NCBI GenBank assembly: GCA_016184105.1
Contig: JACPDI010000022.1
Coordinates: 1-64,000 of the forward strand
Reading direction: 5' to 3'
Origin: Acidobacteriota bacterium
Lineage (GTDB): Bacteria > Acidobacteriota > Vicinamibacteria > Vicinamibacterales > 2-12-FULL-66-21
Length of the DNA stretch: 64,000 bases
Made by a program: the position numbers and the translations under genes. Under the pieces are notes generated by a model, which was given only the letters and a program-made list of their open reading frames with translations, was not told the DNA's origin and did no database searches. This document shows, piece by piece, positions 1 to 64,000 of the stretch. Each line of letters opens with the position of its first letter. Positions within the stretch are counted from its first letter, which is position 1.

Positions 1-49
1 TCTTGCCGTGATCGATGTGCCCGGCGGTGCTGACGACGAGGGAGCGCAC
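1..49 (-). CDS. selB: Selenocysteine-specific elongation factor SelB, N-terminal fragment cut by the window edge
   Basis: From a GTG at 49-47 the minus strand reads VRSLVVSTAGHIDHGK and then leaves the window. This is the start of a translational GTPase, with the G1 loop beginning GHIDHGK. The segment STAGHIDHGK immediately after a very short N-terminus is typical of SelB. EF-Tu and EF-G have different flanking residues. SelB binds GTP, Sec-tRNA and the SECIS element to insert selenocysteine at UGA. Only 16 codons are visible, so the assignment rests on one motif; another translational GTPase cannot be excluded. Confidence 0.6.
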   Translation of the reverse strand, partial: MRSLVVSTAGHIDHGK

Positions 50-107
50 GACGATGATCGTGCCACGCCGGCGCGGAAAAGCGAAAGGTGGCCGTCCGGG
101 GCGAGGC

Positions 108-413
108 CTACTCGGCCGCGCACCGGACGATCGAGGCCGCGTTGGGACAGAGCCGGCGGGCTTCCTCGACGGAGGTCGTGCAGCCGGCCGGCTGCCGGTT
201 CGCGCCGAACGCGCACAGATATCCCACGCTCGACCCGGTTGCCGTCACGCAGCAAGTGCCGCCGGAGACCTGTTGCGGCACCAGTGGGGACTGACAGTAC
301 AGTGCCCCGGCGCACTTGGCCTGGGCCAGCACGCTTGGGGCGGTGGGCAGGCACGCGGCCAGGAAAAACGACAGTACGACGGCAAACAGAGTTCCACCGG
401 TCAATCGGCGCAT
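108..413 (-). CDS. Small cysteine-rich exported protein, possibly a lipoprotein
   Basis: This 101-residue protein has an N-terminal signal sequence: MRR, then a hydrophobic stretch, then LAAC, a possible lipobox with Cys20. A second plausible cleavage site follows VLAQA. The mature part holds about eight cysteines, including an adjacent pair, so a disulfide-stabilised periplasmic or surface protein is likely. It lies upstream of selB on the same strand and is divergent from the HTH gene at 497. I do not recognise a family. Confidence 0.6.
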   Translation of the reverse strand: MRRLTGGTLFAVVLSFFLAACLPTAPSVLAQAKCAGALYCQSPLVPQQVSGGTCCVTATGSSVGYLCAFGANRQPAGCTTSVEEARRLCPNAASIVRCAAE

Positions 414-496
414 CCGAGCGATCTCCTTTTTTGAGCGATCGGTTGACGTGTTTGCCGACGTTGCGCTCTACCGCTACACTTCGCAAGCGACAAAAC

Positions 497-1831
497 ATGA
501 CAACGATGGACAGTCGGCGGCGGCTGGGCTCCTGGAAGGAGATCGCCGCCTATCTCGGGCGTGACGTTCGCACGGCGCTGCGGTGGCACAAGGATCGCGG
601 ACTTCCGGTGCACCGCCCTCCGGGCGGACGCGGCCAGTCGGTGTTCGGCTACACCGACGAGATCGACGCGTGGCTGCGCCCGGCGCCGCCCGCGCCGGCC
701 GTCACGGATCGGGACGTCGGGCGGCGGCAGGCCGCTCCTCCTCCCGCTCCTCCTGTTCCGCCTGCACGGGTGACGCGGCCGCTGGCCGTGGTCACGGTGG
801 GCGTCGCGATCCTCCTTGCGCTCGGCCTGCTGTCGAAGGGCCTGCCCCCGGACTCCGCGCTGGTGAAGGAAGGCCGCCTCATCGCGCTGGACCGGGATGC
901 GCGCGAGGTCTGGAGCATCGACCTGCCAGGCAAGGATGCGAAGCTGGCGACGGCGCCGGGCAGCGGACGATCGATCTACGTCGGCGACATCGACGGCGAT
1001 GACCGCCCCGAGGTGATCGTCAGCGTCGTATCGCTCCGCGGCCAGCCGGGCACCGCTGATGCGGCGCTCCATTGCTACGAGCACGACGGCCGATTGCGCT
1101 GGACGCGGCGGCTCGACACACGCCTCACGTTCGGCTCCGGCGAGTTCGGGCCCCCGTGGATGGGTGCGGACCTGACCGTGTTCGGCCACGGCCGCCGGAC
1201 GATCGTCTGGGCAACGCACCATGAGATCTGGTGGCCGGCGGTCGTCGCCCTGATCGCACCCGATGGCGCCGTCACGGGCACGTTCGTCCATGCCGGGTGG
1301 ATCACGCGGGCGGAAGCCACGGCGGAAGGGGATCGCGTGGTGCTGGCCGGCATCAGCAACGCGCAGCGCACGACGATCCTGGCGCTCGTCGACGCCCGGC
1401 ATCCCGATGGTCACGCGCCGGAAGCGGCCGGGTCGCCGTACGAGTGCCTGTCGTGTCCGGCCGGAGCGCCGTTGCGCTACCTCCGGTTGCCCCGCGCGGA
1501 GGCGGGCCGCGTCGACAACGTGCCGCTCGACGCCACGGTGATCGACATCGATTCGGCCAGAACGGTGCGGCTGCGCGTCACCCAGTCTCGCGTGGTCCGG
1601 CCGGTGCCCGAAGCGATCTACGAGTTCACGCCGGACCTGCGGTTGAGACGCGCGAGCTACAGCGACGGCTACTGGATGTGGCACGACGCGCTTGCGCGGG
1701 CCGGGTCGGTGGCGCACGTGGGCGCCGCCTGCCCGGAACGCAGCGGTCCCGTGGTCGAGGAATGGGTTCCTTCCACCGGCTGGCGCCCCCTGCCGGTCGC
1801 GGCGAGCGCCAGGGCGGGGCGGGAGCGCTGA
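497..1831 (+). CDS. Membrane-anchored one-component HTH protein with FG-GAP/VCBS-like sensor domain
   Basis: I chose the ATG at 497 because the reading frame upstream of it is low-complexity and overlaps the divergent gene. About 444 residues. Residues 8-50 form a helix-turn-helix with a sequence like GSWKEIAAYLGRDVRTALRW, which resembles excisionase/MerR-like DNA-binding domains. A proline-rich linker and one membrane segment (about 95-115) follow. The extracytoplasmic part contains a calcium-loop repeat of the FG-GAP type (DIDGDDRPEV). The layout suggests a DNA-binding protein anchored in the membrane that senses something outside. The ligand and target genes are unknown. Confidence 0.7.
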   Translation: MTTMDSRRRLGSWKEIAAYLGRDVRTALRWHKDRGLPVHRPPGGRGQSVFGYTDEIDAWLRPAPPAPAVTDRDVGRRQAAPPPAPPVPPARVTRPLAVVTVGVAILLALGLLSKGLPPDSALVKEGRLIALDRDAREVWSIDLPGKDAKLATAPGSGRSIYVGDIDGDDRPEVIVSVVSLRGQPGTADAALHCYEHDGRLRWTRRLDTRLTFGSGEFGPPWMGADLTVFGHGRRTIVWATHHEIWWPAVVALIAPDGAVTGTFVHAGWITRAEATAEGDRVVLAGISNAQRTTILALVDARHPDGHAPEAAGSPYECLSCPAGAPLRYLRLPRAEAGRVDNVPLDATVIDIDSARTVRLRVTQSRVVRPVPEAIYEFTPDLRLRRASYSDGYWMWHDALARAGSVAHVGAACPERSGPVVEEWVPSTGWRPLPVAASARAGRER

Positions 1832-1842
1832 CTCGCGGCCGC

Positions 1843-4104
1843 TCAGCGGCGGCCGCGCCCCGCGGCGCGGTCGCGGCGCCGCGGGCGCTGCCTGCGCGAC
1901 GGCGTGGACTTGAGGTGCTGCTCCTTCCTGGGCTGCGCCTTGCCGCGGCGCGGCCCACGGTTCCGTTCTGATCGCCGCACGGACTCGAGGATGTCCACGA
2001 GACCGAGATCGATCTGCCGGCGCTCCATGTCCACGCGCACGACCTGCACGGTCACTTTGTCCCCGAGCCGGTAGACCTTTCCGGTGTTCTCCCCTTTGAG
2101 CGTGTGCGCGTTCTCGACGAACCGGTAGTAGTCGTCCGCCATTGTCGAGATGTGGACCAGGCCCTCGACGAAGTGCTCGATCAGCTCGATGAAGAGCCCG
2201 AAGGCGGACACGCCGGTGATGTAGCCGTCGAACTCCTCGCCGACCTTGTTCGCCATGAAGCGGACCTTCTTCCACTGCACCAGCTCGCGCTCCGCCTCGT
2301 CTGCGCGGCGCTCGCGCTCCGACGTGTGGCGCGCGACCTCCGGCAGGTCCTCCGTCAGCTCCGCCCGGCGCTCGTCGGCCATGCCGCGCCGTGACTCGCG
2401 GAGGGTGCGGTGGACGACGAGATCGGGGTAGCGGCGGATGGGGGAGGTGAAATGCGTGTAGCTTTGCGCCGCGAGCCCGAAGTGCCCGAGGTTGGCGGCG
2501 TCGTAGCGGGCCTTCTGCATGGTCCGCAGCATCAGGAACGCGATCGGCTTCTCCTCGGGCGTCCCGTGGATTCGTTCGACCAGCTTCTGGAAGTGCTTCG
2601 GCCGCAGCGCATTCTGGGGCGCGCCGAGCGAGTAGCCGAGCGTCGACACGAATTCCTCGAACGCCTCGACCTTGACCGGATCCGGCTCCTCGTGGACCCG
2701 GTACAGCGTGGGCACGTTCTCATCGTCGAGATGCTGCGCGACCGTTTCGTTGGCCAGCAGCATGAATTCCTCGATCAACCGGTGCGCCACGTTGCGCTCG
2801 AGCGCGATGATGTCCTCGACCAGGCCCTCGTCGTCGAGCACGATCTCGGGCTCCTTGAGATCGAAATCGATGGACCCGCGGGCGTGCCGCCGCGTGTTGA
2901 GGATTTCGAACAGCTCGCGCATCGACTCGAACATCGGCACGAGGTCGCGGTACTGCGCCATCAGTTTCGGATCGCGATCCGCCAGGATGCCGTTCACGGC
3001 CGTGTAGGTCATCCGGGCGTCGCTGTGGATCACGCCGTCGTGGATCTCGTAGCGGACGACGTGGCCGCGCCGGTCGACTTCCATCAGGCAAGAAAGGACG
3101 AGGCGATCGACGTTCGGGTTGAGGCTGCACAGGCCGGTGGCCAGTTCGGCCGGGAACATGTGCACCGCGCGCTCGGGGAAGTACACCGAGGTTCCGCGCT
3201 CGTAGGCCTCTTCGTCGAGCGCGCTGCCTTCGGTGACGTAATGCGCGACGTCCGCGATGTGCACCCCGAGCCAGTAGTGGCCGTTCGGCAGCTTCTCGAT
3301 CGTGATCGCATCGTCGAAGTCGCGCGCGTGCTCGCCGTCGATCGTGACCGTCTGGAGGTGGCGGAAATCCGTGCGCGAGGCGATGTCGCGCGGCCGCACC
3401 TCGGCGCCGAGCCGCGTGGCTTCGGCCACCGCCTCCTCCGAATGCTGGTCGGGGATGTTGAACTTGCGGATGATGATTTCAGTATCCACGCCGGGCTCGT
3501 CGATGCTCCCCAGCACGTCGGCGACGCGCCCCATGGCGTTGCGCGCCGGCGTCGGCCAGCGCGTGATCTCGATGGTGACCATCTGCCCCGGCTTGGCGCC
3601 GCGGGCGTCATCGCGCGGAACGGCGATATCCATCATCACGCGCCGGTCGAACGGGACGACGAAGCCCAGGCCGGACTCGTCGACCTCGTATCGGCCGACG
3701 AGCGTGCTCGAGGCGCGCTCGATGATGCGGATGATTCGCCCCTCGGCGCGGTCGCCATCCTTGAATCGCTCGATGCGTGCCGCCACCAGGTCGCCGTGCA
3801 TCGCCTGATTCAGGTTGGAGCCCGCGATGAAGATGTCGCGGGACACGTTGGCGACCGGGCGCTCGGGGACCACGAACGCGAAGCCCCGCGGGTTCGTCGT
3901 CACGCGGCCGACGACGAGGTTCATGCGGTCGGGGACGCCGTAGCGCTCCCCGCGAACCTGGATCAACTCGCCCGACTCGACGAGCTGTTTCAGCTGCCGC
4001 TTGAACGCGGCGCGCTCTTCGCGGGGAACTCGGAGCAGCTTGAGAAGCTCGCGCGGAGTGGCGGGGTGGTCGACGCGTTCGCGGATAAGCTTGAGGAGCG
4101 TCAT
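1843..4104 (-). CDS. rnr: Ribonuclease R
   Basis: A 3'-5' exoribonuclease of the RNB family, about 753 residues. In order: a winged-helix segment at the N-terminus, two cold-shock domains, the RNB catalytic domain with its acidic cluster (DGEHARDFDDAI, roughly residues 255-270) and the HYVTEGSALDEEA region, then an S1 RNA-binding domain (VGEEFDGYITGVSAFGLF) and a basic tail rich in Arg and Lys. I start it at ATG 4104 (MTLLKLIRERV). An in-frame ATG at 4128 would add eight residues encoded entirely by the inverted repeat that abuts the gene. It lies downstream of the glycerate kinase gene on the same strand. Confidence 0.95.
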   Translation of the reverse strand: MTLLKLIRERVDHPATPRELLKLLRVPREERAAFKRQLKQLVESGELIQVRGERYGVPDRMNLVVGRVTTNPRGFAFVVPERPVANVSRDIFIAGSNLNQAMHGDLVAARIERFKDGDRAEGRIIRIIERASSTLVGRYEVDESGLGFVVPFDRRVMMDIAVPRDDARGAKPGQMVTIEITRWPTPARNAMGRVADVLGSIDEPGVDTEIIIRKFNIPDQHSEEAVAEATRLGAEVRPRDIASRTDFRHLQTVTIDGEHARDFDDAITIEKLPNGHYWLGVHIADVAHYVTEGSALDEEAYERGTSVYFPERAVHMFPAELATGLCSLNPNVDRLVLSCLMEVDRRGHVVRYEIHDGVIHSDARMTYTAVNGILADRDPKLMAQYRDLVPMFESMRELFEILNTRRHARGSIDFDLKEPEIVLDDEGLVEDIIALERNVAHRLIEEFMLLANETVAQHLDDENVPTLYRVHEEPDPVKVEAFEEFVSTLGYSLGAPQNALRPKHFQKLVERIHGTPEEKPIAFLMLRTMQKARYDAANLGHFGLAAQSYTHFTSPIRRYPDLVVHRTLRESRRGMADERRAELTEDLPEVARHTSERERRADEAERELVQWKKVRFMANKVGEEFDGYITGVSAFGLFIELIEHFVEGLVHISTMADDYYRFVENAHTLKGENTGKVYRLGDKVTVQVVRVDMERRQIDLGLVDILESVRRSERNRGPRRGKAQPRKEQHLKSTPSRRQRPRRRDRAAGRGRR

Positions 4105-4105
4105 A

Positions 4106-4210
4106 GGGGTCAGATCTAGAATCTTCACTTTTTTCTCGACCTGACCCCTTCACTCTGTCGGATCGCGGGGGTCAGGTCGAGAAAAAAGTGAAGATTCTAG
4201 ATCTGACCCC
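4106..4210. repeat. Perfect inverted repeat, 43-nt arms, REP/BIME-like
   Basis: Positions 4106-4148 and 4168-4210 are exact reverse complements around a 19-nt loop. Each arm begins GGGGTCAG and ends TGACCCC, and the centre includes GAGAAAAAAGTGAAG or its complement. The element fills the gap between the glycerate kinase and rnr genes. It supplies the stop codon of the former (TAG at 4197-4199) and sits two bases from the ATG of the latter. Such palindromes resemble REP elements moved by REP-associated tyrosine transposases, but no such gene is in the window. It could also act as a terminator or RNA-stability hairpin. Confidence 0.8.
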
Positions 4211-5456
4211 AACAAACAATTTGCAGGTCGCCGACGTTGGTGCCGGTGGGGCCGGTGCGGACCAGATCGCCGAGGCGATCGAAATAGGAATGGCTGTCGT
4301 TTGCGTCCAGCGCGGCGGCCACCGACGGCGCGCCGAGGGCGGCGGCGCGCGCGAGGGAATCGGCCGTGGCAATGGCGCCAGCAGCATCAGTCGGACCATC
4401 AACGCCGTCGGTGCCGACACTGACCAGGACAACGGGCCAGGGAGACTCCGCGAGCGCGGACACCGCCGCCAGGGCCAGTTCCTGATTGCGCCCGCCGCGG
4501 CCGGAGCCGCGGACGTGCACCGTCGTCTCGCCGCTGCTGATCACGCAGGTCGGACGCATCCCGGCATCCTCTCGACCCCACGCAAGCGCCCGCGCGACAA
4601 GCGCCGGACCGGCACGCCTCGCCTCCCCGAGCGTGGGCTCGTCGATCACGACCGCGCGATACCCGAGTGTCTCCGCCACGGCGCGCGCCCCTTCCATCGC
4701 GTCGCGGCGGCTGCCAATCACGAACGCACTCGCGCCGGCCATCCGCGGCTCGCCCGGCTTCGGCGTCTCGCTCACCTCACCCCGCTCCCCTTTCGACAAC
4801 CGCGCGCGTACTGCGGCGGGCACCTCGTCCCAGAGCCCGTGCGCGCGGAGCGCCCGCACCGCGTCTGCGAACGTGGAGCGATCCGCCACACCCGGGCCGG
4901 ATCCGATGACGCTCGGATCGTCTTCGGCCGCGCCAATCACGTCTGAGATCGCCAGCGTGCAGCACGCGCGGGCGCGCACCGCGAGCCACCCCCCTTTGAC
5001 GGCAGAGAGGTGCTTGCGAACGGCGTTCATCTCCGCAATCGGGACGCCACGTGCGAGCATGGCCTGATTGACGGCAATCTTTTCGGCGAGGGTCAGGCCG
5101 TCGGCAGGCATCGCCATGATGGCCGACGCGCCTCCCGAGAGCAGGAGCACCAGACACGAGGCCGCGTCCACTCGCGACGCCAAATCGAGCGCGGCACGCG
5201 CGGTCGCGACGCTGTCTTCTCCCGGCAAGGGGTGCGGGCCGGTGGCGAGCACGACGTCGCGCACGTTGGCGGGGGCCGCCGGAGCAAATCCGTCCAGCAT
5301 GCCGCGCGCGGCCTTGCCGACCGCGCAGACGACATGCGATCGGTAGCGCGAGAGGGTCGCTCCCGCCGCGCCGGCGAGCGCGCGCGCGACGAGCGTACAA
5401 GGATCGACCGCGTCGAGCGCCCTCAGGGCGATCGCCGTGGCGTGGTCGCGGAGATC
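4197..5456 (-). CDS. Glycerate 2-kinase, MOFRL type (DUF4147)
   Basis: The type II glycerate kinase fold is clear: GPHPLPGEDSV, LLLSGGASA, NAVRKHLSAVKGGWLA, SDVIG, SGETTVHVRG and GTDGVDGPTDAAGA. The enzyme phosphorylates D-glycerate to 2-phosphoglycerate in serine-cycle or tartronate routes. The first canonical start is ATG 5300, but the frame stays open and family-like for about 50 more codons upstream (RDHATAIALRALDAVDP), with no ATG, GTG or TTG. The true N-terminus is therefore near 5456, with a non-standard start or a sequence error. The last residues (CWGQI) and the stop codon come from the inverted repeat, so the natural C-terminus was altered. Confidence 0.85.
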   Translation of the reverse strand, partial: DLRDHATAIALRALDAVDPCTLVARALAGAAGATLSRYRSHVVCAVGKAARGMLDGFAPAAPANVRDVVLATGPHPLPGEDSVATARAALDLASRVDAASCLVLLLSGGASAIMAMPADGLTLAEKIAVNQAMLARGVPIAEMNAVRKHLSAVKGGWLAVRARACCTLAISDVIGAAEDDPSVIGSGPGVADRSTFADAVRALRAHGLWDEVPAAVRARLSKGERGEVSETPKPGEPRMAGASAFVIGSRRDAMEGARAVAETLGYRAVVIDEPTLGEARRAGPALVARALAWGREDAGMRPTCVISSGETTVHVRGSGRGGRNQELALAAVSALAESPWPVVLVSVGTDGVDGPTDAAGAIATADSLARAAALGAPSVAAALDANDSHSYFDRLGDLVRTGPTGTNVGDLQIVCWGQI

Positions 5457-5751
5457 AGTGGAATCTGGACGGATGATCCGACCAGGTGGAATACGCGGAC
5501 AGCCCTGTCAGCGCATCAAACTTGCGCAGCAGCCGGCCGAGGACCAGGTCCACGTCCTTCTTCGCGCACAGGTCATCGAGCTGCTTGAGCACCATGCCGA
5601 GGGCCTCCTCGAAGCCGCTAATCGCGCGCTCCGAGTAGAGGTCCCGCTGGCGCTCGAGGCACTCGCGATGCTTGATGAATTCTTCCCGGTAGAAGGCGGT
5701 CAGTACTTCCATGGACGCGTGCACGGAGCGTCGATCGCTCTCCAAGCGCAT
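5455..5751 (-). CDS. Small helical protein of unknown function
   Basis: 98 residues, predicted almost entirely alpha-helical, with heptad-like charge patterns (EEFIKHRECLERQRDLYSER) and a C-terminal HPSRFH. It has no signal peptide or membrane segment. It directly precedes the glycerate kinase frame, ending where that frame begins, so the two are probably co-transcribed. I do not recognise a family. Confidence 0.6.
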   Translation of the reverse strand: MRLESDRRSVHASMEVLTAFYREEFIKHRECLERQRDLYSERAISGFEEALGMVLKQLDDLCAKKDVDLVLGRLLRKFDALTGLSAYSTWSDHPSRFH

Positions 5752-5834
5752 ACGACTCCTCTGGGTCAGTTCGCCATCAACTCGCGGATATTTTGAGTGT
5801 AGCCATCCATTCGAATCGGTGTCAACGGGAGATC

Positions 5835-6728
5835 TCAGTTCGTGCGCACGCCGCGCGCCGCGATGTAGCCGCCCACGCAGCCGATGGCCATCCCGCCCGC
5901 GACGAGCGACACGGCCAGCCCCGCGGTCATGAAGGACAGCTCCGAAAGTCCAAGAGCGCCGGTCAGTAGCGTCCCATAACGAACCTGTAATGCCAGGAAC
6001 CCGGTCCAGAGGCCGAGAACGGCCAACAGCGCACCGGCGCCTCCCTGCAGCACGCCCTCGGCGACAAACGGTCCGCGGACGTACACCGCGGGCGCACCCA
6101 CGAGCTGCATGATCTCGATTTCCTGCCGGCGGGCAACCGCCGCGAGCCGGACCACGTTGGCCACCGTGAAGGCCGCGGCCACGGCGAGCAGGAGAGCCAC
6201 CACGAGCCCGAGCGCCCGGACCAGGCGCATCAGCGCGGCCAGGCGCGCCAGCCAGGCGCGGTCCGCTCGCACGTCGGCCACACCCGGCATCCTGCCCAGC
6301 CGCGTGGCAAGGCCATCGACGTCCGCGCCCGCGGCACGGTCAGGCCGGAGCCTGACCTCGATTGATGCCGGAAGGGGGTTCTGGTCGAGCGCCGCGGCGG
6401 CGGCGCCGAGATCCGGGAAATCGCGCCCGAACCGGCGCAGCGCCTCCGATTTGGCAATGAACGACCGGCGGGCGGACACGCCGCTCGCATCGATCTGCCG
6501 CTCGATCGCGGCAATGTCATCCGGGCTGGCGTCATCGCGGAGGAACACGGACATTTCGGCGCTCTCCTGCCACCGCGCGAGCAGGCCCTCGACGTTGCGG
6601 ACGCCCACGGCGAATCCGCCGGGAATGGCCATCGCCGCCGCGATGGTGATGACGGCGAGCAGGCTCGCGCCCCGACGCCTCCAGAGGCTCGTCGCCGCCT
6701 CGCTGAGGAAGTAGCGCGCCGCACCCAT
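5835..6728 (-). CDS. ftsX: Cell division ABC transporter permease FtsX
   Basis: 297 residues with the FtsX layout: a cytoplasmic start, membrane segment 1 (about 18-40), a large extracytoplasmic domain (about 45-165, with [12 protein letters not shown]), then three further membrane segments to the C-terminus. FtsX with FtsE couples ATP hydrolysis to peptidoglycan hydrolase activation at the septum. Its ATG follows the stop of ftsE directly (6728/6729), the usual ftsEX operon order. Confidence 0.9.
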
Positions 6729-7388
6729 TCAGAGGACCTCCGCGAGGCGCCCGTGTTCGAGGCTCAAGGATTTTCGACCGACGCGCCTGATGAGCTCGCG
6801 ATCGTGCGTGGCGACCAGCACGGTGGTGCCCCGCGCGTTGATCTCGCGGAACAGATTCATGATTTCGAGCGACAGGTCCGGATCGAGGTTGCCCGTCGGC
6901 TCGTCCGCGAGAATCACGAGCGGATCGTTGACGATCGCGCGCGCGATGGCGACACGCTGCTGCTCGCCGCCGGACAACTCGGGCGGGTAAGCCGTCATCC
7001 GATGCTGCAGTCCCACCCACTTGAGCACCTGGTACGTCCGCCGTCGCTGCTGCGAATCGGAGAGCCCGAGCACGCGCATGACGAACGCGACGTTCTCGAG
7101 CACGGTCTTGCCGGGAATCAGCTTGAAATCCTGGAACACGAACCCGAGGCTGCGGCGGTACGCCTGGACCTGGGGCGGCCGCATGTCGGACAGATCGCGG
7201 CCGTTGACGACGATCCTCCCGGTTGTCGGGAGGTCCTGCCGCAGCAGCAGCCTGAGCAGCGTGGACTTACCCGCTCCACTCGGACCGGTGAGGAAGACGA
7301 ACTCCCCCTTGTCGATCCGGAGCGACAAGTCCCGAAGCGCATACACTCCCCGGCTGTACACCTTGGAAACGCGGGAGGCTTCGATCAC
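6729..7388 (-). CDS. ftsE: Cell division ATP-binding protein FtsE
   Basis: 219 residues, starting at GTG 7388 ([14 protein letters not shown]). All ABC ATPase motifs are intact: Walker [11 protein letters not shown]-loop VFQDFKL, signature [14 protein letters not shown], Walker [13 protein letters not shown] and H-loop ATHD. It partners FtsX in the next gene. The upstream gatB frame runs on into the first 120 bases of ftsE, apparently because gatB has lost its natural end. Confidence 0.93.
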
Positions 7389-8831
7389 GGGTGTGCGAGG
7401 AGGATAACACGGCCCCCTCCACGTGCCACGTGCCGCCGGTGGCCTTCATGACCTGGCCCACCAGGAATCCGAATGTCTTGCCCTTGCCGGCCCGATAGTC
7501 CTCGGCGGCCGACGGGTTCGCTTCGAGCACGGCGCGCACGGCCGCACCGATCGCATCCGCATCGTCAATCCGCGCGAGCCCCTCGGCGCTGACGATGTCC
7601 GCCGCGGTGCGACCGGTCGCGCACATCTTCTCGAACACGTCCTTCGCGGTGGAACCGCTCACGGCGCCCGTGTCGATGAGGCGGATCAGCTCGCCCAGGC
7701 GCTCGGGGGGAATCGGGGCCGACGCGATCTCGGCGCCCGTTTCCTTCAGCTTGCGCTGCAACTCCCCCATCACCCAGTTCGCCGCGGCCTTCGCGTTCCC
7801 GGCGCTCGCGGCGGTCGCTTCGAAGTAGCGGCCCACCGCTGCTGTCTGGCTGAGCAGGGCCGCGTCCGCTTCGGGCAACGCGTAGCTGCGCATGAATCGC
7901 TGCTTGCGCGCGTCGGGCAACTCGGGCAGCGCGGCACGTGCCGCGGCCACCATCGCGTCGGACACGGCGAGCGGCGGCAGGTCGGGCTCGGGGAAGTACC
8001 GGTAGTCGTGCGCTTCCTCTTTGCTGCGCATCGAGACCGTACACCCTTCCCCGCTGTCCCAGAGCCGCGTCTCCTGCACCACGCGGTCGCCCGCGGCCAG
8101 GAGGTCGACCTGGCGGTCGATCTCGAACTCGAGGGCGCGCTGCAGGTAGCGGAACGAGTTCACGTTCTTCACTTCCGTCTTGACGCCGAGCGCCGCCGTT
8201 CCCGCAGGACGCACCGAGACGTTGGCGTCGCAGCGGAGGCTGCCCTCTTCCATGTTGCCGTCGTTCACGCCAAGGGCCATGAGGATCGCGCGCAGCCGCG
8301 AGAAGAACTCGGCGGCGTCGGCCGCCGAACGCAGGTCGGGGCGCGTCACGATCTCCACGAGCGGCACGCCGCTCCGGTTGAAGTCCACGTAGGTCCGCCG
8401 GTCGGAGTCCGGGAAGCCGTCGTGCAGCGACTTGCCGGCGTCTTCCTCCATATGGACGCGGATGATCCCGACGCGGTGCGATACGCCGCGGGCGGTGTAC
8501 TCGAGGAACCCGTCGGTGGCCAGCGGCCGCTCGTACTGGGAGATCTGATAGCCCTTCGGCAGGTCGGGATAGAAATAGTTCTTGCGCGCGAAGACGGACG
8601 TCGGCTGGATGGTGCAGTTGAGCGCGAGCGCCGCGCGGCAGGCGTACTCCACCGCGCGGCGGTTCAGAACGGGCAGGGCGCCCGGCAGGCCGAGGCACAC
8701 GGGACAGACGTGCGAGTTGGGCGGCGCGCCGAAGCTGGTGCTGCAGCCGCAGAAGATCTTCGACGCGGCCAGCAGCTGCGCGTGAATTTCGAGGCCGATG
8801 ACCGGCTCGAAGGCCGCCGGCCGGGACTCAC
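7267..8831 (-). CDS. gatB: Aspartyl/glutamyl-tRNA amidotransferase subunit B, with both ends disturbed
   Basis: GatB is the kinase/tRNA-binding subunit of GatCAB, which converts Glu-tRNA(Gln) or Asp-tRNA(Asn). The core is clear: [63 protein letters not shown] and [14 protein letters not shown]. The natural start is probably GTG 8831, overlapping the pckA stop as GTGA. Its frame joins the core only if one base is restored near 8810-8822 in a GGCCGGCGGCC run; without that, only an internal GTG at 8700 or a CTG at 8847 is in frame. After KATGG (about 7433) the usual final helix is missing, and the frame runs through a CCACGTG repeat into ftsE. Confidence 0.85.
7419..7432. repeat. Two copies of heptamer CCACGTG at the gatB/ftsE junction
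   Basis: The sequence CCACGTGCCACGTG sits exactly where gatB homology ends. With its flanks (TCCACGTGCCACGTGC) it is identical over 16 bases to the start of the 14-copy heptamer array at 57803. Confidence 0.6.
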
Positions 8832-10420
8832 GCGCGCGGTCCGGCAGCGCCCACCTCGTGCTCGACGGCGTCTTCGTACGCCTTGAAATTGTCGACGAAC
8901 ATCTGCGCCAGCTTGCGCGCCTGCGCGTCGTACGCCGACGCGTCGCGCCACGTGTTCCGCGGCTTCAGCACCTCCGAGGGGACGCCGGGACAGGCCGCCG
9001 GCACCTCGAGGTTGAAAATCGGATCGGTCTCGTACGGCACCTTGTCGAGCGCGCCCGACAGCGCCGCGTGGATCATCGCCCGCGTGTGGCCGATCTTCAT
9101 CCGCGCCCCGACACCATGCGGCCCGCCGGTCCACCCGGTGTTCACGAGCCAGACCCGCACGTTGTGTCGCGCGATCTTCTCTCCCAGGAACTTCGCGTAC
9201 ACGTTGGGGTGCAGGACCATGAACGGCGCGCCAAAGCAGGTGCTGAACGTCGCCTTCGGTTCGGTGACCCCCTTCTCGGTACCGGCGACCTTGGCCGTGT
9301 AACCGGAGAGGAAGTGATACATGGCGCCCGCCGGCGTCAGCCGCGCGATGGGGGGCATCACGCCGAACGCGTCCGCCGTGAGCATGACGATGTTCCTGGG
9401 GTGCCCGGCGACGCCGCCCGGGATCGAATTGTCGATGAACGACAGCGGATACGCGCCGCGTGTGTTCTCGGTCAGCGACTCGTCATCGAGGTTCAGCCGC
9501 CGGGTCGCGTCGTCCATGACGACGTTCTCGAGCACCGTGCCGAAGCGCCGCGCGGTCGAATAGATTTGCGGCTCGGCCTCCGGCGACAGCCGGATCATCT
9601 TCGCGTAGCAGCCCCCTTCGATGTTGAAGACGCCGCGGTCGCTCCACCCGTGCTCGTCGTCGCCGATCAACTGCCGCTCGGGGTCGCTCGAGAGCGTGGT
9701 CTTGCCGGTGCCCGACAGGCCGAAGAACAGCGCGACGTCGTCGGCGCGCCCCACGTTGGCGGAGCAGTGCATCGACAGCGCGTTGCGCAACGGCAGCAGG
9801 TAGTTCATCACCGTGAAGATCGATTTCTTGATCTCGCCGGCGTAGCTGGTGCCGCCGATGAGCACGAGCCGCTTCGCGAAGTTCAGGAGGATGAAGACCT
9901 CGGAGTTCGTCCCGTGGCGCGCCGGATCGGCGGTGAAGCTCGGGATGTCGATGACGGTGAACCCGGGCTTGTGCCTGGCGAGCGCCTTCGTGTCCGTCCC
10001 GTTGATGAACATGTGCCGGGCGAACAGGCTGTGCCACGCCATCTCGGTAATGACGCGGATCGGCAGGCGGTAGTCCGGGTCCGCTCCGGCGTATGCGTCG
10101 AGCACGAACAGCTCCTTGCCCGCCAGATAGGACAGGAGCTGCTCGTGGAGCGCGTCGAACCGCTCCGGATCGATCGCGCGATTCACCTTGCCCCACCAGA
10201 CGCGATCGGCGCTCGAAGGCTCCTTGACGATGAACTTGTCGTTTGGCGACCGGCCGGTGTGCTGCCCGGTGCGGCAGACGAGCGGTCCTTCCTGCGCCAG
10301 CAGGCCTTCACGCCGGCGGACCGTCTCTTCGTAGAGCGCGGGCACGCTCAGATTCCAGTGCGCGCGCGCGAGATTCACGATGCCCTGCGTTTCGAGTCCC
10401 GACTCCTCGACCTGCGACAT
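8828..10420 (-). CDS. pckA: Phosphoenolpyruvate carboxykinase (ATP)
   Basis: 530 residues, full length for the ATP-dependent family. It interconverts oxaloacetate + ATP and phosphoenolpyruvate + CO2 + ADP, the entry to gluconeogenesis. The P-loop [10 protein letters not shown] is near residues 234-243, followed by the metal-binding [25 protein letters not shown] near the start and the [17 protein letters not shown] substrate region are intact. The 3' end overlaps the probable gatB start by four bases. Confidence 0.96.
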
Positions 10421-10489
10421 GAAAGCTCCCCTGCCTCCCCCGGTAAGGGACGCGGCAAAAAGAGAAATCGTACTACAAAAGACGGGAAT

Positions 10490-11581
10490 TCAGTGCGTGC
10501 GCAGGAGGGTGACGAACAGAGGCGCGAGCGCCGCGTCGAACTGCGATCCCGCGCCGCGCTCGAGTTCCAGCAGGGCCTCGCTCGGGGGCAACGGATCGCG
10601 GTACGCGCGCGTGCCGATCATTGCGTCATAGGCGTTCGCGATCGCCACGATGCGCGCGCCGAGCGGGATCGCCTGGCCGGACAGTCCATAGGGAAAACCG
10701 CGGCCGTCCGGGCGCTCGTGCGCGCAGCGGACGAGTGCCGCCGCGTCGGCCAGGAAGGGAATCGCGCCGAGAAGACGGAACGCGCGCTCCGGGTGCGTGC
10801 GCACCAGCTCGTACTCTTCGCCGGTGAGCGGCGCGGGCTTGTCGAGGACGGCGGCCGGAATCGCGCTCTTGCCGACGTCGTGGAGCAGCGCCGCGCGGCG
10901 AATGACCACCTTTTCCGCGTCGGGGCGCCCGAGGTGATCGCAGAGCAGCACCGCCAGCGAGGCCACGCGCCGCGCGTGCGCGTACGCGGCCTCGTCGTGC
11001 CGTGTGAGCGTGGAGAGCAGCCTGTCGACCGCTTCATCGGTGTCGACCACCAGGCCCCGCATCGCCTCCATCAGGCGCTGTTCGAGCTCCAGCGATTCCC
11101 GTTCGAGCTGCGCCGCCCACTTCCGCTCGGTCGCCAGATTCAGATGCCAGTCCATCGCGCGGCGGACCGCGGCACCGAGTTGATCGGGCGTGAACGGCTT
11201 GGTGAGATAGTCCACGACGCCGCGGCGCAGGCTGACGACGGCCGGCGCGACTTCGTGCGAGGCGGTGGCCATGACCACGGCGGTATCCGGGAACTCGTCG
11301 CGCAGGCGGTCGAGCAGCCACAAACCGTCGCGCCCGGGCATCCGGATGTCGCACAGCGCGACGCCCGCGGGCTCTTCGGACATGCGGATGAGGGCCTCAT
11401 CGGCCGTCGCCGCCGTGCGCACGCGGTACCCGCGCGAGCGCAGCCAGCGCGACATCACCTCGCGGATCCCGTCTTCGTCGTCGACGATCAGGACCGGGTG
11501 AGGGCACTGGCGGCGAATCCATTCGGCGAGCAGGGCCGCGCCGGCGACCTGCGGGCGCGATTCGGTCGGTTCGATGGCCAT
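10490..11581 (-). CDS. Response regulator with HD-GYP phosphodiesterase domain
   Basis: About 363 residues from ATG 11581 (MAIEPTES). A receiver domain (about 28-145) has the acidic pair VDDED, phospho-acceptor Asp in CDIRMPGRDG and Lys in YLTKPF. A helical linker leads to an HD-GYP domain (about 195-360) with LLHDVGKSAIP and ERPDGRGFPYGL. HD-GYP domains usually hydrolyse cyclic di-GMP. The second motif departs from the consensus (AHE for HHE, GFP for GYP), so activity may be reduced or altered. It lies downstream of the sigma-54 activator gene on the same strand. Confidence 0.88.
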   Translation of the reverse strand: MAIEPTESRPQVAGAALLAEWIRRQCPHPVLIVDDEDGIREVMSRWLRSRGYRVRTAATADEALIRMSEEPAGVALCDIRMPGRDGLWLLDRLRDEFPDTAVVMATASHEVAPAVVSLRRGVVDYLTKPFTPDQLGAAVRRAMDWHLNLATERKWAAQLERESLELEQRLMEAMRGLVVDTDEAVDRLLSTLTRHDEAAYAHARRVASLAVLLCDHLGRPDAEKVVIRRAALLHDVGKSAIPAAVLDKPAPLTGEEYELVRTHPERAFRLLGAIPFLADAAALVRCAHERPDGRGFPYGLSGQAIPLGARIVAIANAYDAMIGTRAYRDPLPPSEALLELERGAGSQFDAALAPLFVTLLRTH

Positions 11582-11718
11582 GATGGCGAACAAGGTGGTG
11601 CGTGTGCAAACCGGCTGCCGCACGAGTGGCGCGGCTCCGAGGCCGTTTTCACGGCGTTTTTACGCGGGGGCTCCGTGCGCGAGCGCGCCCCGCTGAGCGG
11701 AGCGCGCACACGCGCGGA

Positions 11719-13167
<1,449 letters not shown>

Positions 13168-13342
13168 GCTCCACCCAATGGCAAGAGGTGGGCCGCCCAC
13201 GGGATGCCGCACCCGGCCGCTAAGTCGTTGGTTTGCGGTAGGTTGCAACCTCGCGATGCGGGACGACCGGTGTGCGCAAGCGTGCGCGCCTGTGCGGCGC
13301 ACACGCGTCGCGCCACGAAAAGCCGAGAATAGAAACATAACG

Positions 13343-14302
13343 ATGCGAAGGATCCTCGTCGCGCTCGTGCTTGCGATGGCGGCGGCGTGTGCCCCCAGGC
13401 CGCAGCCGCGCCTGCCGGCGCCGGCGCCGACCCCAGAGGCACCGCGGCTGGTGCGCGTGCGGATCTCGACATCGCCAGGCCGACACGAGGTCGTAGGGGT
13501 GCCGCTCGAGGAGTACGTGCTGGCCTCCGCCCTGTCGGAGGTCGCTCCGCCGGCCAAAGACACGGCGGTGGTGGCGCGGGCGTTCGAAGTCCAGACCATC
13601 GTCGCGCGCACCTATGCCGTCGCAAACCTCCGGCGGCACGCGGCCGAGGGGTTCGACGTGTGCGACAGCACGCATTGCCAGCTGGTCGATCTCGATCGCC
13701 CGCGCCGATCGCGCTGGGCGAACATCGCCCGCGCGGCCGTGGAGGCGACGCGCGGCCTCGTGCTGTATCACGGCGAGCACCCGGCGCTGGCGCTTTTTCA
13801 CGCCGACTGCGGTGGGTATCTCGCGGCGGCCGCCGACGTGTGGGGCGGGACGGCCGTGCCCTACCTGCGTGGGGGCGCGGACCGCCTCCCGGACGGCAGC
13901 GCGCACGCCTCCTGGCAGCTGGCGATCGAACGCGAGCAGCTGCGCGCGGCGCTGAACGCGAGCCCGCGGACCGCGGTCGGCGCGCGGCTCGACACGATCG
14001 ACGTCCAGAGCCGGGACGCGTCCGGGCGGGCGCGCCTGCTGCTGCTCAACGGCGCCCGCGCGCCGGTGGTCCGTGGTGAGGATTTTCGGGCCGCCCTGTC
14101 GGCCGCGCTCGGCCCGCGCGCGGTCCGCAGCGCGCGCTTCGACGTGCGCCGCGAAGGGGACAGGTTCTTCTTCGAGGGGCACGGCTTCGGCCACGGGGTC
14201 GGCCTGTGCCAGCGAGGCGCGCTCGCTCGCGCCGCCGCGGGCGAGCCGGTGGAGAAGATCCTGGCGTTCTACTACCCCGGCACCCGGTTACGAAAAGCGT
14301 AA
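13343..14302 (+). CDS. SpoIID/LytB-domain exported protein
   Basis: 319 residues starting at ATG 13343, with a lipoprotein-type signal (LVLAMAAAC, Cys near 16). The SpoIID domain is recognised by LEEYVLASALSEV, QTIVARTYAV, FHADCGGYLA and the C-terminal HGFGHGVGLCQRGA. SpoIID proteins are lytic transglycosylases acting on denuded glycan in sporulators. In non-sporulating bacteria they are thought to act in cell-wall remodelling. It is divergent from the NtrC-type regulator, with a 175-base spacer. The stop codon lies in the left arm of the hairpin at 14299. Confidence 0.88.
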   Translation: MRRILVALVLAMAAACAPRPQPRLPAPAPTPEAPRLVRVRISTSPGRHEVVGVPLEEYVLASALSEVAPPAKDTAVVARAFEVQTIVARTYAVANLRRHAAEGFDVCDSTHCQLVDLDRPRRSRWANIARAAVEATRGLVLYHGEHPALALFHADCGGYLAAAADVWGGTAVPYLRGGADRLPDGSAHASWQLAIEREQLRAALNASPRTAVGARLDTIDVQSRDASGRARLLLLNGARAPVVRGEDFRAALSAALGPRAVRSARFDVRREGDRFFFEGHGFGHGVGLCQRGALARAAAGEPVEKILAFYYPGTRLRKA

Positions 14303-14367
14303 AAAGGGGTCGGGAGCCTTTTCCGCGGAGTGCGGCGGCGCGGAAAAGGCTCCCGACCCCTTTTTAC
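14299..14367. terminator. Long hairpin with A and T tracts: bidirectional terminator or REP-like element
   Basis: Arms 14299-14326 and 14340-14367 are perfect 28-base reverse complements around a 13-base loop. The arms run from GTAAAAAGGGGTCGGGAGCC inward. A-rich and T-rich ends give a U tract on either strand. It ends the SpoIID transcript, even providing the stop codon. Its GGGGTC(G/A)G terminal sequence recalls the inverted repeat at 4106. Confidence 0.7.
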
Positions 14368-14368
14368 C

Positions 14369-14374
14369 TATAAT
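14369..14374 (+). promoter_or_regulatory. TATAAT -10 element upstream of the ECF sigma gene
   Basis: A perfect TATAAT follows the hairpin and lies 35 bases before the ATG at 14409. I see no good -35 hexamer at the usual distance, so this is a weak prediction. Confidence 0.35.
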
Positions 14375-14408
14375 GTAAACACCTCGTAAGTCCCCGACGT
14401 AACAGCAC

Positions 14409-15050
14409 ATGAAAGCCGTCGCTCACCCGCTTCCGCCGGCCGAGGCCGCCCGACAGGCCGACCGCGAGGCCGCCCGTGCCGTTCGGGCCCTGCGGCGCGA
14501 GGGAGAGCACGACGCCGCGTCAGAGCGCTACGCGGAGATCGTCGAGCGTCACCAGCGACGGGCCTCGCGCATCGCGTTTCATTACTTGCGCGATGCCGCG
14601 GACGCAGACGATGCAGTGCAGGACGCGTTCATCAGGGCGTTTGTGAACCTCGACACGTATCGTGACGAGCTGCCCTTCGAGGTGTGGTTCACCCGCATTC
14701 TCGTGAACGGTTGCCTCGATCGCATCAAGGCACGGACGCGCCGATCCCGGTGGATGGTCGCGCTCGAAGACCACGGCCCGGGGGGCGGGAGGGAAGCGCT
14801 GGATCCGCCCGCGGCACAGCCGACGCCGGAAGCGCAGGCGCTCTCGGCCGAACGCCGGCGCCAGCTCTCCGAGGCACTGGCCCGGCTTTCCGAGCGGCAG
14901 CGGGCGGTGTTCGTGCTGAGCCACGAACAGGGCTATTCGTCTCGCGAAGTGAGCGCGATGACGGGCATGAAGGAATCGACGGTCCGCGTGCATCTGTTTC
15001 GCGCGATTCGGAAGCTGCGGACCTTGCTCCACGGAACGCTTGATGGCTGA
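14409..15050 (+). CDS. ECF RNA polymerase sigma factor
   Basis: 213 residues with region 2 (HYLRDAADADDAVQDAFIRAF) and region 4 (LSERQRAVFVLSHEQGYSSREVSAMTGM then ESTVRVHLFRAIRKLR), joined by a linker rich in Pro and Ala. It directs RNA polymerase to a stress-type regulon. The following gene overlaps its stop codon and encodes the likely anti-sigma factor, so the two should be made together. Confidence 0.9.
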   Translation: MKAVAHPLPPAEAARQADREAARAVRALRREGEHDAASERYAEIVERHQRRASRIAFHYLRDAADADDAVQDAFIRAFVNLDTYRDELPFEVWFTRILVNGCLDRIKARTRRSRWMVALEDHGPGGGREALDPPAAQPTPEAQALSAERRRQLSEALARLSERQRAVFVLSHEQGYSSREVSAMTGMKESTVRVHLFRAIRKLRTLLHGTLDG

Positions 15051-15651
15051 CGCACCACGCCTCGCCCGCCTGCTTCGACAGCTGGGCCGCCGTATGCGCC
15101 ACCTCAGCGACGAAGACCTGCTCGCGCTCGTCGAGCGCGCGACGCCGCACGCGCACCTCGACAGCTGCGATCGCTGCGCGACGCGGCACGCCGAGCTGCT
15201 GTGCGTTGTCGCGGAGCTGGACATCGTGCACGCCGAGGCGGACACGGTGTTCGACGACCAGCGGCTGCTGCATCAGCGCACGCATATCCTGCGGCGGCTC
15301 GACCGGAACCACGGGCCCGCGCGCGTCCTGCCCTTCCCCGCCGCGATGGAGGGGGCGCGGAGCATGCACGTGCTCAGCGCGGCGGGCCGGCGCTGGGTGG
15401 CGGCCGCGGCGATTGGCGGCGTGCTGGTCGGCATCTTCTCCGGCCGCCTGCTCACCCATCGCAGCGACAGGACGCCCTCCGAGCCGATCCGCGAGGCGCG
15501 CAGCGTCGCGGTGAGCCGCGGCATCGTGCCGGCCGACCTGCGCGGCGCGGGGCGCGAGGAGGCCATCCTCGAGGAAGTCGATTCCGTGCTCGCGCATCCC
15601 CCCGTGGGCGAACTGCGCGCGATCGACGCGATCACGCCCGCCGCGCGCTGA
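15043..15651 (+). CDS. Membrane anti-sigma factor with zinc-binding HxxxCxxC motif
   Basis: 202 residues from ATG 15043. The motif HLDSCDRCATRH (about 34-45) matches the HxxxCxxC of zinc anti-sigma (ZAS) proteins that hold an ECF sigma. A single membrane segment (about 114-132, AAAIGGVLVGIF) is followed by a periplasmic tail. It overlaps the sigma gene by eight bases. The signal that releases the sigma factor is unknown. Confidence 0.8.
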   Translation: MADAPRLARLLRQLGRRMRHLSDEDLLALVERATPHAHLDSCDRCATRHAELLCVVAELDIVHAEADTVFDDQRLLHQRTHILRRLDRNHGPARVLPFPAAMEGARSMHVLSAAGRRWVAAAAIGGVLVGIFSGRLLTHRSDRTPSEPIREARSVAVSRGIVPADLRGAGREEAILEEVDSVLAHPPVGELRAIDAITPAAR

Positions 15652-15668
15652 TCGCACCGCGTTCACCG

Positions 15669-15681
15669 TATAATTTCTCTG
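15669..15681 (+). promoter_or_regulatory. Putative promoter of ispH giving a leaderless transcript
   Basis: TATAAT at 15669-15674 is followed seven bases later by the GTG start of ispH at 15681. Transcription would normally begin about there, and no ribosome binding site lies between. A leaderless mRNA is the simplest reading. The -35 region is weak. Confidence 0.45.
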
Positions 15682-16868
15682 TGCCGCAGCTGATTTTCCG
15701 GAAGGGCCTCGGCATGAAAGAGGCCGTCGCCGCCGAGCTCGCGGCCGAGTACCACAGCGGTCTCGTGCAGCGAATTCGCGACGAGGGTTTCGTGCTCCGC
15801 AGCGGCCGCCTCACGATCCACCTGGCGAAGGAGTTCGGCTTCTGCTACGGCGTCGATCGCGCCGTCGATTATGCCTACCAGGCCCGGCGGCGGTTTCCCG
15901 AAAAGCACGTGTTCCTCACGGGCGAAATCATCCACAACCCGCACGTCAACGACCGGCTGCGCGCGGCCGGGATTCGCTTCCTGACGGATCCGGGCGAGAG
16001 CCTCGATCGCGTGGCCTCTGCCGACGTCGTGATCCTGCCCGCCTTCGGCGTGACGATCAGCGACATGGAACGCCTCGACCGCGTCGGGTGCACGCTCGTG
16101 GACACGACGTGCGGATCGGTGCTGACCGTGTGGAAGAACGTCAAGCGGTACGCGGCCGAGGGTTTCACGTCGATCATCCACGGCAAGGCCCGGCACGAAG
16201 AGACGCGGGCCACCGCGTCGCAGGCGCTCAAGTCGCCGAACGGCCACTACCTCGTGGTCCTCGACAAGGACGAAGCGCAGTTTGTGTGTGACTACATCCG
16301 TCACGGCGGTAATCGCGACGCATTCCTCGCCCGGTTTGCCGGGGCCGCGTCGCCCGGGTTCGATCCGGATCGCCACCTCGAGAAGATCGGCTGCGCCAAC
16401 CAGACGACAATGCTGATGTCGGAGTCGCTGGAGATCGAGCGGATGTTCCGGCGCTCGTTCGTCGACCGCTACGGCGAGGCGGCCCTGACCGATCGGTTCC
16501 GCGCGTTCGACACGATCTGCAGCGCCACGCAGGAACGCCAGGACGCCGTCATCACGCTGCTCACCTCCGAACGGCTCGACCTGATGATCGTGATCGGCGG
16601 GTACAACAGCAGCAACACGTGCAACCTCGCACGGATCTGCGCGGAACGCGTGCGGACGTATCACATCGCCAGCCCGGACTGCGTGGTGTCGGCCGATGAA
16701 ATCCGCTGCCGGCCGGTCGGCCAGCCCTCAACCGGCATCGTGAACGAGACGATCGAGCGGGAGTGGCTGCGCGGCCGCGACGTGGTCATCGGCCTCACGG
16801 CCGGCGCCTCGACGCCGAACAACATCATCGGGGAAGTCATCGAACGGCTGCAGTCGCTGACGGCTTGA
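15681..16868 (+). CDS. ispH: 4-hydroxy-3-methylbut-2-enyl diphosphate reductase, long (plant/cyanobacterial) type
   Basis: 395 residues from GTG 15681. It is the last enzyme of the MEP isoprenoid pathway, reducing HMBPP to IPP and DMAPP with a [4Fe-4S] cluster. The three cluster cysteines are in EFGFCYGVDRA, VDTTCGSV and ICSATQERQDA; STGIVNETIE and LTAGASTPNNII complete the site. The length and the insert containing HYLVVLDKDEAQFVCDYI match the plant/cyanobacterial subtype; E. coli LytB is about 316 residues. Confidence 0.93.
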   Translation: MPQLIFRKGLGMKEAVAAELAAEYHSGLVQRIRDEGFVLRSGRLTIHLAKEFGFCYGVDRAVDYAYQARRRFPEKHVFLTGEIIHNPHVNDRLRAAGIRFLTDPGESLDRVASADVVILPAFGVTISDMERLDRVGCTLVDTTCGSVLTVWKNVKRYAAEGFTSIIHGKARHEETRATASQALKSPNGHYLVVLDKDEAQFVCDYIRHGGNRDAFLARFAGAASPGFDPDRHLEKIGCANQTTMLMSESLEIERMFRRSFVDRYGEAALTDRFRAFDTICSATQERQDAVITLLTSERLDLMIVIGGYNSSNTCNLARICAERVRTYHIASPDCVVSADEIRCRPVGQPSTGIVNETIEREWLRGRDVVIGLTAGASTPNNIIGEVIERLQSLTA

Positions 16869-17184
16869 GCCGGCGGCTGATTTCGCCGGCGCCACGCCCG
16901 CTGCCGGGCCCGAGCGCGGGCTCCGTGCGCAGCCCGTCGCGCGTCACGCCAATCATGAGGCGGACCCGTTGGCCGCGGTGGGCGGCGAGCCAGCTGTGAA
17001 GCTCGGAACCCGGGCGGACGACGACCGTCGCGCGGTCGCCAAACGAGAAGTACCCCTCGTCCACCTCGTGATCGGCAGCCGTCAAGTGCGCCACGACCGC
17101 CGTCTCATCGAGACCGGCCGCCACGGCGCCGCCGAACGCGCCAAACACCGCCGCCGCCACGAACCAGGCCAGATGACGTCGCAT
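16837..17184 (-). CDS. Small exported protein of unknown function
   Basis: 115 residues with a clear signal peptide (FVAAAVFGAFGGAVAAG). The mature part has a regular pattern (VDEGYFSFGDRATVVVRPGSELHSWL) that suggests a small beta-domain. It overlaps the last 32 bases of ispH on the opposite strand. No family recognised. Confidence 0.55.
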   Translation of the reverse strand: MRRHLAWFVAAAVFGAFGGAVAAGLDETAVVAHLTAADHEVDEGYFSFGDRATVVVRPGSELHSWLAAHRGQRVRLMIGVTRDGLRTEPALGPGSGRGAGEISRRLKPSATAAVR

Positions 17185-17259
17185 CGCGGTCCTCGCGCGA
17201 GATCGGCGCCCAGGCTGGCCGTCACGCGCTCACGGGTTCGGTAAGCAACTTCGGTGCCC

Positions 17260-17365
17260 GCAGGCAGGTGCGAGGCACGAGTCCCCGGCACGAGGAAATA
17301 CACGCGAGTTTACGGTCTCGTGGGCGCTGCTCGTGCCTTGAGCCTTGTGCCTCGTGTCCGCCTGC
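17260..17365. repeat. Two facing heptamer arrays forming an imperfect inverted repeat
   Basis: Positions 17260-17294 read as five 7-base units of the form GGCACGA (with GCAGGCA and GGTGCGA). Positions 17331-17365 read as five units of the complementary form (TCGTGCC, TTGAGCC, TTGTGCC, TCGTGTC, CGCCTGC). They face each other across 36 bases and could fold into a long imperfect stem. The element fills the space between the small exported protein and the Spy-like gene. Confidence 0.6.
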
Positions 17366-17403
17366 GTAAACGCCCACCCACCCGGCGGGCGTATTCCTCA
17401 CAA

Positions 17404-17874
17404 ATGACGGTTTATGGCAGAGGTGTGCCCATGGCAGGCGTGCTGGCCGCAGTGATGGCGGCCGTACTGGTGGCTCCCCCCCTTTTCGCGGAGGCGCAAC
17501 AGCAGCAGCGCTGGAAGTGGTGGCAGGACGAGAAATCCAGGGTCGAGATCGGATTGACCGACGAACAATCCGGCGCGGTCGAGGAGGTCTTCCAGGCGGC
17601 GCTGCCGAAGCTCAAGGCGGCCAAGGCGCAGCTCGACCTGCTGCAGGCTGATTTGTCGCGGATGATCCGCGAGCGCACGGCGGACGAGAGTCTCGTCGCG
17701 GCGCACATCGACAAAGTGGAGGCGGCACGGGCCGAGCTGAGCAAGACGCGCACCTTGATGCTGTACCGGATGCACCGCATCCTCACCCCCGAGCAGAACA
17801 CCCGGCTGCAGGCGATCCACGATCGCTGGGAGAAGGAACGCGGAAGAAGTCCCCGCAGGCCGGAGTCCAGATAA
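17404..17874 (+). CDS. Periplasmic Spy/CpxP-like LTxxQ protein
   Basis: 156 residues from ATG 17404, with a second possible start at 17431. A signal peptide (VLAAVMAAVLVAPPLFAEA) is followed by a helical domain with the LTDEQ motif and a second LTPEQNTRL near the end, as in Spy, CpxP and ZraP. Such proteins are envelope chaperones or metal-stress sensors. It directly precedes tolC and the RND pump, so it probably reports on or protects the same envelope stress. Confidence 0.75.
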   Translation: MTVYGRGVPMAGVLAAVMAAVLVAPPLFAEAQQQQRWKWWQDEKSRVEIGLTDEQSGAVEEVFQAALPKLKAAKAQLDLLQADLSRMIRERTADESLVAAHIDKVEAARAELSKTRTLMLYRMHRILTPEQNTRLQAIHDRWEKERGRSPRRPESR

Positions 17875-17913
17875 CGGGTGGGATTCCGGACCATCGACAT
17901 CGCCCAGAGACGC

Positions 17914-19545
17914 ATGCGAAGAATGCCAGGAACGTTGTTGCTGCCTCTTTTTGCCGCGGCCGTCGCGCTCGCGACGCCGGCCGGCGCCCAGACCACCGCA
18001 CCCCCGCTGCGCGCGGTGGTGGACTTGACGATTGACGAAACGGCCAAGCGGGCGCTCGAGCGCAATCTCGACATTGCCGTCGAACGCCTGAACCCACAGA
18101 CCTTCGACCTCTCGCTGGCCGCGCTCGAAGCGAACTATCGGCCGACCTTCACGTCCACGACCGGTTATCGCGACGCCAACCAGTTCACCACGTCGCAGAC
18201 GGCGGGGGCCGACATCCTGAACACCGTGACGTTCACCGCGAACACCGGCCTCGCGCAGAACTTCAAATGGGGCGGGGGCAGCGCCGCCGTCGCGTTCAAC
18301 AACAACCGGATCGAGAACTCGAACCGCTTCGCCACGCGCAACCCGACGCTGAACGCCGGGTTGACCGCCACGCTCGTGCAGCCGCTGCTGCGGGGGTTCC
18401 GGATCGACTCGAGCCGCGCCACGCTCCGGGTGACCCGCCTGAACCAGCAGATATCCGAAACGCAGCTCGCGGCCACGATCACCAACACGCTGGCGACCGT
18501 CCGCAACGCCTACTGGGATCTCGTGTACGCCGTGCAGGCCGTGCAGGTGGCGCAGCGCTCGTTCGAACTGGCGACGCGGCTCGTGCAGGACAACCGCACG
18601 CGCGTCGAAGTGGGCACGATGGCGCCGATCGACGTGGTGCAGGCCGAGGCGGAAGCGGCCACGCGGCGGCAGACGCTCGTGCAGGCGCAGGCGGCACGCC
18701 GCACCGCCGACCTCGCGCTCAAGCGCCTCATCGTCTCGGGCACGGACGATGAGATCTGGAGGGCGGAGCTGAACCCGGTGGATCGCCCGTCGTTCACGAC
18801 GGTGGCGGTCGACGTGGACGCGGCCGTGCGCCGCGCGCTCGCCGAACGGACCGATGTCGCGCAGGCGAAGCGGCAGCTCGAGATCAACGACACGAACGTC
18901 AAGCTGCTGCGCGACCAGACGCTGCCCGCGCTCGACCTGACGGCGAGCTACGGGCTCGCGGGGATCGGCGGCACGCAGTTCGTACGCAGCGGGCTGGGCG
19001 GCGATGTCACGCAGATCGTCGAGAGCGGCTACTGGAGCGCGTTGCGCACGCTGCGTGGCGTCGACGCCCCGACCTGGAACCTGTCGGTGGCGCTCAGCTA
19101 TCCGATCGGGACGAGCAGCTCGGACGCGAACCTGGCACGCGCGCGCGTGCAGGTCCGGCAGGCGCAGGCGCAGATCAAGTCGCTCGAGCTGCAGATTGCG
19201 ACCGAGGTCACCAACATCGCGCTGACGCTGCAGAGCAACGCCGAGCGCGTGCAGGCGGCGCGTGCCGCGCGCGAGCTTGCCGAGAAACGCCTCGAGGCGG
19301 AAAACAGCAAGTTCGAAGTGGGCATGTCCACCAACTACTTCGTCGTCCAGGCGCAGCGTGACCTGGCTGACGCGCAGAATACCGAGCTGCGGGCGCTGCT
19401 CGATTACAACAAGTCGGTCGTCGATTTCGACCGCGTGCAGCAGACCTCGCTCTCGCGCGCCAACATCACGCTCGTTTCCGGTGGAGGGGGCACGGCCACG
19501 ACCACGACCCGCACCACGGGCACGACCGGCCAGGGAGGGTTCTGA
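17914..19545 (+). CDS. TolC-family outer membrane efflux channel
   Basis: About 543 residues from ATG 17914, with signal peptide MRRMPGTLLLPLFAAAVALA. The frame is open to a GTG at 17878. Two copies of the long helical TolC repeat are visible (RNAYWDLVYAVQAVQVAQRS and AQAQIKSLELQIATEV). The C-terminus is Gly/Thr-rich. It forms the outer-membrane duct for the RND pump encoded downstream. Its stop overlaps the adaptor ATG by one base. Confidence 0.92.
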   Translation: MRRMPGTLLLPLFAAAVALATPAGAQTTAPPLRAVVDLTIDETAKRALERNLDIAVERLNPQTFDLSLAALEANYRPTFTSTTGYRDANQFTTSQTAGADILNTVTFTANTGLAQNFKWGGGSAAVAFNNNRIENSNRFATRNPTLNAGLTATLVQPLLRGFRIDSSRATLRVTRLNQQISETQLAATITNTLATVRNAYWDLVYAVQAVQVAQRSFELATRLVQDNRTRVEVGTMAPIDVVQAEAEAATRRQTLVQAQAARRTADLALKRLIVSGTDDEIWRAELNPVDRPSFTTVAVDVDAAVRRALAERTDVAQAKRQLEINDTNVKLLRDQTLPALDLTASYGLAGIGGTQFVRSGLGGDVTQIVESGYWSALRTLRGVDAPTWNLSVALSYPIGTSSSDANLARARVQVRQAQAQIKSLELQIATEVTNIALTLQSNAERVQAARAARELAEKRLEAENSKFEVGMSTNYFVVQAQRDLADAQNTELRALLDYNKSVVDFDRVQQTSLSRANITLVSGGGGTATTTTRTTGTTGQGGF

Positions 19546-20810
19546 TGCGGAAGGAGGGGGTCATCGCGGTGGTCGTGTTCGCCGCGCTCGCCGGCGTGAT
19601 GGTGTTCCGGGGCAACGGCGGCGAGCCCGCGGGCCAGCCCGCGAGCGCCAACGGCGCTCCCGCGCGCCGTGGCGGCCAGCGGGGCGGGGGGCAGCCACCC
19701 GGCGGCGCCCCGGGCGCCGGTATGCGCCCGCCGATGACCGTGGAGGTTGCGCCGGCACGCCGGGAAACGGTGTCGGAGCACATCACCGTGGTCGGCAACC
19801 TCATTGGCGCCGCCACGGTGGAGGTGGTGCCGAAGGTCAGCGGCCGTCTCCAGACCATCTCGGTGCGGCTCGGCGACGCCGTCCGCAAGGGACAGACGCT
19901 GGCGAAGGTGGAAGACCGCGAAATCCGCGAGCAGGTACGGCAGGCGGAAGCCTCGTTCGCCGTCGCCGGCGCCACGATTCGCCAGCGCGAGGCGGACCTG
20001 AAATTCGCCGAGACGAATCTCGATCGCTCGCGCAGTCTCTTCCAGCGCCAGCTGCTCCCGAAGCAGACGCTGGACGATGCGGAGGCCCGCTACCAGGCGG
20101 CGGTGGCGCAGCTGGACCTCGCGCGCGCGCAGTTCCAGCAGGCCCGGGCGCGCCTCGACGAGCTGCACATCACGCTGTCGAATACCAGCATCCTGTCACC
20201 GGTTGACGGCTTCGTCGCGAAGCGGAACCTCGATCCGGGCGCGTTCGCCGGCCAGAACTCCCCGATCGTCGCGGTGGTCGATCTCAGCACCGTCCGGATG
20301 GTGGCGAACCTCATCGAGCGCGACGCCCGGCGCGTGCACCCCGGAACGATGGCGGCCGTCGAGGTTGATGCGTATCCCGGCGAGCGGTTCGACGGGCGTG
20401 TGGCGCGCGTGGCGCCGGTGTTCGATCCGGCCACGCGCACCGCGGAAATGGAAATCGAAGTACCGAACCCGAGCGGACGGCTCAAGCCCGGGATGTACGC
20501 CCGCGTCAACCTGATGGTCGGCGAGCGCGCGAACGCCCTCGTCGTCCCGCGCAACGCCGTGGTGGACATCGAGGGACGCCGCGGCGTCTTCGTGCCGCAG
20601 CAGAACCGCGCGGCGTTCCGCGCCGTGGAGACCGGGCTGCAGGATGAGAACAGGGTGGAGATCACCAAGGGGCTCGGCGATGGCGCGCAGGTGATCACCA
20701 CGGGCGCCGTCGCGCTGCGCGACGGCGATCCGATCCACATCCCAGAACAGCGCCAGCAGCCCGGCCGGCCGATGGGGACCGGCGGCCGGCGGCCGGACCA
20801 GGGCCGCTAG
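19545..20810 (+). CDS. RND efflux periplasmic adaptor (membrane fusion protein)
   Basis: 421 residues: one N-terminal membrane anchor, a Gly/Pro-rich spacer, a lipoyl half (VEVVPKVSGRLQTISVRLGD), an alpha-helical hairpin (about 125-200), the second lipoyl half (SPVDGFVAKRNLDPGAFAG) and a beta-barrel. It links the inner-membrane pump to the TolC channel. It sits between the two, 95 bases before the pump gene. Confidence 0.92.
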   Translation: MRKEGVIAVVVFAALAGVMVFRGNGGEPAGQPASANGAPARRGGQRGGGQPPGGAPGAGMRPPMTVEVAPARRETVSEHITVVGNLIGAATVEVVPKVSGRLQTISVRLGDAVRKGQTLAKVEDREIREQVRQAEASFAVAGATIRQREADLKFAETNLDRSRSLFQRQLLPKQTLDDAEARYQAAVAQLDLARAQFQQARARLDELHITLSNTSILSPVDGFVAKRNLDPGAFAGQNSPIVAVVDLSTVRMVANLIERDARRVHPGTMAAVEVDAYPGERFDGRVARVAPVFDPATRTAEMEIEVPNPSGRLKPGMYARVNLMVGERANALVVPRNAVVDIEGRRGVFVPQQNRAAFRAVETGLQDENRVEITKGLGDGAQVITTGAVALRDGDPIHIPEQRQQPGRPMGTGGRRPDQGR

Positions 20811-20905
20811 ATCGAGCCGCCGGCCTTCCGCCTTCGCGCAAGGCGTCGGCGGACCGCCACAGCCGGGGCGGCGGCGGTCAGGCCGGCGGGGGAGAGTATC
20901 GCGTC

Positions 20906-23900
20906 ATGTCGATTCCGCGTCTTGCCATCCACCGGCCGATCACGATGTTCATGATCAGCGCCGTGATCGTCCTGCTCGGCGCGATCTCGCTGCTGCGGCT
21001 CCCGGTCGACCTGATGCCGGACGTCTCGTTCCCGAGCATCACGGTGCGCGTCGGGTACGCCGGCGTCGGGCCGCTCGAGATCGAGGAGTTGATCGTCCGC
21101 CCGCTGGAGCAGGCGGTGAGCGCGGTCGCGGGGCTCGAGCGCCTCGAGTCGACGGCGGCGGAGGGCAGCGGACGCGTCACGCTGAACTTCGCGTGGGGCA
21201 CGGATTTGAACGAAGCGGCGGACGAGGTCCGGAGCCGCATCGATCGCATTCGCGCGCGGCTGCCCGAGGAAGCGGACCCGCCCACGATCTTCAAGTTCGA
21301 CTCGACCGCGATGCCGATCATGGGCATCGGGGTCGAGGGGGACCTCGACCGGGTGACGCTGCGGGAAGTGGCGCAGAACGATCTGTCGGTGCGCCTCGAG
21401 CGCGTGCCGGGGGTGGCGTCGGTGTCGGTCGAAGGAGGCCTGCGGCGCCAGATCCACGTCGATCTGTCGAAGGAAAAAATCACGGCGCTCAACCTGCCGG
21501 TCGAGCGCGTCGTCGCCATCATCCGCAGCGAGAATCAGAACACGCCGCTCGGCGAGGTGGACGAGGGGGATACGACGTACCTGGTGCGCAGCCAGGGGCA
21601 GTACCAGCACATCGAGGACATCCGGAACCTCGTGGTGATGACCCGGCAGGGGGTGCCGGTGTACCTGCGCGACGTCGCCGAGGTGTCCGACTCCACCGAG
21701 GACTTCCGGTCCTTCACCCGGATCAACGGGCGGCCCGGCGTGCGGATGCGCGTTACGAAGCAGTCGGGCGAGAACACCGTCGCGATCGCGGACGGCATCC
21801 GCCAGGAAATCGAGCGCATCAACCGCGAGGTGCCGAAGGTCCGCCTGTCGGTCCTCGACGACAGCTCGCTGTTCATCAAGCGGTCGATCAGCTCGGTCCA
21901 GGAGCACGCGCTCATCGGCGGCGTCCTCGTCATGCTCATCATCTTCCTGTTCCTGCGCGACGTGCGCGCGACGGCGATTGTCTTCACGTCCATTCCGATT
22001 TCGGTCATCGGCACGTTCGCGCTGCTGTACTTCGCCGGTTTCACCCTGAACACGATGACCTTCGGCGGCCTCGCGCTCGGCATCGGGATGATCGTCGACG
22101 CGTCGATCGTCGTGCTCGAGAACACCTTCCGGCACATGGAACAGGGCAAGGACCGGATGCAGGCCTCGCTCGACGCGAGCGAGGAGGTGTGGTCCGCGAT
22201 CCTGGCGTCGACGCTGACGCATATCGCGGTGTTCATCCCGTTGCTCTTCCTGACGGGGGTCGCGAGCATCCTGTTCACGCAGCTCTCGATCGTCGTCATT
22301 TTCTCGCTGTCGATGTCGCTGTTCGTCGCCGTCACCGTCGTGCCGGTGCTCTGCTCGATGTTCCTGAAACTGCCGAGGGCGGCGGCGGACCGGCGCGGCC
22401 CCTTCGCGCGCCTGCACGCGTGGAGCGAGCGCGCGCTGAACGGCATGGACGAGAGATACCGGCAGCTGATTCACGCCGCGCTGCACCACAGGCCGACCGT
22501 GATCGGCGTGGGCACCGGGCTGTTCGTGCTGGCCCTGGCCCTGCTCCCCACCCTGGGCTTCGAGCTGATGCCGCAGGCGGACGAGGGAGAGGTCACGGTG
22601 GACGCCGAGCTGCCCGTCGGCACGCGCATCGAACGCACCCACGCCGCGATCGAGCGGCTTGAAGAGATGATTCGGCAGTCCACGCCCGAAGCGACGATGC
22701 TCATCAGCAACGCCGGCGGGGGCGGGTTCTTCGGGGGGTCCACGGCCCGCGGCAGCGTGAACGTGCGCCTGGCGCCGCGCACCGAGCGCGAGCGCTCGAG
22801 CGATGAGATCGCGCAGGACCTGCGGCGGCGGCTCGCGGGGATGCCGGGGGTGATCATCCGCGCGAGGCCTTCCGGCGGCAACTTCCAGATGAATCGCCTG
22901 CTCGGCGGCGGCGGCGCCGGCCGGCTCGCGCTCGAGATCCGGGGCCACGAACTGGACGAGGCCCGGCGCGTCGCGATCGAGGCGCGGAACGTGATGGAGC
23001 GCACGCCCGGGATTGCCGACGTGCGGATCGGCCGCGACGAAGGCCGGCCGGAGCTGGCGATCCGCGTCGATCGGCCGAAGGCGGCGCTGCTCGGGCTCTC
23101 GGTGTCGGACGTGGCAGAGACGATCCAGACGAACGTCGCGGGCACGCAGGCGGCGTTCTTCCGCGAGCGCGGCAACGAGTACCCGATCGTCGTGCGGTTG
23201 CGGGAGGAGGACCGCGGGCGCATCTCCGACGTTGACTCGGTGCTGCTGGCCACCCCGTCGGGCCGCGTCGTGCCTGCCGGCAACGTCCTGGCGGTGCGCA
23301 CCGAGACAGGGCCGGTGCAGATCGACCGCAAGAACCAGGAACGCATCACGCGGATCAGCGCCGAGCCGGAAGTTGCGTTGAGCGACGCGGTCAACCGCGT
23401 GAACGAGCGGCTTGCGCAGATCACGCGCCCGCAGGATTTCCAGGTGGGATTCGGATCGGAGGTCGAGGAGCAGGCGCGCGCGTTCAGCCAGCTGCAGCTC
23501 CTGCTCGTTCTCGCGATCCTGCTCGTCTACGCCGTCATGGCGTCGCAGTACGAGTCGCTGCGCGATCCGTTCATCATCATGTTCTCGGTGCCGCTCGCCG
23601 CCATCGGCGTCGTGCTCGCGCTGAAGCTGACCGGCACCAATTTCAGCCTGCAGGCGTACATCGGCGTCATCATGCTCGCCGGCATCGTCGTCAGCAACGC
23701 CATCCTGCTGGTGGACTACACCAACGTGCTGCGGCGCCGCGATGGCCTCCCGCTGCGCGAGGCGGTGGAGCGCGGGGGACGGACCCGGCTGCGCCCCATC
23801 CTCATGACGTCGCTCGCGACGATGCTCGGCCTCGTGCCCATGGCGCTCGGCATCGGCGAGGGAGCCGAGCTGCAGGCCCCATTGGCGCGCGTCGTGATCG

Positions 23901-24019
23901 GCGGGCTGCTGACCTCCACCATCATCACGCTCGTGTTCGTGCCGTGCGTCTACACCATCTTCGAGGAGGGCTGGCGGGGGCTCTGGCGCCGTGCGCCGTC
24001 CGATCCTGCCGGCGCATAG
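20906..24019 (+). CDS. RND-family multidrug/solute efflux pump, AcrB type
   Basis: 1037 residues, the standard length. Twelve membrane segments in two sets of six flank two large periplasmic loops. Family signatures include [30 protein letters not shown] with the proton-relay Asp in TM4, and the C-terminal [19 protein letters not shown]. It is driven by the proton motive force. It ends just before the MacA-like fragment, so the RND and MacAB-like sets share one gene string. Confidence 0.95.
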
Positions 24020-24022
24020 TTC

Positions 24023-25519
24023 GTGACCCGGCATCTCGTCGCGCTCGTCGTCCTGACCGTCGGCGTCGGCATCGGCGCCGGCGCGTATTACCTGACCCGG
24101 AGCGATGCGAAGCCGGAGGTCCTGACCGCCCCGGTCACGCGGGGCGACGTCATCGAGGCGGTGAGCGCCACGGGTGCGCTCGAGGCGGTCACTCGATCGT
24201 GAGGCGAGGCCAGGTCATCGCCAGGCTCGATCCGTCGCTGTTCCAGACCCAGATTGATCAGCAGCGGGCCAACCTGCTGCGGTCCGAGAGCGAGGTGGAG
24301 CGCCTGCGCGTCACGGTGGAAGACGCGCGCACGAAGCTCGCGCGCGCCGCGGAACTCTCCGAGCGGCAGCTGATTTCCGCCAGCGAGCTCGAGGCGGCGC
24401 AGGTGAACGTGAAGGCGGCGCAGGCGCAGCTCCAGGCCGCGCAGGCGCAGGTCACGCAGTCGCGTGCAAGCCTCAACCAGGCCGAGGTCAACCTTCGTCA
24501 CACCGTGATCGACGCGCCGATCGACGGCATCGTGATCTCGCGCAACGTCGACGTGGGACAGACCGTCGCCGCCAGCATGCAGGCGCCGACGCTGTTCGTC
24601 ATGGCTGCGGACCTGACGAAGATGAAGGTGAACGCGAACATCGACGAGGCGGACGTCGGGCGCATCCGCCCCGGCCAGCACGTGACGTTCCGGGTGGACG
24701 CCTACCCCACCGAGGAATTCGAGGGCACCGTGTCGCAAATTCGCCTGCAGCCGACGACGGTGCAGAACGTGGTGACCTACGCCACCGTCATCGACGTCCC
24801 GAACGGGCAGCTGAAGCTCAAACCGGGAATGACCGCGAACGTCTCCATCCAGGTCGCGCGCCGCACCGACGTGCTGCGGGCGCCCACCATGGCGCTGCGC
24901 TTCCGGCCCACGGCGGACATGTTCGCGGCGCTCGGCCAGGAGCCTCCGGCCAGCGGCACGGACGCGTGGCCACGGCCGCGCGGAACGTCCGGCGACACGG
25001 CAGCCATGGCCGGCGCGGATGGCGGTTCGGCGCCGCAGGCGGGGGCGCAGCGGCCGGCGGGGGGCCAGGGCCGTCCCGACTGGCAGAACATGACGCCCGA
25101 GGAGCGCCGCCGCCGCCTGGAAGAACGGCGGAAAGACGTGACGCCGGAAGAGCGCGAGCGGATCATGCGGAGGCGGGAAGGTGCTCTACGAGGGGCTCCA
25201 GGTGCTCAGGGTGCTCCACGTGCTGGAGGTGCGCCTCGCACGATCGACGCTCTGTTCGGCCCGCTGCCTCCGACCGAGTCAATCGGTCGGGTGTGGCGGT
25301 ACGCGGACGGCCGGCTCACGGCAGTGCGCGTGCGGCTCGGCGTGACCGACGGCACGAACACCGAACTCATCTCGGGCGATGTGCCGGAAGGGGCGCCGGT
25401 GGTGACCGGCGTGCTCCTGCAGCCGGCCGGTCGCGCGACGCAAAGGGGGCGCCCGCTCGCCTCTCATGGGTCCGCAGCGCCCGCCGGGCGCGCAGCGCGG
25501 CCCGTCCGGGCCGCGGTAG
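24023..25519 (+). pseudogene. MacA-like ABC efflux adaptor, broken by a deletion and a frame shift
   Basis: The gene starts at GTG 24023 with a membrane anchor and the adaptor sequence [10 protein letters not shown], then stops at TGA 24200-24202. The remainder resumes in another frame from 24193 ([17 protein letters not shown]) through the helical hairpin and lipoyl half to about 25440. The missing piece, about 20 residues of the first lipoyl half, is present in relatives, so a deletion of roughly 60 bases lies at 24192/24193. Near 25442-25449 (CAAAGGGGG) one extra base shifts the frame again. Correcting it gives a natural end ([12 protein letters not shown]... stop at 25517). Confidence 0.75.
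25194..25244 (+). repeat. Short in-frame repeat GGTGCTC-type inside the MacA-like gene
   Basis: A run of related units (GGTGCTCTA, GGTGCTCAG, GGTGCTCCA, GGTGCGCCT) encodes repeated GAP/GAQ residues in the low-complexity C-terminal part of the adaptor. Confidence 0.4.
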
Positions 25520-25521
25520 CC

Positions 25522-25776
25522 ATGGCCCTGATTTCGGTCCGCGAGCTCACCAAGACCTATGTCGTCGGCGAGGTGGACGTCCGCGCGTTGCGCGGCGTCA
25601 CCCTGGAGGTCGGCGCCGGCCAGTTCGTCGCGGTCACCGGCCCGTCCGGGTCCGGCAAGTCGACGTTCATGCACATCCTTGGCTGCCTGGATCGGCCAAC
25701 GAGCGGCCAGTACATCCTGGATGGGCGCGACGTCTCGGCGCTGTCGAGAGACGAGCTCGCCGGGGCCAGGGCCTGA
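25522..25776 (+). pseudogene. MacB/LolD-type ABC ATPase, internally deleted remnant
   Basis: From ATG 25522, 84 residues match an ABC ATPase N-terminus: [20 protein letters not shown], Walker [11 protein letters not shown] and [11 protein letters not shown]. It ends at DELAGARA and a stop at 25774. The Q-loop, LSGGQ signature, Walker B and H-loop, about 140 residues, are absent. An intact relative at 30876-31547 in this window shows what should follow. The permease ATG comes four bases after the stop, as in an intact operon, which points to an internal deletion rather than a foreign insertion. Confidence 0.75.
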
Positions 25777-25780
25777 TCCC

Positions 25781-26998
25781 ATGTCGCTGCTGATGATCCT
25801 CCGCATCCCCGTGACGGCGCTGGCGCGCAACAAGATGCGCACCACCCTGACGACCCTGGGCATGATCATCGGCGTCGCGGCGGTGATCACGATGGTCGCG
25901 CTCGGTCGCGGCGCGCAGCAGACGATTGAAGACCAGATCAAGTCGGCGGGCACGAACATGATCATGGTCATGTCGGGCAACTGGACCGTCGGCGGCGTCC
26001 GTCAGGGACAGGGGGCGTCGAGCTCGCTCACGCCTGAGGACGCCGAGGCCCTCAGGAACATCCCCGGCGTGCAGTACGTCGCAGCCGCCGCGAACACGCG
26101 CGCGCAGGTGATCGCCGGCAACCAGAACTGGCAGACGCGCGTCGAGGGCACCGACGTGGACATGCCGCTCATCCGATCGTGGCCGCCGACGTTCGGCGCG
26201 TTCTTCACGCCCCAGGACGTGTCCGGCGCGTCGAAGGCCGCCGTGCTCGGGTCGGTCACCGCCGAAGCGCTGTTCGGGCCGGACTTCGATCCGACCGGGC
26301 AGATCATTCGCATCCGCAATCAGCCGTTCAAGGTCGTCGGCGTCATGTCCAGCAAGGGCCAGTCGGCCATGGGCCAGGACCAGGACGACATCGTGTACGT
26401 GCCGTACACGACCGTGCAGAAGAAACTGCTCGGCATCCAGCACGTCCACAACATCATCGTGTCGGCCACGAGCGCCGCCGCCACCGCGTCGACCGCCGAA
26501 GCGGTCGCCGCCGTGCTGCGCGGGCGCCACAAGATCCCGCCAGGCGAGCCGGACGACTTCATGGTTCGCACGCTCGAGGAAATGGCGAGCGTGCGGACCG
26601 AAGCGACGCGCACCATGACCATGCTGCTCGCGGGCATCGCCGGCGTATCGCTCATCGTCGGCGGCATCGGCATCATGAACATCATGCTGGTATCGGTGAC
26701 CGAGCGCACGCGGGAGATCGGCCTGCGGCTTGCGATTGGCGCGCGGGGGCGCGACGTACTGCTGCAGTTCCTTGTCGAGGCGGTCGTCATCAGCCTGTTC
26801 GGCGGCCTGCTCGGCCTCGCGCTCGGCTTCAGCGTCTCGGCGGGCATCCGCCAATTCCTGCAGTGGCCCGCGGTGATTCCGGCCGACGCGGTCGCGCTGG
26901 CGTGCGGGTTCTCGGCGACCATCGGCGTCTTCTTCGGGTTCTACCCCGCGCGGAAGGCGGCGCGGCTCGACCCGATTGAAGCGCTCAGGTACGAATGA
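25781..26998 (+). CDS. MacB-like ABC transporter permease
   Basis: 405 residues with the FtsX/MacB layout: one N-terminal membrane segment (ARNKMRTTLTTLGMIIG), a large periplasmic MacB-PCD domain, then three C-terminal segments beginning GGIGIMNIMLVSVTERTREIG and ending RLDPIEALRYE. It would work with the adaptor and ATPase just upstream, both of which are damaged in this sequence. It could only function if those lesions are not real or if another ATPase serves it. Confidence 0.9.
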   Translation: MSLLMILRIPVTALARNKMRTTLTTLGMIIGVAAVITMVALGRGAQQTIEDQIKSAGTNMIMVMSGNWTVGGVRQGQGASSSLTPEDAEALRNIPGVQYVAAAANTRAQVIAGNQNWQTRVEGTDVDMPLIRSWPPTFGAFFTPQDVSGASKAAVLGSVTAEALFGPDFDPTGQIIRIRNQPFKVVGVMSSKGQSAMGQDQDDIVYVPYTTVQKKLLGIQHVHNIIVSATSAAATASTAEAVAAVLRGRHKIPPGEPDDFMVRTLEEMASVRTEATRTMTMLLAGIAGVSLIVGGIGIMNIMLVSVTERTREIGLRLAIGARGRDVLLQFLVEAVVISLFGGLLGLALGFSVSAGIRQFLQWPAVIPADAVALACGFSATIGVFFGFYPARKAARLDPIEALRYE

Positions 26999-27449
26999 GC
27001 GCCTCCAGTAGCTGAGCGGCCGTGCGGCCGGTCACCGGGTCGACCAGGCCTGGGGCCAATTCAACGAGCGGCTCGAGCACGAAGCGGCGCTCGCGGAAGC
27101 GGGGGTGCGGCACCTCGAGCGACGGCTCCTTCAGCACGACGTCACCCAGCAGGATCAAATCCAGGTCGAGCGTCCGCGGCGCCCCGGCGTGCGGGCGCGC
27201 GCGGCCACGCTCCCGCTCGATCGCGAGCAGCCGTTCCAGAAGCGCTCGAGGTTCGAGCGGCGTCCTGCCGATGACGATGGCGTTCAGATATGCCGGATCC
27301 GAGAGGCGCGCGGGGGGCTCGGGAGGCGTCTCACGGCAGGCCGAAACACGAACGCCGTCGAGCACGGCGCGAAGCCGGTCGACGGCGTGATCGAGATGCG
27401 AGGCGCGGTCGCCCTGGTTCGTGCCGAGCGCGATGACCGCCAGGCGCAG
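26985..27449 (-). CDS. folK: 2-amino-4-hydroxy-6-hydroxymethyldihydropteridine diphosphokinase (HPPK)
   Basis: HPPK transfers pyrophosphate from ATP to the pterin in folate synthesis. Motifs: VIALGTNQGDR at the N-terminus, AYLNAIVIGRTPLEP, RTLDLDLILLGD and VPHPRFRERRFVLEPL. The first canonical ATG/GTG/TTG is at 27365, inside the domain. The family N-terminus is encoded upstream, beginning at CTG 27449 (MRLAVIALGTNQGD if translated from there). That CTG lies three bases after the stop of the ferritin-like gene, behind a GGTGGA sequence. 154 residues is normal for HPPK. The 3' end overlaps the MacB-like permease gene on the other strand. Confidence 0.88.
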   Translation of the reverse strand: MRLAVIALGTNQGDRASHLDHAVDRLRAVLDGVRVSACRETPPEPPARLSDPAYLNAIVIGRTPLEPRALLERLLAIERERGRARPHAGAPRTLDLDLILLGDVVLKEPSLEVPHPRFRERRFVLEPLVELAPGLVDPVTGRTAAQLLEALIRT

Positions 27450-27452
27450 GAC

Positions 27453-27941
27453 TTATTCCACCCAGCGTGCGGGCAATACGCCGCCGCCCGTGCCGGCCCC
27501 GTCCATCCGCCGGCCGAGCAGGTCGTCGCGTCCCGCGATCGCGAGCTCGAAGAACCGCTTGTGCTCGATGGTTTCGCCCAGGATGACCCGCAGCATGCCG
27601 CGGTGTCTCGCGTGCGTGACCTGCTCGACCCGCGGCCGCCAGCGATCGACGAACTGCTGCGCGGCGTCACGGTCGTCGCTCACGATGCGGCGTGCGGCCT
27701 CGGGTCCCTTGCCTTCGACGGACAGCTCCGGCTCAGCAACCTCGGCCAGCGCGCCACCCAGTTCGACGACCGCCGCCCGCAGCCATGAGAGCTGCAGGTC
27801 CTCGCGGTTGACGACGTACTGGTACGTGTTGTTGACCTCGTACGAGCTGATGAGGCGCGCCGCGGCGACGTGGCGGTTCCGCATGGCCAGCTTCTCGCCG
27901 CAGAACTCCTGCAGCAGCGCCCTGAGTTCGTTGGCAGTCAC
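27453..27941 (-). CDS. Ferritin-like helical protein of unknown function
   Basis: 162 residues from GTG 27941, which overlaps the dksA/traR stop as GTGA. It is all-helical, with repeated His and Glu (RNRHVAAARLISSYEVNNTY, RHRGMLRVILGETIEHKRFF), which suggests a ferritin-like four-helix fold. I cannot confirm the full di-metal ligand set by eye. It lies between the dksA-like gene and folK in a tight gene string. Confidence 0.6.
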   Translation of the reverse strand: MTANELRALLQEFCGEKLAMRNRHVAAARLISSYEVNNTYQYVVNREDLQLSWLRAAVVELGGALAEVAEPELSVEGKGPEAARRIVSDDRDAAQQFVDRWRPRVEQVTHARHRGMLRVILGETIEHKRFFELAIAGRDDLLGRRMDGAGTGGGVLPARWVE

Positions 27942-28227
27942 GAACTTTGCTTTTCCTGGCAGGTGATGCAGACGCGCGTCCACGGGATCGCATTCAGGCG
28001 CGCCTCCGAGATGGACTCGCCGCAATCACGACAGACCCCGTAGTGGCGTCGGTCTGTTTCAGCTTCAGCTGGATATGAACTTCGTTGTTTCCGTTGGCCT
28101 GGTCGGCGAGATCACCCTGCCGGGTGTTGGTGTCAATCGACGCCTGCAACGGCTTCGTGGCGCCGCCCGCGGCGAGTATCTCACCCCGCTTCCGCAGCAG
28201 CGCTTCCTTGTGGGACGTAAGGTCCAT
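27938..28227 (-). pseudogene. DksA/TraR-type zinc-finger protein, broken by a small deletion
   Basis: The gene starts at ATG 28227 (MDLTSHKEALLRKRGEIL) and runs in one frame to QLKLKQTDA near 28051. There the sequence jumps frame. The other frame carries the complete zinc finger: HYGVCRDCGESISEARLN... then VCITCQEKQSS and TGA at 27938, immediately overlapping the next gene. Relatives have about 16 more residues (a helix) between these parts, so a deletion of roughly 45-50 bases is inferred. Without repair the protein lacks its zinc finger. DksA/TraR proteins modulate RNA polymerase. Confidence 0.75.
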
Positions 28228-28323
28228 CGGTCTTCTCCCAGGGTGCCCGGACAACAGGTGATGATAGCACGTAACCCCATCACCGATGCGGCAACCGGCG
28301 CGGCCCGCGAAAGACCCGCAGCC

Positions 28324-30879
28324 TCATTCCGACCGCAGCGTCGACAGCGGTTTTTGCCGCAGCACCTCCAGGCTCGCGGCAACGCCGACCACGAGGACGA
28401 GGACCCCCGTCAGCGCGATGCCTGCGCCGGTAGTCCAGGGCGCGATGACCCAGGGGATCTCGAGCAGGCGGGTTGAAATGCTCCAGGCGAGCACCGTGGC
28501 GCCCACGGCGGCGATCACGCCGGCGAGCAGGCCGAGCAGGCCGTACTCGAACGCGAGCATGGCGGCGAGCGTCCTGGTCGTCGCCCCGAGCGTGCGGAAG
28601 ATCGCGGCCTCGTACACCCGCTGGAACCGGGTCATGGCGACGGCGCCGGCCAGGATCAGCACGCCCGCAAACAGCGCCACGAACCCGACGACCGTCACGG
28701 CAAGGCTGACGTTCTCGACGATCGCCTGCGCGCGCTCGAACATCTCGCGGGCATCGACGATCGACACGTTCGGAAGCGCCGCGGCGACCTCGCGCTGCAC
28801 GCGGGCCCGCGCCGCCGTGTCGGACGGCCCCTTCAGGAACCCGATGTAGGTGGCGGGCGCCCCCTGCAGCGCGCGCGGTTCGAAGACGAACATGAAGCCG
28901 CCGTTGCGTGACTCGCCCCAGTCCACGTCCCGCACGCTCCCGATCCGCGCCTCGAGCACACGGCCCATCACGTCGAACCGCATGATGTCGCCGACGCGGA
29001 GATCAAAGCGGTCGCGGAGAGATTTCTCGATCGAGACGTTCGATAGGTTCGATGGGTTCGAGGGGTTCGATGGGCTCGACGCCGCCAAGGTGCCTTCGAG
29101 GAGCGTTTCGTTCGGCTCGAGGCTGTCGCGATAGGTAATGACGTACTCGCGGCCGAGGGAGCCACGGCCGCGGACTTCCTCGTAGCTCTCCAGGTCGACG
29201 AGCTGGCCGCGCACGCCGGTCACGCGCGCGCGCAGCACCGGCACCAGCTTCGGATCGAGCGCTCCGGCTGCCACGACCGTCCGCCTGAGCGCGTCGCGCT
29301 GATCCGGCTGGATGTCGATCAGGAACATGTCCGGGGAGTCCTCCGTAAACTCGAGCCGGATCGCGTCGAGCAGGCCGATCTGCACCAGCCGGACGCCAAG
29401 CACGAAGAAGGCCCCGAGGCCGACCGCCATCAGGATCACGCGGGTCTGGTTGCCGGGCCGCCGCAAGCTCAGCACGGCGTGCCGCACGGCAAATCGCCGC
29501 GAGGCTGCCAGCGGCTCGACGAGCCGGACAATGCCCATTCCGGCGAGCGTCAACACACCGGCGAGCACCAGCAGGCCGGCGAGCACGGCGAGACCCGCGT
29601 TGAGCGATCCCGACTGCCACACGGCAATCGCACCGAGCAGCACGACCAGCGCGGTCGACGCCAGGAGCTTGACCGGATCGAACCGCGCCGGCCGCGTCTC
29701 GCTCAGCCCTTCTCGCAGCAGAATCAACGGCCGGATCCGGCGGACGTCCATCAGGGGGACCAATGCGAACAGGAGCGACACGAGCGATCCCACGGCGGCC
29801 CCCTGCACGACGGCCGCCGGCGTGAGCCGCACCGCGGGCCCGCCAAGCGCGGTCACCACGCGATCCGGAATCGCCGCCAGCCCGACCCACCCGATCGCGA
29901 CACCCATGGCGCTCCCGGCAACGCCAAGCAGAAAAGACTGCAGGAGATAGGTGGAGAGCACCTGGCGGTTGGTCGCGCCCAGGCACTTCAACACCGCGAT
30001 GCTGCGCAGCCGTTGCTGCAGGAACACGCGCGTCACGCTCCACACTCCGACGCCCCCCAGCACGACGATGATGAAGCCGATGAGGCTGAGGTAGTCCTCA
30101 GCGCGTCCGAGGTCCTCTCCCAACGCCTCCTCCGTGGATCGGTGCGATCGCACCGCCACGAAGCGGTCGCGGTACTTGTCGCGAATCTCCTTCGCAATCC
30201 GCTCGGCATCCGACTCGCGGCGGAGGCGGACCAGGACCTCGTGCCGGGCGCGACTGCCGTGCGCGAGCAACCCGCTGGCGCGGAGATCTTCGAGCGAGAC
30301 CAGCACGCGAGGGCCGAAACTGAACGCACTGGGAGGCGAGCCCGGCTCCTTGGTGACAACGCCGCGGATCGTAAACGGCGTTCCGCCAAGCAGGATCCGG
30401 TCGCCGACGCGCATCTCGAGCTGCGCCAGGAGTTCCGGGCGGACGAGCGTGCCGCCGCCTCGCAACAGCGAGTAATCGTACCGGCCTCCCTCGACGACAA
30501 CCTCGCCGTAAAGCGGGTACGCCGGCTCGATCCCGAGTAGCTCCACCATCCTCGCCACGGGACGCCGTTCCACCGCGGGCCGGGCCATCGTCGCCGTCTC
30601 GACCGACTCGGTGCGAATCGTCACGACGTCGGACGAGAGCCGCGCATCGACGTCGCGTTTGACGTCGGGGTCCCACGGCCGCCGCGTGGAGACCACCAGA
30701 TCCGCGCCGAGCCACGTCCGGGCTTCGGCGACCAGCATTCCGCGCACGCTCTGGACAATCGACCGCAGCGCGACGATCGCGCCGACGCCAATCGCCACGC
30801 ACACGAAAAAGAACAGCAGGCGGCGCCACGAAGCCCGCATCTCGCGGGCGGCCATGCGGACGACGAACGGGACGGTCAC
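28324..30879 (-). CDS. YbbP-like ABC transporter permease
   Basis: 851 residues with an N-terminal membrane segment, a periplasmic MacB-type domain, and two FtsX-type membrane blocks in the middle and at the C-terminus, as in YbbP. With the ATPase YbbA it is thought to move lipophilic molecules or act on lipoproteins. It overlaps the ATPase gene by four bases. The three genes ybbP, ybbA and tesA form the arrangement known from E. coli. Confidence 0.9.
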   Translation of the reverse strand: MTVPFVVRMAAREMRASWRRLLFFFVCVAIGVGAIVALRSIVQSVRGMLVAEARTWLGADLVVSTRRPWDPDVKRDVDARLSSDVVTIRTESVETATMARPAVERRPVARMVELLGIEPAYPLYGEVVVEGGRYDYSLLRGGGTLVRPELLAQLEMRVGDRILLGGTPFTIRGVVTKEPGSPPSAFSFGPRVLVSLEDLRASGLLAHGSRARHEVLVRLRRESDAERIAKEIRDKYRDRFVAVRSHRSTEEALGEDLGRAEDYLSLIGFIIVVLGGVGVWSVTRVFLQQRLRSIAVLKCLGATNRQVLSTYLLQSFLLGVAGSAMGVAIGWVGLAAIPDRVVTALGGPAVRLTPAAVVQGAAVGSLVSLLFALVPLMDVRRIRPLILLREGLSETRPARFDPVKLLASTALVVLLGAIAVWQSGSLNAGLAVLAGLLVLAGVLTLAGMGIVRLVEPLAASRRFAVRHAVLSLRRPGNQTRVILMAVGLGAFFVLGVRLVQIGLLDAIRLEFTEDSPDMFLIDIQPDQRDALRRTVVAAGALDPKLVPVLRARVTGVRGQLVDLESYEEVRGRGSLGREYVITYRDSLEPNETLLEGTLAASSPSNPSNPSNLSNVSIEKSLRDRFDLRVGDIMRFDVMGRVLEARIGSVRDVDWGESRNGGFMFVFEPRALQGAPATYIGFLKGPSDTAARARVQREVAAALPNVSIVDAREMFERAQAIVENVSLAVTVVGFVALFAGVLILAGAVAMTRFQRVYEAAIFRTLGATTRTLAAMLAFEYGLLGLLAGVIAAVGATVLAWSISTRLLEIPWVIAPWTTGAGIALTGVLVLVVGVAASLEVLRQKPLSTLRSE
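29036..29084 (-). repeat. Nine-base repeat encoding Ser-Asn-Pro units inside the YbbP-like permease
   Basis: On the minus strand the units CCATCGAAC, CCCTCGAAC, CCATCGAAC and CTATCGAAC follow one another. They encode an SNP-SNP-SNL stretch in the periplasmic part. It looks like a local tandem expansion that keeps the frame. Confidence 0.5.
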
Positions 30880-31547
30880 GCCGGAAGCCCTTCGACGACG
30901 CGGCCGTCGCGCAGCGCGATGGTGAACCGGGCCCGGCTGGCGATCTCCTGGTCGTGCGTGACCAGGACGAGCGTCGTGCCGCGCGACGCGTTGACCCGCT
31001 CGAGCAGATCCACGATCTGGCGCCCGGTGCTGGAATCCAGGTTGCCGGTGGGCTCGTCGGCGAGCAGCACCGGCGGATCGTTGGCCAGCGCTCGCGCGAT
31101 CGCCACCCGCTGCTGCTCGCCCCCCGAGAGCTGCGACGGGTAGTGGTGCCCGCGCGCGGTCAGGCCCACTTCCTGGAGCAGGGACCGCGCGCGCGCGCCG
31201 GCGCCGGTGGCGCCCGCCAGCTCCAGCGGCACGAGGACGTTCTCGAGCGCGGTGAGCGACGGAATCAGGTGGAAGAACTGGAACACGAAGCCGATCTTCG
31301 CGCCGCGCAGGCGCGCGAGCCGGTCTTCGCCAAGCGCCGTGATCTCCGTGCCGTCGACCAGAATCCGCCCGGTCGACGGCGCATCAAGCCCGGCAATGAG
31401 ACCGAGGAGCGTGGACTTGCCGCTCCCCGAGGGCCCCGTAATCGCCGCGAAGCTGCCGGCGTCAATCGACAGCGTGACGGGATGCAGGATGGTCAGGGGG
31501 CCGGATCCGCTCGTGACGGTCTTGGAGACTTCGTGCAATGCAATCAT
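30876..31547 (-). CDS. YbbA/LolD-type ABC transporter ATPase
   Basis: 223 residues with every ABC motif: Walker [11 protein letters not shown]-loop FVFQFFHL, signature [14 protein letters not shown], Walker [13 protein letters not shown] and the H-loop VTHD. It overlaps both the permease (four bases) and tesA (four bases), so the three are translationally coupled. Confidence 0.93.
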   Translation of the reverse strand: MIALHEVSKTVTSGSGPLTILHPVTLSIDAGSFAAITGPSGSGKSTLLGLIAGLDAPSTGRILVDGTEITALGEDRLARLRGAKIGFVFQFFHLIPSLTALENVLVPLELAGATGAGARARSLLQEVGLTARGHHYPSQLSGGEQQRVAIARALANDPPVLLADEPTGNLDSSTGRQIVDLLERVNASRGTTLVLVTHDQEIASRARFTIALRDGRVVEGLPA

Positions 31548-32221
31548 GTGTGGACCAACAACGGCTCCAGCGCGCGCCAGACCAGGTCGGCCACGCGGCG
31601 CGCCCCCTCGGCATTGGGATGGATGCCGTCTGCCTGGTTGAGCGCGGGATCGCCCGCCACTCCATCGAGCAGGAACGGCAGCAGCGTCGCGCCGTGTTCC
31701 TGCGCGACGTCCCGGAACACGGCACGGAAGGCGGAGGTGTACTCGGCGCCCATGTTCGGCGGCGCTTCCATGCCCGCCACGAGCACGATCACGCCGCGCT
31801 TCCGAGCGCTCTCGACGATAGCCGTCAGGTTCCTCCGCATTTCGGCGACCGGCAACCCTCGCAGGCCATCGTTCGCGCCGAGGGCGACCACGAGTACATG
31901 GACGTCATCGGAGAGCACCCAGTTCAGTCGCCTGAGCCCGCCCGCGCTCGTATCGCCTGAAACGCCCGCGTTGACGACGTCGAACGGCAACTGCGCCCGG
32001 TTGATTCGCTGCTGCAGCAGCGCCGGGAAGGCTTGATCGGCCGGCAGGCCCAGCCCCGCCGTGAGGCTGTCGCCAAGCACCACGATTTTCAGGCGAGAGT
32101 GCGGCGCAGCGGCCTCGCGCCCTGCCGGGCTTGTCTTCGGGAGCGGCGCATCGCTCTGCCCGCATCCGGGGGCGCCGGCGAGCAACGCAAGGGCGACGAG
32201 AAAGGCAGAAGCGTAACGCAA
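31544..32221 (-). CDS. tesA: TesA-like SGNH lipase/arylesterase, lipoprotein
   Basis: 225 residues. A lipoprotein signal (LVALALLAGAPGC) is followed by the SGNH hydrolase blocks: GDSL in VVLGDSLTAGLG (catalytic Ser), ALGANDG with the oxyanion Asn, and a C-terminal DGIHPNAEGAR carrying the catalytic Asp and His. It hydrolyses acyl esters or thioesters in the periplasm. The gene order with ybbA and ybbP is conserved in many bacteria, but the joint role is unclear. Confidence 0.9.
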   Translation of the reverse strand: MRYASAFLVALALLAGAPGCGQSDAPLPKTSPAGREAAAPHSRLKIVVLGDSLTAGLGLPADQAFPALLQQRINRAQLPFDVVNAGVSGDTSAGGLRRLNWVLSDDVHVLVVALGANDGLRGLPVAEMRRNLTAIVESARKRGVIVLVAGMEAPPNMGAEYTSAFRAVFRDVAQEHGATLLPFLLDGVAGDPALNQADGIHPNAEGARRVADLVWRALEPLLVHT

Positions 32222-32228
32222 TGAGCCT

Positions 32229-32585
32229 ATGGTACTTCAGGCGCTGGACCGCCCAAATAGGTCGGATATAGAGTCACCCGCCGCCGAGCCCGGACCGGCC
32301 GGCGGATCGGTCCGCGGCCGCGTCGTCGACGCGAGCGGCGGCGTCATCGTCGGCGCGGAGGTGCAGCTCGAGCCGGCCGCGGGTGGCGCGACGGTTTCCG
32401 CCACGACCGATCGCGAAGGGTACGCCTTCGAGGCGGTGGCGCCCGGCGCGTACCTCGTGACCGTTCGCCACGCGTGGCCGCGCTCGCATCCGTTGCGCTG
32501 CTCTCCGCACTCGGGCCCGCGTGGCTTGCGGCCGGCTCGAGCTGGGCCTTTCCGGGCAGGCTTCTTGCTCGATCCGTCCTTTTGA
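32229..32585 (+). pseudogene. Remnant of a TonB-receptor-type protein (carboxypeptidase regulatory-like domain)
   Basis: The frame encodes GGSVRGRVVDASGGVIVGAE followed by a DREGYAFEAVAPGAYLVTVR segment. This is the CarboxypepD_reg-like domain found at the start of large TonB-dependent receptors. There is no signal peptide before it, and the family sequence stops after TVR (about 32468). The rest to the stop looks random. Only about 70 recognisable residues remain of a protein that normally exceeds 900. Confidence 0.55.
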
Positions 32586-32597
32586 AACGGAGGGCAG

Positions 32598-33380
32598 ATG
32601 CCAACGGTGGTGAAGGATCGGGTGCGGATCGCCGCGATCGCAGATCTGCACTACACGCGCACGAGCCAGGGCAGCTATCAGCCCCTGTTCACACGGGTTA
32701 CCGAAGACGCTGACATCCTGCTGCTCTGCGGCGATCTCACCGACTACGGGCTCGGAGACGAGGCGCGCCTGCTCGCCAAAGAGATCACGGCCTCGCTGAA
32801 GATTCCCGCCGTCGCCGTGCTCGGCAACCACGATTACGAGGCCGACCAGCAGCTCGAGATCCGCGACATCCTGTCCGGGGCCGGCGTGGTCGTGCTGGAC
32901 GGCGATACGTACGAGCTGCACGGCGTCGGCTTCGCGGGCGTGAAAGGATTCGCCGGGGGCTTCGATCGCGGAACCCTGGGGCCGTGGGGTGAAGCCGCGG
33001 TGAAAGCGTTCGTCCGTGAAGCCGTGGACGAGGCGCTGAAGCTCGAGACCGCGCTGGCGCGACTGCGCACCGACACGCGCATCGCCATCCTCCATTACTC
33101 CCCGATCCGGTCCACAGTCGAGGGAGAGCCCGCGGAGATCTTTCCGTTCCTTGGCTGCAGCCGGCTCGAAGAGCCGATCACGCGGTACCCGGTCACTGCC
33201 GTGTTCCACGGGCACGCGCACCACGGCAGGGCCGAGGGGCGCACCCGCAACCAGGTGCCGGTCTACAACGTCTCGATGACGCTGCTGCGGCACCTGATGC
33301 CGGACAAGCCGTATCGGATCATCGAGGTTTCACGACCGGCAGCGAGCGCGACCCGCTGCCGATCGGCGAGTGGACAGTGA
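32598..33380 (+). CDS. Metallophosphoesterase with a displaced C-terminus
   Basis: 260 residues with a complete calcineurin-like site: AIADLHY, CGDLTDYG, VLGNHDYE, ILHYSP and VFHGHAHHG. It probably hydrolyses phosphomonoesters or diesters using two metals; the substrate is unknown. After YRIIEV (about 33330) the frame runs into sequence that, in another frame, is part of an L,D-transpeptidase. The final 16 or so residues are therefore not native, and the original stop codon has been lost in a deletion. Confidence 0.85.
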   Translation: MPTVVKDRVRIAAIADLHYTRTSQGSYQPLFTRVTEDADILLLCGDLTDYGLGDEARLLAKEITASLKIPAVAVLGNHDYEADQQLEIRDILSGAGVVVLDGDTYELHGVGFAGVKGFAGGFDRGTLGPWGEAAVKAFVREAVDEALKLETALARLRTDTRIAILHYSPIRSTVEGEPAEIFPFLGCSRLEEPITRYPVTAVFHGHAHHGRAEGRTRNQVPVYNVSMTLLRHLMPDKPYRIIEVSRPAASATRCRSASGQ

Positions 33381-33568
33381 CCGACATCCTGTGGAATCCA
33401 CCATTCCACTACAACCCCGATCTCTTCTGGGACGCGGACCCCGGCACGCCGGAACCCGCGGCGGTCGGCAAGACCGCATCCCACGGCTGCGTTCGGCTCA
33501 CGAATTGGGATGCGGCCCGCCTCGCCGCCCTCGCGCGACCGGGAACGCGGGTGATCTTCGAGCCATGA
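33331..33568 (+). pseudogene. L,D-transpeptidase (YkuD) remnant with terminal and internal deletions
   Basis: One frame reads FTTGSERDPLPIGEWTVTD..., HYNPDLFWDADP, then GTPEPAAVGKTASHGCVRLT and RVIFEP to the stop at 33566. These are YkuD domain blocks, including the catalytic Cys in SHGCVRLTNWD. The N-terminal half is absent. Between WDADP and GTPEP about 30 residues present in relatives, including the conserved His of the GIHG motif, are missing without a frame change. The product as written could not be active. Its stop overlaps the next ATG. Confidence 0.75.
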
Positions 33569-34215
33569 CATTCCGGCCGCGGTATCCGAGACTCGTCATC
33601 GCCGTGCTCGGCTTCGCGAGCGGGGTCTTTGCGACGGCGTTGTTCGTCTGGCAGCAAGGGCCGTTCGTCATCGCGGCGCCGGAGCGCGCCGTCGGCGTCC
33701 AACGCGTGGCCTCCCCGGCCGACGCGCCCCCTGCGCCGGAGGGAACGTCCGGCAAGCCGGTGAACGCGGCGCGCGAGCTTGACGACCGGGGGCTCATGGT
33801 CCCCGTCGAAGGCGTGCAGCGCGAGGCGCTGGTCCAGACCTTTGACGATGCCCGCGGCGGCGGGCGCCGGCACGACGCGCTGGACATCCTCGCGCCGAGG
33901 CACACGCCCGTGCTGGCGGTCGAAGACGGCGTCGCCGCGCGACTGTTCAGGAGCGCGCAGGGGGGCATCACCATTTACCAGTACGATCCGTCGCACGAGT
34001 ACGTCTATTACTACGCCCACCTGGACCGGTATGCCGAGAATCTCAACGAAGGGGATCGCGTCAGCCGCGGGCAGGTGATCGGCTACGTGGGCACGAGCGG
34101 CAACGCCACGAAGGGCACGCCGCATCTGCACTTCGCGATCTTCAAGATGACGGACGAAAAGCGGTGGTGGGAGGGAACCCCGATCGACCCTTACGAGATC
34201 CTGCGCAGGCGGTAG
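33565..34215 (+). CDS. M23-family (LytM/NlpD-like) peptidoglycan peptidase
   Basis: 216 residues from ATG 33565, which overlaps the preceding stop as ATGA. An N-terminal signal anchor (LVIAVLGFASGVFATALFVW) precedes an M23 domain with HDALDILAPRHTPVLA, VYYYAHLDRY and HLHFAIF, which hold the zinc ligands. It either cleaves peptide cross-links or activates amidases. Next to the transpeptidase remnant it suggests a cell-wall gene pair. Confidence 0.88.
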   Translation: MTFRPRYPRLVIAVLGFASGVFATALFVWQQGPFVIAAPERAVGVQRVASPADAPPAPEGTSGKPVNAARELDDRGLMVPVEGVQREALVQTFDDARGGGRRHDALDILAPRHTPVLAVEDGVAARLFRSAQGGITIYQYDPSHEYVYYYAHLDRYAENLNEGDRVSRGQVIGYVGTSGNATKGTPHLHFAIFKMTDEKRWWEGTPIDPYEILRRR

Positions 34216-34221
34216 CCGGCC

Positions 34222-34458
34222 CTACACGGCGATGCGACGAGCCTGGCGCGGACGGGCATCCGGTACCCGCCAGCCTTGCGAGAGAAGCGCGTCGCGGAGC
34301 CTGAGCGACCGCTCCATCAGCACCGTGGCGTCGGTGAACGCCTCGACCTGCTCGCTGCCGTCGGGATGCGTGATGACCAGCTCGTACTCGGTGCCCTCTG
34401 TTGCGCGCCGAATCTCGTAGGAGAGGCGTGCCTGCTGGCGCTCGAAGAACCAGATCAT
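34222..34458 (-). CDS. Small conserved-looking cytoplasmic protein of unknown function
   Basis: 78 residues from ATG 34458. The pattern MIWFFERQQARLSYEIRRAT, ELVITHPDGSEQVEAF and LLSQGWRVPDARP suggests a small alpha/beta domain. It faces the M23 gene tail to tail. I do not recognise a named family. Confidence 0.55.
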   Translation of the reverse strand: MIWFFERQQARLSYEIRRATEGTEYELVITHPDGSEQVEAFTDATVLMERSLRLRDALLSQGWRVPDARPRQARRIAV

Positions 34459-34513
34459 GCCGCAGGATGTATCGGCCGCAGCGGCGTGGGCTTTAGGCAC
34501 GAGGCGCCACGCG

Positions 34514-34541
34514 GGGTTCAGGGTTCAGGGTTTAGGGTGTA
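34514..34541. repeat. Four heptamer copies of GGGTTCA type
   Basis: GGGTTCA, GGGTTCA, GGGTTTA and GGGTGTA follow one another exactly, ending 12 bases before the GTG start of the amino acid permease at 34554. They occupy its leader and likely its promoter region. Confidence 0.65.
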
Positions 34542-34553
34542 AAGTTCCGTGTC

Positions 34554-35849
34554 GTGTCGTTCCGGCGCGTTCTGACCCCTTTCGACGCCACGATGGTGGT
34601 CATCGGGGGCATCATCGGCTCCGGCATCTTCATCAATCCCTACATCGTCGCGCAGCGGCTTTCGAGCGGCCCGCTGGTGCTCGTGGCGTGGGTCGCGGGA
34701 GGTGCGATCGCGCTGGTTGGCGCGCTCGCGTACGCCGAGCTGGGCACCCGGTCGCCGAAGGCAGGCGGGCAGTACGTCTACCTGCGCGACGGTCTCCATC
34801 CCCTGCTTGGATTCCTGTACGGCTGGGCCCTGCTCGTGTCGATTGAAAGCGGCGCGGTGGCAGCCGTCGCGCTGACGTTCGCGCAATACGCGCTGCGGCT
34901 GGCCGGCGGCGCCGAATCCGCGGCGACGCCGCTGGCGGTTGCGGCGATTGTCCTGCTCTCGGGCGTCAACGCCGCCGGCGTGAAGCCGGGCAGCCGCGTG
35001 CTCAACGTGTTCGTCATCCTCAAGGTAGCGGCGCTCGCGGTGTTGATTGGGGCGGGGCTGTTCTTCGCGGGCAGCGGCACCTGGCGGCAGCAGACCCAGG
35101 CCGTGCCGCACGCGCCCCTCCTGGCGTTCGGCACCGCGATGGTGCCGATCCTGTTCGCCTACGGCGGCTGGCAGAACGCGAACTACGTTGCCGAAGAGAT
35201 CGAGCGGCCGGAACGGACGCTGCCCCTCAGCCTGCTCGCCGGCACCGCGCTCGTCGTCCTCGTCTACGTTCTCGTGAACCTCGTGTACCTCCGCGCGCTG
35301 GGACTCGAAGGCCTGGCCGCGACAAGCACGCCGGCGGCGGATGCGGCGCAGCGCATGTTCGGCGGCGCGGGGCGGACGTTCGTCACGGCCGCCATCGCGA
35401 TTTCCACCTTCGGGTTTCTCGATCTGGCGATCCTGGCGCCGACACGCGTGTACTATGCTGTCGCGGCCGACGGCGCCTTCCCGCAGGCGCTGGCGCGCCT
35501 TCATCCCCGCTTCGGCACGCCGGTCCTCGCCATCGCCCTTCAATCCGGGTGGTCGATCGCGCTGCTGCTGACGGGCAACTACGGCGAGCTGCTGAACACC
35601 GTGGTGTTCGCCGACTGGATCTTCTTCGGGCTGACGGTGCTGTCGCTCTTCGCCTATCGGAGCCGATCGCGCGGCGAAGCGACGGGCTATCGCATGCCGG
35701 GCTATCCGGTGCTCCCGGCGGCATTCGTCGCGGTCGCGGCGTTGATTGTCTACAGCGTCGTGCGGGCCGATCCGGTGCGCGCCGGCATGGGAGCGGTGCT
35801 GCTCGCCGCCGGGGTGCCTGTGTACTGGTGGTTCACGCGAGGACGATGA
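34554..35849 (+). CDS. APC-family amino acid permease
   Basis: 431 residues from GTG 34554 with about 12 membrane segments. The first has the family signature VVIGGIIGSGIF, which binds the amino group of the substrate, followed by AYAELGTRSPKAGGQYVYLR. The substrate could be a small amino acid, or exchange of two amino acids as in the LAT branch. The aminotransferase ATG follows the stop directly, so the two are probably one unit for amino acid use. Confidence 0.9.
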   Translation: MSFRRVLTPFDATMVVIGGIIGSGIFINPYIVAQRLSSGPLVLVAWVAGGAIALVGALAYAELGTRSPKAGGQYVYLRDGLHPLLGFLYGWALLVSIESGAVAAVALTFAQYALRLAGGAESAATPLAVAAIVLLSGVNAAGVKPGSRVLNVFVILKVAALAVLIGAGLFFAGSGTWRQQTQAVPHAPLLAFGTAMVPILFAYGGWQNANYVAEEIERPERTLPLSLLAGTALVVLVYVLVNLVYLRALGLEGLAATSTPAADAAQRMFGGAGRTFVTAAIAISTFGFLDLAILAPTRVYYAVAADGAFPQALARLHPRFGTPVLAIALQSGWSIALLLTGNYGELLNTVVFADWIFFGLTVLSLFAYRSRSRGEATGYRMPGYPVLPAAFVAVAALIVYSVVRADPVRAGMGAVLLAAGVPVYWWFTRGR

Positions 35850-36932
35850 ATGCGTTTCCAGGCTGCTTACATGACGTGGGCCAAAGCGCGGCCGCACGTT
35901 CGCGTCGACCTCGCCGTGAGCAACGTTCTTCCCTGCTCCGTCGAAGAGGTGCAGGGGGCCGCGGCCGCGCTCGATTTTTCCGGACGCAACGACGACGGCT
36001 TTCCGCCGCTCCTCGACGCGATCGCGAACCGCTACGGCGTGGCCGCCGATCGAGTGGCGACGGCGATCGGCACGTCGGGCGCGAACTTCCTCGCCGCGCT
36101 GGCGCTGGTCGGACCGGGAGACGACGTCCTGGTGGAGGGACCCGCCTACGATCCGCTGCTCGCCATTCCCCGGGCGCTTGGCGCGAACGTCGTTCGCTTC
36201 GCGCGCCGTTTCGAGGACGGCTTCGCCATCGATCCCAATGCGGTCAGGCGCGCGATGACGCGCGCGACGAAGCTGATCATCCTGACGCAGCCGCACAACC
36301 CCAGCGGCGGCCTGACGCCGGACGGGGACCTCGCCGCCGTCGCGCACATCGCTGCGGAGCACGGCGCGTTCGTGCTCGTCGACGAGGTCTACCTGGATGC
36401 CGCGCGCGGCTGCGGCGCGCCACCGGCCGCCGGCATCGCCGATAACGTGATCTCCACCAACAGCCTCACCAAATCGTATGGACTGGCTCCGCTGCGCTGC
36501 GGGTGGGCGATTGCATCGGCGCCGGTTGCCGAGCGCATCCGCCGGGCGCGCGACGTCGTGGACGGCACGGGATCGATCCCCGCCGAGCGGCTGTCGGTGA
36601 TCGCCTTCAGCCAACTCGAGCGGCTGGCCGCGCGCGCGCGCGCGATCGTGGAACCAAACGTGGCAACCCTGCGCGGGTTCCTCGCGGCGACACCTGAGCT
36701 GCAGGGATTCGTGCAGCACGGGACTGTCGCCTTTCCGCGCTTGAGCTCAGGTGGGGACGCGACGATATTTGCCGAGCGGCTCGCCCGCGAGCGCGAGACG
36801 GCGGTTGTGCCCGGGAGGTTCTTTGAAGCGCCCGCACACTTCCGGATCGGGATCGCCGTTGCGCCGGACGTCCTGGCCCAAGGCCTCTCCGCAATCTCCG
36901 CGACGCTGCGCTCCGAGCCGCGAATCCCCTGA
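35850..36932 (+). CDS. PLP-dependent aminotransferase, class I/II
   Basis: 360 residues, with TSGANFLAALALVGPGDDV (cofactor phosphate region), LTQPHNPSGG, VLVDEVYLDA (pyridine-N Asp) and NSLTKSYGLAPLRCGW holding the Schiff-base Lys. The substrate cannot be read from sequence. It starts at the base after the permease stop, which suggests it acts on the imported amino acid. Confidence 0.88.
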   Translation: MRFQAAYMTWAKARPHVRVDLAVSNVLPCSVEEVQGAAAALDFSGRNDDGFPPLLDAIANRYGVAADRVATAIGTSGANFLAALALVGPGDDVLVEGPAYDPLLAIPRALGANVVRFARRFEDGFAIDPNAVRRAMTRATKLIILTQPHNPSGGLTPDGDLAAVAHIAAEHGAFVLVDEVYLDAARGCGAPPAAGIADNVISTNSLTKSYGLAPLRCGWAIASAPVAERIRRARDVVDGTGSIPAERLSVIAFSQLERLAARARAIVEPNVATLRGFLAATPELQGFVQHGTVAFPRLSSGGDATIFAERLARERETAVVPGRFFEAPAHFRIGIAVAPDVLAQGLSAISATLRSEPRIP

Positions 36933-36950
36933 AGCCGGACGCCTGATCCC

Positions 36951-37379
36951 TCAGGACTTCAGGCTGACGTTCACCGCCACACCCTGACGAATGCTGGCCG
37001 TCACGGTGCAGAAATCTTCGAACAGGGTTGCGCAGCGCTCGAACTTCGCGGAGTCGGCGTCCGCAAACGAGGGCTCCAGCGCGACGTCGATGTGAGAGAT
37101 GCGCAGCCGCCCTCCCTCGCTTCTCGACGTGTGCGTGGTGACCGTCGCCGCCAGCCCGGTCACGTCGGCGCGCGACTTCTTCAGGCAGAACATCAGGCTC
37201 GCGGCGAGGCAGTTTCCCACCGCTGCCGCGAGCATGTCCAGCGCGTTCGGACCCGTCGCGTTCCCCAGGGGCGCCGGCTCGTCGAGAACGATCTGGGGCG
37301 CGCCGGGAACGCTCTCGAACGTCGCCCGGCACCGATATCCCTCCTCGAACTTCAACGTGACGGTGTGCGTATCAGCCAT
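36951..37379 (-). CDS. OsmC/Ohr-family peroxide-detoxification protein
   Basis: 142 residues from ATG 37379 (MADTHTVTLKFEEGY). The OsmC fold is shown by GPNALDMLAAAVGNCLAASL and FEDFCTVTASIRQGV, which carry the two active cysteines (GNC and DFC) that reduce organic hydroperoxides. Its leader consists of heptamer repeats shared with the end of the cytochrome gene. Confidence 0.85.
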   Translation of the reverse strand: MADTHTVTLKFEEGYRCRATFESVPGAPQIVLDEPAPLGNATGPNALDMLAAAVGNCLAASLMFCLKKSRADVTGLAATVTTHTSRSEGGRLRISHIDVALEPSFADADSAKFERCATLFEDFCTVTASIRQGVAVNVSLKS

Positions 37380-37380
37380 C

Positions 37381-37408
37381 CTGACCCCTGACCCCTGAAC
37401 CCTATTCA
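37381..37408. repeat. Heptamer array CTGACCC/CTGAACC
   Basis: CTGACCC, CTGACCC, CTGAACC and a diverged CTATTCA. Its reverse complement (GGGTCAG, GGTTCAG) belongs to the same unit family as the array at 34514. It spans the leader of the OsmC gene and the stop codon of the NapC-like cytochrome gene. Confidence 0.6.
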
Positions 37409-38772
37409 ATGGTGTGACAGGTCTCGCAATCCTGCTTGATGACCGACCCGTCCTGCGCCTTGTGGCTGTCGTCGTGGCAGCGGAAGCATCCCGGGAAATC
37501 CATGTGCCCGATGTTGTTCGGATACGTGCCCCACCCGACCTTCATCGACGGGAACACGTTGCGCCGATACAGCCCCTGGAGCGCATTGACGGCGCGCTCC
37601 ACGTCCTGGCGGCGCTGGGCGTACACGTCGGGGTACGTCGATCGGTAAAATGCCCGGACCTTCGACGCGATCGCATCGAAGGCCGCTTGCTGCGAGGAGT
37701 GCTCGGCTTTCAGGACCGCCACCCCCTCGCGTCGCACGAACGGAAGGTCGCGCGGAATCTCGTTGCTTCCGATGGCGCCGTCCACGGCGCGTTCTGCCGA
37801 CGGCGAAAACGGATGGCTGGGACGGTTGTGGCAGTCCACGCAGTCCATGAGCCGCAGCTCGTTCCTGTCCAGCTCCGCCTGCGTCACCCCCTCGCTCCGG
37901 TACTCCTTCACATTGCCGAAGCGGTCCGTGAACTTCACGTACGGAATCACCTGGCGTTTCTCGTCGGTCGCGATGTACTCGACCTTGTTCGCCAGGGCCA
38001 TGTGCCAGTGGATCCCGGAGACCTGGCCCAGGCCCGGATCCCCTCCGCCGACGTGCACGCGCAGCGTCGTCACGGTTTCAGAGTTCGTCTCGTCCGACGC
38101 GTATTCCCGGCTGACGCGCACGATGTCGCCGTGGAACTTCGCGGGCCAGTGACACTGCTCGCAGGTGTCCCGCGCCGGGCGCAGGTTGTGCACCGGCGAG
38201 GGAATCGGTCGCGAGAACGTGCTCAGCATCACCGCGAACACCTGCCGCGTGCCGGACAGCTTCGACCGGACGAACCACGGCGCGCCCGGCCCGATGTGGC
38301 AGTCGACGCAAACCACCCGGGCGTGCGGGCCGGCCTGGTTCGCCACGAACTCGGGCTCCATGACCTCGTGGCAGACCTTCCCGCAGAAGGTCACCGAGTC
38401 CATGAACTCGAGGCCGCGGTACGCCGCGAGCGACACGATCACGGCGTTGACGAGCGTCAGCAGCACGATGCCGAAGACGATCTCCCGCTGCCGCACGTCG
38501 TTCAGATCGACCCGGGGCCACTCGGCCGGCGGCTTCCCAGCCAGCCGCCGGCGGCGTTCGAGCCACGCGCCGAGCGGCATCAACAGCAGGCCGAAGATGA
38601 ACACCCCGGGGAGCAGCAGGAAAAACAGGATCCCCAGATAGGGGTTGCCATGCTCGCGGAACAGGTCCAGGACGAAGAACGCCAGAAACGCGAGCGCACC
38701 GATAGTGGCGAGGGCGGCGCCAATCGCGATCAGCGGGTGTCGCCCCTCCCAGAACTTGTAATTGATGGTCAT
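37402..38772 (-). CDS. NapC/NirT-family six-haem membrane cytochrome c
   Basis: 456 residues: three N-terminal membrane segments, then a periplasmic domain with five CxxCH sites (CVDCH, CEQCH, CVDCH, CFRCH, CETCH) and one CX3CH site (CGKVCH). Such proteins take electrons from menaquinol and pass them to periplasmic partners. The CX3CH first site is a known variant in this family. Its ATG overlaps the stop of the cytochrome b gene by one base, so cytochrome c, cytochrome b and the NapC-like protein form one operon. Confidence 0.9.
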   Translation of the reverse strand: MTINYKFWEGRHPLIAIGAALATIGALAFLAFFVLDLFREHGNPYLGILFFLLLPGVFIFGLLLMPLGAWLERRRRLAGKPPAEWPRVDLNDVRQREIVFGIVLLTLVNAVIVSLAAYRGLEFMDSVTFCGKVCHEVMEPEFVANQAGPHARVVCVDCHIGPGAPWFVRSKLSGTRQVFAVMLSTFSRPIPSPVHNLRPARDTCEQCHWPAKFHGDIVRVSREYASDETNSETVTTLRVHVGGGDPGLGQVSGIHWHMALANKVEYIATDEKRQVIPYVKFTDRFGNVKEYRSEGVTQAELDRNELRLMDCVDCHNRPSHPFSPSAERAVDGAIGSNEIPRDLPFVRREGVAVLKAEHSSQQAAFDAIASKVRAFYRSTYPDVYAQRRQDVERAVNALQGLYRRNVFPSMKVGWGTYPNNIGHMDFPGCFRCHDDSHKAQDGSVIKQDCETCHTIE

Positions 38773-39611
38773 CAGTTCAGGAAAGCGTAAATGATCATGA
38801 CGAAGAGGGAAAGCCCCACCGTCACCGCAACGGTACCGCCGAGGCGGCCCCAGCGCAGCAGGCGCGGGTTGGGCGGGGTTCCGATGAGGGCGTCAATGTG
38901 CACGCCGCGCGCCGCGAGCCGCGCCAGTTCCAGGGACCGCTCATGCCGGAACTCCTCCTCCGAGACGCGCCCCGTGAAGATGACGAGGTCCATCGGGAAC
39001 TTTTCCGGCCGCAGGTGGCCGTTGAAAAAGTGGATGGTGAAGATGAACCCGACGGCGAGCAGCGCCTCCTCGCCGTGCACCAGCATCGCGATGTTGAAGA
39101 TCCATCCCGGGACGAACCATGAGAACAGCTCCGGGAACCACAGCATCAGCCCGGAGCCGCCGATGATGAACATCCCCCAGAACACCGCCCAGTAGTCGAA
39201 CTTCTCCCAGTAGGTGAACCGATCGAACTCGGGGCGCGGGCCGACGCGAAGGAACCACTTCACGTGCTGGTACAGCTCGATCAGATCTCTCGGCTGCGGG
39301 CTCATCGAGGCGGGCCCCCACAGCATGCCGCGCTCCTTCTTCACGAAGATGCGATACGCGAGCCAGCCCACGTGAAACACGAACACGCCGATGAGCGCCA
39401 GCGCGAAGAACCGGTGCAACAGGCCGGCGAACACGAACCCGCCGAGAAGGCGCGCGAGCACGCCGGCCCAGGCCTCGCCGCTGAACAGCAGCGGCAGCCC
39501 GGTCGCCGCCAGCGCCAGAAAACTGGTCATCAGGATGCCGTGCTGGACCCGCTCCGCCCTGCCGAAGCGGACGATGTAGCGGGGCTCGGTCGCCGCGCGC
39601 GTCTCAGTCAC
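38772..39611 (-). CDS. Membrane cytochrome b (formate dehydrogenase gamma/b561 type)
   Basis: 279 residues with five or so membrane segments. Likely haem-ligand histidines are in ERVQHGILM, LHRFFALALIGVFVFHVGW and VHGEEALLAVGFIFTIHFF. The GHLRPEKFPMD motif after the last pair is common in di-haem quinone-reactive subunits. It probably moves electrons between menaquinone and the 11-haem cytochrome encoded just upstream. Confidence 0.87.
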   Translation of the reverse strand: MTETRAATEPRYIVRFGRAERVQHGILMTSFLALAATGLPLLFSGEAWAGVLARLLGGFVFAGLLHRFFALALIGVFVFHVGWLAYRIFVKKERGMLWGPASMSPQPRDLIELYQHVKWFLRVGPRPEFDRFTYWEKFDYWAVFWGMFIIGGSGLMLWFPELFSWFVPGWIFNIAMLVHGEEALLAVGFIFTIHFFNGHLRPEKFPMDLVIFTGRVSEEEFRHERSLELARLAARGVHIDALIGTPPNPRLLRWGRLGGTVAVTVGLSLFVMIIYAFLN

Positions 39612-40902
39612 CGGTCACCTCCCTCTTGCGGGGCGCCGGCTTCTCCACGGCCCGCAGCGCCGGGTGCTTGGCCGGCGGCGGCACGTGGGGGACCCGCGCG
39701 GTGCGGCCGCGCGAGAACCACAGCATCGTGTGAACCCCGAAGAACCCGAAGACGAACACGAGCAACCCCTCCATGAACCGCGCGGAGTAATACAGCAGCG
39801 GCAGGCGGGACTTGTCGTGCTTGTTCGCGTGCGGGTTGTATGCGACGAAATTGGCCGTCGCACCCTCGTGGCACTGCCCGCAGGTCTTGATCAGGTTCGC
39901 CTCGGCGACCGCCGACCGCCCGTCCTGCCTCGGCAGCACTTCGTGCGCGCCGTGGCAGTCCACGCACTTGGCAACCGGCGTGAAGCCGAGCGCCGTGACC
40001 TGGCCGTGGAACGTGTCCCGGTACGTCTTCAACGACTCCTTGTGGCAGGTGCCGCACTGCTCCACCGCGTGCAGCTGCCAGTCATCCGTGTCCGTCCGGG
40101 CGATGCCATGCGCCGAGTGGCAGGAGGCGCAGTTCGGTGCCGACAGGTTGCCGCCGGCCAGCTTCGCGCCATGGATGCCTCCGGCAAACTCGTGGCGGAT
40201 GCCTTCGTGGCACTTGCCGCACGTGACCGGCACGTTTCTCGGGGACACCGGGCTGTCCGGCAGGCGCTTCGGGACGATCGCGTGGTTGCCGTGGCAGTCG
40301 CTGCACGTGGGTGCGACGACGAGCCCTTTCTTCGCGAGCGCCTGGCCGTGAATGCTGTCGTGGAACAGCGCGGCGACGGCGCCATTCCGCCCGCCCGAGA
40401 GGTTGACGGGCGCCTTGTTCCCGTGGCATTTCGCGCACGTCCGCGCCACCTTCAGCTTGTTGGTGGCCGATTCGGGGTCGCTCGACGGCAGGATCCCGTG
40501 CGCGCTCCCGCCATGGCAGTCCACGCACGTGGCGGCCCGGCTGTTCGGATCCTTGTGCCGGGCGTCTGCGTGGATGCCGTGCTCGTACTGCTCCACGGAC
40601 TGCTCGTGGCAGGTCGCGCACTTCACCTTCGCCAGTTTGTCGGGATGGGGGAACTCGACGCCTGCCGCGAGATCGCTGTGGCAGTCCACGCAGCTCAAGG
40701 GACCGTGCGCCGACTTCGCGAACCGCTCGGTGTCCACCACAACCGGCGCGCCGTTCGCGCGGGTTGCGGACGGGTCGCCATGACAGGCCTGGCAATCCTC
40801 GTTGGCAGGGACCGGCAGCTTCGGCGCCGGGGTCTGCGCGAGCGCGGGCACCGCGGCCAGCAGCAGCGCGCTCATGCACCACGCGGCTATTCGACCTCGC
40901 AC
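39604..40902 (-). CDS. Exported undecahaem cytochrome c with a C-terminal membrane anchor
   Basis: About 432 residues from GTG 40902 (MRGRIAAWCMSALLLAAVPA signal peptide). An in-frame start at 40971 is less likely. I count eleven CxxCH motifs from CQACH to CGQCH, with matching distal His residues (GIHA, SIHG, FHGQ). One membrane segment lies near the C-terminus (FMEGLLVFVFGFFGVHTMLW). It resembles the multihaem subunits of quinone/cytochrome complexes that pass electrons to the periplasm or cell surface. The end overlaps the cytochrome b start by eight bases. Confidence 0.9.
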   Translation of the reverse strand: MRGRIAAWCMSALLLAAVPALAQTPAPKLPVPANEDCQACHGDPSATRANGAPVVVDTERFAKSAHGPLSCVDCHSDLAAGVEFPHPDKLAKVKCATCHEQSVEQYEHGIHADARHKDPNSRAATCVDCHGGSAHGILPSSDPESATNKLKVARTCAKCHGNKAPVNLSGGRNGAVAALFHDSIHGQALAKKGLVVAPTCSDCHGNHAIVPKRLPDSPVSPRNVPVTCGKCHEGIRHEFAGGIHGAKLAGGNLSAPNCASCHSAHGIARTDTDDWQLHAVEQCGTCHKESLKTYRDTFHGQVTALGFTPVAKCVDCHGAHEVLPRQDGRSAVAEANLIKTCGQCHEGATANFVAYNPHANKHDKSRLPLLYYSARFMEGLLVFVFGFFGVHTMLWFSRGRTARVPHVPPPAKHPALRAVEKPAPRKREVTGD

Positions 40903-41009
40903 GCCCGCAGCTCCATGAGATCCTTTCACCTCGCGGTCACACACTATGCCGGCACGGGGCTCGCGCCCCACACCACCTTCGTCATCTCTCCTCCAAGAGA
41001 ATGGATGGC

Positions 41010-41342
41010 TCAGCAGATCTCGCGCACGCCGAACAGCCGCGCGAGCACGGGCGCGAACCGCTCGCCCTCGGATCCCTCGAGGCGCTCGGTCGTGCGCGCG
41101 GCCATGCCGCGCACGACTTCGAGCGTCACGGCGTCCACGGTGGCCCGGGCGGACGGCTCCAGGCTCGCCGTCTTCTTCTTCAGGCGCGCCAGTTCTGCGC
41201 GAGAGACTTCCTCGAATCGGCTCTGGATGGCGCGTTTCAGGGGGCTCACGCCGGCCGAAGTCGCAAAGCGAGTGCCAGTGAAATATTCAGCGATTTTCGG
41301 CCGGCGAGCCGCCAGTTGACGAGCGACCGTCAACGTTCTCAA
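41010..41342 (-). CDS. Stand-alone helical domain resembling the dimerisation domain of glutamyl-tRNA reductase
   Basis: 110 residues at most. Only TTG starts are available and the 5' end overlaps the radical SAM gene. The segment RAELARLKKKTASLEPSARATVDA and the following VVRGMAARTTERLEG look like the C-terminal helices of HemA (RAELxRALxxLxxLxPxExxxVxxLTxxxVNKL). No catalytic or NADPH domain is present. It lies between the radical SAM and multihaem genes, so a link to haem supply is possible but unproven. Confidence 0.45.
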   Translation of the reverse strand: MRTLTVARQLAARRPKIAEYFTGTRFATSAGVSPLKRAIQSRFEEVSRAELARLKKKTASLEPSARATVDAVTLEVVRGMAARTTERLEGSEGERFAPVLARLFGVREIC

Positions 41343-42588
41343 CAGGGCCGGCGGGTGGGATGACGGATTTCCGGCGACCGCGTCCGGGCCGCATCTTCAT
41401 CGCGAACACGGGGCGCGCGGCGATCTTCACCGCCCGCCGCCAGAACTCGTAGCGGTAGAACGCCCCACTACGTGGCGCGATCAACGCGGCATCATCCGGG
41501 TTGACGACGAGGCTGACCTCGATGTTGGGTGCCGCGCCGATCGGCAGTCGGTGCCGGCGGCACGCGTCATAGACCGCGCTCATCACGACGCGCATGTCGT
41601 CATAGCGCGGCGGTGGCCAGCCCTCCATGTCCGACCCGATCGTCGGCCGGAAGATGCACACGGTCGGGAACGCGCCGCGCGAGGTAATTTCCTCGATCGC
41701 CCGCAGCGTGCTCTCGATCGGCTCGAGACCGGCGATGATTTCCCCGGAGACGGCGCCCCGCGGCATCCGCGCGGCGCAGTACTCCAGCGCCTGCATGAAC
41801 AGCGGCTGCCCCAGCATGCGGTCCTTGCCCGGGCAGATGTCGGCAAACCATTTCGGATCCAGGAACTCGAGACAGAACGACAAGTGGTCGACGCCGGCAT
41901 CCAGCAGGCGATCGTACTGCTCGAACCGTTTCTCGGGTGCGAGCTGCACGCCGACCAACAGTCCGACCTGGTCCTTGATGCGCCGGACGTACGGTTCGGT
42001 GAACGCAATCCCGCGCGACCCCTGATAGCCGCCGTTCAAGTGCGCGAAGGTGACGCCGCTCTCCTCCTTCGCCGCCCAGCAGGTCTCGATCACGTCTTCG
42101 ATCGCCTTGTCCGGTTCCTCGCTCCGGCCGACGTTGCGTCCGGTCGTGCAGAACTTGCAGTTCAGCGCCGGCTTGTAGTTCCAGAAGGCGCAGACCGGAT
42201 TCACGTAGATGGCAAGGTAGGTCCCCTGCATCACGGCGATGCGGTTCATCGGCACGTCGCGCGAGGTGACGGCCGAGTACCACTGCGGCTCGCGCGGCAC
42301 GCCAATCACGTACACCGCGCGATCGCGCTCGTCCACGATGCGGTACCCGTTCGCCGGATCCCCGGCGAGCACGTACGGGGAATCTTCCACGAACTTCTCG
42401 ACGACCGGGACGTTCGCCCAGATCTGCCGTTTCAACCACGCCGGCGCCGGGATCGTGATCTCGAGACCGGAGCCGAGCCCCGCGCGCGTGCGCTGGAGTC
42501 CGCGGGCCCCTTCCAGACTCACGCCGTCAGGCACCCGGAGTCCGCGGCACAACAGATCGATCTCGAGTTCGCAGGCGTTCAACGGCAT
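41287..42588 (-). CDS. Radical SAM protein with atypical CX10CX2C motif
   Basis: About 433 residues from ATG 42588 (MPLNACELEIDLL). The probable cluster-binding segment (about 133-147) is VCAFWNYKPALNCKFCTTGRN. The cysteines are spaced C-x10-C-x2-C, where the standard radical SAM loop is C-x3-C-x2-C. The barrel that follows is typical: THLNGG-like FAHLNGGYQGSRG, LLVGVQLAPEKRF, LSFCLEFLDPKWF and SGEIIAGLEPIEST. Product unknown. It sits between the NO reductase and the cytochrome operon. Confidence 0.75.
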   Translation of the reverse strand: MPLNACELEIDLLCRGLRVPDGVSLEGARGLQRTRAGLGSGLEITIPAPAWLKRQIWANVPVVEKFVEDSPYVLAGDPANGYRIVDERDRAVYVIGVPREPQWYSAVTSRDVPMNRIAVMQGTYLAIYVNPVCAFWNYKPALNCKFCTTGRNVGRSEEPDKAIEDVIETCWAAKEESGVTFAHLNGGYQGSRGIAFTEPYVRRIKDQVGLLVGVQLAPEKRFEQYDRLLDAGVDHLSFCLEFLDPKWFADICPGKDRMLGQPLFMQALEYCAARMPRGAVSGEIIAGLEPIESTLRAIEEITSRGAFPTVCIFRPTIGSDMEGWPPPRYDDMRVVMSAVYDACRRHRLPIGAAPNIEVSLVVNPDDAALIAPRSGAFYRYEFWRRAVKIAARPVFAMKMRPGRGRRKSVIPPAGPVENVDGRSSTGGSPAENR

Positions 42589-42795
42589 CGGCCGCCCTGA
42601 CGCAATCGCCGCGCCGCGCCTGCCCCCCTGAAAACACTGGGCAATCGTGGCCCCATGCGCGCCGCTGCCGGATTTCCGGCAGAGCCGGACATGGCCCGAG
42701 AACCCGCGGCAGCAGGGAGGCAAGTTGCGGAGGCGCAAAGACGCGCGGCCCGCCCGGGACCTACGCTTGGCCATTCATCTGGAGGACACGTCTTC

Positions 42796-45081
42796 ATGCG
42801 CAAGTACTGGACTGGCTTCATCCTCGTGGTCGTTCTCTCGTTCGGAGTCCTCGGCTGGGTCGGCACGCGCATTTACCAGTCGATGCCACCGGTGCCGGTT
42901 CGCGTGGTGGCCAGCGACGGCGCCACGGTCGTGCCCGACGGCGACATCGCCGCGGGGCAGAACGTGTGGCAGTCGATGGGCGGGATGGAACTCGGGTCGA
43001 TCTGGGGCCACGGGAGTTACGTCGCGCCGGACTGGACGGCGGACTGGCTGCATCGTGAAAGCCTGCTCATCCTCGACGACTGGAGCGCCGCCGGGCACGC
43101 GCGCCCGTACGCGGACCTGCTGCCGGAACAACAGGCCGCGCTGCGCGAACGGCTCGAGCGGGTGATGCGGCAGAACACGTTCGACGCCGGTACCGGCACG
43201 CTGGTGCTGGACCCGGCGCGCGGACGCGCGTTCGCGGCCAACGCGGCGCACTACGCGGATGTGTTCGGCTCGGGACGCGCGGAATACGCCATCCCGCGCG
43301 ACACCCTGACCGACCCGCGGCGCGCGCGGCAGCTCGCCGCGTTCATCTTCTGGACCTCGTGGGCCGCGTCGACCAACCGCCCGAACGAACGCGTGAGCTA
43401 CACCAGCAACTGGCCGCACGAGCCGCTGGTGGGCAACCGGCCGACGGGTGACACCGTCGTCTGGACGGGCGTGAGCATCATCATGCTGCTCGCCGGGATC
43501 GGCGTCATGGCGTCCTGGTACGCCACCCGGCGCGAAGAGGCGCCCGGCCCGATGCCGCTGTACGATCCGCTCCTCGGCAGCCGCGCGACGCCCGCCCAGC
43601 GTGCCGTCGTGAAGTACTTCTGGACCGTGAGCGGGCTGCTGCTGCTGCAGATGGCGATGGGCATCATCGCCGCGCACTACGGCGTCGAAGGCGATGCGTT
43701 CTACGGCGTGCCGATCTCGTCCTTCCTTCCCTACAGCGTCGCGCGCACGTGGCACGTGCAGCTCGGGATCTTCTGGATCGCCACGGCGTGGCTCGCCGCG
43801 GGCCTCTACATCGCCTCCGCGGTCGGCTCGCGCGACCAGGATCCTCCCTTCCAGCGGCTCGGCACGAACGTGCTGTTCGGCGCGCTGGTCGTCGTCGTGC
43901 TCGGGTCGATGGCCGGCCAGTGGCTCAGCATCCGGCAGCAGCTCGGCATCGGCGACGCGTGGTTTTATTTCGGGCACAGCGGATACGAGTACATCGACCT
44001 GGGCCGGGCATGGCAGATCGCGCTGCTCGTCGGGCTGTTGCTGTGGCTGTTTCTGATGGTGCGGGCGCTCCTGCCGGCGCTGCGCAAGACGGGCACCGAA
44101 TCGCCGGAGCAGGCCGAGCAGCGACCCATCCTCTTTCTGTTTCTCATCTCGACCATCGCCATCGCGTCGTTCTATGCGGCGGCGTTCGGCGCCGGTCGTC
44201 ACACGAACCTCGCGATGGCCGAGTACTGGCGGTGGTGGGTCGTGCACCTGTGGGTGGAAGGGTTCTTCGAGGTGTTCGCGACCGTCGTGATCGCGTTTCT
44301 GTTCGCGCGGCTGCGGCTCGTGTCGCTGAAGCTCGCGGGCGAAGCCAGCCTGCTCTCGGCGACGATCTTCCTGTCGGGCGGGATCATCGGCACGCTGCAC
44401 CACCTGTACTTCACGGGCACGCCGACCCTCGCGCTGGCGTTCGGCTCGGTCTTCAGCGCGCTCGAGGTGGTGCCGTTGCTCTTTGTCGGCTACGAGGCGT
44501 GGGAGAACCTGAAGCTCTCGCGCGCGACGGCGTGGGCGCGGAAGTACCGCTGGCCGATCTATTTCTTCGTGTCCGTGGCGTTCTGGAACCTGGTTGGCGC
44601 CGGGCTGTTCGGGTTCATGATCAACCCGCCCATCGCGCTGTATTACATGCAGGGGCTGAACACCACGCCGGTGCACGGCCACGCCGCGCTTTTCGGGGTG
44701 TACGGCATGCTCGGCCTGGGGCTGATGCTGTTCTCGCTGCGCGCCATGCGGCCCGAGGTGGTCTGGAAGGAGAGGCTGCTGTCGTTCGGCTTCTGGGCGA
44801 CCAACGTGGGCCTGTTCGCGATGGTGGTCCTCAGCCTTCTTCCCGTCGGGCTGATGCAGACCTGGGCGTCGGTCGAAGTCGGCTACTGGTACGCGCGCAG
44901 CCCGGAGTTCCTGCAGGGCGGCGCCATCAACGCGTTCCGCTGGCTCCGCATCGTCGGCGACACGATCTTCGCCGCCGGCATCGTCTCGCTCGTGCTGTTC
45001 ATGTTCGGCCTGAGCTCCGGACACACGGTCCGGGCCGCGGAGGCGGCGGGCGCCGCACTTCCCGAGCGAACCCCCGCGTAA
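42796..45081 (+). CDS. norZ: Quinol-dependent nitric oxide reductase (single chain)
   Basis: 761 residues from ATG 42796. An N-terminal membrane helix and periplasmic domain (NVWQSMGGMELGSIWGHGSY) replace the NorC subunit. The C-terminal part is a haem-copper-oxidase-like subunit with about 12 helices and histidines in RTWHVQLGIFWIATAW, VVHLWVEGFFEVFATV, GTLHHLYFTGTP and TPVHGHAALFGVYG. It reduces 2 NO to N2O with electrons from quinol. No nitrite or nitrous oxide reductase is present, so detoxification or partial denitrification is likely. Confidence 0.93.
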   Translation: MRKYWTGFILVVVLSFGVLGWVGTRIYQSMPPVPVRVVASDGATVVPDGDIAAGQNVWQSMGGMELGSIWGHGSYVAPDWTADWLHRESLLILDDWSAAGHARPYADLLPEQQAALRERLERVMRQNTFDAGTGTLVLDPARGRAFAANAAHYADVFGSGRAEYAIPRDTLTDPRRARQLAAFIFWTSWAASTNRPNERVSYTSNWPHEPLVGNRPTGDTVVWTGVSIIMLLAGIGVMASWYATRREEAPGPMPLYDPLLGSRATPAQRAVVKYFWTVSGLLLLQMAMGIIAAHYGVEGDAFYGVPISSFLPYSVARTWHVQLGIFWIATAWLAAGLYIASAVGSRDQDPPFQRLGTNVLFGALVVVVLGSMAGQWLSIRQQLGIGDAWFYFGHSGYEYIDLGRAWQIALLVGLLLWLFLMVRALLPALRKTGTESPEQAEQRPILFLFLISTIAIASFYAAAFGAGRHTNLAMAEYWRWWVVHLWVEGFFEVFATVVIAFLFARLRLVSLKLAGEASLLSATIFLSGGIIGTLHHLYFTGTPTLALAFGSVFSALEVVPLLFVGYEAWENLKLSRATAWARKYRWPIYFFVSVAFWNLVGAGLFGFMINPPIALYYMQGLNTTPVHGHAALFGVYGMLGLGLMLFSLRAMRPEVVWKERLLSFGFWATNVGLFAMVVLSLLPVGLMQTWASVEVGYWYARSPEFLQGGAINAFRWLRIVGDTIFAAGIVSLVLFMFGLSSGHTVRAAEAAGAALPERTPA

Positions 45082-45094
45082 TCACGACGGTCTG

Positions 45095-45124
45095 ACAGTC
45101 CCGCCTGCCGGCAGGCGGGACTGT
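45095..45124. terminator. Perfect 30-base palindrome between convergent genes
   Basis: ACAGTCCCGCCTGCC is followed immediately by its reverse complement. It sits between norZ and the convergent sensor kinase gene, so a bidirectional terminator is plausible, although there is no T tract. The string CGGGACTGTCAC at its end recurs at about 48274. Confidence 0.55.
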
Positions 45125-48100
45125 CACATCTGCCGCCGATCGGAGAGCATCCGGTCGATGAACTGGAGGACGCGCACGACGTCGAACGGTTTTGCGAAGT
45201 GCGCGACCACCTGCTCACCCGTGGCCGTGGCCGCGGCGCCCGTCACGTCGCCGCTGATAATCGCGATCGGAAGCGAGGCGGTCGCGGGGTCTGTCTTCAG
45301 GAGGCGCACGACCTCATGGCCGTGCATGTCGGGGAGATTCAGATCCAGGAACAGCACGCCGGGGTGGTGACGCCGAGCGGCCTCAATACCTTCGGCGCCC
45401 GTGAGCGCCGTGAGTACCCGCACGCCGGGCCGGCGGGCCATCACGCGCTCGAGCAGGCGCAGGTTCGCCCGGTTGTCGTCGATGTACAGGATCGTGCCCA
45501 CCACGTCCGGCCGCGCGGGACTCGGGGCGCTGTCGCGTGGTGCCGGTGCGGCCCCGTCGCCCGCGGGCGCCGCCGCACGCGGCAACTCGATCCAGAACGA
45601 ACTGCCTGCTCCCTCCCGCGTCTCGAGTCCGATCTCGCCGCTCATCGCGCGGGCCAGCTCGCGAGCCACCGTCAACCCCAGGCCGGTACCCTCCGTCTGG
45701 CTCTGCTCGGCACCAAGGCGATCGAACGGCACGAACAGGCGCGGCACCTTATCGGGCGGAATGCCGGGCCCCGTGTCGGACACCACGATGCGCAGCCTGT
45801 CGAGGCCGTGCGCGAGGCAGGACACCTCGATCGAACCGCCGCGGTGGTTGTACTTCACCGCATTGGACAGGAGGTTGAGCAGCACCTGGGTGAGGCGATG
45901 ACGGTCCGCGAGCACGTGGTCCGTGCGCGCCTCGCCGTGCACCGGCTTCGATGACACTCCGCGTGCGGCGGCCAGCGGCGCGACCAGGGCGAGGCATCGG
46001 TCAACCAGGTCGGCCACGCCCACCGGTTCCAACGCCAGCGAGAGCTTGCCCGCTTCGATCCGGGCGATGTCGAGCACATCGTTGAGGAGGGCCAGCAGGT
46101 GCTCGCCCGCCTCCTTGATCTGCGCCACGCACTCCTTCTCCTCGGGGGACAGCGCCTCGATCTGGAGCAACTGCGTGAAGCCGAGGATCGCGTTCAGGGG
46201 CGTTCGAAAGTCGTGGCTCATGCGCGAGAGGAACCGGCTCTTCGCGCGGTTCGCCTGCTCGGCCTCCAGGCGCGCGAGCCGCGCTTCCTCTTCGGCCTTC
46301 TTCCGCCGTGTGATGTCGACGGCGATGCCGCCGATCGCGTACGGCTTCCCGCCGCCGTCCAGGAGCGGGAAGCGACTCACCATGAACACTCGCGGGCCCG
46401 CCGCGGAGGCGGCGTGTTCCTCCCACTGCATCGCCGCGCGCGATTCGCGCACTTCGCGATCGTGGGCCGCGTACACGGCCGCGAGCTCGGGCGGGAACAG
46501 CTCGTCGCTGTTCCGGCCGACGATCTCCTGCGGAGATCTGCCGGCGATCTCGCTGTAGAAGCGGTTGACGAGCAGGTAGCGCCCCTCGAGATCCTTGATG
46601 AAGATGGCGACCGGGCTGTTGTCCAGCACGGCCTGCAGTCGCTGCTGGGTTTCGGCGAGCACGCGCGCGGTGGCGCGCCGCTCCGTGATGTCGGTGGAGA
46701 TGCCCAGGAGGTAGCGCGGCCGCCCCTGGTCGTCGCGAATCGGGATCTTCCGCGTGTGCAGGAAGCGCTCGTCGCCCGACGCCGTGCGAATCGCCTCCTC
46801 CGGGATATCGACTACCCGGCCGGCGGCGAGCGTCACGCGATCCTGCTGGACGAAGAACTCCGCCTGCTCCCGCGGAAAGAAGTCGAAGTCGGTCCGGCCG
46901 ATCAACTCCTGGCGCGACAGCCCCAGCAGGTCTTCGCCCGCGCGGTTGAACCGCACGAACCGGAGGTCGCGCGCGTCCTTCACGAACAGCATCGCGGGCA
47001 GGGCCTCGACCACCGAATCGAGAAAGGCGTTCGCCTCGGCGAGCTGCGCCGTGCGCTCCTCGACGCGTCGCTCCAGGCTGGCGTTCAGCTCGCGCATGGC
47101 TTCCTCAGCTGTCCGCCGCTCGGCGTCCCGCTGCTCCAGGGCGGCAGTCATCCGATCGAACACGGCAGAAAGCCGCGCCAGCTCTCCGGATCCGATGCCG
47201 CCGCTGCGCGCCGAGTAATCCCCCGCCTCAACGCGGCCGGCGACATCGAGCAGTCGCCGCGCGGGGCGCAGCACGAGGGTGCGCGCGCCGACCCACGAAC
47301 CGGCAAAGGCGACCACGAGCGCCGCCACGAGCAGGAGGAGACCGCGTGCCACGAACCGCTGGTACTCGGCGTAGGCCGCAGAGGCCGGGATGCCGACGCT
47401 GACGTAGCCGAACGTCTCTCCGGACGATGCGACGGCGACGTACGCATGGAGGCGCGTGATGCCATCGATGCCGGGCGCTTCCACCGTACCGTGATCCGTC
47501 CCTCGCATCCGGCTCGTCATCTCAGTTGGCAGGCGGTGGCCCGTATAGCGCAACGGGTCCGGATGGCGCGCCATGATGGTGCCGGTCCGGTCCGCCACGA
47601 CGAGCGAGGCGCCTTCAGGCAGGCGCGCTTCCGCGGCCAGCTCGTTCAGCCAGTGCTCGTCGACCGCCGCGAAGAGCACGCGCGCGACGGCGCCGTCCCT
47701 CGAGAGCACGGGAATCGCCACGTTGAGCGCGTAGCGCGCGGTGAGAAGGCCCTTCTGGAACTCGCCCGCCGCAAACCGCCGCGTGCGAACCGCGCGAATG
47801 AAGAACGTCAGGTCCGACACGTCGATCGGCGGCACGAACGGCAGCGCGCTGCACAGCAACGCGCCGCCCGGCCCGGCGACGCCTACATTTGCCAGCCCAT
47901 GATGATGCGGCAGGATTGCGGCGAGGTACGCGCTGCACTCGCGCGCATTGCCCTGGCGCACGACCGGCACGTCGGCCAGGCCGTACAGCATGCCGCGCAC
48001 CTCGTCGAGTGTCCGCTCCTGCGCTGCGGCGCTCACTCGCGCGAGGCTCATGCCGTGCTCGCGCGTCTTTTCCGCGATCGATCGCTGCTGGACCACGCCT

Positions 48101-48177
48101 GCCCACACCGCGAGGCCAAGCACCGGCGTCAGCGCGAGCACGATCAGGGCGCCGAGGCGGGTTGACAGGCTATCCAT
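45124..48177 (-). CDS. Hybrid sensor histidine kinase (dCache-HAMP-PAS-PAS-HisKA-HATPase-REC)
   Basis: 1017 residues. Two membrane helices (about 8-28 and 275-300) enclose a dCache-like periplasmic sensor domain. HAMP, two PAS domains (about 390-640, each ending in a PAC-like RYLLGISTDITER or YAIGGIAVDITRR), HisKA with phospho-acceptor His in SRMSHDFRTPLN, an ATPase domain (NLLSNAVKYN, SDTGPGIPPDK, GTGLGL) and a C-terminal receiver with Asp in LFLDLNLPDMHG follow. The signal is unknown. The gene faces norZ and is divergent from the pyruvate oxidoreductase gene, so it may control either neighbourhood. Confidence 0.92.
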   Translation of the reverse strand: MDSLSTRLGALIVLALTPVLGLAVWAGVVQQRSIAEKTREHGMSLARVSAAAQERTLDEVRGMLYGLADVPVVRQGNARECSAYLAAILPHHHGLANVGVAGPGGALLCSALPFVPPIDVSDLTFFIRAVRTRRFAAGEFQKGLLTARYALNVAIPVLSRDGAVARVLFAAVDEHWLNELAAEARLPEGASLVVADRTGTIMARHPDPLRYTGHRLPTEMTSRMRGTDHGTVEAPGIDGITRLHAYVAVASSGETFGYVSVGIPASAAYAEYQRFVARGLLLLVAALVVAFAGSWVGARTLVLRPARRLLDVAGRVEAGDYSARSGGIGSGELARLSAVFDRMTAALEQRDAERRTAEEAMRELNASLERRVEERTAQLAEANAFLDSVVEALPAMLFVKDARDLRFVRFNRAGEDLLGLSRQELIGRTDFDFFPREQAEFFVQQDRVTLAAGRVVDIPEEAIRTASGDERFLHTRKIPIRDDQGRPRYLLGISTDITERRATARVLAETQQRLQAVLDNSPVAIFIKDLEGRYLLVNRFYSEIAGRSPQEIVGRNSDELFPPELAAVYAAHDREVRESRAAMQWEEHAASAAGPRVFMVSRFPLLDGGGKPYAIGGIAVDITRRKKAEEEARLARLEAEQANRAKSRFLSRMSHDFRTPLNAILGFTQLLQIEALSPEEKECVAQIKEAGEHLLALLNDVLDIARIEAGKLSLALEPVGVADLVDRCLALVAPLAAARGVSSKPVHGEARTDHVLADRHRLTQVLLNLLSNAVKYNHRGGSIEVSCLAHGLDRLRIVVSDTGPGIPPDKVPRLFVPFDRLGAEQSQTEGTGLGLTVARELARAMSGEIGLETREGAGSSFWIELPRAAAPAGDGAAPAPRDSAPSPARPDVVGTILYIDDNRANLRLLERVMARRPGVRVLTALTGAEGIEAARRHHPGVLFLDLNLPDMHGHEVVRLLKTDPATASLPIAIISGDVTGAAATATGEQVVAHFAKPFDVVRVLQFIDRMLSDRRQM

Positions 48178-48499
48178 CAGAAATTGAAGGGGTGGAGCCC
48201 GCTCGAATCACCGTCTGCGTTCATGCTGTCGTGGGGGGAGCGGCCGATACGGAGATTTTGCCTGCCCGAAACGGGACTGTCACTCGGATTCTGAGCTTCG
48301 CCTTCCTCTTCGGATGCGCTGACGGCGACAATCCAGCATCCGGCCTGAGGCGCCCGGACCCACCTGACGGTAATTCGGCACCTTCCCTGAACGGCCGTCT
48401 CGACACCGGCCAAATCGCTGATTTCAGGGGCATTTCCGCGCCCTGCCGCGTGGGCACGGCCGTTGCCTCGTGACCGGTGTTTCCAGGAGGAATTTGTCT
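48178..48499 (+). other. Intergenic region with regulatory signals for nifJ and the sensor kinase
   Basis: A 322-base gap between divergent genes. Besides the sigma-54 site and ribosome binding site listed separately, I see no gene. GCCTGCCCGAAACGGGACTG near 48261-48280 contains a short palindrome (CCCGAAACGGG), and the following CGGGACTGTCAC is shared with the palindrome at 45095. Confidence 0.5.
48452..48467 (+). promoter_or_regulatory. Sigma-54 (-24/-12) promoter upstream of the pyruvate oxidoreductase gene
   Basis: GGGCACGGCCGTTGCC matches the sigma-54 consensus TGGCACG-N4-TTGC(A/T). GG at 48453-48454 and GC at 48465-48466 are exactly ten bases apart. A transcript starting about 12 bases downstream would have a leader of roughly 22 bases containing AGGAGGAA at 48486-48493, then the ATG at 48500. 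Confidence 0.6.
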
Positions 48500-51400
48500 A
48501 TGACGCGCCCGTGGCTGACCCTCGACGGCAACGAAGCGACCGCGAGAGTCGCCTACCAGCTCAGCGAAGTGATCGCGATCTACCCCATCACGCCCTCGTC
48601 CAACATGGGCGAGTGGGCCGATCAGTGGGCTTCCGAGCACCGGCCGAACTTGTGGGGGACGCCTCCCACGGTCGTCGAGATGCAGAGCGAAGGGGGCGCG
48701 GCGGGCGCCTGCCACGGCGCGATGCAGGCCGGCGCGCTCGCGACGACGTTCACGGCGAGCCAGGGCCTCCTCCTGATGATCCCGAACATGTTCAAGATCG
48801 CCGGCGAGCTGACGCCGGCGGTGTTCCACGTGTCGGCACGCGCGGTTGCAACGCACGCGATCTCGATCTTCGGGGATCACTCCGACGTGATGTCGGTGCG
48901 CACCACCGGGTGGGCGCTCCTCGCCTCCAATTCCGTGCAGGAGGCCCAGGACATGGCGGCCATCGCGCACGCCTCGACGCTCGAGACCCGCGTGCCCGTG
49001 CTGCACTTTTTCGACGGGTTCCGCACGTCGCACGAAGTCGCCAAGATCCAGGCGCTGACCAGCGAGGAGCTGCACGACCTCATCCCCGACGGGTTGATTG
49101 AAGCGCACCGCACGCGCGCGCTCTCGCCCGACAGGCCGGTGCTCCGCGGCTCGGCGCAGAACCCGGACGTGTTCTTCCAGGCCCGCGAAGCCGCGACGCC
49201 GTACTATCTCGCCGGCCCCGCGCTCGTGCAGCGCGTCATGGACCGATTCGCCACGATCACCGGCCGCAAGTACCGCATCTTCGAGTACTACGGCGCGCCG
49301 GACGCGGACCGCGTCATTGTCGCGATGGGCTCGGCTGCGGGCGCGATCGACGAAGCGGTGGACAAGCTCAATCGGTCCGGTGAGAAGGTCGGCGTGCTGA
49401 AGATCCGCCTGTTCCGCCCGTTCAGCGCCGTGCACTTCATGCGCGCGCTCCCCGCCACCGTGCGCGGGATCGCGGTCCTCGATCGCACGAAGGAACCAGG
49501 CGCGGCCGGCGAGCCGCTATACCAGGACGTCCTGACCGCGATCGCCGAGCAGGGCTCCCTGCTGCAGCCGGCGGAGCGCCCCACGGTCATCGGCGGCCGC
49601 TACGGTCTGGGCTCCAAGGAATTCACGCCCGCCATGGCCAAGGCCGTGTTCGACGAGCTGAAGCGCCCGGCGCCGCGCAACCACTTCACCGCCGGCATCG
49701 TCGACGACGTGTCGTTCTCGAGCCTTGATCATGACGAGGAGTTCTCGACCGAGCACCCCGACACTGTGCGCGCCGTGCTGTACGGGCTCGGCTCCGACGG
49801 CACCGTAGGCGCGAACAAGAACACGATCAAGATCATCGGCGAATCGACCGAGCAGTACGCCCAGGGGTACTTCGTCTACGACTCGAAGAAGTCCGGATCG
49901 ACGACGATTTCGCACCTGCGCTTCGGCCCGCATCCGATCCGATCGACGTATCTCGTGTCGCGCGCCGGATTCATCGGGTGTCACCAGTGGGAGCTGCTCG
50001 AGCGGATGGACGTGCTCGAAGCCGCGACGCCTGGCAGCACGCTGCTGCTCAACAGCCCGTATCCGGCCGGCGAGGTCTGGGGGAAGCTGCCGGGACGGAT
50101 CCAGCGCGTCATCGCGGACCTCAAGATGAAGGTGTACACGATTGACGCGACCGCGGTGGCCAACGCCACAGGAATGGGCAAGCGCGTCAACACGATCCTG
50201 CAGACGTGCTTCTTCGCGCTTTCAGGCGTGCTGCCCAAAGACGACGCGATCGCCGCCATCAAGAAGGCGGTGCAGAAGACCTACGGCGCCAAGGGAGAGA
50301 ACGTCGTCCAGCAGAACTTCAACGCGATCGACCAGGCACTCGCCCACCTGCACGAGGTGGCCGTGCCCGCCACCTTCGATCTGAACCTCGAGAACGGGAC
50401 GGCGCCGTGGGACGAGGCCCCGGAGTTCGTGCGCAACGTCCTCGCACCGATGATCATCGGCAAGGGGGACCGGCTGCCGGTCAGCGCGATGCCGATCGAC
50501 GGCACGTTCCCGGTCGGCACGGCCAGGTGGGAGAAGCGGAATCTCGCGGACCAGATCCCGGCATGGACCGAGCCGATCTGCATCCAGTGCGGCAAGTGCG
50601 CCCTCGTGTGCCCGCACGCGGCCATCCGCATCAAGGCATACCCGCCGGCGCTGCTCGCCGGCGCGCCCGCGACGTTCAAATCGATGGACTACAAGGGCGC
50701 GGAGTACGCCGGGCAGAAGTACACCATCCAGGTGGCGCCTGAGGACTGCACGGGCTGCGAATTGTGCGCCGAGGTCTGCCCCGCCGCCGACAAGAAGACC
50801 GGGCAGCGCGCCCTCGAGATGAAGCCGCAGCGCGACCTGCGCGCGGCTGAGAGCGCGAACTGGAATTTCTTCCTCGGGCTGCCCGAAGTCGATCGCGTCA
50901 CCGCGAAGAAGACCACCGTCAAGGGCTCGCAGTTCCTCGAGCCGCTGTTCGAGTTCTCGGGCGCGTGCTCCGGCTGCGGCGAGACGCCGTACGTCAAGCT
51001 GGCGACCCAGCTGTTCGGCGATCGGATGGTCGTCGCCAATGCGACCGGCTGCTCGTCGATCTACGGCGGCAACCTGCCGACCACTCCGTGGACGACGGAT
51101 GCCTGCGGGCGGGGGCCCGCGTGGTCGAACTCGCTCTTCGAGGACAACGCCGAATTCGGCTTTGGCATGCGGCTGACCATCGACCAGCTCGCCGAGGAAG
51201 CGCGCGCCCTGCTCGCGCGGCTCCGCGCGGTGGCCGGCGAGGGGCTCGCCGCCGCGATCCTCGACGCCGTGCAGGCCGACGAGCAGGCGATCAGCGAGCA
51301 GCGCGAGCGGATTGTGGCGCTGAAGCGGATGCTGGAATGGTCGCTGAAACGCCGGCCGCGCGGAGAGACGGCGGACGCCGAGCGCCGGCTGCTCTCGCTG

Positions 51401-52099
51401 GCGGACTACCTCGTGCGCAAGTCGGTGTGGATCATCGGCGGCGACGGCTGGGCGTACGACATCGGGTACGGCGGGCTGGACCACGTCCTCGCGTCCGGGC
51501 GTGACGTCAACGTGCTCGTGCTCGACACCGAGGTGTACTCCAACACCGGCGGGCAGATGTCGAAGGCGACGCCCCGCGCGGCGGTGGCGAAGTTTGCGGC
51601 CGGCGGCAAGCCGCTCGCGAAGAAGGACCTCGGCCTGATCGCGATGACCTACGGCAACATCTACGTCGCGTCGGTGGCCATGGGCGCCAACGACGCGCAG
51701 ACCGTCAAGGCGTTCATGGAGGCGGAGTCCTACAACGGCCCCTCGCTCATCATCTCCTACGGGCACTGCATCGCCCACGGGATCGACATCAGCAAGGGGC
51801 TCAAGCAGCAGGCGAACGCGGTGGCGTGCGGTCACTGGCCGCTGTACCGCTTCGATCCGCGGCTGGCGGCACACGGCAAGAACCCGCTGTCGCTCGACTC
51901 GAAGCCGCCGAAGATCTCGTTCATCGATTACGCGTACCAGGAAACGCGGTACCGGATGCTCGCGTCGGCCGACAAGAAGGCTGCGCAGACGCTCGCCGAG
52001 CTCGCGCAGCAGGACGTGACGCTGCGGTGGAAGATGTACGAGCAGCTTGCGAAGCTGTACGAGACGACCGCCACGGGGGCGGCTGCCGTGAAGGCGTGA
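48500..52099 (+). CDS. nifJ: Pyruvate:ferredoxin (flavodoxin) oxidoreductase, single chain
   Basis: 1199 residues from ATG 48500, behind AGGAGGAA. It oxidises pyruvate with CoA to acetyl-CoA and CO2, reducing ferredoxin. Domains in order: alpha (AIYPITPSSNMGEWADQW), gamma (SGSTTISHLRFGPHPIRS), a two-[4Fe-4S] insert near residues 690-770 (CIQCGKCALVCPHAAIR and CTGCELCAEVCP), and the TPP-binding beta part with CSGCGETPYVKL and GDGWAYDIGYGG. This is an oxygen-sensitive enzyme of fermentation or reductive metabolism. It stands next to the hyp operon. Confidence 0.95.
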   Translation: MTRPWLTLDGNEATARVAYQLSEVIAIYPITPSSNMGEWADQWASEHRPNLWGTPPTVVEMQSEGGAAGACHGAMQAGALATTFTASQGLLLMIPNMFKIAGELTPAVFHVSARAVATHAISIFGDHSDVMSVRTTGWALLASNSVQEAQDMAAIAHASTLETRVPVLHFFDGFRTSHEVAKIQALTSEELHDLIPDGLIEAHRTRALSPDRPVLRGSAQNPDVFFQAREAATPYYLAGPALVQRVMDRFATITGRKYRIFEYYGAPDADRVIVAMGSAAGAIDEAVDKLNRSGEKVGVLKIRLFRPFSAVHFMRALPATVRGIAVLDRTKEPGAAGEPLYQDVLTAIAEQGSLLQPAERPTVIGGRYGLGSKEFTPAMAKAVFDELKRPAPRNHFTAGIVDDVSFSSLDHDEEFSTEHPDTVRAVLYGLGSDGTVGANKNTIKIIGESTEQYAQGYFVYDSKKSGSTTISHLRFGPHPIRSTYLVSRAGFIGCHQWELLERMDVLEAATPGSTLLLNSPYPAGEVWGKLPGRIQRVIADLKMKVYTIDATAVANATGMGKRVNTILQTCFFALSGVLPKDDAIAAIKKAVQKTYGAKGENVVQQNFNAIDQALAHLHEVAVPATFDLNLENGTAPWDEAPEFVRNVLAPMIIGKGDRLPVSAMPIDGTFPVGTARWEKRNLADQIPAWTEPICIQCGKCALVCPHAAIRIKAYPPALLAGAPATFKSMDYKGAEYAGQKYTIQVAPEDCTGCELCAEVCPAADKKTGQRALEMKPQRDLRAAESANWNFFLGLPEVDRVTAKKTTVKGSQFLEPLFEFSGACSGCGETPYVKLATQLFGDRMVVANATGCSSIYGGNLPTTPWTTDACGRGPAWSNSLFEDNAEFGFGMRLTIDQLAEEARALLARLRAVAGEGLAAAILDAVQADEQAISEQRERIVALKRMLEWSLKRRPRGETADAERRLLSLADYLVRKSVWIIGGDGWAYDIGYGGLDHVLASGRDVNVLVLDTEVYSNTGGQMSKATPRAAVAKFAAGGKPLAKKDLGLIAMTYGNIYVASVAMGANDAQTVKAFMEAESYNGPSLIISYGHCIAHGIDISKGLKQQANAVACGHWPLYRFDPRLAAHGKNPLSLDSKPPKISFIDYAYQETRYRMLASADKKAAQTLAELAQQDVTLRWKMYEQLAKLYETTATGAAAVKA

Positions 52100-52108
52100 G
52101 GAGGAGTG

Positions 52109-52642
52109 ATGTCTGGCGCCATGTACGTCGTCCTCGTGCTCGTCGGGGTCGCCGCGTTCTTCGTGGTCATGGCGCTGCGGGCGTACGTCACATACCGCGG
52201 CGTGCGCGTCGTGACGTGCCCTGAGACCAAGCGGCCCGCTGCCGTCCGTGTGGATGCGGCGCACGCGGCGGTCAGCGCCGCGTGGGACCACACCGAGTTG
52301 CGGCTCGACCAGTGCTCGCGCTGGCCGGAACGCGGCGACTGCGCGCAGCCCTGCCTGCACGAGATCGCGGCCGCCCCGCAGGACTGCCTCGTCCGATCGA
52401 TCCTCGGGCGGTGGTTCGCGGGCAAGACGTGCGTGTTCTGCCACAAGCCGATCGCGCTCTTCACGCACGCCCAGCAGCCGGCGCTGCGCGATCCCGACGG
52501 CCACACGTTCGACTTCGCCGCCCTGCCCGCCGAGGACCTGATCGCGCGATTGCCGGAGTTCGATCCCGTCTGCTTCGATTGTCACATCGCGGAGCAGTTC
52601 CGGGCCGACTACCCGGAACGCGTTCTAGACAGAAGGTTCTGA
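52109..52642 (+). CDS. Small membrane-anchored cysteine-rich protein
   Basis: 177 residues from ATG 52109, with AGGAGGA just upstream, nine bases after the nifJ stop, so probably co-transcribed. One N-terminal membrane helix (MYVVLVLVGVAAFFVVMAL) precedes a soluble part with several cysteines: CSRWPERGDCAQPC, CVFCH and VCFDCH. The CxxCH-like pairs could bind haem or metal, but the protein probably faces the cytoplasm, so a metal site is more likely. Function unknown. The end overlaps hypB on the other strand. Confidence 0.7.
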   Translation: MSGAMYVVLVLVGVAAFFVVMALRAYVTYRGVRVVTCPETKRPAAVRVDAAHAAVSAAWDHTELRLDQCSRWPERGDCAQPCLHEIAAAPQDCLVRSILGRWFAGKTCVFCHKPIALFTHAQQPALRDPDGHTFDFAALPAEDLIARLPEFDPVCFDCHIAEQFRADYPERVLDRRF

Positions 52643-53332
52643 ACGGAAGGTTCTCGACGGGTCCTGCAGCCATTCGATCCACTCGTCCAGGCCCTCGCCG
52701 GTCGTCGCGGAGAAGGGCAGCATCCGGGGCTCGGGCATGACGCGCTGCAGCGCGTCCCAGATGTGGTCCACCGAGACGCCGGGCAGGTGAGGGAGCAGGT
52801 CCACCTTCGTGACGAGGACGAGGTCGGCCTTCTTGAACATCACGGGGTACTTCAGCGGCTTGTCCTCGCCTTCGGTCACCGAGAGCGCGACGACGTTGGC
52901 ACGCTCGCCCAGGTCGTAGACGGCAGGGCACACGAGATTCCCGACGTTTTCGATGAAGAGGATGTCGAGGCCGCTCCACGCCATGTGATGCAGCGCGTGG
53001 TGCACCATCGCGGCGTCGAGATGGCAGGCGTTGCCCGTCGTGATCGATCGTGACGGCACGCCCGCGCGCTGCAGCCGCGCGGCATCGTGATCCGTCGCCA
53101 GATCGCCGGCAATCGCACCCAGCTTCCGGCGCCCGGCGAGCCGGCGCGCGGTGGCTTCGAGCACGGCCGTCTTGCCTGCCCCCGGCGATCCCATCAGGTT
53201 CACGGCCAGTACACCGGCGGCGGCGAAGTGCTCGCGGTTGTGCGCGGCCTGCCGATCGTTCTCCGAGAGCACCCGATCGTGGACGTCCACCGACACCAGG
53301 TGCGGGTCGCCGCATCCGCACGATTCACACAT
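52625..53332 (-). CDS. hypB: Hydrogenase nickel-incorporation GTPase HypB
   Basis: 235 residues from ATG 53332. The N-terminal MCESCGCGD is the CxxCGC high-affinity nickel site. The SIMIBI GTPase core has the P-loop GSPGAGKTAVLE, the metal-site ACHLDAAMVH, IENVGNLVCP (nickel-binding Cys) and TKVDLL. HypB with HypA delivers nickel to the hydrogenase large subunit. It has no His-rich storage stretch. It is the last gene of the hyp operon and overlaps hypA by eight bases. Confidence 0.94.
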   Translation of the reverse strand: MCESCGCGDPHLVSVDVHDRVLSENDRQAAHNREHFAAAGVLAVNLMGSPGAGKTAVLEATARRLAGRRKLGAIAGDLATDHDAARLQRAGVPSRSITTGNACHLDAAMVHHALHHMAWSGLDILFIENVGNLVCPAVYDLGERANVVALSVTEGEDKPLKYPVMFKKADLVLVTKVDLLPHLPGVSVDHIWDALQRVMPEPRMLPFSATTGEGLDEWIEWLQDPSRTFRSEPSV

Positions 53333-53672
53333 GTTCGACCTCCACGTCGATGGTCTCCAGCACGATTTCGTCACCTTCGAGCAGCCGGACGCCGCCCCCG
53401 CACGAGGGGCACGCGAGCCGCGCCCCTGCCGGCGCGTCGCGGTCGCAGGCCGGGCAGCGCCACAGCGCCGGCACGGAGGCGATCTCCAGCTCCGCGCCGT
53501 CGCACACCGAGCCCGGGGCGCACAGCTCGTACGCGGTCCGCAGGAGGCCTGGATCGACGCCCGACAACTCTCCGAGCCGCAGCCGCAGGCGCCGCACGCT
53601 GCGCACGTCGTATCCGCGCAACGAGTCCTGCACGCGATTCAGCAACGACTGGACGATCGAGTACTCATGCAC
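53325..53672 (-). CDS. hypA: Hydrogenase nickel-insertion protein HypA
   Basis: 115 residues starting MHEYSIVQSLL (His2 binds nickel; HEY is the HypA mark). The zinc domain has WRCPACD and LACPSCGG. It carries nickel to the hydrogenase with HypB. Its start overlaps the crotonase gene by eight bases and its end overlaps hypB by eight, so translation is coupled through the three genes. Confidence 0.94.
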   Translation of the reverse strand: MHEYSIVQSLLNRVQDSLRGYDVRSVRRLRLRLGELSGVDPGLLRTAYELCAPGSVCDGAELEIASVPALWRCPACDRDAPAGARLACPSCGGGVRLLEGDEIVLETIDVEVEHV

Positions 53673-54495
53673 CGAAGACCGGCTCCTTCTTCGCGAAGAA
53701 GGCTTCGAGACCCGCCGCGAACTCGGGCTCGTCGGCGATGCGACTCAATTGCTCCAGCTCGGCGTCCAGGTGCGCGTCGAGCCGATCGACGCCGTCCGCG
53801 CGGTTCATCAACGCCTTGGCGATGCCGTACGACCGGGTGGGGCCGGCAGCGAGCTGGCGCGCGATCTCGCTCACCGACGCGTCGAACAACGCATCGGGAA
53901 CCACGCGAGTCACCAGTCCGATCTCGCGGGCACTCGACGCCGGCATCTTGGGGTTCAGGAGCATCAGCTCCAGAGACCGGCGCAGCCCGATCAGCCGCGG
54001 CAGCAGGAACGTGGAGCTCTCCGCGCCGGTCAGGCCCGTCCTGGAATAGGCCCACTCGAACGTGGAGCGCGCGGACGCCAGCACGACGTCGCACGACATC
54101 GCCAGCCCGAAGCCGCCCGCGGCCGCGATCCCGTCCACGGCGGCCACGACGGGCTTCGGCGCCCGGCGAATCTCGCTGATGGTGCTGTGGAGGTACTCGA
54201 GAATCTGCTTGAAGACCTCCCCATAACCCGACGGGACCGGGCGCGCGCCAGGCGTGAGGTAGCCCAGATCCCGTTCGACCCCGCCCGCGCGGATGTACTT
54301 GAGATCCGCGCCGCTGCAGAACACGCCGCCGATGCCGCGCAGGATCATCACCCGCACCGCCGGATCGCGCGCCAGCTGCAGCGCTGCCGCGCGGAGGTCG
54401 CGCGCCGTGTCCACGTCGAGCGAATTGAACCGCGCCGGCCGATCGATCGTGACCGTCCCGATCGCCTCTTCCCGTGCGACGTGAATATGGCTCAT
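53665..54495 (-). CDS. Crotonase-fold protein in the hyp operon: candidate HypX C-terminal-domain equivalent
   Basis: 276 residues of the enoyl-CoA hydratase/isomerase superfamily: ARFNSLDVDTARDL, oxyanion-hole segments GVFCSGADLKYI and GIAAAGGFGLAMSCD, and WAYSRTGLTGAESSTFLLP. The usual hydratase PGAGGTQ loop is absent. A Tyr followed nine residues later by Glu (Y..GAE) recalls the Tyr and Glu reported for the HypX crotonase domain, though I am aligning from memory. In HypX this domain releases CO from formyl-CoA. Here it is a separate gene following a formyltransferase gene and overlapping hypA. Ordinary fatty-acid hydratase is the alternative; the operon position argues against it. Confidence 0.75.
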   Translation of the reverse strand: MSHIHVAREEAIGTVTIDRPARFNSLDVDTARDLRAAALQLARDPAVRVMILRGIGGVFCSGADLKYIRAGGVERDLGYLTPGARPVPSGYGEVFKQILEYLHSTISEIRRAPKPVVAAVDGIAAAGGFGLAMSCDVVLASARSTFEWAYSRTGLTGAESSTFLLPRLIGLRRSLELMLLNPKMPASSAREIGLVTRVVPDALFDASVSEIARQLAAGPTRSYGIAKALMNRADGVDRLDAHLDAELEQLSRIADEPEFAAGLEAFFAKKEPVFGA

Positions 54496-54521
54496 GGATG
54501 CCCTCGCCAGCCTGCGGCCCT

Positions 54522-55280
54522 CTATGCCTCAACGAGCTGCGCAATCGCCTTCGTCGTACCGTCCTCGTCCAGTTCCAGGGGCCCTGCCGGCTCGCCGCAG
54601 GCCATGATTTCGATCGATCGCGCGATCATCGGGCCCCACGCCGATCGCAGCATCCATTCGGTCTGCGCGAACGCGACCGAGCGGAGCACGTCGGAGGCCT
54701 GGCGCAGGGCGGCCCAGCGGGCCACCTCCGGCACCGGAAACGGCCAGGACCGCAGCAGCACGGGCCCGGCGTCCAGCTCCGCGTTCACGATGTGCGCGGA
54801 GGCGCGGGTCTCGCGTTCGCCGGCCTGGATCGCGTCGCGGACGGCGCGCAGCCCGGGATAGCGCGGGGCGCCGCCGGGCCGGCGCGCGAGCAGGTCGGAG
54901 TGGTGGATGTTGACGATCCGGTCGGGAAAGGCGTCCAGCACGGGCTCGGTCAGCCGATACAGGTAGCCGCTGAGGACGATCAGATCCGGCTTGTATGGCG
55001 CCAGCTTGCGGACGGTGCGCTCGTCGTACTGCCGCCGGGCCTCGAGATCGCGCAGCGGCCGCCCGGCCACGCCGTAGAACGCGTGGATGGGATGCGGGAT
55101 CGTCGGGATGCCGCGGCGCTCGACGCGCACCTCCTCGGCAAACGTCGCCTCGCTCGACACGCAGCAGACGATCTCGTACAAGGGGCCCCGGTTCCGGTCG
55201 CGGCCGAGCACGTGCACGAGGCCGGGCGCGCGGTGCGAGCAGAGGATCGCGACACGAAGCGGCAGGCGTGGGATCAGCAT
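54522..55280 (-). CDS. Stand-alone formyltransferase in the hyp operon: candidate HypX N-terminal-domain equivalent
   Basis: 252 residues from ATG 55280. It belongs to the glycinamide-ribonucleotide formyltransferase superfamily: RVAILCSHRAPGL at the start, LIVLSGYLYRL, FPDRIVNIHHSDL and ASAHIVNAELDAGPVLL. The Asn, His and Asp that bind formyl-tetrahydrofolate and act in catalysis (NIH, SAH and LDAG) are all present. PurN itself is shorter and has NIHPSLLP. It overlaps the end of hypE by seven bases and is 26 bases from the crotonase gene. Together they match the two halves of HypX. Confidence 0.78.
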   Translation of the reverse strand: MLIPRLPLRVAILCSHRAPGLVHVLGRDRNRGPLYEIVCCVSSEATFAEEVRVERRGIPTIPHPIHAFYGVAGRPLRDLEARRQYDERTVRKLAPYKPDLIVLSGYLYRLTEPVLDAFPDRIVNIHHSDLLARRPGGAPRYPGLRAVRDAIQAGERETRASAHIVNAELDAGPVLLRSWPFPVPEVARWAALRQASDVLRSVAFAQTEWMLRSAWGPMIARSIEIMACGEPAGPLELDEDGTTKAIAQLVEA

Positions 55281-56305
55281 ATGCGCGGCAGGGGCTCCCC
55301 TTCGGGCTCGGCGACCAGGCGCCGGCCGAATCCGGTATCCAGAACGAGCAACCCGGGGCGCTCGGCGACGCACGTCCCGACGATCGCGGCATCGCGCCCG
55401 AGGGCGTGCCCGCGCAACGCCCGCAGCACGGCATCGGCCTCGCCCGCACGGACGCCGATGACCGCCTTCCCCTCGTTCGCCACGTGCAGCGGGTCGATGC
55501 CCAGCAGCTCCGCGGCGCCGCGTACCGCGTCGGAGATCGGGATCGCCCGATCCTCGAGGACGATGCCAACGCGGCTCTTCGCGGCCATTTCGTGAAGCGC
55601 GCTCGCCAGCCCGCCGCGCGTCGGATCTTTCATCGCGGTGATCCCGCCGGCCGCGGCCGCCGCGATGGCGGCGCGCGCCAGGCCATTGATCGGCGCCACG
55701 TCGGACTGGAGCGTTCCCTCGATCCCGAGCTTGTGGCGCGCAGCCGTCACGGCGAGCCCGTGATCGCCAATCGTGCCGGTCACGATGATGCGATCGCCCG
55801 GCTGGAGCCCGGCGTCGCGCACGATCGCCGGCGTGAGCGCCACCCCCGTGGTGTTCACCACGATGCCGTCGACCTCCCCGCGGCCCATCACCTTCGTATC
55901 ACCCGTCACGATCGTCGTCCCCGCCTCCGCGCAGGCCTGGCGCATCGAGGCGTGGATGGCCAGCAGCGACTCCCGGGAGAACCCTTCTTCCAGCACCATC
56001 GCGCACGTGAGGCCGAGCGGTTCGGTGGCGCCCATCATCGCGAGATCGTTCACGGTCCCGCACACCGCGAGCCGGCCGATGTCGCCGCCGGGAAAGAAGG
56101 CGGGCTGCACGACGTGCGAATCGGTCGTGACCACCAGCCACTGCTCCCCCACTCGGATCGCCGCCCCATCGTCCATGGCGTCGGCGCCGATCCAGCTGCC
56201 CGGCGCGATGCCGTCGAGCAGCACCTGCTCGATCAGGGCGCGCATGGCGCGGCCGCCGGCGCCGTGCTTGAGGGCGATCCGTTCCTCCAGCGACGTGTGA
56301 CTCAT
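55274..56305 (-). CDS. hypE: Hydrogenase cyanide-ligand maturation protein HypE
   Basis: 343 residues from ATG 56305. It has the PurM-like fold: KHGAGGRAM, DSHVVQPAFFPGGDIG, VCGTVNDLAMMGA, GDTKVMGRG and DPTRGGLASALHE. The C-terminus is PRIC, the cysteine that receives carbamoyl from HypF and is dehydrated to thiocyanate as the CN source. It overlaps hypD by four bases and the formyltransferase gene by seven. Confidence 0.95.
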   Translation of the reverse strand: MSHTSLEERIALKHGAGGRAMRALIEQVLLDGIAPGSWIGADAMDDGAAIRVGEQWLVVTTDSHVVQPAFFPGGDIGRLAVCGTVNDLAMMGATEPLGLTCAMVLEEGFSRESLLAIHASMRQACAEAGTTIVTGDTKVMGRGEVDGIVVNTTGVALTPAIVRDAGLQPGDRIIVTGTIGDHGLAVTAARHKLGIEGTLQSDVAPINGLARAAIAAAAAGGITAMKDPTRGGLASALHEMAAKSRVGIVLEDRAIPISDAVRGAAELLGIDPLHVANEGKAVIGVRAGEADAVLRALRGHALGRDAAIVGTCVAERPGLLVLDTGFGRRLVAEPEGEPLPRIC

Positions 56306-57468
56306 GCGCGCCTCGCGTACGGATCGACGGGAAGCGCCGCCAGGTCCGGGTGCCCGCCGTACTGATGCCAGATGCGGCACGTGCCTTCGCTGCTGACCAT
56401 GCAGGCGCCCACGGCGGAGTCGGGCAGGCACTCCCGGCCGAACAGCGCGCAGTCCCGAGGCGAGGCGATGCCCGCCATGATGTCGCCGCAGATGCACTGC
56501 TGGACGAGGGCCGGGGGGGCGGTGTCCCAGAGCGACGCGACATCGATCTCGAAACGACGCCGCGCGTCCACGCCCGCCCACTCGTCGCGGAGCCGCAGGT
56601 TGCCGTTGGGCACGTGCGCGATCCCGCGCCAGCGGCCGCCGATGGGCCGGAACACGCGCCAGAGCTGCTGCTGCGCCTGCAGGTTCCCCTCTTTCGTCAC
56701 GCAGCGCGGGTACATGTTCGCCACCTCTGGTGCCGCATCCCGCACGAGCTCCACCAGCCGCACGAGGCCGGCGAGGATGTCGAGCGGCTCGAAGCCCGCG
56801 ACCACGACCGGCTTGCGGTGCCGCGCGACGAATGCTTCGTAGATGCCCCAGCCCGTGATCGTCGCCGCGTGCCCCGCCGCCAGGAAGCCTTCGACCCGCG
56901 TGTCCGGCATCTCGGACACGATTGCCATGACCGGCGGGATGTACTTGTGCGCGGAGAGGACGGACAAGTTCGGAGGAGGATCTCCCAGGATGACGGCGGC
57001 AGTGGCCACCGCGGTCGTCTCGAAGCCGGTCGCGAAGAACACGAGGGGCTCCGACGGGGTTTTGCGCGCCAGCGCCACCGCCTGGGTGATGCTGTAGACC
57101 ACGTCGATGCGCGCGCCCTCTGCCTGCACGTCGGCCAGCGAGAGCGCGGATCCGCGCACCTTCAGCATGTCGGCGTAGGTGGCGAGGCGAATGCCCTGCC
57201 GAGCGAGCGCCACCGCTTCATCGACCTCGGGAAGATCGGTGATGCACACCGGGCAGCCCGGTCCCATGATCACGTCGAGCGAACGCGGAAACACGGCGCG
57301 CAGGCCGAAGCGCGCGATCGCCTGCTCGTGTGATCCGCACACGTGCATGATGGCCACGGGTTCGCGCCGGACCTCCGCCGTGACGCGGTGCAGCGCGCGG
57401 ACGAGCGCCGCGGCGCGCTCCGGATCGCGGAACTGCAGGCGTGTCAACGCGGCGTGCGCGTCAGCCAT
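56302..57468 (-). CDS. hypD: Hydrogenase Fe(CN)2CO assembly protein HypD
   Basis: 388 residues from ATG 57468 (MADAHAALTR). Conserved cysteine motifs: HVCGSHEQAI, MGPGCPVCITD (iron-binding Cys), and the [4Fe-4S] ligands in QQCICGDIMAG, FGREC and CRIWHQYGG. FATGFETTA is also typical. HypD with HypC forms the scaffold on which the Fe(CN)2CO unit is built. Its start overlaps hypC. Confidence 0.95.
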   Translation of the reverse strand: MADAHAALTRLQFRDPERAAALVRALHRVTAEVRREPVAIMHVCGSHEQAIARFGLRAVFPRSLDVIMGPGCPVCITDLPEVDEAVALARQGIRLATYADMLKVRGSALSLADVQAEGARIDVVYSITQAVALARKTPSEPLVFFATGFETTAVATAAVILGDPPPNLSVLSAHKYIPPVMAIVSEMPDTRVEGFLAAGHAATITGWGIYEAFVARHRKPVVVAGFEPLDILAGLVRLVELVRDAAPEVANMYPRCVTKEGNLQAQQQLWRVFRPIGGRWRGIAHVPNGNLRLRDEWAGVDARRRFEIDVASLWDTAPPALVQQCICGDIMAGIASPRDCALFGRECLPDSAVGACMVSSEGTCRIWHQYGGHPDLAALPVDPYARRA

Positions 57469-57787
57469 TCGCGCCCGTGCCTCCACCCGCCTTCCGGCCT
57501 CCGCCGCCCGTCTGGTCCCCTGTCGCCTGCACCTCCGATCGGACATCGGCCGCCATCAGGTCGTCCTGGGCGCTCTCGAGCAGCTGCTCGTAGAGCGCCA
57601 GCGTTTCCTGGATGTCGTCCTGCGGGATTCGGCGGATCGCGTAGCCGACGTGATTGAGGATGTAATCGCCCGGTGCCACCGGCTGGTCAACCAGCTCGAG
57701 GCGCACTTCGCGCGTCACTCCCCAGAAATCGACGATGGCCACCAGGCCGTTCACGGCCAGGACCCGGCCGGGCACTCCGAGGCACAT
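57461..57787 (-). CDS. hypC: Hydrogenase maturation chaperone HypC with a Gly-rich tail
   Basis: 108 residues. The N-terminal MCLGVPGRV carries the essential Cys2 that binds the iron unit, and GDYILNHVGYAI is conserved. The body ends near residue 80. The extra C-terminal 25 residues (GGGGRKAGGGTGANG) are not usual for HypC and overlap the start of hypD. It passes the Fe(CN)2CO group to the large subunit. Confidence 0.95.
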   Translation of the reverse strand: MCLGVPGRVLAVNGLVAIVDFWGVTREVRLELVDQPVAPGDYILNHVGYAIRRIPQDDIQETLALYEQLLESAQDDLMAADVRSEVQATGDQTGGGGRKAGGGTGANG

Positions 57788-57802
57788 AGGTGTCGGCTCC
57801 TT

Positions 57803-57900
57803 CCACGTGCCACGTGCGACGTGCGACGTGCGACGTGCGACGTGCGACGTGCGACGTGCGACGTGCGACGTGCGACGTGCGACGTGCGACGTGCGACGTG
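57803..57900. repeat. 14-copy heptamer tandem array in the hypF-hypC gap
   Basis: Two copies of CCACGTG are followed by twelve exact copies of CGACGTG, 98 bases in all. It nearly fills the 120-base gap between hypF (stop at 57908) and the hypC start (57787), leaving 15 bases for the hypC ribosome binding site. The near-perfect copies suggest recent expansion and copy-number variation. Confidence 0.9.
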
Positions 57901-57907
57901 CGATCTC

Positions 57908-60223
57908 TCATGAGCGACGCGAGTCGCGCGCCGCCGTCGCGATCGCGTTGGCGACCAGGGCCTGCCCGAGCGCGATGCCGCCGTCGCCGGGCGGCACCTG
58001 CCGGTGGAGGCACACACGGAACATCGGGCTGAGTTCCTCGAGGGTCCGCTCCGTCAGCAGCGCGTTCTGAAAGCATCCGCCGGTGAGAACGACACGGAGC
58101 CTCCCGAACAGCACCGCGGCGTGACGGACGACTTGCGCGGATGCGGCCGCGATCGTGTTGTGGAACCGGGCCGCGACGATCGCCGGCGCCTCGCCGCCGA
58201 TAAGCTCGTAGACGGCGCCTCTGACCATCGGGCGCAGGTCGATCGTCCAGGGCGAACCGTCACGAACGATGTCGAAGGGATACCGGCCGCGCTCGCGCCC
58301 CGGTGCCGCCGCCGCCATCATGTTCCACTCGAAGGCCAGCTGCCCCTCGTAGGTGGCCCGTGTGCGGCACAGGCCGATGGCGGCGAACGCGTCGAAGTAT
58401 CTCCCCACGCCGTGGGCCGCCGGCGCGTTGGCCCCCGTGGCGATGAGCCTCCGGACGATCGCAAGCTCCTCGGCCGGAATCTGGCGGAACAGGCGCACAT
58501 CAGCCACCGGCGGCTCACCCGCGAACGCGTCCTCGAGCAGCGCGAGGGCGATGCGCCACGGTTCGCGTATCGCCCGGTCGCCGCCGGCGAGCACGACGGG
58601 ACGGAACGTCGCGAGACGGGTAAAACTGGCCGCGTCCGCCAGCAGCAGCTCGCCGCCCCATGCCGCGCCGTCGGCACCGTAGCCCGTGCCGTCATACGCG
58701 AGCCCGAAGACGGGGCCGGCGATCCGGTGCTCCGCGATGGCGCTGGCCACGTGCGCGTGATGGTGCTGCACGGCGATCCTGCGGGATTCGACGCGCAGTT
58801 GCGCGTAGCGCGTGGACAGGTAGTCCGGGTGCATGTCGTGCGCGACGATCTCCGGCTCGACCCCGAGGAACCGCTGCATGCGGTCGATGGAGTCCTGGTA
58901 GGACTCGAATGTTTCGAGGTTCTCGAGGTCGCCGATGTGCGGGCCCAGGTAGGCGGCGTTGCCGATGCCGAAGCAGAACGTGTTCTTGAGGAGCGCGCCG
59001 CACGCGAGCACCGGTGTGTCGAACGGGCGCGCGACGGGCACTGGACGCGGCACGTAGCCGCGCGAGCGCCGCAGCAGCATCGGGCCGCCGGCCACGACGC
59101 GCGCCACCGAGTCATCGCAGCGCGTCACGATCGGGCGGTCGTGCACCAGGAAGAGATCCGCGATCTCGCCGAGCCGCGCGAGCGCCTCCTCGTTGCGGAA
59201 CGCGAGCGGCTCGTCGGACAGGTTCCCCGATGTCATGACGAGCGGGCACGCCGCCGCCCGCGCGAGCAGGTGGTGCAGCGGCGAATACGGCAGCAGCAGC
59301 CCGACCAGCGGGTTGCCGGGGGCGACCGACGCGGCCAGCGGCGCGCCGGATCGCCGCGGCGCCAGCACGATGGGCCGCTCCGCCGACAGCAGCAGCGCGC
59401 GCTCCGCCGGGCCAAGGTGCGCGAGGCGTTCCGCCTCGTCCAGGTCGCGCACCATGACCGCAAACGGCTTCTCGTCGCGGTGCTTGCGACGGCGCAGGCG
59501 CAGCACGGCGAGCTCTGACGCCGCGTCGCACGCCAGGTGAAAGCCGCCGATCCCCTTCACGGCCACCGTGAGCCCGGCGCCGATCAGGCGCGCCGCAAGC
59601 TCGATCGGATCTTCGCCGTCGATCGCCCCGTCTCCCGGCACCAGCGCGCGCAGCGTGGGACCGCAGGCCGGGCACGCGTTCGGCTGCGCGTGGAACCGGC
59701 GATCGTCCGGGTTGTCATACTCGCGCCGGCACTCGGGACACATGTCGAAGCCGCGCATCGAGGTCGCCGCGCGGTCGTAGGGCACACCGAGCGCAATGGT
59801 GAACCGCGGGCCGCAGTTGGTGCAGTTGGTGAACGGGTACCGGTGGCGGCGGTTCGCCGGATCGCGAATCTCGCGCGCGCAGTCGCCGCACGTCGCCAGG
59901 TCCGCGGGGATCGAGACGCGGCGCTCGTCGCCCGCTTCGCTCTCGACGATCGTGAAATCCGAGACCGCCTCCGGCGGAATCGCGCTGTCCTCCACCGAGC
60001 TGATCGAAGCGGCGGGCGGTCCCGATTCCCGCAGCCGGCGCACGAAGCGCTCGAGCGCCTCCTGCGACCCGAACGCATGAATGACGACGCCGGCGGCGTC
60101 GTTGAGGACCCGCCCGTGCAGGCGCAGCTCGCGCGCGAGGCGGTACACCCAGGGGCGGAAGCCCACTCCCTGGACGGTGCCACGGACGTGGATGCGCCGG
60201 CCTTCGACTGCGGCCCTGGTCAT
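57908..60223 (-). CDS. hypF: Carbamoyltransferase HypF
   Basis: 771 residues from ATG 60223 (MTRAAVEGRRIHVRG). In order: acylphosphatase domain (GTVQGVGFRPWVYRLA), two zinc fingers (CGDCAREIRDP..CTNCGPRFT and CPECRREYDNP..CPACGP), a YrdC-like domain (LAVKGIGGFHLACDA) and a Kae1-like carbamoyltransferase domain (VQHHHAHVAS, YDGTGYGADG, TGGCFQNALL). It makes carbamoyl adenylate and loads HypE. It is the first gene of the hyp operon, with a sigma-54 site 28-43 bases upstream. Confidence 0.95.
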   Translation of the reverse strand: MTRAAVEGRRIHVRGTVQGVGFRPWVYRLARELRLHGRVLNDAAGVVIHAFGSQEALERFVRRLRESGPPAASISSVEDSAIPPEAVSDFTIVESEAGDERRVSIPADLATCGDCAREIRDPANRRHRYPFTNCTNCGPRFTIALGVPYDRAATSMRGFDMCPECRREYDNPDDRRFHAQPNACPACGPTLRALVPGDGAIDGEDPIELAARLIGAGLTVAVKGIGGFHLACDAASELAVLRLRRRKHRDEKPFAVMVRDLDEAERLAHLGPAERALLLSAERPIVLAPRRSGAPLAASVAPGNPLVGLLLPYSPLHHLLARAAACPLVMTSGNLSDEPLAFRNEEALARLGEIADLFLVHDRPIVTRCDDSVARVVAGGPMLLRRSRGYVPRPVPVARPFDTPVLACGALLKNTFCFGIGNAAYLGPHIGDLENLETFESYQDSIDRMQRFLGVEPEIVAHDMHPDYLSTRYAQLRVESRRIAVQHHHAHVASAIAEHRIAGPVFGLAYDGTGYGADGAAWGGELLLADAASFTRLATFRPVVLAGGDRAIREPWRIALALLEDAFAGEPPVADVRLFRQIPAEELAIVRRLIATGANAPAAHGVGRYFDAFAAIGLCRTRATYEGQLAFEWNMMAAAAPGRERGRYPFDIVRDGSPWTIDLRPMVRGAVYELIGGEAPAIVAARFHNTIAAASAQVVRHAAVLFGRLRVVLTGGCFQNALLTERTLEELSPMFRVCLHRQVPPGDGGIALGQALVANAIATAARDSRRS

Positions 60224-60249
60224 GTCTGCGGATGGTCCGCGGTGCCGAT

Positions 60250-60266
60250 GGCAAGGAGGGTGCCAC
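60250..60266 (-). promoter_or_regulatory. Sigma-54 (-24/-12) promoter of the hyp operon
   Basis: On the minus strand TGGCACCCTCCTTGCC matches TGGCACG-N4-TTGC closely, with GG (60264-60263) and GC (60252-60251) ten bases apart. Transcription would start near 60240, about 17 bases before the hypF ATG at 60223. The E. coli hyp operon is also sigma-54 dependent. Confidence 0.65.
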
Positions 60267-60575
60267 GCAACTCGAGCGGCAAAGCGCTGAAAACGCGCCT
60301 GAAACCGCGCGTCCACGGCCGGCCGGGGCGCCTGGACGCGCGCGTGACGGAAAACCGCAAAGAAAGTCCAGGATCTGGCAATCTGAGGATTTGACGATTT
60401 CCGCGTGCCGGTTTCCCGGCAACCGGCCGACGTTCGCGCGAAAACTACCAGGAAATACCCCGGTTTCCGCGCTGGCGAGAGCTTTGCGAATGAAGAACTG
60501 AGATCAACCGCGGAGTCGTTGCGCGTCCGGACTCCTCCGTCCCCCTACTGCATTCCGGGCGGCTGCGCTCCGCGG

Positions 60576-60604
60576 TTGACGTGTTTCTGGCCTTCTTTTT
60601 TCAT
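60576..60604 (+). promoter_or_regulatory. Possible sigma-70-type promoter of korA
   Basis: TTGACG at 60576-60581 and TTTCAT at 60599-60604 are 17 bases apart, and the ATG begins at 60609. The transcript would start at or next to the ATG, so it would be leaderless, as proposed for ispH. Confidence 0.35.
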
Positions 60605-60608
60605 AACC

Positions 60609-62399
60609 ATGAGACAGGACCTCGTTATCGGGATGGCGGGCGCGGGCGGAGACGGCGTCATCGCCGCGGGCGAAGCGCTCATCGCGGCCGCGGCCATCGA
60701 CGGCTATCACGCGCGCATGACCAAGAGTTTTGGCTCGCAGATTCGCGGCGGTGAGTCGTCTTTCCGCCTCCGCATGTCGACGGCGCCGGTGCTGAGCCTT
60801 GGCGGCGCGCTCGACGTGGCGGTCGCGCTCAACTGGGACGACTTCCTGCGCTTCGGCGCGGAGCTGCCGGTCGGCGGCCGCACGACCGTGATCTATGACA
60901 GCAAGACCGGCGTGGCGACCAGCCAGATTCCGCTCACCGGCATTACGCCGGCCGAAGTGGTGGCCGTGCCGATCGACCAGATGGCGCGCGACCTGGTCGG
61001 CAACGACCGGGCGAAGAACACCGTCGTCCTGGGGCTGCTGTCGGGGTGGTTCGGGCTGCCCGCCGCGGCGATTCTCTCCGGGCTCAAGAAGCGCTTTGCG
61101 GCGAAGGGCGAAGAGACCGTCAAGCGCAACGAGGACGCGTTCAACGCGGGCGTGAAATACGCGCAGGAGCATCCGCTGGCCAAGGGATCGACGCTCGCGC
61201 CCGTCGCGAAGACGACCGCCAAGCGGCTCATCGCCGACGGCAACACGATGTGCGGCGCGGCGGCCATCGTGGCCGGCTGCAGGTTTTTCGGCGGCTACCC
61301 GATCACGCCATCGACCGAGATCATGCAGTTCCTCACCAAGGAGCTGTTCAAGTACGGCGGCACCGTGCTCCAGGCGGAAGACGAGATCGCGGGAGTGGGC
61401 GCGGCGATTGGTGCGTCGTTCGCCGGCGTGAAGGCCATGACCGCGACCTCCGGCCCAGGCATGTCGCTCAAGAGCGAGATGCTCGGCCTCGCGACGATCG
61501 CGGAGCTGCCGCTGGTCTGCGTCAACGTGCAGCGCGGCGGGCCGTCGACCGGCATCCCGACCAAGAGCGAGCAGTCGGACCTGTTCCAGGCCGTCTTCTC
61601 GGCGCACGGCGACGTGGTCCGCCCCGTGCTCGCCCCGGTCAGCGTGGCCGACATCTTCGGGATCACGATCGAGGCCTTCAACATCGCCGAGGCCTACCAG
61701 ACGCCGGTCATCGTGCTCTCGGACGGTGACATCGGGCAGCGGAAGGAAACCGTCGATCCGTTCAACGTCGACGCGTTCCCGATCGTGGAGCGCGATCGGC
61801 CGGCGCCCGACGAACTGGCCGCGTACACGCGGTTCAAGCTGACCGAGTCGGGCGTGAGCCCGATCAGCGAGCCCGGCATGGCCGGAGGGAACTATCTCGC
61901 GTCGGGCATCGAGCACACGCAGTCGGGAGCGCCGACGGCGGCCGGGTCGGTGCACGCGGAGATGACGGCCAAGCGGTCGCGGAAGCTCGACCCGCTCAAG
62001 AAGCGGAAGGACCTGTTCCAGGAATACGGCCGGGCCGGCGCGCCGCTCGCGCTGGTGAGCTGGGGCAGCGTCGCCGGCATCGCGCAGGAAGCGCTGACGC
62101 TTGCCGAGCGTGAGGGGCTGCGCGTGAAGCTGCTCGTACCCAGGCTGCTCTACCCGGTGGCCGAGGAGATCTACCGCGCCTTCTTCAAGTCGGTGCAGGG
62201 CGGCCTCATCGTCGAGCAGTCGTACCAGGGACAGCTCTGGCGGCTGCTGCGGATGTTCGTCAACGTGCCGGACGGTGTCGAGCCGTTTGCCCGGCCGAGC
62301 GCCGTGCCCATCAGCCCCGAGGAGCTCGTCACGCGGCTGAAGCACATTGCGGTGGAACTGCAGCGCGGGAGAATGCCCGAAGCCGCGCCGGTGGAATAG
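60609..62399 (+). CDS. korA: 2-oxoacid:ferredoxin oxidoreductase, fused gamma-alpha subunit
   Basis: 596 residues from ATG 60609. The N-terminal 170 residues are the gamma domain (GMAGAGGDGVIAAGE, KSFGSQIRGGESSF). The alpha domain follows (GCRFFGGYPITPSTEIMQFL, GPGMSLKSEMLGLA, NVQRGGPSTGIPTKSEQSDL). With the beta subunit it converts 2-oxoglutarate or another 2-oxoacid and CoA to acyl-CoA, CO2 and reduced ferredoxin. The C-terminal LLRMFVNVPDGVEPF matches Kor-type enzymes. The substrate cannot be fixed by eye. Confidence 0.92.
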   Translation: MRQDLVIGMAGAGGDGVIAAGEALIAAAAIDGYHARMTKSFGSQIRGGESSFRLRMSTAPVLSLGGALDVAVALNWDDFLRFGAELPVGGRTTVIYDSKTGVATSQIPLTGITPAEVVAVPIDQMARDLVGNDRAKNTVVLGLLSGWFGLPAAAILSGLKKRFAAKGEETVKRNEDAFNAGVKYAQEHPLAKGSTLAPVAKTTAKRLIADGNTMCGAAAIVAGCRFFGGYPITPSTEIMQFLTKELFKYGGTVLQAEDEIAGVGAAIGASFAGVKAMTATSGPGMSLKSEMLGLATIAELPLVCVNVQRGGPSTGIPTKSEQSDLFQAVFSAHGDVVRPVLAPVSVADIFGITIEAFNIAEAYQTPVIVLSDGDIGQRKETVDPFNVDAFPIVERDRPAPDELAAYTRFKLTESGVSPISEPGMAGGNYLASGIEHTQSGAPTAAGSVHAEMTAKRSRKLDPLKKRKDLFQEYGRAGAPLALVSWGSVAGIAQEALTLAEREGLRVKLLVPRLLYPVAEEIYRAFFKSVQGGLIVEQSYQGQLWRLLRMFVNVPDGVEPFARPSAVPISPEELVTRLKHIAVELQRGRMPEAAPVE

Positions 62400-62431
62400 C
62401 GACGCGTTACGTTCGACACGTGGAGTCATCG

Positions 62432-63301
62432 ATGCAAGCGACCCTGCAAGCCAAGGACTTCAAGAGCGACCTCAAGCCGATCTGGTGCCCCGGGTGCGGC
62501 GACTTCGGCGTGCTGTCCGCCATCCAGCGCGCCCTGGCGGCGATCGGGCGGCCGCCGCACGAGATCGCCTTCGTGTCCGGCATCGGCTGTTCGAGCCGCA
62601 TTCCCGGCTACACCACGGCGTACGGCTTCAACACCATCCACGGCCGGCCGCTCCCGATCGCGCAGGGGATCAAGCTGGCGAAGCCGGAGCTGCTCGTCCT
62701 TGCGGCCGGTGGCGACGGCGACGGGTTCTCGATCGGCGGCGGCCACGTCGCCCACGTCGTGCGCCGCAACATCGACATCACGTACATCGTGATGGACAAC
62801 CAGATCTACGGGCTCACCAAGGGGCAGCTCTCGCCCACCTCGCCGCGCGGATTGAAGTCGGTGACCTCGCCGTACGGATCGCTCGAGGGGCCGATCAACC
62901 CGCTGCTCTCGGTGCTCGCGTACGGCGCGGGCTACGTCGCGCAGGGGACGCCCGCCGACATGGCGGCGCTCGCCAAGCTGATCGAGGACGGCATCAGGTA
63001 TCCGGGATTCGCGTTCATCAACGTGCAGTCCCCCTGCATCACCTACGGCAGCGTCGACGCGCAGCTGAAGCAGCAGAAGGCCGCGATGCAGGACCTGAGG
63101 GCGCTCGGGCACGACTCGTCGAACAAGCTGGGCGCGTACGCGCTCGCCGAAGAGTACGGCACCAAGCTGTATACCGGCGTGTTCTACCGCAAGCCGGTCG
63201 CCGAGCCGACGATGGAGGGCCTGGCCGCCGAACGGCACGCCATGCTCCGGGAGAAGGCGCTCCCCAAGAGCGACATCCTCAAGCTGTTCGCCCCGGCGTA
63301 A
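62432..63301 (+). CDS. korB: 2-oxoacid:ferredoxin oxidoreductase beta subunit
   Basis: 289 residues from ATG 62432, with GGAG six bases upstream; a GTG at 62420 is also in frame. WCPGCGDFGVL, SGIGCSSRIPGY and the TPP site GGDGDGFSIGGGH with MDNQIYGLTKGQ are intact. It carries thiamine diphosphate and a [4Fe-4S] cluster. The pair is an oxygen-tolerant-looking two-subunit type, unlike the single-chain NifJ also encoded here. Confidence 0.93.
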   Translation: MQATLQAKDFKSDLKPIWCPGCGDFGVLSAIQRALAAIGRPPHEIAFVSGIGCSSRIPGYTTAYGFNTIHGRPLPIAQGIKLAKPELLVLAAGGDGDGFSIGGGHVAHVVRRNIDITYIVMDNQIYGLTKGQLSPTSPRGLKSVTSPYGSLEGPINPLLSVLAYGAGYVAQGTPADMAALAKLIEDGIRYPGFAFINVQSPCITYGSVDAQLKQQKAAMQDLRALGHDSSNKLGAYALAEEYGTKLYTGVFYRKPVAEPTMEGLAAERHAMLREKALPKSDILKLFAPA

Positions 63302-63380
63302 CCGGCGGCGCCCGTGTGGCCTCGCCCGCCGCTGAATCCTTTTGGGTCCCGGCGGACTCTATCGCGATGGAGGTCACACT

Positions 63381-63587
63381 ATGGGCGTTTTCTTCTCTCG
63401 GAACGAGCATTCGCTCGACCGGATGATTCGCGTGATTATCGGCACCGCGCTGCTCTCGCTCGCGTTCGTGGGGCCCCGGACGCCGTTCGGGTACCTGGGA
63501 ATCATTCCCCTCGCCACGGGCCTCACCGGCAACTGTCCGCTGTACTCCCTGTTCGGCTTCTCGACCTGTCCGACGAAGGTGCGTTGA
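63381..63587 (+). CDS. Small DUF2892 (YgaP-like) inner-membrane protein
   Basis: 68 residues from ATG 63381, with GGAGG upstream. Two short membrane segments surround a GYLGIIPLATGLTGNCPLY motif with the conserved Cys, and FSTCP lies near the end, as in DUF2892 proteins, some of which are fused to rhodanese domains. The role is probably in sulfur or redox handling. The next gene starts inside its stop codon. Confidence 0.8.
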   Translation: MGVFFSRNEHSLDRMIRVIIGTALLSLAFVGPRTPFGYLGIIPLATGLTGNCPLYSLFGFSTCPTKVR

Positions 63588-64000
63588 GCGATCCCGCGGA
63601 TGCCGGCCTGCTCGTGCGAGCCAGCCGAGGCGATCACGCCGCCTTCGAGGAACTGGTGCGCCGCCACGAGGCGGCCGTCTACCGCTTTGCCCTGGCGATC
63701 GCCCGCAGCCAGGCCGACGCCGAAGATGCGATGCAGGAGGCGTTCGTTGCCGCGTACCAGCACGCCTCCACGTACCGCGCCGAGGCGTCCGTGCGCACCT
63801 GGCTGCTGACGATGGCGCGCAATGCCGTCTGGCGCCAGCGGCGGCGCCTGGCCTGCGACGTGGTCGACGAGGCGCTCGACGATGTCGACGAGTGGCGGAT
63901 CGCCGAGGCGGCGGGGTGGGGACAGATCAGCCCCGAGCAGGCGGCGATTTCGGCGGCGGAACGCGAGCGCCTCCATGCGGCGTTGAATGCGCTGCCCACG
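63584..64000 (+). CDS. ECF sigma factor, cut by the window edge
   Basis: From TTG 63584, overlapping the previous stop as TTGA and preceded by GAAGGTG, 139 codons are open to the edge. DAGLLVRASRGDHAAFEELV and HEAAVYRFALAIARSQADAE, then DAMQEAFVAAYQH, are region 2 of an ECF sigma factor; TWLLTMARNAVWRQRRR follows. The region 4 start (ERLHAALNALPT) is at the edge. Coupling to the DUF2892 gene suggests the two are made together. Confidence 0.82.
   Translation, partial: MSDPADAGLLVRASRGDHAAFEELVRRHEAAVYRFALAIARSQADAEDAMQEAFVAAYQHASTYRAEASVRTWLLTMARNAVWRQRRRLACDVVDEALDDVDEWRIAEAAGWGQISPEQAAISAAERERLHAALNALPT

Follow-up and report, generated by a model that had tools for sequence, protein, structure and literature searches.

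The window, a 64,000-nucleotide stretch of Acidobacteriota DNA, encodes on its minus strand a 433 amino acid protein, P0001, which is probably a genuine radical SAM enzyme with its cluster on C133, C144 and C147, an enlarged spacer loop between the first two of these cysteines, a radical that abstracts hydrogen, and an auxiliary site or thiol provided by C239 and C311. It is an uncharacterised member of a variant class that has already been catalogued. Within its clade the first loop of the radical SAM motif varies from 8 to 14 residues while both ends stay fixed, and because of this variation between fixed ends searches with the CX3CX2C motif miss such enzymes; Pfam model PF04055, applied at its cut-off, likewise misses P0001. 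For experimental work the clade offers a pair of cysteines in the barrel, as well as a partner protein that is adjacent to the enzyme or fused with it in other lineages.

The gene and its homologs

The gene starts with the ATG at 42588 and its stop codon occupies 41289-41287 (Table 1). The mechanically called ORF extends to 42774; the homologs begin at the ATG at 42588 instead. The source genome is a 4.24-Mb draft in 69 contigs, 96% complete, and the nearest named relatives of P0001 are Acidobacteriota, one of them a Vicinamibacterales MAG. A first scan of genome contigs with P0001 as single-protein query gave no match, and neither did a PHROGs search.

Two sets of homologs were compared. The first consists of the best 80 of 207 relatives in genome contigs, aligned with the window protein in 81 rows, and was found with search patterns containing C239 or C311. 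The second comprises 30 loci from a profile search of the phylum which were not chosen by motif; the window is one of these loci, the alignment has 31 rows (the 30 loci and P0001), and some genomes are common to both sets. Flanks are incomplete at some of the 80 loci, so that all neighbor counts given below are lower bounds. Among 396 sampled genomes of the phylum 99 matched the family; the 79 with a best E below 1e-100 are termed strong carriers (three, G108, G360 and G389, being partial) and the other 20 are weak.

Table 1. Coordinates, strand and supporting evidence of the features discussed
Feature	Position in window	Strand	Evidence or remark
Radical SAM protein P0001, 433 aa, NF045502 variant_rSAM	41287..42588	-	ORF, profile, homologs, model
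C14 codon, N-terminal helix	42547..42549	-	invariant in both alignments
Cluster loop C133-x10-C144-x2-C147	42148..42192	-	both alignments
C133 codon	42190-42192	-	part of cluster loop
W136 codon, invariant tryptophan of enlarged loop	42181..42183	-	both alignments
C144 codon	42157-42159	-	part of cluster loop
C147 codon	42148-42150	-	part of cluster loop
C239 codon, barrel strand 235-241	41872..41874	-	invariant in both alignments
C311 codon, barrel strand 307-312	41656..41658	-	invariant in both alignments
GlutR_dimer-like small ORF, 110 aa as listed, TTG start	41010..41342	-	overlaps P0001 gene end, directly downstream
Multihaem c-type cytochrome	39604..40971	-	neighbor set common to close relatives
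Cytochrome b561-type membrane protein	38772..39611	-	same neighbor set
NrfH/NapC-like multihaem cytochrome	37402..38772	-	same neighbor set
Quinol-type NO reductase, divergent neighbor	42796..45081	+	ORF opens at 42655; ATG 42796 chosen

The cluster loop

P0001 has 11 cysteines (6, 14, 133, 144, 147, 170, 239, 252, 271, 311 and 343), and its cluster loop reads VC133-AFWNYKPALN-C144-KF-C147-TTG. The first-pass annotation had described a radical SAM protein with C-x10-C-x2-C in place of CX3CX2C; inspection of the whole protein confirmed both the motif, at the positions in Table 1, and the absence of CX3CX2C. C133, C144, C147 and W136 are identical in 81/81 aligned proteins (the window and the best 80 of 207) and in all 31 rows of the profile-selected set. 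Every row of both alignments has the three conserved cysteines after strand 1, the last two as CX2C. Since the three cysteines are invariant in both sets, their earlier assignment to the cluster stands.

Ten residues between C133 and C144 is merely the commonest loop length, since others also occur. The spacing is x10 in 75, x8 in three, x9 in one and x14 in one of the best 80 of 207 relatives; in the 30 profile-selected loci the counts are 21 for x10, seven for x11 and one each for x8 and x9. The canonical x3 was found in neither set, and a cysteine four residues before the second one, the canonical place of the first ligand, occurs in none of the 80 and none of the 30 loci. Two observations had been named as able to overturn the assignment: that another cysteine takes the place of C133, which was not seen, and that the spacing is not conserved, which turned out to be the case, with a range of 8 to 14. 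Of the flanking residues, C-x-[FY]-W and [TSA]-[TSV]-G-x-N are constrained; NYKP, which had been thought so, varies among members. P0001 is filed in the radical SAM superfamily as a variant because the superfamily accepts other spacings. The parts of PMC4389238 consulted give the first loop of QueE as CX14CX2C, with a beta6/alpha3 core, and that of HmdB as CX5CX2C; the QueE loop is set beside that of P0001 here by description only. A frameshift artefact as the source of the enlarged loop is ruled out, because the entire reading frame is conserved across phyla.

The conservation makes C133 much the strongest candidate for the role of first ligand and supports a loop that is truly enlarged. The cluster might conceivably sit on C144 and C147 together with C14, C239 or C311, C133 being otherwise employed, since these three cysteines are as invariant as C133. 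We find this scarcely credible: C133 closely follows strand 124-128 and precedes C144 and C147, which is the order of a radical SAM loop, and NitD (see below) keeps the equivalent of C133 and is without C239 and C311. With C133 as first ligand, the three cysteines would bind three irons of one [4Fe-4S] cluster, and the first loop would be enlarged by about 7 residues, with W136 probably packing on the cluster or on SAM. Because 8 to 14 residues are tolerated, the loop is read as a spacer with two fixed ends, and would not be a new kind of cluster site.

Predicted fold

Structure prediction, which had been proposed as a check, gave a radical SAM barrel with LipA, HydE, BioB and MqnE as its nearest structures. 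The model, based on 81 sequences, has a pLDDT of 91.3 and a pTM of 0.89. Up to about residue 118 the chain consists of a helix and a part rich in beta structure, and the barrel follows with strands at 124-128, 181-185, 211-215, 235-241, 280-286 and 307-312. Among the VIA-align matches listed, LipA has a Z of 18.4 (rmsd 3.4 A, 236 residues aligned), followed by HydE (17.1), HydG (16.9), BioB (16.8), MqnE (16.5) and PylB (16.4), where values within one Z unit count as tied and a family missing from the list is not thereby excluded. Foldseek matched MqnE, ThiH, HydE and BioB with E values of 3e-7 to 2e-5. The predicted barrel fold is that of known radical SAM enzymes and would be of the BioB/LipS/MqnE-like type; a model of this kind indicates the superfamily, not the reaction. 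The group of MqnE, ThiH, HydE and PylB is among the best Foldseek matches, but the identity to P0001 is only 13-18% (Foldseek). Its members have the canonical cysteine spacing.

Family placement and long-loop relatives

Profile searches placed P0001 in NF045502 ('variant_rSAM'), whose cut-off of 125 it exceeds with 180.5 bits (181 when the genome was searched), and this profile matches 81/81 aligned members at E<=0.001. Three more distant long-loop relatives score 190.7-193.7 bits, also above the cut-off, and two CX3CX2C relatives fall below it at 102.4 and 109.1 bits. Judging by its name and these scores, NF045502 appears to hold the long-loop class as a variant. The long-loop motif is not new, since NCBIfam already catalogues the class; NF045502 is, however, a broad 'domain' model without a function, to which the P0001 clade adds the invariant C14, C239, C311 and W136. 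No reaction is assigned to the clade by the profile libraries searched. With Pfam Radical_SAM (PF04055) P0001 scores 24.0 bits, and 26.1 in the genome search, against a gathering score of 29.5, and the alignment starts at model position 9, past the first cysteine.

Twelve weaker relatives were fetched from the phylum, of which the 11 that match the family profile were read. L179, a NitD-type protein, has a C-x9-C loop, L180 and six proteins of a CQYFG type have C-x8-C, and the loop is C-x3-C in L183, L185 and L187. C-x9-C also stands at the same place in the alignment in two NitD proteins that are encoded on plasmids within annotated nitrilase clusters. In a tree of 36 proteins the P0001 family, NitD and the x8 group each lie on one side of a branch; the deep joins have low support and the branches are long, and the tree does not separate a common origin of the long loop from other histories.

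Among these relatives NitD (MSMEG_0568, TIGR04043, of the Nit1C cluster) resembles P0001 in its x9 first loop at the same place, the aromatic residue at C+3 and an identity of 28-29%. Perhaps P0001 then acts, like NitD, in the metabolism of nitriles or cyanide, and its 99.5 bits with TIGR04043 would fit this. We hold it to be highly improbable. The TIGR04043 cut-off is 303.7, and is passed by none of the 149 phylum genomes searched; NitD lacks C239 and C311, has another gene context, and ends in a CxxCxxC which is present in L162, L163 and L179 and absent in P0001; and the annotated part of the window shows no gene set of the Nit1C type. As a member of NitD proper P0001 is ruled out by score and by the missing C-terminal motif. 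The reaction of NitD is itself not established in what was consulted of PMC1199592 and PMC10138600. A true NitD (465.7 bits) is encoded in G416 of the phylum, which is also a strong carrier of the radical SAM family.

In CC-licensed PMC literature 'radical SAM' was not found paired with MSMEG_0568 or with CX10CX2C, and the portions searched for the motifs from CX8CX2C to CX11CX2C and for NF045502 gave no radical SAM use. The CX8CX2C in the excerpt of PMC6205161 belongs to anamorsin, the accessible text of PMC4918011 is without the term 'radical SAM', and COG2516 leads, within this literature, to PMC1199592.

Invariant residues of the barrel and the question of sulfur insertion

C14 is identical in all 80 rows of the first alignment that have a letter there (one row is truncated). 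Because the search patterns behind this set contained C239 or C311, the invariance of these two was recounted on the profile-selected set, where C14, C239 and C311 are identical in 31/31 rows. In the 81-row set the invariant residues alternate along the predicted strands (F181-H183-N185, G213-Q215, H235-S237-C239-E241 and T309-C311-F313) and, going by this alternation only, would face the barrel interior. C239 and C311 are near strand ends, which makes them candidates for an auxiliary site or a catalytic thiol. H183 and H235 change jointly to D183 and R235 in 14/31 rows of the profile-selected set, along with T148 to S, which points to a paired site by which two subgroups can be told apart.

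For the preferred reading, that of a genuine radical SAM enzyme with a spacer loop, we propose that SAM would bind the fourth iron and be cleaved to a 5'-deoxyadenosyl radical. The radical would abstract hydrogen from a small substrate, for whose binding inside the barrel H183, N185, Q215, H235, S237, E241 and R314 are among the likely residues. C239 and C311, with C14, could ligate a second Fe-S cluster serving as donor of sulfur or electrons; alternatively, C239 and C311 might supply a hydrogen-donating thiol. Against this reading, NitD lacks both C239 and C311, and their positions are not those known for the auxiliary ligands of BioB.

If the second cluster were sacrificial, P0001 would be a sulfur-inserting enzyme like LipS1/LipS2, LipA and BioB, its auxiliary cluster held by C14, C239 and C311 and perhaps R314. 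This we regard as possible but rather doubtful. P0001 shares with these enzymes the barrel (LipA and BioB at Z 16-18), weak profile matches and extra conserved cysteines: LipA heads the structural list, three extra cysteines are invariant, and the LipS2 profile, although far from its cut-off of 270, gives 23.4 bits on P0001 and matches 25/81 members at E<=0.001. A precedent exists in LipS1/LipS2, where according to the portion of PMC9585515 consulted auxiliary [Fe4S4] clusters are bound by cysteines that do not belong to CX3CX2C. The same text gives them CX3CX2C, however, the LipA of the window's genome has this motif too, and P0001 is far below the cut-offs of these families. Nor do the extra cysteines of P0001 include the C-terminal CxxCxxC of NitD.

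The distribution of lipoate and biotin genes also speaks against replacement of either classical enzyme. The window's genome has a LipA over the cut-off (387.5 bits), and because this classical enzyme is present it needs no replacement by P0001, for which no LipA match was listed; a role as LipA substitute is accordingly unlikely. Among the 79 strong carriers (of 396 genomes) 10 have BioB and nine a BioD match, all nine of them with BioB as well, so that BioD without BioB occurs in none. Conversely, five genomes have a BioD match and no BioB (one of them over the BioD cut-off), and none of these is a strong carrier. Since this distribution lacks the pattern of a BioB replacement, P0001 is unlikely to stand in for BioB. 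All this evidence leaves room for sulfur insertion into another molecule.

As a side observation, no BioB of the window's genome passes the cut-off and BioD gave no match there at E<=1e-12, so that the genome is possibly that of a biotin auxotroph.

Small partner proteins in other lineages

A family of ~130 amino acid proteins (A4) is encoded directly beside the radical SAM gene in 24 of the best 80 of 207 loci. Its conserved domain begins 65-192 bp past the last codon of the gene in 22 loci, ends 23 bp before the gene in L049, and in L050 (4999-6714) is fused in frame to the radical SAM C-terminus, being a separate gene elsewhere. Scans of four members each against Pfam (at E<=0.1) and NCBIfam (at its cut-offs) gave no match. 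The A4 model has a pLDDT of 94; its best structural match is DR_1245 (Z 5.8), and Foldseek returned no match at E<=0.001. In the phylum A4 was found in 12/396 genomes, 10 of which are strong radical SAM carriers as compared with 79/396 overall (Fisher one-sided p 2.9e-6, a nominal value because the genomes are related). Seven of the 12 (G069, G084, G132, G171, G192, G248 and G329) have both genes side by side on the same contig; in the five genomes with A4 apart from the radical SAM gene, the surroundings of A4 gave no lead. The query that finds these 12 genomes did not find A4 in the window's genome, and A4 therefore cannot explain the window gene.

Among the 18 loci nearest to that of the window (L032-L048 and L051), 13 encode an ~80 amino acid protein (protein A) downstream of the gene, for example at L033:11367-11606 and L038:2817-3059. 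It has a conserved cysteine pair (QCGEICYLA-like) and no Pfam match. Ungapped pairs of ten protein A genes differ at 1072 first, 803 second and 1688 third codon positions, a distribution in keeping with a coding gene. The window itself gave no match, and the one from its genome, at 12.7 bits, was not accepted.

Gene neighborhood

The gene had been noted as lying beside genes for NO reductase and multihaem cytochromes. The first association is not a family trait: a homolog of the window's NO reductase occurs near the gene in only 1/80 loci (L091), and we reject the link as a property of the family. Between the two genes a perfect palindrome, TTGCG-N4-CGCAA, occupies 42725-42738, ~57 bp before the NO reductase start, and resembles an NO-regulator site. 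With one mismatch allowed the window contains 3 matches against 4.2 expected. Similar palindromes precede the gene in 3/79 upstream regions, the window included, where base shuffles give an expectation of 1.4. Shared NO regulation was rejected, since with one mismatch allowed the palindrome is not above chance.

The cytochromes do stand beside the gene, but homologs of the multihaem cytochrome and of the cytochrome b561-type protein occur in just 9/80 loci each (best 80 of 207), mainly in close relatives. In eight of these (L033, L034, L035, L038, L045, L046, L047 and L051) the set is downstream on the same strand; in the ninth, L101, the homologs are upstream and less alike. NrfH-like homologs are found in the same eight loci and in L032. 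Taken together with its neighbors, which lend it slight support, the cellular role of P0001 is probably in anaerobic or respiratory metabolism.

It is tempting to see P0001 as a maturation or modification enzyme for the downstream respiratory chain, acting for example on quinone or haem. The set follows the gene on the same strand in the window and in the eight loci, a further locus has just the NrfH-like gene, and multihaem genes lie upstream in L101. In L059, from a different lineage, the gene overlaps by ~30 bp that of a 700 amino acid membrane multihaem protein with a cytochrome c554-type domain (11196-13295). We nevertheless judge this role unlikely. An ORF with at least three CxxCH lies within 8 kb at only 10/80 loci (a filter that overlooked the cytochrome genes at L046, as well as the first such genes at L035 and L045), and the eight loci are close relatives with the same gene order, some having short flanks.

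More broadly, the clade, which spans Acidobacteriota, Planctomycetota and allied phyla, might combine the enlarged loop with a second metal or thiol site in the barrel (C239, C311 and C14), and serve in the synthesis or repair of a cofactor for anaerobic respiration with the help of small lineage-specific partners, either the adjacent or fused protein of ~130 amino acids or the cysteine-bearing one of ~80. We advance this as speculation that is unlikely to be right in full; if true, it would mean a radical reaction so far unknown and a new arrangement of the auxiliary site. No neighbor constant across the family was found in the loci surveyed, and for this reason no pathway is fixed.

Other genes were noted near the radical SAM gene. 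A pyruvate:ferredoxin oxidoreductase-like gene lies at 48470-52099 of the window, and 10/80 loci have a match, including one fragment and one weak match. The GlutR_dimer-like domain in the window stands alone, outside any glutamyl-tRNA reductase ORF, and has been kept in some close relatives; relatives of this ORF are found downstream, at up to 2.4 kb, in six of the best 80 of 207 loci. A second small protein, of ~70 amino acids (WTCRWSEFRP... CxxC) and without a Pfam match, is encoded between the gene and the cytochromes of some relatives, as at L032:11610-11981 and L033:11920-12243. Finally, at L081, L087, L098 and L104 the 10 kb around the radical SAM gene contain genes related to one another, whose representative looks like an enoyl-CoA hydratase and perhaps belongs to the anaerobic degradation of aromatic compounds.

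Follow-up and report, generated by a model that had tools for sequence, protein, structure and literature searches.

A stand-alone HypX-type crotonase and a PurN-branch formyltransferase encoded together in the hyp operon of an Acidobacteriota bacterium

HypX (HoxX) is a fused formyltransferase-crotonase that makes the CO ligand of [NiFe]-hydrogenase from formyl-tetrahydrofolate. Under oxic conditions the synthesis of CO requires HypX (PMC12134894), and the protein of R. eutropha needs the counterparts of both Tyr416 and Glu426 of the crotonase domain of A. aeolicus HypX (PMC6802093). In A. aeolicus (6J0P) and in C. necator HypX goes with an O2-tolerant uptake hydrogenase, as do the two proteins described here.

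The window, that is, the whole stretch of DNA that was analysed, comprises 64,000 nt of an Acidobacteriota bacterium (GCA_016184105.1, contig JACPDI010000022.1, positions 1-64,000 of the forward strand). It contains a complete and tightly packed hyp operon on the minus strand, in the order hypF-C-D-E-FT-CROT-A-B, where FT is a formyltransferase and CROT a crotonase (Table 1). The earlier note on this DNA had proposed this order, with separate and adjacent formyltransferase and crotonase genes, whose ends overlap or nearly touch, lodged between hypE and hypA. The open reading frames, the Pfam and NCBIfam assignments and the gene junctions all agree with it. The ATG of FT overlaps the end of hypE, which terminates in PRIC, a gap of 26 bases separates FT from CROT, and CROT overlaps hypA. 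The frames of hypD and hypB extend to 57546 and 53374, respectively, with ATG codons at 57465, overlapping the hypC stop, and at 53332, overlapping the hypA end. The two functions are thus encoded with the hyp genes, as in HypX, but by two open reading frames instead of one, and the two proteins do not offer the single internal cavity for CoA of the fused protein.

Table 1. Genes of the hyp operon in the window, listed from hypF to hypB
Gene	Product	Coordinates	Strand	Evidence
hypF	carbamoyltransferase	57908..60316	-	TIGR00143 1.5e-228
hypC	scaffold chaperone	57461..57787	-	PF01455 2.4e-23
hypD	scaffold	56302..57465	-	PF01924 2.6e-121; junction
hypE		55274..56302	-	TIGR02124 2.8e-112; C-terminal PRIC motif intact; junction
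FT	PurN-branch formyltransferase, 252 aa	54522..55280	-	Formyl_trans_N 9e-24; own clade; AF2 pLDDT 94; best fold matches PurN, Z 23.5
CROT	stand-alone HypX-type crotonase, 276 aa	53665..54495	-	ECH_1 1.5e-43; tree with HypX C-domains; alignment; AF2 pLDDT 90
hypA		53325..53672	-	PF01155 1.8e-26
hypB		52625..53332	-	TIGR00073 2e-80; junction

Between hypF and hypC, 14 copies of the 7-base unit ACGTGCG are arrayed (57805-57903). The operon is flanked on the other strand by genes for pyruvate:ferredoxin oxidoreductase and a second protein of the 2-oxoacid:ferredoxin oxidoreductase type (48470-52099 and 60405-62399), and a nitric oxide reductase of the NorB type is encoded further to the left (42655-45081). 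A 178-aa protein without a Pfam family (52106-52642) has relatives near hyp genes in loci L039, L126 and L257.

The two catalytic glutamates of enoyl-CoA hydratases are not found in CROT, where the alignment places Gly130 and Tyr150 at the positions of rat Glu144 and Glu164. Glu159 is also present, and Tyr150 and Glu159, which occupy the places of A. aeolicus HypX Tyr416 and Glu426, are invariant in 28 copies. In the alignment used for the tree, a Tyr at the rat Glu164 position followed 9-10 residues on by Gly-Ala/Ser-Glu is present in 17/17 CROT and 9/9 HypX sequences and in 0/40 other crotonases. In the maximum-likelihood tree, CROT and nine HypX C-domains form one clan against these 40 crotonases with a support of 100/99, and the clan is recovered at 100/100 when residues 146-164, the stretch of the Tyr/Glu motif, are masked. 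HypX sits on a long branch, and the tree does not separate an origin of HypX within CROT from one beside it. A tree constrained to place the HypX C-domain with the crotonases of L208, L210 and L211 instead is 21.8 log units worse (p-AU 0.054, borderline if taken alone). Of 23 genomes, 19 have CROT as the best crotonase match of HypX, as found by matching coordinates by hand.

A plain sequence search gives CROT higher scores with PaaG-type isomerases than with HypX. The PaaG-type crotonases have the same overall fold as CROT and the best plain score with it, but lack the pair of Tyr and Gly-x-Glu and carry the usual Pro-Asp loop in place of the Gly-Ala-Glu of CROT. The AF2 model of CROT (pLDDT 90) matches the HypX C-domain with a Z of 30.6 over 251 residues at an rmsd of 2.4, in a fold search that does not separate the crotonase families, all 1000 chains having a Z of at least 8. 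Judged by its sequence, CROT descends with the crotonase domain of HypX. This descent, together with the active-site residues, supports a decarbonylation step.

The formyltransferase has a different ancestry. FT carries Asn124, His126 and Asp170 and, in addition, an invariant Asp129, which is not found in E. coli PurN. In the tree it forms a clade of its own (support 100) on the PurN side, apart from the HypX N-domain and from Fmt, and it scores 72 bits with the PurN model TIGR00639, for which the cut-off is 150. FT shares with PurN the Rossmann formyl-THF domain and the Asn-His-Asp triad, and PurN is the best fold match of its AF2 model. It differs from PurN by its separate clade, a longer loop after the His and its genomic link to the hyp genes. 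The HypX N-domain is of the FDH/Fmt type with His74, Asp80 and Asp109 and includes an OB subdomain, for which FT is too short; the spacing of His74 and Asp80 stands against the Asp at His+3 in FT. HypX structures are absent among the best 50 fold matches of the FT model, which does not exclude a likeness.

Since FT lies on the PurN branch, it is not a detached HypX N-domain, and a literal fission of HypX is ruled out. The 'split HypX' of the earlier note therefore stands for the crotonase half, which belongs to the HypX clan, and falls for the formyltransferase half. The phylogeny that the note had proposed as a test accordingly speaks against HypX descent of the formyltransferase, though not against its function, and is favorable for the crotonase; the residues that it had listed, Asn, His and Asp in the formyltransferase and a HypX-like Tyr and Glu in a crotonase without the usual hydratase loop, are all in place. 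On phylogenetic grounds, the pair combines a HypX-type crotonase with a formyltransferase of different descent.

The order F-C-D-E-FT-CROT-A-B recurs in relatives, with identities of 43-57% for FT and 62-68% for CROT, which indicates that the arrangement is more than chance. The presence of the pair in the hyp operons of relatives, another test put forward at the outset, was thus borne out. In relatives from the same taxonomic order, the canonical PurN proteins are only about 30-42% identical, as compared to 43-57% for the FT orthologues of these genomes. In G012, G048, G064, G077 and G095, what remains of the hyp operon keeps the gene order of the window, with FT and CROT adjacent and upstream of hypA. 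G331, a relative that shares the hyp operon and the hydrogenase, has neither FT nor CROT; the pair can therefore be dispensed with, as would fit an auxiliary role.

It is very improbable that an ordinary fatty-acid crotonase and a purine formyltransferase came to lie in the operon by chance. Annotation at the family level would say nothing more than this, but both hydratase glutamates are missing from CROT, the host genome encodes its own canonical PurN (G000:C21) and other crotonases, and the genes remain in hyp operons across phyla. It is also improbable, if less so, that CROT does not decarbonylate and instead helps maturation as a CoA-binding protein, for instance by docking to HypCD or in regulation, with FT formylating an amine or a sugar as do its relatives of the PurN type. 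The closest solved relatives by sequence, PaaG-type isomerases for CROT and PurN for FT, would fit such a role; the invariant Tyr/Glu pair common only to HypX, the grouping with the HypX C-domain and the fixed place in the hyp operon argue against it.

Among 347 genomes of the window's phylum, 164 have hypD, 13 have CROT, all of them with hypD, and 11 have FT. FT and CROT co-occur in 10/11 FT genomes and 10/13 CROT genomes (Fisher p 5e-16, with shared descent ignored). The CROT genomes of the phylum without FT are G015, G373 and G380, while G149 has only a degenerate copy of FT. Fused HypX occurs in 2 of the 347 genomes, neither of which has CROT, although 2 against 13 CROT genomes are too few for a statistic on exclusivity. 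It is likewise absent from the 24 CROT or FT genomes that were reached through loci, in a search in which C. necator pHG1, the positive control, was matched.

In a scan of named genomes, hyp operons with a CROT of 57-69% identity turned up in Acidobacteriota (among them Thermoanaerobaculia), Myxococcota, Chloroflexota (among them Thermoflexus) and a bin labelled as Melainabacteria. The next-best crotonases are about 35% identical and lie outside hyp operons where checked. For most CROT loci, including all Myxococcota and Chloroflexota examined, FT is found neither in the hyp operon nor elsewhere in the genome. An obligate FT-CROT pair is thereby ruled out, and so is an FT hidden in the gap between hypD and CROT of Thermoflexus, which holds two small open reading frames (L063:7934-8540) and no formyltransferase. 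CROT is the constant core, and FT is confined to some Acidobacteriota-type genomes.

The catalytic residues of FT follow the presence of CROT. Asn, His and Asp are kept in 13/13 copies beside an intact CROT and in 1/6 copies without it (p 5e-4), with at least three separate losses. In the hypC-FT copies of G100, G122 and G149 the Asn is replaced by Ala and the Asp by Gly. The FT of G161 has Gly and Ala at catalytic sites, and in G099, where the crotonase frame is cut to 77 residues, Glu replaces the Asp. The one copy of the six that retains all three residues is that of G007. This retention beside CROT and loss without it link the catalysis of FT to CROT.

Some of the loci without CROT have features of their own. 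In G007 (L039:7294-11722) hypF, hypC and FT are accompanied by a stretch resembling a maturation protease; no [NiFe] large subunit was found in the genome, and no match to hypD, hypE, hypA, hypB or a crotonase within the surrounding 35 kb. G161 retains a hypF-FT-hypB remnant (L257:5111-9062) with no crotonase or hypD match. A conserved cassette outside the hyp operon (L185:2880-4015, L186:1752-2851 and L256:7573-8711) consists of a second hypC, a degenerate FT copy directly after it that has lost the catalytic Asn and Asp, and then the genes of a radical SAM and a nitroreductase-like protein, and two of the three copies lie near pyruvate:ferredoxin oxidoreductase.

A single full [NiFe] large subunit was found in the host genome, and its gene lies on another contig (G000:C27:138954). 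The small subunit of the host hydrogenase shares 60% identity with C. necator HoxK and has all six Cys of the O2-tolerant proximal cluster. Given the oxic requirement for HypX in CO synthesis, a supply of CO in the presence of oxygen fits this hydrogenase. The small subunits beside the CROT operons of L042, L061, L064, L071 and L188 have a proximal motif Cys-x-Gly-Asn as against Cys-x-x-Cys.

FT and CROT together probably do the work of HypX as two proteins, supplying the CO ligand of the [NiFe] cofactor. FT would take the formyl group of N10-formyl-tetrahydrofolate and hand it to a thiol, most likely that of coenzyme A. The formyl-CoA would then pass to CROT, which may bind it and remove CO using Tyr150 and Glu159, and the CO would be delivered to the Fe on HypC-HypD. 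The route would serve to mature the O2-tolerant hydrogenase, whose genes lie elsewhere in the genome, under oxic conditions. As FT is closer to PurN than to any CoA-formylating enzyme, CoA can be named as its acceptor only tentatively. Of the two-protein pathway that the earlier note had put forward, the conserved order, the co-occurrence and the HypX Tyr and Glu in CROT make it the best reading, whereas FT did not derive from HypX and CROT often occurs alone.

Because most CROT genomes have no FT, CROT must work without it there. CROT might then be the CO maker by itself, a formyl-CoA decarbonylase that does not receive formyl-CoA from FT, with FT a later, lineage-specific addition that improves the supply or formylates something else. 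In agreement with such a role, hyp operons from four phylum-level groups contain CROT, for the most part without FT next to it or elsewhere, and its active-site residues are invariant in loci with and without FT. It nevertheless seems unlikely, as the co-occurrence of FT with CROT and its decay without CROT argue that the product of FT goes to CROT, and no source of formyl-CoA has been identified in the genomes without FT. A broader proposal, to which the two-protein route of the window would belong as one case, is put forward tentatively. The stand-alone hyp crotonase could be a widespread CO-making enzyme that predates fused HypX or arose in parallel with it. Dedicated formyltransferases would have joined it at least twice, by fusion of an FDH-type domain in HypX and by recruitment of a PurN-type protein in Acidobacteriota, while in most phyla the crotonase would use formyl-CoA from some other source.

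Neither a stand-alone HypX-type crotonase nor a two-gene HypX was found described in the open-licence papers that were searched. The operon points to a second route to the CO ligand in aerobic bacteria, one that was assembled separately. CO-ligand synthesis outside HypX is still an open problem, and a HypX-type crotonase standing alone in several phyla offers an enzyme of small size on which the decarbonylation can be tested. FT and CROT separate two reactions of HypX so far studied within one protein, and they raise the question of how formyl-CoA is handed on, or how it is obtained where no partner is encoded. On this finding, many uncultured bacteria without hypX are predicted to mature their hydrogenase under aerobic conditions.
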